From Candidatus Eiseniibacteriota bacterium (lineage in GTDB: Bacteria > Arandabacterota > Arandabacteria > JAGLYR01), in assembly GCA_023132135.1 (NCBI GenBank), contig JAGLYR010000076.1, positions 1 to 8,375 of the forward strand: DNA of 8,375 bases. The letters are read 5' to 3'. Every line of letters begins with the position of its first letter. Position 1 is the first letter of the stretch. The notes under the pieces were generated by a model, which worked only from the letters and a program-made list of their open reading frames with translations, searched no databases and was not told the origin of the DNA. Shown here piece by piece: positions 1-8,375 of this stretch. The position numbers and the translations under genes are program-made.

Positions 1-10
1 CTCGCAGCAG

Positions 11-30
11 GGATTCCTGAATAATCCAGG
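11..30. repeat. Dispersed 20-bp repeat, copy A (inverted partner at 2806-2825)
   Basis: This 20-bp stretch matches the reverse complement of 2806-2825 at 19 of 20 positions; the one mismatch is t/c at the seventh base. It contains internal ggatt...aatcc arms, so each copy can form a small hairpin. The two copies lie in opposite orientation on either side of the first transporter and the acetate kinase fusion. A dispersed intergenic palindromic repeat is the simplest reading. No transposase is associated with it. Confidence 0.6.
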
Positions 31-137
31 CTAGGCAAATTTCCGGATTCCGGATATCATGATTGCCCGCGACACTGCTGTCCCGACTCCGGTGCAGGGA
101 AAGTGCGGAGACGGAATCTGCTGACGGCCCTCACGCT

Positions 138-141
138 GGAG
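138..141 (+). promoter_or_regulatory. Shine-Dalgarno site for the first EamA transporter
   Basis: GGAG lies six bases before the ATG at 148. The longer open frame begins at an ATG at 103, whose extra residues (MRRRNLLTALTLEYD) are polar and unlike the start of an EamA protein. The site therefore decides the start at 148. Confidence 0.55.
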
Positions 142-147
142 TATGAC

Positions 148-573
148 ATGAAGCCACAGCTCTTTGCTCTATTGACCGCCGTTGCCTGGGGTGTCGGCGG
201 GTACTTCGAGAAACGAGGAATGCACCTTGGCCATCTCACGCCGCAGGTCGGGATCACGATCCGCACAGCAGTGGCTCTCGTGATCCTGGGGGTCGTCAGC
301 TGGCCACAGTGGCGGATGGTTCAGGATGCGGGGCCCAGATCGCTCATCTACATGGTCGTCGGCGGTGGGATAGTAGCCGGAGCGGCGGGCATGCTGTGTT
401 TCTATGTTGCGATCAAGGGCGCGCCCTTGAGCCGGGTGATGCCGATCGCCTTCACGGCACCGCTCTTCGGAGCGTTGATGGGCCTCACCCTTGGGGGAGA
501 GCCGGCGACGGTCAAGACGGTTCTGGGCATACTCCTCACCGTGGGGGGAATTATTCTCCTGACGATCGGTTGA
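148..573 (+). CDS. Single-domain EamA/DMT family transporter
   Basis: The gene encodes a 141-residue integral membrane protein of the drug/metabolite transporter superfamily, the one-domain EamA type. What can be seen is about five hydrophobic segments: residues 3-20, 35-50, 66-88, 95-112 and 120-140. The first holds the WGVGGYFEKRG motif (residues 14-24) typical of EamA starts, and the last is the VLGILLTVGGIILL helix that closes EamA repeats. Most DMT exporters carry two such domains in about 290 residues. One-domain members of about 140 residues are known and presumably act as dimers, so this is a normal length rather than a truncation. The substrate cannot be told. The next gene begins 119 bp downstream on the same strand, so cotranscription is possible but not shown. 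A start at 148 is preferred over 103 because of the GGAG site. Confidence 0.85.
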   Translation: MKPQLFALLTAVAWGVGGYFEKRGMHLGHLTPQVGITIRTAVALVILGVVSWPQWRMVQDAGPRSLIYMVVGGGIVAGAAGMLCFYVAIKGAPLSRVMPIAFTAPLFGALMGLTLGGEPATVKTVLGILLTVGGIILLTIG

Positions 574-680
574 GCACTCCCGTGCCCGGACGAGCAAAAC
601 GCAGCAAATCCATTGAGATCGCCGGGAGCTGTGTCGATGAGCAGGAATGCGGGCTAAATCCCGAATGGCAAGACAGCCCG

Positions 681-687
681 GGAGAGG
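681..687 (+). promoter_or_regulatory. Shine-Dalgarno site for the AckA-PduL gene
   Basis: The purine-rich GGAGAGG ends five bases before the ATG at 693. The frame is open back to 309, but the preceding 128 codons overlap the transporter gene and resemble no protein. The canonical acetate kinase N-terminus MKVLILNGGSSSLK begins exactly at 693. Confidence 0.75.
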
Positions 688-692
688 AAGCA

Positions 693-2591
693 ATGAAAGT
701 ACTCATTCTCAACGGTGGAAGTTCAAGTCTGAAATACCACCTGCTCGATATGGACTCCGGCAGAACGGTTCTCGAGGGGACCATAAGCAATCTCGGGCTG
801 GAAGGCTGCCATCACACCTACACGGACCACACAGGCAGGTCGCGCACATATGATGTTGTCGTGGCTGACCACGAGCGGGCATTGAAGATTGTCTTCGACT
901 CCATCGAGAAGAAAGCCAGGATACCAGGTGACCAGCTCGGGGTCGTCGGCCATAGAGTCGTGCACGGCGGTGAGCGGTTTCAAGGCCCGGTGATCATTGA
1001 CGCCGCCGTTGAGGAAGCCATAGCCGGGTACTCGCAGCTCGCTCCCCTGCACAACCCGGTCAACCTCAGGATCATCCGGGCTGCGAGGGCACAGCTGCCG
1101 GGCGCGACGCATGTGGCCGTCTTTGATACCGCCTTTCACAATACGGTCCCCGACTACGCGTCCGTGTACGGCATTCCGTACGAGTACTGCAGGGATGACC
1201 ACGTGCGCAGATACGGGTTCCACGGGAACTCGCACGAGTATGTCGCTCTCCGCGCTTCACAGTACCTGGAGCGTCCCCTGAGAAGACTCAAGCTGATAAC
1301 GTGCCATCTGGGGAATGGAGCGAGTGTTTGCGCGATAGACAGGGGCCGGTCGATCGACACGAGCATGGGATTCACGCCGCTCGAGGGCCTGGTGATGGGC
1401 ACGCGGTGCGGTGATGTTGACCCTGCTGTGATCACCTACCTTGCGAGGGAAAAGCAACTCAGCCTGGATGCCATCGACAACATGCTGAACAAGGAATCGG
1501 GCCTGCTGGGCATCTCCGGCATCAGCAGCGACATGCTGGAGGTGCAGAGGGCTGCGGAGGAGGGCGACCCCAGGGCGCTTCTTGCAATCAAGATGTTCTG
1601 CTACCGCGTGAAGAAATACATCGGATGCTACATGCTGGCGCTGGGCTGGGTGAATGCCATAGTGTTCACGGGCGGGATCGGTGAGAGGAGCAGGGGCATC
1701 CGGTCACGCATTCTTCAGAACACGGAGAAGCTCGGCCTCGGCATCAGCGAACAGAAGAACAGGATCTGCGAGGTTGACAGGGGCCATCCCGCTTTCGATA
1801 TCAGCCATCGCTCGTCCCGCGCGCGCGTGCTTGTTGTGGCAACGAATGAAGAACTCATGATGGCCAGGAAATGCCTTGAGGCCATCGACTACGATAGAAC
1901 GACGCGCATCTCCACAACCGAGGCCATTCGACAGATACCCATCGGCATATCCGCCCATCATGTGCATCTCTGCAGGGCCGACGTGGACGAGCTCTTTGGT
2001 AAAGGTCACCGTCTGACCGAGGCAAAGCCACTCTCCCAGCCGGGTCAGTTTGCTTGCGAGGAGAAGGTTGATCTGGTCGGCCCCCGGGGAACGGTGAAGG
2101 GGGTCCGGATTCTTGGTCCGGAAAGACGCCAGTCGCAAGTCGAGATCTCGCGCACCGAAGAGTTCAAACTCGGGGTCGACGCACCCGTTCGGGAATCGGG
2201 AGATCTCGAGGGCACCCCATGGTTGACGCTCGTTGGCCCGAAAGGCCGGGTCAAACTGGCGCAGGGCGTGATATGCGCCAAACGCCACATCCACATGACA
2301 CCCGAGGACGCAGAGCTGTTCGCCGTCTCAAACGGCGATCAGGTAATGGTGCGTGTTACGGGCGAAGGACGGGAACTCATTTTCGGAGACGTTGTCATCC
2401 GCGTCAACAAAGACTATGCACTCGAGATGCACATAGACACGGATGAAGCGAATGCCGCCGAGCTCTCGGCAAAGGCCACCGGTGTGCTGGTGTCCATCCA
2501 GCAGAAGAAAGACGGGCCCGCGTGGGCGGCATCCCCTCGCCCTGAGCCCGTCGAAGGGAGAGGGGCCGCGCATTTCCTCCGTTCGCCCTGA
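693..2591 (+). CDS. Bifunctional acetate kinase-PduL phosphotransacylase fusion
   Basis: This is a 632-residue fusion. Residues 1-398 are a full acetate/propionate kinase: N7-GGSSS-LK, Arg88 (GHRVVHGG), Asp145 (VFDTAFH), His177 (YGFHGNS), HLGNGAS (205-211), Arg238 (MGTRCGDVDP), GGIGE (327-331) and TNEE with Glu386. These match Asn7, Arg91, Asp148, His180, Arg241 and Glu384 of the Methanosarcina enzyme. Residues 415-600 are a PduL-type phosphate acyltransferase with both zinc-site HxH motifs (HHVHL 422-426, RHIHM 531-535), the QPGQFACEE segment, QVEISRT, and two LVGPKG/LVGPRG repeats. A short linker (399-414) joins them with no stop and no internal start site. Inferred chemistry: acyl-CoA plus phosphate to acyl-phosphate, then acid plus ATP, or the reverse. 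The PduL half lacks an N-terminal microcompartment targeting peptide, so a cytosolic location is likely. Residues from about 608 on are repeat-derived, and the stop codon lies in a second repeat copy. Confidence 0.93.
   Translation: MKVLILNGGSSSLKYHLLDMDSGRTVLEGTISNLGLEGCHHTYTDHTGRSRTYDVVVADHERALKIVFDSIEKKARIPGDQLGVVGHRVVHGGERFQGPVIIDAAVEEAIAGYSQLAPLHNPVNLRIIRAARAQLPGATHVAVFDTAFHNTVPDYASVYGIPYEYCRDDHVRRYGFHGNSHEYVALRASQYLERPLRRLKLITCHLGNGASVCAIDRGRSIDTSMGFTPLEGLVMGTRCGDVDPAVITYLAREKQLSLDAIDNMLNKESGLLGISGISSDMLEVQRAAEEGDPRALLAIKMFCYRVKKYIGCYMLALGWVNAIVFTGGIGERSRGIRSRILQNTEKLGLGISEQKNRICEVDRGHPAFDISHRSSRARVLVVATNEELMMARKCLEAIDYDRTTRISTTEAIRQIPIGISAHHVHLCRADVDELFGKGHRLTEAKPLSQPGQFACEEKVDLVGPRGTVKGVRILGPERRQSQVEISRTEEFKLGVDAPVRESGDLEGTPWLTLVGPKGRVKLAQGVICAKRHIHMTPEDAELFAVSNGDQVMVRVTGEGRELIFGDVVIRVNKDYALEMHIDTDEANAAELSAKATGVLVSIQQKKDGPAWAASPRPEPVEGRGAAHFLRSP
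2540..2558 (+). repeat. Dispersed palindromic-type repeat, copy 1 (inside the coding region)
   Basis: The 19-mer ccctgagcccgtcgaaggg lies inside the 3' end of the AckA-PduL frame, where it is read as RPEPVEG. It is identical to 2586-2604. Repeats of this type (ccttcga...gctcagg) are scattered through many bacterial genomes and often add RPEPVEG-like tails to predicted proteins. Confidence 0.8.
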
Positions 2592-2604
2592 GCCCGTCGA
2601 AGGG
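2579..2604 (+). repeat. Dispersed palindromic-type repeat, copy 2 (contains the stop codon)
   Basis: The 19-mer is repeated at 2586-2604, with an upstream ccgttcg extension that copy 1 lacks. It is read in another frame from copy 1, so that its ccc tga supplies the stop codon of the AckA-PduL gene (2589-2591). Just after it, 2607-2623 holds a degenerate version (cggagctgtcgaagcgg). Confidence 0.75.
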
Positions 2605-2724
2605 TCGACGGAGCTGTCGAAGCGGCGCGTGAGAAGATGAATCATGGTTTTCTGAGCTTACATACTCCACTGTGGTGAGATTCGCCCCGGGGGCGGGCTC
2701 ATAAATGCCGGGCAGTATTGGGTG

Positions 2725-2750
2725 TCCTTCGACGGGCTCAGGACGAACGG
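2725..2750 (-). repeat. Dispersed palindromic-type repeat, copy 3 (inverted)
   Basis: On the minus strand this reads ccgttcgtcctgagcccg followed by tcgaagga. It matches copy 2 (2579-2604) at 24 of 26 positions. Copies 2 and 3 are thus a 26-bp inverted pair separated by 120 bases and could fold into a long stem in the transcript or act as a bidirectional 3'-end structure. No T-run follows, so a classical intrinsic terminator is not supported. Confidence 0.75.
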
Positions 2751-2762
2751 TTTCTTGGGCTA

Positions 2763-2793
2763 GGTCAGGAATCTGCTCCTGTAATTCCTGACC
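2763..2793. repeat. Hairpin with perfect 10-bp arms
   Basis: The arms ggtcaggaat (2763-2772) and attcctgacc (2784-2793) are perfect complements around an 11-base loop. The hairpin lies between the AckA-PduL stop and the second transporter. There is no T-run on either side. It could be a transcript-stabilising element or part of a decayed repeat element. Confidence 0.55.
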
Positions 2794-2804
2794 CGAACTG
2801 CTCT

Positions 2805-2831
2805 GCCTGGATTATTCGGGAATCCGCAGGC
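2805..2831. repeat. Dispersed hairpin repeat, copy B (inverted partner at 11-30)
   Basis: The core 2806-2825 matches the reverse complement of 11-30 at 19 of 20 bases. Here the copy forms a fuller hairpin: gcctg (2805-2809) pairs with caggc (2827-2831) and gatt (2810-2813) with aatc (2821-2824), with a two-base bulge (2825-2826) and a 7-base loop. It lies 55 bases before the second transporter's start. Confidence 0.6.
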
Positions 2832-2885
2832 TAGAATCCAAGAAAAGGTCTGAAAAAGAACTGGATCCCGGGTATTCTCGCGCTG

Positions 2886-3866
2886 ATGAGAACCGGGACG
2901 CTCAAATCCGATACCCTCCTCCTCCTCGCCGCCGTGGTCTGGGGTTTTGCCTTCGTAGCCCAGCGGGTGGGGATGGACTACGTGGGCCCCTTCACATTCA
3001 ATGCGGTTCGGTTTGCACTGGGCGCTCTGGTCCTGGTTCCCTTCGTCGTGGCAGGCAGGAAGGCATCGTCCGAGAATTCGGAGAATCGGGGACATGGGAC
3101 TACAGAATCATGTTTCTCAAGCGACGCGTTGCCTGGAACTCCTGCGAACGAGGCGGATGTCGGTACCAGTGGGGGAATCCGGCAATTCCGCAGTCCGCCC
3201 TCAATTCTCGCGGTTCTCGCCGGCCTGGTCCTGTTTGCCGGCGCCTCTCTCCAACAGATCGGAATCGTTTACACGACGGCAGGGAAAGCGGGATTCATCA
3301 CCGGGCTCTATGTGATCCTCGTTCCGATTCTGGGTCTTCTGTGGAAGCAACGGCCGGGGTGGGGGACGTGGGTCGGAGTGGCCGCCGCAACGGCCGGGCT
3401 CTACCTTCTTAGTGCGGCGGAAGGCCTGACCCTGGCTCCGGGCGATTCGCTTGTGCTGGCGAGCGCGGTCTTCTGGGCTGTCCATGTCCTCATGATCGGC
3501 TGGCTCTCGCCCCGATCCAACCCGCTCCGCATCGCCGCTATCCAGTTTGCGACCTGTTCGATCCTGAGCTGGATTGCGGCAATTGCCGTCGAAGAGATTG
3601 CACTTGCGGGAATCCTTGGGGCCGCGATTCCCATTCTGTACGGTGGCGTTCTATCCGTCGGCCTCGCCTACACGCTCCAGGTGGTGGCCCAGAGAAAGGC
3701 TCCTGCCGCCCACGCCGCCATCATCCTGAGCCTGGAAACCGTCTTTGCCGCAGTTGGAGGCTGGCTCGTCCTTGGTGAGGTCTTGACTCAGCGTGCGCTG
3801 CTGGGTTGCGCGCTGATGCTGGCAGGGATCCTGGTGTCCCGGCTCAGTCGCAGGTCGGAGGTGTAA
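2886..3866 (+). CDS. Two-domain EamA/DMT family transporter with long internal loop
   Basis: The gene encodes a 326-residue inner-membrane protein with two EamA repeats, about ten transmembrane segments. The first repeat opens with LLLLAAVVWGFAFVAQRVGM (11-30) and GPFTFNAVRFALGALVLVPF (34-53). The second closes with ETVFAAVGGWLVLGEVL (284-300) and LLGCALMLAGILVSRL (305-320). These are classic features of permease-type DMT exporters of amino acids, metabolites or drugs; the substrate is not predictable. The loop between the second and third helices (about residues 58-104) is some 35-40 residues longer than usual and is rich in Gly, Ser, Glu and Asn, which explains a length of 326 rather than about 290. 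The ATG at 2886 has no good Shine-Dalgarno site, but the frame closes upstream at a TAG (2832) with no better start. The next gene starts one base after the stop. Confidence 0.88.
   Translation: MRTGTLKSDTLLLLAAVVWGFAFVAQRVGMDYVGPFTFNAVRFALGALVLVPFVVAGRKASSENSENRGHGTTESCFSSDALPGTPANEADVGTSGGIRQFRSPPSILAVLAGLVLFAGASLQQIGIVYTTAGKAGFITGLYVILVPILGLLWKQRPGWGTWVGVAAATAGLYLLSAAEGLTLAPGDSLVLASAVFWAVHVLMIGWLSPRSNPLRIAAIQFATCSILSWIAAIAVEEIALAGILGAAIPILYGGVLSVGLAYTLQVVAQRKAPAAHAAIILSLETVFAAVGGWLVLGEVLTQRALLGCALMLAGILVSRLSRRSEV
3857..3862 (+). promoter_or_regulatory. Shine-Dalgarno site supporting a GTG start
   Basis: GGAGGT lies inside the last codons of the upstream transporter, five bases before the GTG at 3868. 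It fixes the non-ATG start that gives the next protein its signal peptide, since the first in-frame ATG is about 180 codons downstream. The overlap implies translational coupling. Confidence 0.75.
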
Positions 3867-3867
3867 C

Positions 3868-5904
3868 GTGCGGAGTGCCGGGTTGGGAAGATGGCTGGCG
3901 GGAACGTGCGCGGCGGCGGGCCTGTTTCTCGCCGCCGGTGTTTCCGACTCAGCCCAGGGGCAAACTGCGACAGCACCTGCGCAGAACGCGTCCCGGACAG
4001 CGATCAATCTCATTGTCAATTCAGGCTTTGAGCAGGAAGGCGGGCATCGGCCTCTGCCGGCAGGCTGGAACGGTGATGCCGGTATCTATGCCCGGGATGA
4101 GACCATTGCCCGCACCGGACACGCTTCACTGGGGTTTGCCAATCCCGATCCGGACACCTACCGGCTCTGCAGCCGGCGGTTGCCGGTGGCGCCCGGTTGC
4201 AAGTACCGGTTCAGCGCCTACGTGAAAACGGAGGGGATCATCGGCAGAGGCTCGGGTGCGACCGTTTGTCTGGAGTGGCAGGATGAAGCGGGGCAGTACC
4301 TGGGCGGATCCTATCCCCCGGGAGTGAAGGGCACAGCGGACTGGACTCTGGTTGAGGACATCACGCGGATTCCTCGCGAGGCTGCGTCGGTTTCCCTGAT
4401 CTGCTACGTCCGGAAGGGAATGACGGGCCGGGCCTGGTTCGATGACGTCGAAGTCATGGAACTTCGCGACCCTCCGATGCAGACAATCCTCATGTCTCCA
4501 GTGTATCGGGGCTGGATCACCCGTGATGGTCCCGACTGGATCCGGGTACGCGCAAGGCTGGATCCGGCGCGCGAGGAAGCGCCGGGGGCTTCCGCCAGGA
4601 TCGGGGGCAGGTTGCAGACCACAGACGGCACTCGCCTGTACTCATACTCCACCGAAGAGAGACCCGCGGCCCAGCCCTTCGATCTGGAATTCCCGACCGC
4701 TCTATTAGAGACGGGGGAGTACGTGGTTGTCGTCGAACTCGTCGATGCCCAGGGCAATCCCCTTCAGACGGACCGGCATTCGGTCCTCCGCCTGGACGAC
4801 GATTTCGAGGCAGGCGTCGCAGTCGACGAATACCGGCGGCTGATCGTGGATGGCAATCCCTTTTTCCCGATCGGGATGTACTGGTCGGCGATCGATGAAC
4901 ACGATCTCCGGATCTACGCTGACAGCAGGTTCAACTGCCTGATGCCGTATGCATCCCCGGACAGGGAAGAGATGGACCTGATCCTCGAGCATGGGCTGAG
5001 GGTCATCTACTCCATGAAGGACTTCTATGCCGGGTCGCGCTGGAGCCCTGCGTTTATCAAAACGGAAGCGGACGAGGAACCCAACGTGCGGGCCCAGATT
5101 CGCCGGTTTCGGGACCACCCGGCGCTGCTCGGCTGGTATCTCAACGACGAGCTGCCGGAACCGTACATGCCTCGCCTGGAAATGCACTACCGGTGGGTGA
5201 AGGAGGAGGACCCCGGCCACCCTGCGTGGGCCGTGCTCTGCGAAGCGCCCGAAGTGGGCCGGTATCTCAACACCTTCGATGTGGTTGGAACCGACCCGTA
5301 CCCGATTGCCCGGGAGCCGGCCTCGATGGCGGCCGAATGGACGGTGGAGACGCTGCGCCGGGTCGAAGGGGCGCGGCCGCTCTGGCAGGTTGTTCAGGCA
5401 TTCAACCGGGGAAACTACCGCAATGTCGACTACGAGGATGCGACAACGCGCACACCCACCTATGAAGAGATGCGCAGCATGGCCTGGCAATGTATCTGTG
5501 AAGGGGCGACGGGGATCTTCTTCTATTCATTCCAGGACATCAAGCGCAATCCGGATATCCCCTTCAAGACCCAGTGGGACAACCTGAAGCGGATTGCTGC
5601 GGAGATCGACGCCCTGACCCCGATGCTGCTTTCCGTGGAACCTGTTGTTGATGTGGAAACCGCTTTTGCGCCGGAAGAGCCCGACTGGCTGCACTGGACG
5701 GCGCGGTCATGGGGTGGCGCCCTCTATCTCTTCGCCGTGAACGATGGGGATGGTGGAGGCAGGGTCATGTTCACCCTGGGGAAAGACATCAGACATGTCC
5801 GCGCGCTCGGCGACAATCGAGTGATCGAACATCAACGGCGGGGGTTCGAGGATCGCCTGGGCCCGCTTGACGTCCGTATCTATAAAGTGGATGCAGAAGA
5901 GTAA
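3868..5904 (+). CDS. Secreted TIM-barrel glycoside hydrolase-like protein with carbohydrate-binding-like domain
   Basis: The gene encodes a 678-residue exported protein. Residues 1-31 are a signal peptide: Arg8, a hydrophobic LAGTCAAAGLFLAAGV core, then SDSAQG, with no lipobox. Residues 46-198 resemble a CBM4/9-type jelly roll: NLIVNSGFEQ at the start, PAGW, then FDDVEVMEL at the end. Residues 200-310 look like a beta-sandwich. Residues 318-590 look like a clan GH-A-type TIM barrel opening with LIVDGNPFFPIGMYW (325-339). It includes FRDHPALLGWYLNDELPEPY (414-433), DVVGTDPYP (471-479), RPLWQVVQAF (503-512) and GATGIFFYSF (546-555). Residues 591-675 form a C-terminal beta region. Glu428 in YLNDEL sits where the acid/base Glu is expected. 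No Glu is evident on the RPLWQVVQAF strand where a nucleophile would often lie. Substrate and activity are unknown; a plant or algal polysaccharide fragment is a guess. It is likely expressed with the transporter before it. Confidence 0.8.
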   Translation: MRSAGLGRWLAGTCAAAGLFLAAGVSDSAQGQTATAPAQNASRTAINLIVNSGFEQEGGHRPLPAGWNGDAGIYARDETIARTGHASLGFANPDPDTYRLCSRRLPVAPGCKYRFSAYVKTEGIIGRGSGATVCLEWQDEAGQYLGGSYPPGVKGTADWTLVEDITRIPREAASVSLICYVRKGMTGRAWFDDVEVMELRDPPMQTILMSPVYRGWITRDGPDWIRVRARLDPAREEAPGASARIGGRLQTTDGTRLYSYSTEERPAAQPFDLEFPTALLETGEYVVVVELVDAQGNPLQTDRHSVLRLDDDFEAGVAVDEYRRLIVDGNPFFPIGMYWSAIDEHDLRIYADSRFNCLMPYASPDREEMDLILEHGLRVIYSMKDFYAGSRWSPAFIKTEADEEPNVRAQIRRFRDHPALLGWYLNDELPEPYMPRLEMHYRWVKEEDPGHPAWAVLCEAPEVGRYLNTFDVVGTDPYPIAREPASMAAEWTVETLRRVEGARPLWQVVQAFNRGNYRNVDYEDATTRTPTYEEMRSMAWQCICEGATGIFFYSFQDIKRNPDIPFKTQWDNLKRIAAEIDALTPMLLSVEPVVDVETAFAPEEPDWLHWTARSWGGALYLFAVNDGDGGGRVMFTLGKDIRHVRALGDNRVIEHQRRGFEDRLGPLDVRIYKVDAEE

Positions 5905-5921
5905 TGGACGAGCGACCCAGG

Positions 5922-7130
5922 CTACAACGGATCAACCAGGCGTCCCAGGAACAGGATGGTCCCCGTCGTATTGTCACGAATGAGAAACAGGAACGGGTGA
6001 TCTGCCCGGAAGTTGAGTGTCCTGGATGATAACCCCTTTATGACGACGGCTGTCGAGGCCGAAGCTTCGCTTCCCTCTTCGTTCACTTCTATGAAGGCCT
6101 TGTGGAGTACGCTACCCATGAACAGCGATCTGGAACCGTCCATTCCTGAGAAATCCGCTCTTCCGATAAGGAAAGCTTCCTTCATGCCCAGTGCCTGCAG
6201 ATGATCCGTCAGATCCTCGGTGCCCCACGTGATGCTGAATTCGGGCAGAGACACTTCCACCTCACTTGGTGAGAGACTCGAGAGCCAGGACAGCAGGTTC
6301 TCCTGTGTGAGGCTGTCTTCGACATCGCTGAGATGGTACCCGCTGCGAGGCAAGACCACAAACATGGCCAGATCGTCGCCGGCGTACGGAAGTTCGATGA
6401 CCTGAACCTGTTCGTGCTCTCCGTACTTGAAGCTGCCCTGCTGAGTCATCATCCGAACGTCTTTTTCTTCGCCGCCGGGTAGAACGAAGCTGCCTGTGTA
6501 CGTTCTTGATTCGTCAAACTGGTGCGCCCAGTCTCCTTTGAAGTAGATGGCATTGACCAGAACCAGCATGGTTGCCGGATCCAGATCGCCGCGCCGGATC
6601 AGATCCCTGATCCTGTCTCTCGTTTTCCCCTCCACCCAATGGTTGATGGTTTTGCGGGCCTCTTCGGTAGCACCCGAGTAGTCGACGGGCGTTACGGGAG
6701 CACCATAGTGCTGCCTTGCCAGTGCAAGGTATTCCTCCCGGAACGGATAGTCCACTTGAGGCCACAGCGAGTTGGCCACAAGCAGATCCAGATCTCCCTT
6801 GTTCCGGATTGCCCCTAGCCTCTTGTCCGACTTGGCGAATGCCGGGTGAAGACGATCCTGGTCCAGTGCGAAGTGAAGGGTTTGCTCCATTTCATCGGCT
6901 GTTTTCCCCCGGGCCCCTCCATATGTCATGGCCAGTGCCGTTGAAATGCTGTAGGGGGAAAAGAACAGATTGCCCTCAGTCGTCCGCAACTCGCGGTACA
7001 GATCCAGGGCGAATGCCGTGTTGGACCGGACGAGAGAACCGGTATCTGCAGACACCTCCCCGGCACTGGGCGGGGTTGGGGAGCACGATATGGCCAAGGA
7101 AAGCGCCAGTGCGAATCGGAGCGTCTTCAT
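5922..7130 (-). CDS. Serpin-family protease inhibitor, predicted lipoprotein
   Basis: The gene encodes a 402-residue serpin. Residues 1-20 are a lipoprotein signal with LAISC and Cys16 as the candidate lipidated residue, placing the protein on the periplasmic or outer face of a membrane. The serpin fold is complete: NLFFSPYSISTALAMTYGGARGKT (54-77), LVNAIYFKGDW (191-201), the VIELPYAGDDLAMFVVLP region (244-261), and the family signature FRADHPFLFLI (374-384). The reactive-centre hinge EEGSEASAS (351-359) keeps Gly at P15, Ser at P14 and small residues from P12 to P9, as inhibitory serpins do. By canonical spacing P1-P1' is Leu367-Ser368, suggesting chymotrypsin-, elastase- or subtilisin-like targets. 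The start at 7130 is preferred over the ATG at 7139 because the GGAGG site is only one base from the latter. Its stop is 17 bases from the stop of the convergent hydrolase gene, with no obvious intrinsic terminator between them. Confidence 0.93.
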   Translation of the reverse strand: MKTLRFALALSLAISCSPTPPSAGEVSADTGSLVRSNTAFALDLYRELRTTEGNLFFSPYSISTALAMTYGGARGKTADEMEQTLHFALDQDRLHPAFAKSDKRLGAIRNKGDLDLLVANSLWPQVDYPFREEYLALARQHYGAPVTPVDYSGATEEARKTINHWVEGKTRDRIRDLIRRGDLDPATMLVLVNAIYFKGDWAHQFDESRTYTGSFVLPGGEEKDVRMMTQQGSFKYGEHEQVQVIELPYAGDDLAMFVVLPRSGYHLSDVEDSLTQENLLSWLSSLSPSEVEVSLPEFSITWGTEDLTDHLQALGMKEAFLIGRADFSGMDGSRSLFMGSVLHKAFIEVNEEGSEASASTAVVIKGLSSRTLNFRADHPFLFLIRDNTTGTILFLGRLVDPL

Positions 7131-7139
7131 AGCGTTCAT

Positions 7140-7146
7140 TCCTCCC
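7140..7146 (-). promoter_or_regulatory. Shine-Dalgarno site deciding the serpin start
   Basis: GGGAGGA on the minus strand has its GGAGG ten bases from the ATG at 7130 and only one base from the in-frame ATG at 7139. Initiation at 7130 is thus more likely; it removes only three residues (MNA) and leaves a compact lipoprotein signal. Confidence 0.6.
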
Positions 7147-7437
7147 GCGTGGTGGTGCAGGGTCCTGTTCTCGTGTCACCAGTGAAGTCGGAGAGGCAGC
7201 CTGAAACGTTTACCTGAAATCCGGTGGGCGTTCCGCATCTATTATGGCAAAAGCTCTCCTCTGGTGGAAACCGAAATCTGTTATATCCCCGGATTCTTCG
7301 ATTCTCTGGTCGACATTATGCATTTGAAATGCACAATATCCACCAACCGCACTCCAGTGGGACAGCTACCCATTTCCATGAAGTATTGCGTACGAGGTTT
7401 TCGCAGATCCGTGTATCGACCTGCAGGCCAAGCAGAT
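7147..7437. other. Intergenic region upstream of the serpin, no gene recognised
   Basis: About 290 bases without a supported gene. Short open frames exist on both strands (for example + strand 7264-7503 and - strand 7281-7508), but they lack ribosome sites and resemble nothing. On the minus strand a weak promoter-like pair can be drawn for the serpin: tttcca, 18 bases, then cataat (the latter at about 7240-7245). This is only suggestive. The one strong structure is the palindrome at 7315-7337. The region is less GC-rich around 7235-7350 than the genes on either side. Confidence 0.5.
7315..7337. promoter_or_regulatory. 23-bp operator-like palindrome
   Basis: The centre tgcattt-g-aaatgca (7319-7333) is a perfect 7-bp-arm palindrome around one base. 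The symmetry continues outward past one mismatch through att/aat, giving 10 of 11 matched positions per arm. It lies about 185 bases upstream of the serpin start in AT-rich non-coding DNA. Such a form is typical of a dimeric regulator's binding site. The regulator and its target gene are unknown. Confidence 0.4.
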
Positions 7438-7695
7438 TCAAACGAGAGCACAAGCCTTGGCAGCCGCGGCACCTCGGGCGCTCGGCACCTCAAGGGGTTG
7501 TAATTCAATAGATTGCGGAATACCGCAACAAAATAGGTGACTGTCCCTGTGGGCCGTGTCCTGAGGACAGAGGTCCGGACATGTCAGATACTCGTAGGAG
7601 GCCACAAGATGTATCGCAAGCGAGCTATCCCCATTCAACCCATAAGCTGAGGAGGTCCCGGCAAGTACAAGCAGTGCAAGTGTGATCGCTCTCAT
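7438..7695 (-). CDS. Small secreted protein, probably a 3'-truncated gene remnant
   Basis: The frame encodes 85 residues. Residues 1-19 are a clear signal peptide (MRAITLALLVLAGTSSAYG), followed by a plausible mature start NGDSSLAIHLVASYEYLTCPDLCP (20-43). From about residue 49 the DNA turns repeat-like: a gtgactgtccc-type segment at 7530-7549 and a hairpin at 7513-7528. The peptide then becomes an unconvincing Ala-rich tail to the stop at 7438. The ATG is four bases after the stop of the upstream Cys-rich gene, with no good Shine-Dalgarno site. I read it as the 5' end of a tandem relative of that gene, cut off by an insertion or a rearrangement. It could instead be a genuine short secreted peptide. 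No function is assigned. Confidence 0.45.
   Translation of the reverse strand: MRAITLALLVLAGTSSAYGLNGDSSLAIHLVASYEYLTCPDLCPQDTAHRDSHLFCCGIPQSIELQPLEVPSARGAAAAKACALV
7513..7549. repeat. Short hairpin plus gtgactgtccc-type repeat-like segment
   Basis: ttgcgg (7513-7518) and ccgcaa (7523-7528) are perfect arms around four bases, followed by aaaataggtgactgtccctg (7530-7549). The second part resembles, from memory only, sequence found beside REP-associated transposase elements in many genomes. It lies where the small secreted-protein frame stops looking like protein. Downstream, ctgtcc (7541-7546) and ggacag (7565-7570) form another possible stem. Confidence 0.3.
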
Positions 7696-7699
7696 GAAT

Positions 7700-8375
7700 C
7701 TACCGATATAGACCCTTGATCATTCCCCATGTTGAGTCATCGTTAGTGGTAGGTCCCGGCTCGCAGTTGGGGATCGGTTCGCATTCGCCGCCGATGACCG
7801 CAGAGTGCTCGTGGACGGTGAAAGTCTCGCGCCCGTAGATCGTGCAATCGATGAAGTAGTTGTGTGGATATCCTGGATAACTGAAGCCGCTTGGCCCGTA
7901 TGCCAGAGTGATCGGTAGCCAATCGTAGATGCAGGGTCCGAAAGCGATCTTGCAAAAACAGAACATGTGAGTACAGGGGCTCTCGCACCGAGAGAGTGCC
8001 AGGACACCTCCGACTCCACCTCTCTTTTCAAAAGGCTCACCGAATACTACGGCCTCTTCGCCGCAGTATTGAGGCCCGAGGAAATCTGGCGTTCCTGGTC
8101 CCATTGGCCAACCGACTACGTAGAACTCAATCGTAGTCACGTTGTCAACATTATAGGCAAGGAATGCTGCATATCCGTAACCGCCAGAGGCTTCCAATTC
8201 GGCAAGGGTCAGATCGCAATCCACATCCATACACGTCATGCCCGCCGGACAGAGGTCTTGAACCATTCCGGGATTGCCGGAGGCTCCATTTCTTGAGAGG
8301 ATGGGGTCATGAGCAGACCAAGGAGGTACTCCCCAGAGGTACGGGAGCGGGCGGTACGGATGGTGTTTGAGCAGG
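7700..8375 (-). CDS. Cys-rich secreted protein of unknown function, 5' end outside the window
   Basis: The frame ends with a TAG at 7700-7702 and stays open to the right edge, giving at least 224 residues; the true start lies outside. An ATG at 8266 would give 188 residues, but it has no Shine-Dalgarno site and the open frame continues upstream, so a longer protein is more likely. The visible part has 12 cysteines (for example DLCPAGMTCMDVDCD, SRCESPCTHMFCFCK and GECEPIPNCEP). It also has an aromatic- and Gly-rich centre, including GGYGYAAFLAYNV and EFYVVGWP. It ends in a Pro/Thr/Asn/Asp linker and the tail STWGMIKGLYR. This points to an exported, disulphide-bonded protein. The terminal WGxIKxLYR-like tail after a flexible linker could be a sorting or anchoring tag, which is an inference. 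I do not recognise the family and assign no function. Confidence 0.6.
   Translation of the reverse strand, partial: LLKHHPYRPLPYLWGVPPWSAHDPILSRNGASGNPGMVQDLCPAGMTCMDVDCDLTLAELEASGGYGYAAFLAYNVDNVTTIEFYVVGWPMGPGTPDFLGPQYCGEEAVVFGEPFEKRGGVGGVLALSRCESPCTHMFCFCKIAFGPCIYDWLPITLAYGPSGFSYPGYPHNYFIDCTIYGRETFTVHEHSAVIGGECEPIPNCEPGPTTNDDSTWGMIKGLYR

Follow-up and report, generated by a model that had tools for sequence, protein, structure and literature searches.

An open reading frame in the genome of a Candidatus Eiseniibacteriota bacterium appeared to join acetate kinase (AckA) to a PduL-type phosphotransacylase, raising the question of whether one polypeptide truly carries both enzymes and, if so, what it would do in this genome. 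We analyzed the whole contig on which the frame lies, a stretch of 8,375 nucleotides referred to here as the window. The first part of the question has a plain answer: a single uninterrupted gene encodes a complete AckA followed by a complete PduL. Its features are listed below.

693–2591, + strand: AckA-PduL fusion gene; 632 aa plus stop, single open frame
680–687, + strand: ribosome-binding-site-like GGGAGAGG, read directly; precedes the ATG at 693
696–1868, + strand: complete acetate kinase domain (PF00871); profile match; PDB matches 2iir and 1g99
1869–1937, + strand: linker, aa 393–415; in the AlphaFold2 model it extends the last AckA helix (386–412) and includes a low-confidence hinge (407–410)
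1938–2465, + strand: complete PduL-type phosphotransacylase domain (PF06130); profile match; PDB match 5cuo
2511–2588, + strand: non-conserved C-terminal tail, aa 607–632; pLDDT <50, partly read from a dispersed repeat

The gene starts at the ATG at 693 and ends with TGA at 2589–2591; a GGAGG also precedes the ATG of its homologue in a KSB1 genome (L138). A Pfam search aligned PF00871 to aa 2–392 (458 bits, cut-off 22; profile positions 1–392 of 392) and PF06130 to aa 416–591 (263 bits, cut-off 25; positions 1–175 of 176), bearing out the preliminary description, which had reported both enzymes in one chain. Scores of 454.8 bits against TIGR00016 (curated cut-off 293.4) and 267.1 bits against NF011652 (curated cut-off 209) place the protein among acetate kinases and PduL enzymes, respectively, and its reading frame contains neither a stop nor a frameshift between the two domains. 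The repeat CCTGAGCCCGTCGAAGG occurs in the window at 2541–2557, 2587–2603, and 2726–2742, with one copy translated into the tail of the fusion protein and another containing its stop codon; there are 25 copies genome-wide, against 0 for the reversed control. Elsewhere in the window, a complete bacterial serpin (PF00079, 400.6 bits) occupies 5922–7139 on the − strand, and the sole match of a 678 aa protein at 3868–5904 (+ strand) is a sub-threshold one to glycoside hydrolase 42.

A frameshift or misassembly joining two adjacent genes could also produce such a frame, and an error of this kind in the linker had been considered from the outset. In this draft genome, the 8.4 kb window makes up an entire contig, and genes of this type do break: the homologue on a plasmid of S. 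meliloti RU11 (L035:5001–6798) is split within PduL into frames of 524 and 62 aa and is probably a broken copy. However, the frame in the window is open through the linker, the KSB1 genome independently has the same fused frame at 77–80% identity, and one-frame fusions make up 111 of the 115 loci among the matches listed in the pattern scan described below. Because L138 is fused likewise, with a linker of the same length, we consider the linker at about 1869–1937 to be real; with L138 and the 111 pattern loci fused in a single frame, we rejected an assembly artefact, to which we give next to no credence. A misbinned contig was not favored either, as GC (59.3%) and GC3 (72.8%) resemble those of neighboring genes and of other contigs; the dispersed repeat is common to them as well. 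The gene had no match among viral contigs.

Both halves of the protein look catalytically competent. Roles in AckA were assigned by reference to the M. thermophila enzyme, in which we take Asn7, Arg91, His123, Asp148, Arg241, and Glu384 to be catalytic. These correspond to N7, R88, H120, D145, R238, and E386 of the window protein, which also keeps S10, S12, K14, F176, H177, and N208. For PduL, Erbilgin et al. 2016 (PMC4784909) give His48, His50, Glu109, His157, His159, and His204 as zinc ligands and Arg103 as the phosphate Arg. The window equivalents are H423, H425, E484, H532, H534, and H580, with R478 as the phosphate Arg, so that a two-zinc site is present; almost every fused row retains these zinc and phosphate residues, indicating that both halves remain under selection. 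It would be conceivable for one domain to be inactive and to act merely as a scaffold or regulator, but every catalytic and zinc-binding residue checked is present, as the preliminary description had held, and conservation with L138 is about equal in the two halves (77% and 80%), making this reading highly improbable.

An AlphaFold2 model has high confidence for each domain, with solved acetate kinases and solved PduL each matching their own half; the predicted PduL half fits 5cuo with a TM-score of 0.96 on the target and an rmsd of 1.0–1.1. None of the best 50 PDB matches listed covers both halves. The relative placement of the AckA and PduL sites is uncertain in the model (pTM 0.70, hinge at 407–410), which therefore gives no support for channelling between them.

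We propose that the protein is a cytosolic bifunctional enzyme that converts acyl-CoA to acid plus ATP and, in this genome, takes the place of individual genes for AckA, Pta, and PduL, a reading to which we assign a probability of about 85%. The C-terminal PduL, with its two-zinc site, would convert acyl-CoA, most likely acetyl-CoA, and phosphate to acyl-phosphate and CoA, and the N-terminal acetate kinase would transfer the phosphate of the acyl-phosphate to ADP to yield acetate and ATP. Both reactions are reversible, making acetate activation also possible, and the fusion fixes the ratio of the two sites at 1:1. The AckA pocket (V90, L119, F176, P229) is compatible with acetate, with propionate also possible, and the substrate could be propionyl-CoA instead of acetyl-CoA. 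In the window's genome, which is 96% complete, the fusion is the only match to PF00871 and the only match to PF06130, and a profile search found Pta (PF01515) absent. ADP-forming acyl-CoA synthetase-like genes are present there and may provide a further acetate route beside the fusion. With its domains complete and catalytic residues kept, the acyl-CoA to acid plus ATP function initially suggested for this protein appears sound.

To place the gene among its relatives, we scanned one genome per species with a DNA pattern spanning the end of AckA and the start of PduL, obtaining at least 115 loci; the pattern requires Met-Ile or Met-Met at the AckA end, so this count is a lower bound from a biased sample. 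The preliminary description had called for proteins with this domain order to be mapped to taxonomy, and they proved numerous: in 111 of the 115 loci among the matches listed, a single frame aligns with the AckA half as well as the PduL half of the window protein. The four exceptions comprise L076 and L132, in which separate AckA and PduL frames overlap, L097, which runs off the end of the examined stretch, and L065, which is PduL alone. By titles and lineages, the matches listed span about 15 phylum-level groups (Pseudomonadota, Myxococcota, Bdellovibrionota, Thermodesulfobacteriota, Nitrospirota, Planctomycetota, Verrucomicrobiota/Kiritimatiellae, Elusimicrobiota, Fibrobacterota, Spirochaetota, Chloroflexota, Aminicenantes, Hydrogenedentes, Fischerbacteria, and KSB1). 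No match spanning both domains was found in 60 relatives picked by kinship alone, and the fusion is therefore patchy. Among 72 neighboring frames in the window's clade, there was no conserved partner.

In a tree of AckA domains, one branch separates the whole set of 97 fused rows from 35 single AckAs (SH-aLRT 96, quick method), and because of this arrangement the fusion likely arose once; the PduL tree is less resolved, with 4 changes between fused and single. Encoded in one frame with AckA first, and sharing this ancestry, the window protein belongs to the AckA-PduL fusion family. At least 33 of the 111 listed pattern loci encode an extra N-terminal cyclic-nucleotide-binding (cNMP) domain (L037, L052, L079, L102, L104, L117, and 27 further loci), and rows cut by a locus end may add more. 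These triple fusions (about 770–800 aa in, for example, L037, L052, L079, and L102) form the nearest large clade to the window protein and share its core, but carry an additional PF00027 domain of about 165 aa that the window and L138 proteins lack. Upstream of the fusion gene in the window and in L138, no frame gave a PF00027 match or remnant, which leaves both outside the cNMP subfamily. The two nevertheless group with the cNMP clade on AckA (95), the window protein falling inside that clade in the AckA-only tree and beside it when the joined AckA-PduL alignment is used; loss of the cNMP domain and never having had it fit equally (AU p 0.50). Where the pattern allows the cNMP pocket motif (such as GEMSLLTGEP) to be read, there is no Arg at the usual cyclic-nucleotide-phosphate position, so the ligand of the triple fusions may be one other than cAMP. 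In Verrucomicrobium sp. BvORR106, a cNMP-binding domain fused to fumarase C lies directly upstream of the triple fusion (L052:3292–5145), and in an Aminicenantes genome an FHA-GAF-adenylate/guanylate cyclase gene adjoins it (L117:356–2035).

The history of the gene seems to differ from that of its genome. Identity between the window and KSB1 proteins is 77–80%, whereas RpoB of the two genomes is only 60% identical, and genomes of the same class as the window's (RpoB 70%) have only separate AckA and PduL enzymes, which are 45–53% identical. For these reasons, the fusion gene was probably acquired horizontally, an argument that draws on one genome pair, assumes comparable AckA and RpoB rates, and would be weakened by unequal ones. 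The KSB1 gene has 38.5% GC; because GC3 of the window fusion (72.8%) matches that of its neighbors (70–74%), the acquisition would be ancient enough for its composition to have become host-like.

Whether this PduL serves a microcompartment bears directly on the proposed function. It was initially judged to work probably outside such a compartment, with no shell genes visible. The latter statement stands for the window, where a profile search found none and which is thus no shell locus, but not for the genome, which encodes a microcompartment on another contig (C166). The former gains support from comparison: among 23 fusion genomes of the window's clade, 5 have PF00936 shell domains, and exactly those 5 have a standalone PduL (frames of 210–277 aa), on the shell-gene contig, while the other 18 have fused PduL only. 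Treating the genomes as independent, the hypergeometric chance of this split is 1 in 33,649, a figure overstated given their shared ancestry. Strong Pta matches (E <1e-60) occur in 4 of the 23. Because standalone PduL tracks microcompartment genes in this way, the fused form is probably cytosolic and energy-yielding and the standalone form the compartment enzyme. The window PduL has no N-terminal encapsulation peptide, since AckA precedes it and the fusion lacks an N-terminal extension; standalone PduLs of the same class begin with an additional stretch that contains a helix-like motif, which the fusion linker does not resemble by eye.

The C166 locus (L174, G000:C166, 1–6823) encodes a class II aldolase, two EutN/CcmL proteins, BMC-H, BMC-T, an aldehyde dehydrogenase, and an RpiB-DeoC fusion, and resembles a sugar-phosphate-utilizing microcompartment type (PMC4207490). 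In same-class genomes, a standalone PduL directly precedes BMC-H, BMC-H, EutN, and aldehyde dehydrogenase genes; at the matching place in C166, PduL is absent and BMC-T adjoins BMC-H. A precedent for a locus without PduL is reported from Marinimicrobia, in loci of a related type (PMC4207490). With no standalone PduL found in the window's 96% complete genome, the fused enzyme might also serve the compartment, having displaced the lumenal PduL so that CoA released by the aldehyde dehydrogenase is recycled by an untargeted enzyme. Yet C166 spans only 6.8 kb and is truncated on either side, such that its PduL either sits in a gap or is gone; the fusion protein has no N-terminal extension; and all five microcompartment-bearing genomes of the 23 keep a separate PduL on the microcompartment contig, which makes this additional role unlikely. 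We regard as equally doubtful the broader scenario in which a horizontally gained fusion replaced both a separate acetate kinase and the microcompartment PduL, leaving a sugar-phosphate-type compartment to recycle CoA through the untargeted bifunctional enzyme. The cytosolic, energy-yielding role remains our preferred reading.

Because nature here unites in one chain the main step by which fermentation yields ATP, the fusion offers a clean test case for acyl-phosphate channelling. The family survey outweighs the single gene: it reveals a widespread fusion of apparently single origin, a common variant in which a central metabolic enzyme bears a cyclic-nucleotide-type sensor domain, and a sharp divide between fused and microcompartment PduL.

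Among known systems, the separate AckA plus Pta or AckA plus PduL pathways perform the same two reactions, but with two chains, and Pta, absent from the window's genome, belongs to an unrelated family. The R. palustris microcompartment PduL (5cuo) agrees with the window PduL in fold, in zinc ligands, and in the phosphate Arg; it differs from the window PduL in being standalone, bearing an N-terminal encapsulation peptide, and residing inside a shell. The novelty first implied for the fusion did not survive, since the architecture is widespread, is annotated in RefSeq, and already appears in Erbilgin et al. 2016 (PMC4784909). That paper describes multidomain proteins that contain PF06130, most of them carrying an acetate kinase annotation, and suggests channelling for acetate kinase-fused PduL without encapsulation peptides. 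Like these fusions, the window protein combines an acetate kinase with PF06130 in a single chain and has no encapsulation peptide; the paper's passages on the fusions give no fusion biochemistry and do not mention the cyclic-nucleotide-binding variant. In the literature we searched, mostly without subscription journals, we found neither a biochemical characterization of an AckA-PduL fusion nor a paper on the cNMP-AckA-PduL variant. The window protein is a further member of this already known, uncharacterized architecture. RefSeq labels fused proteins "acetate/propionate family kinase," including on Polaromonas and Paracoccus plasmids; those of Polaromonas naphthalenivorans CJ2 (WP_011798166.1) and Paracoccus sp. 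Arc7-R13 (WP_127899590.1) likewise have AckA followed by PduL in 593 or 587 aa and, at 45–46% identity to the window protein over the chain, belong to another branch of the fused family.
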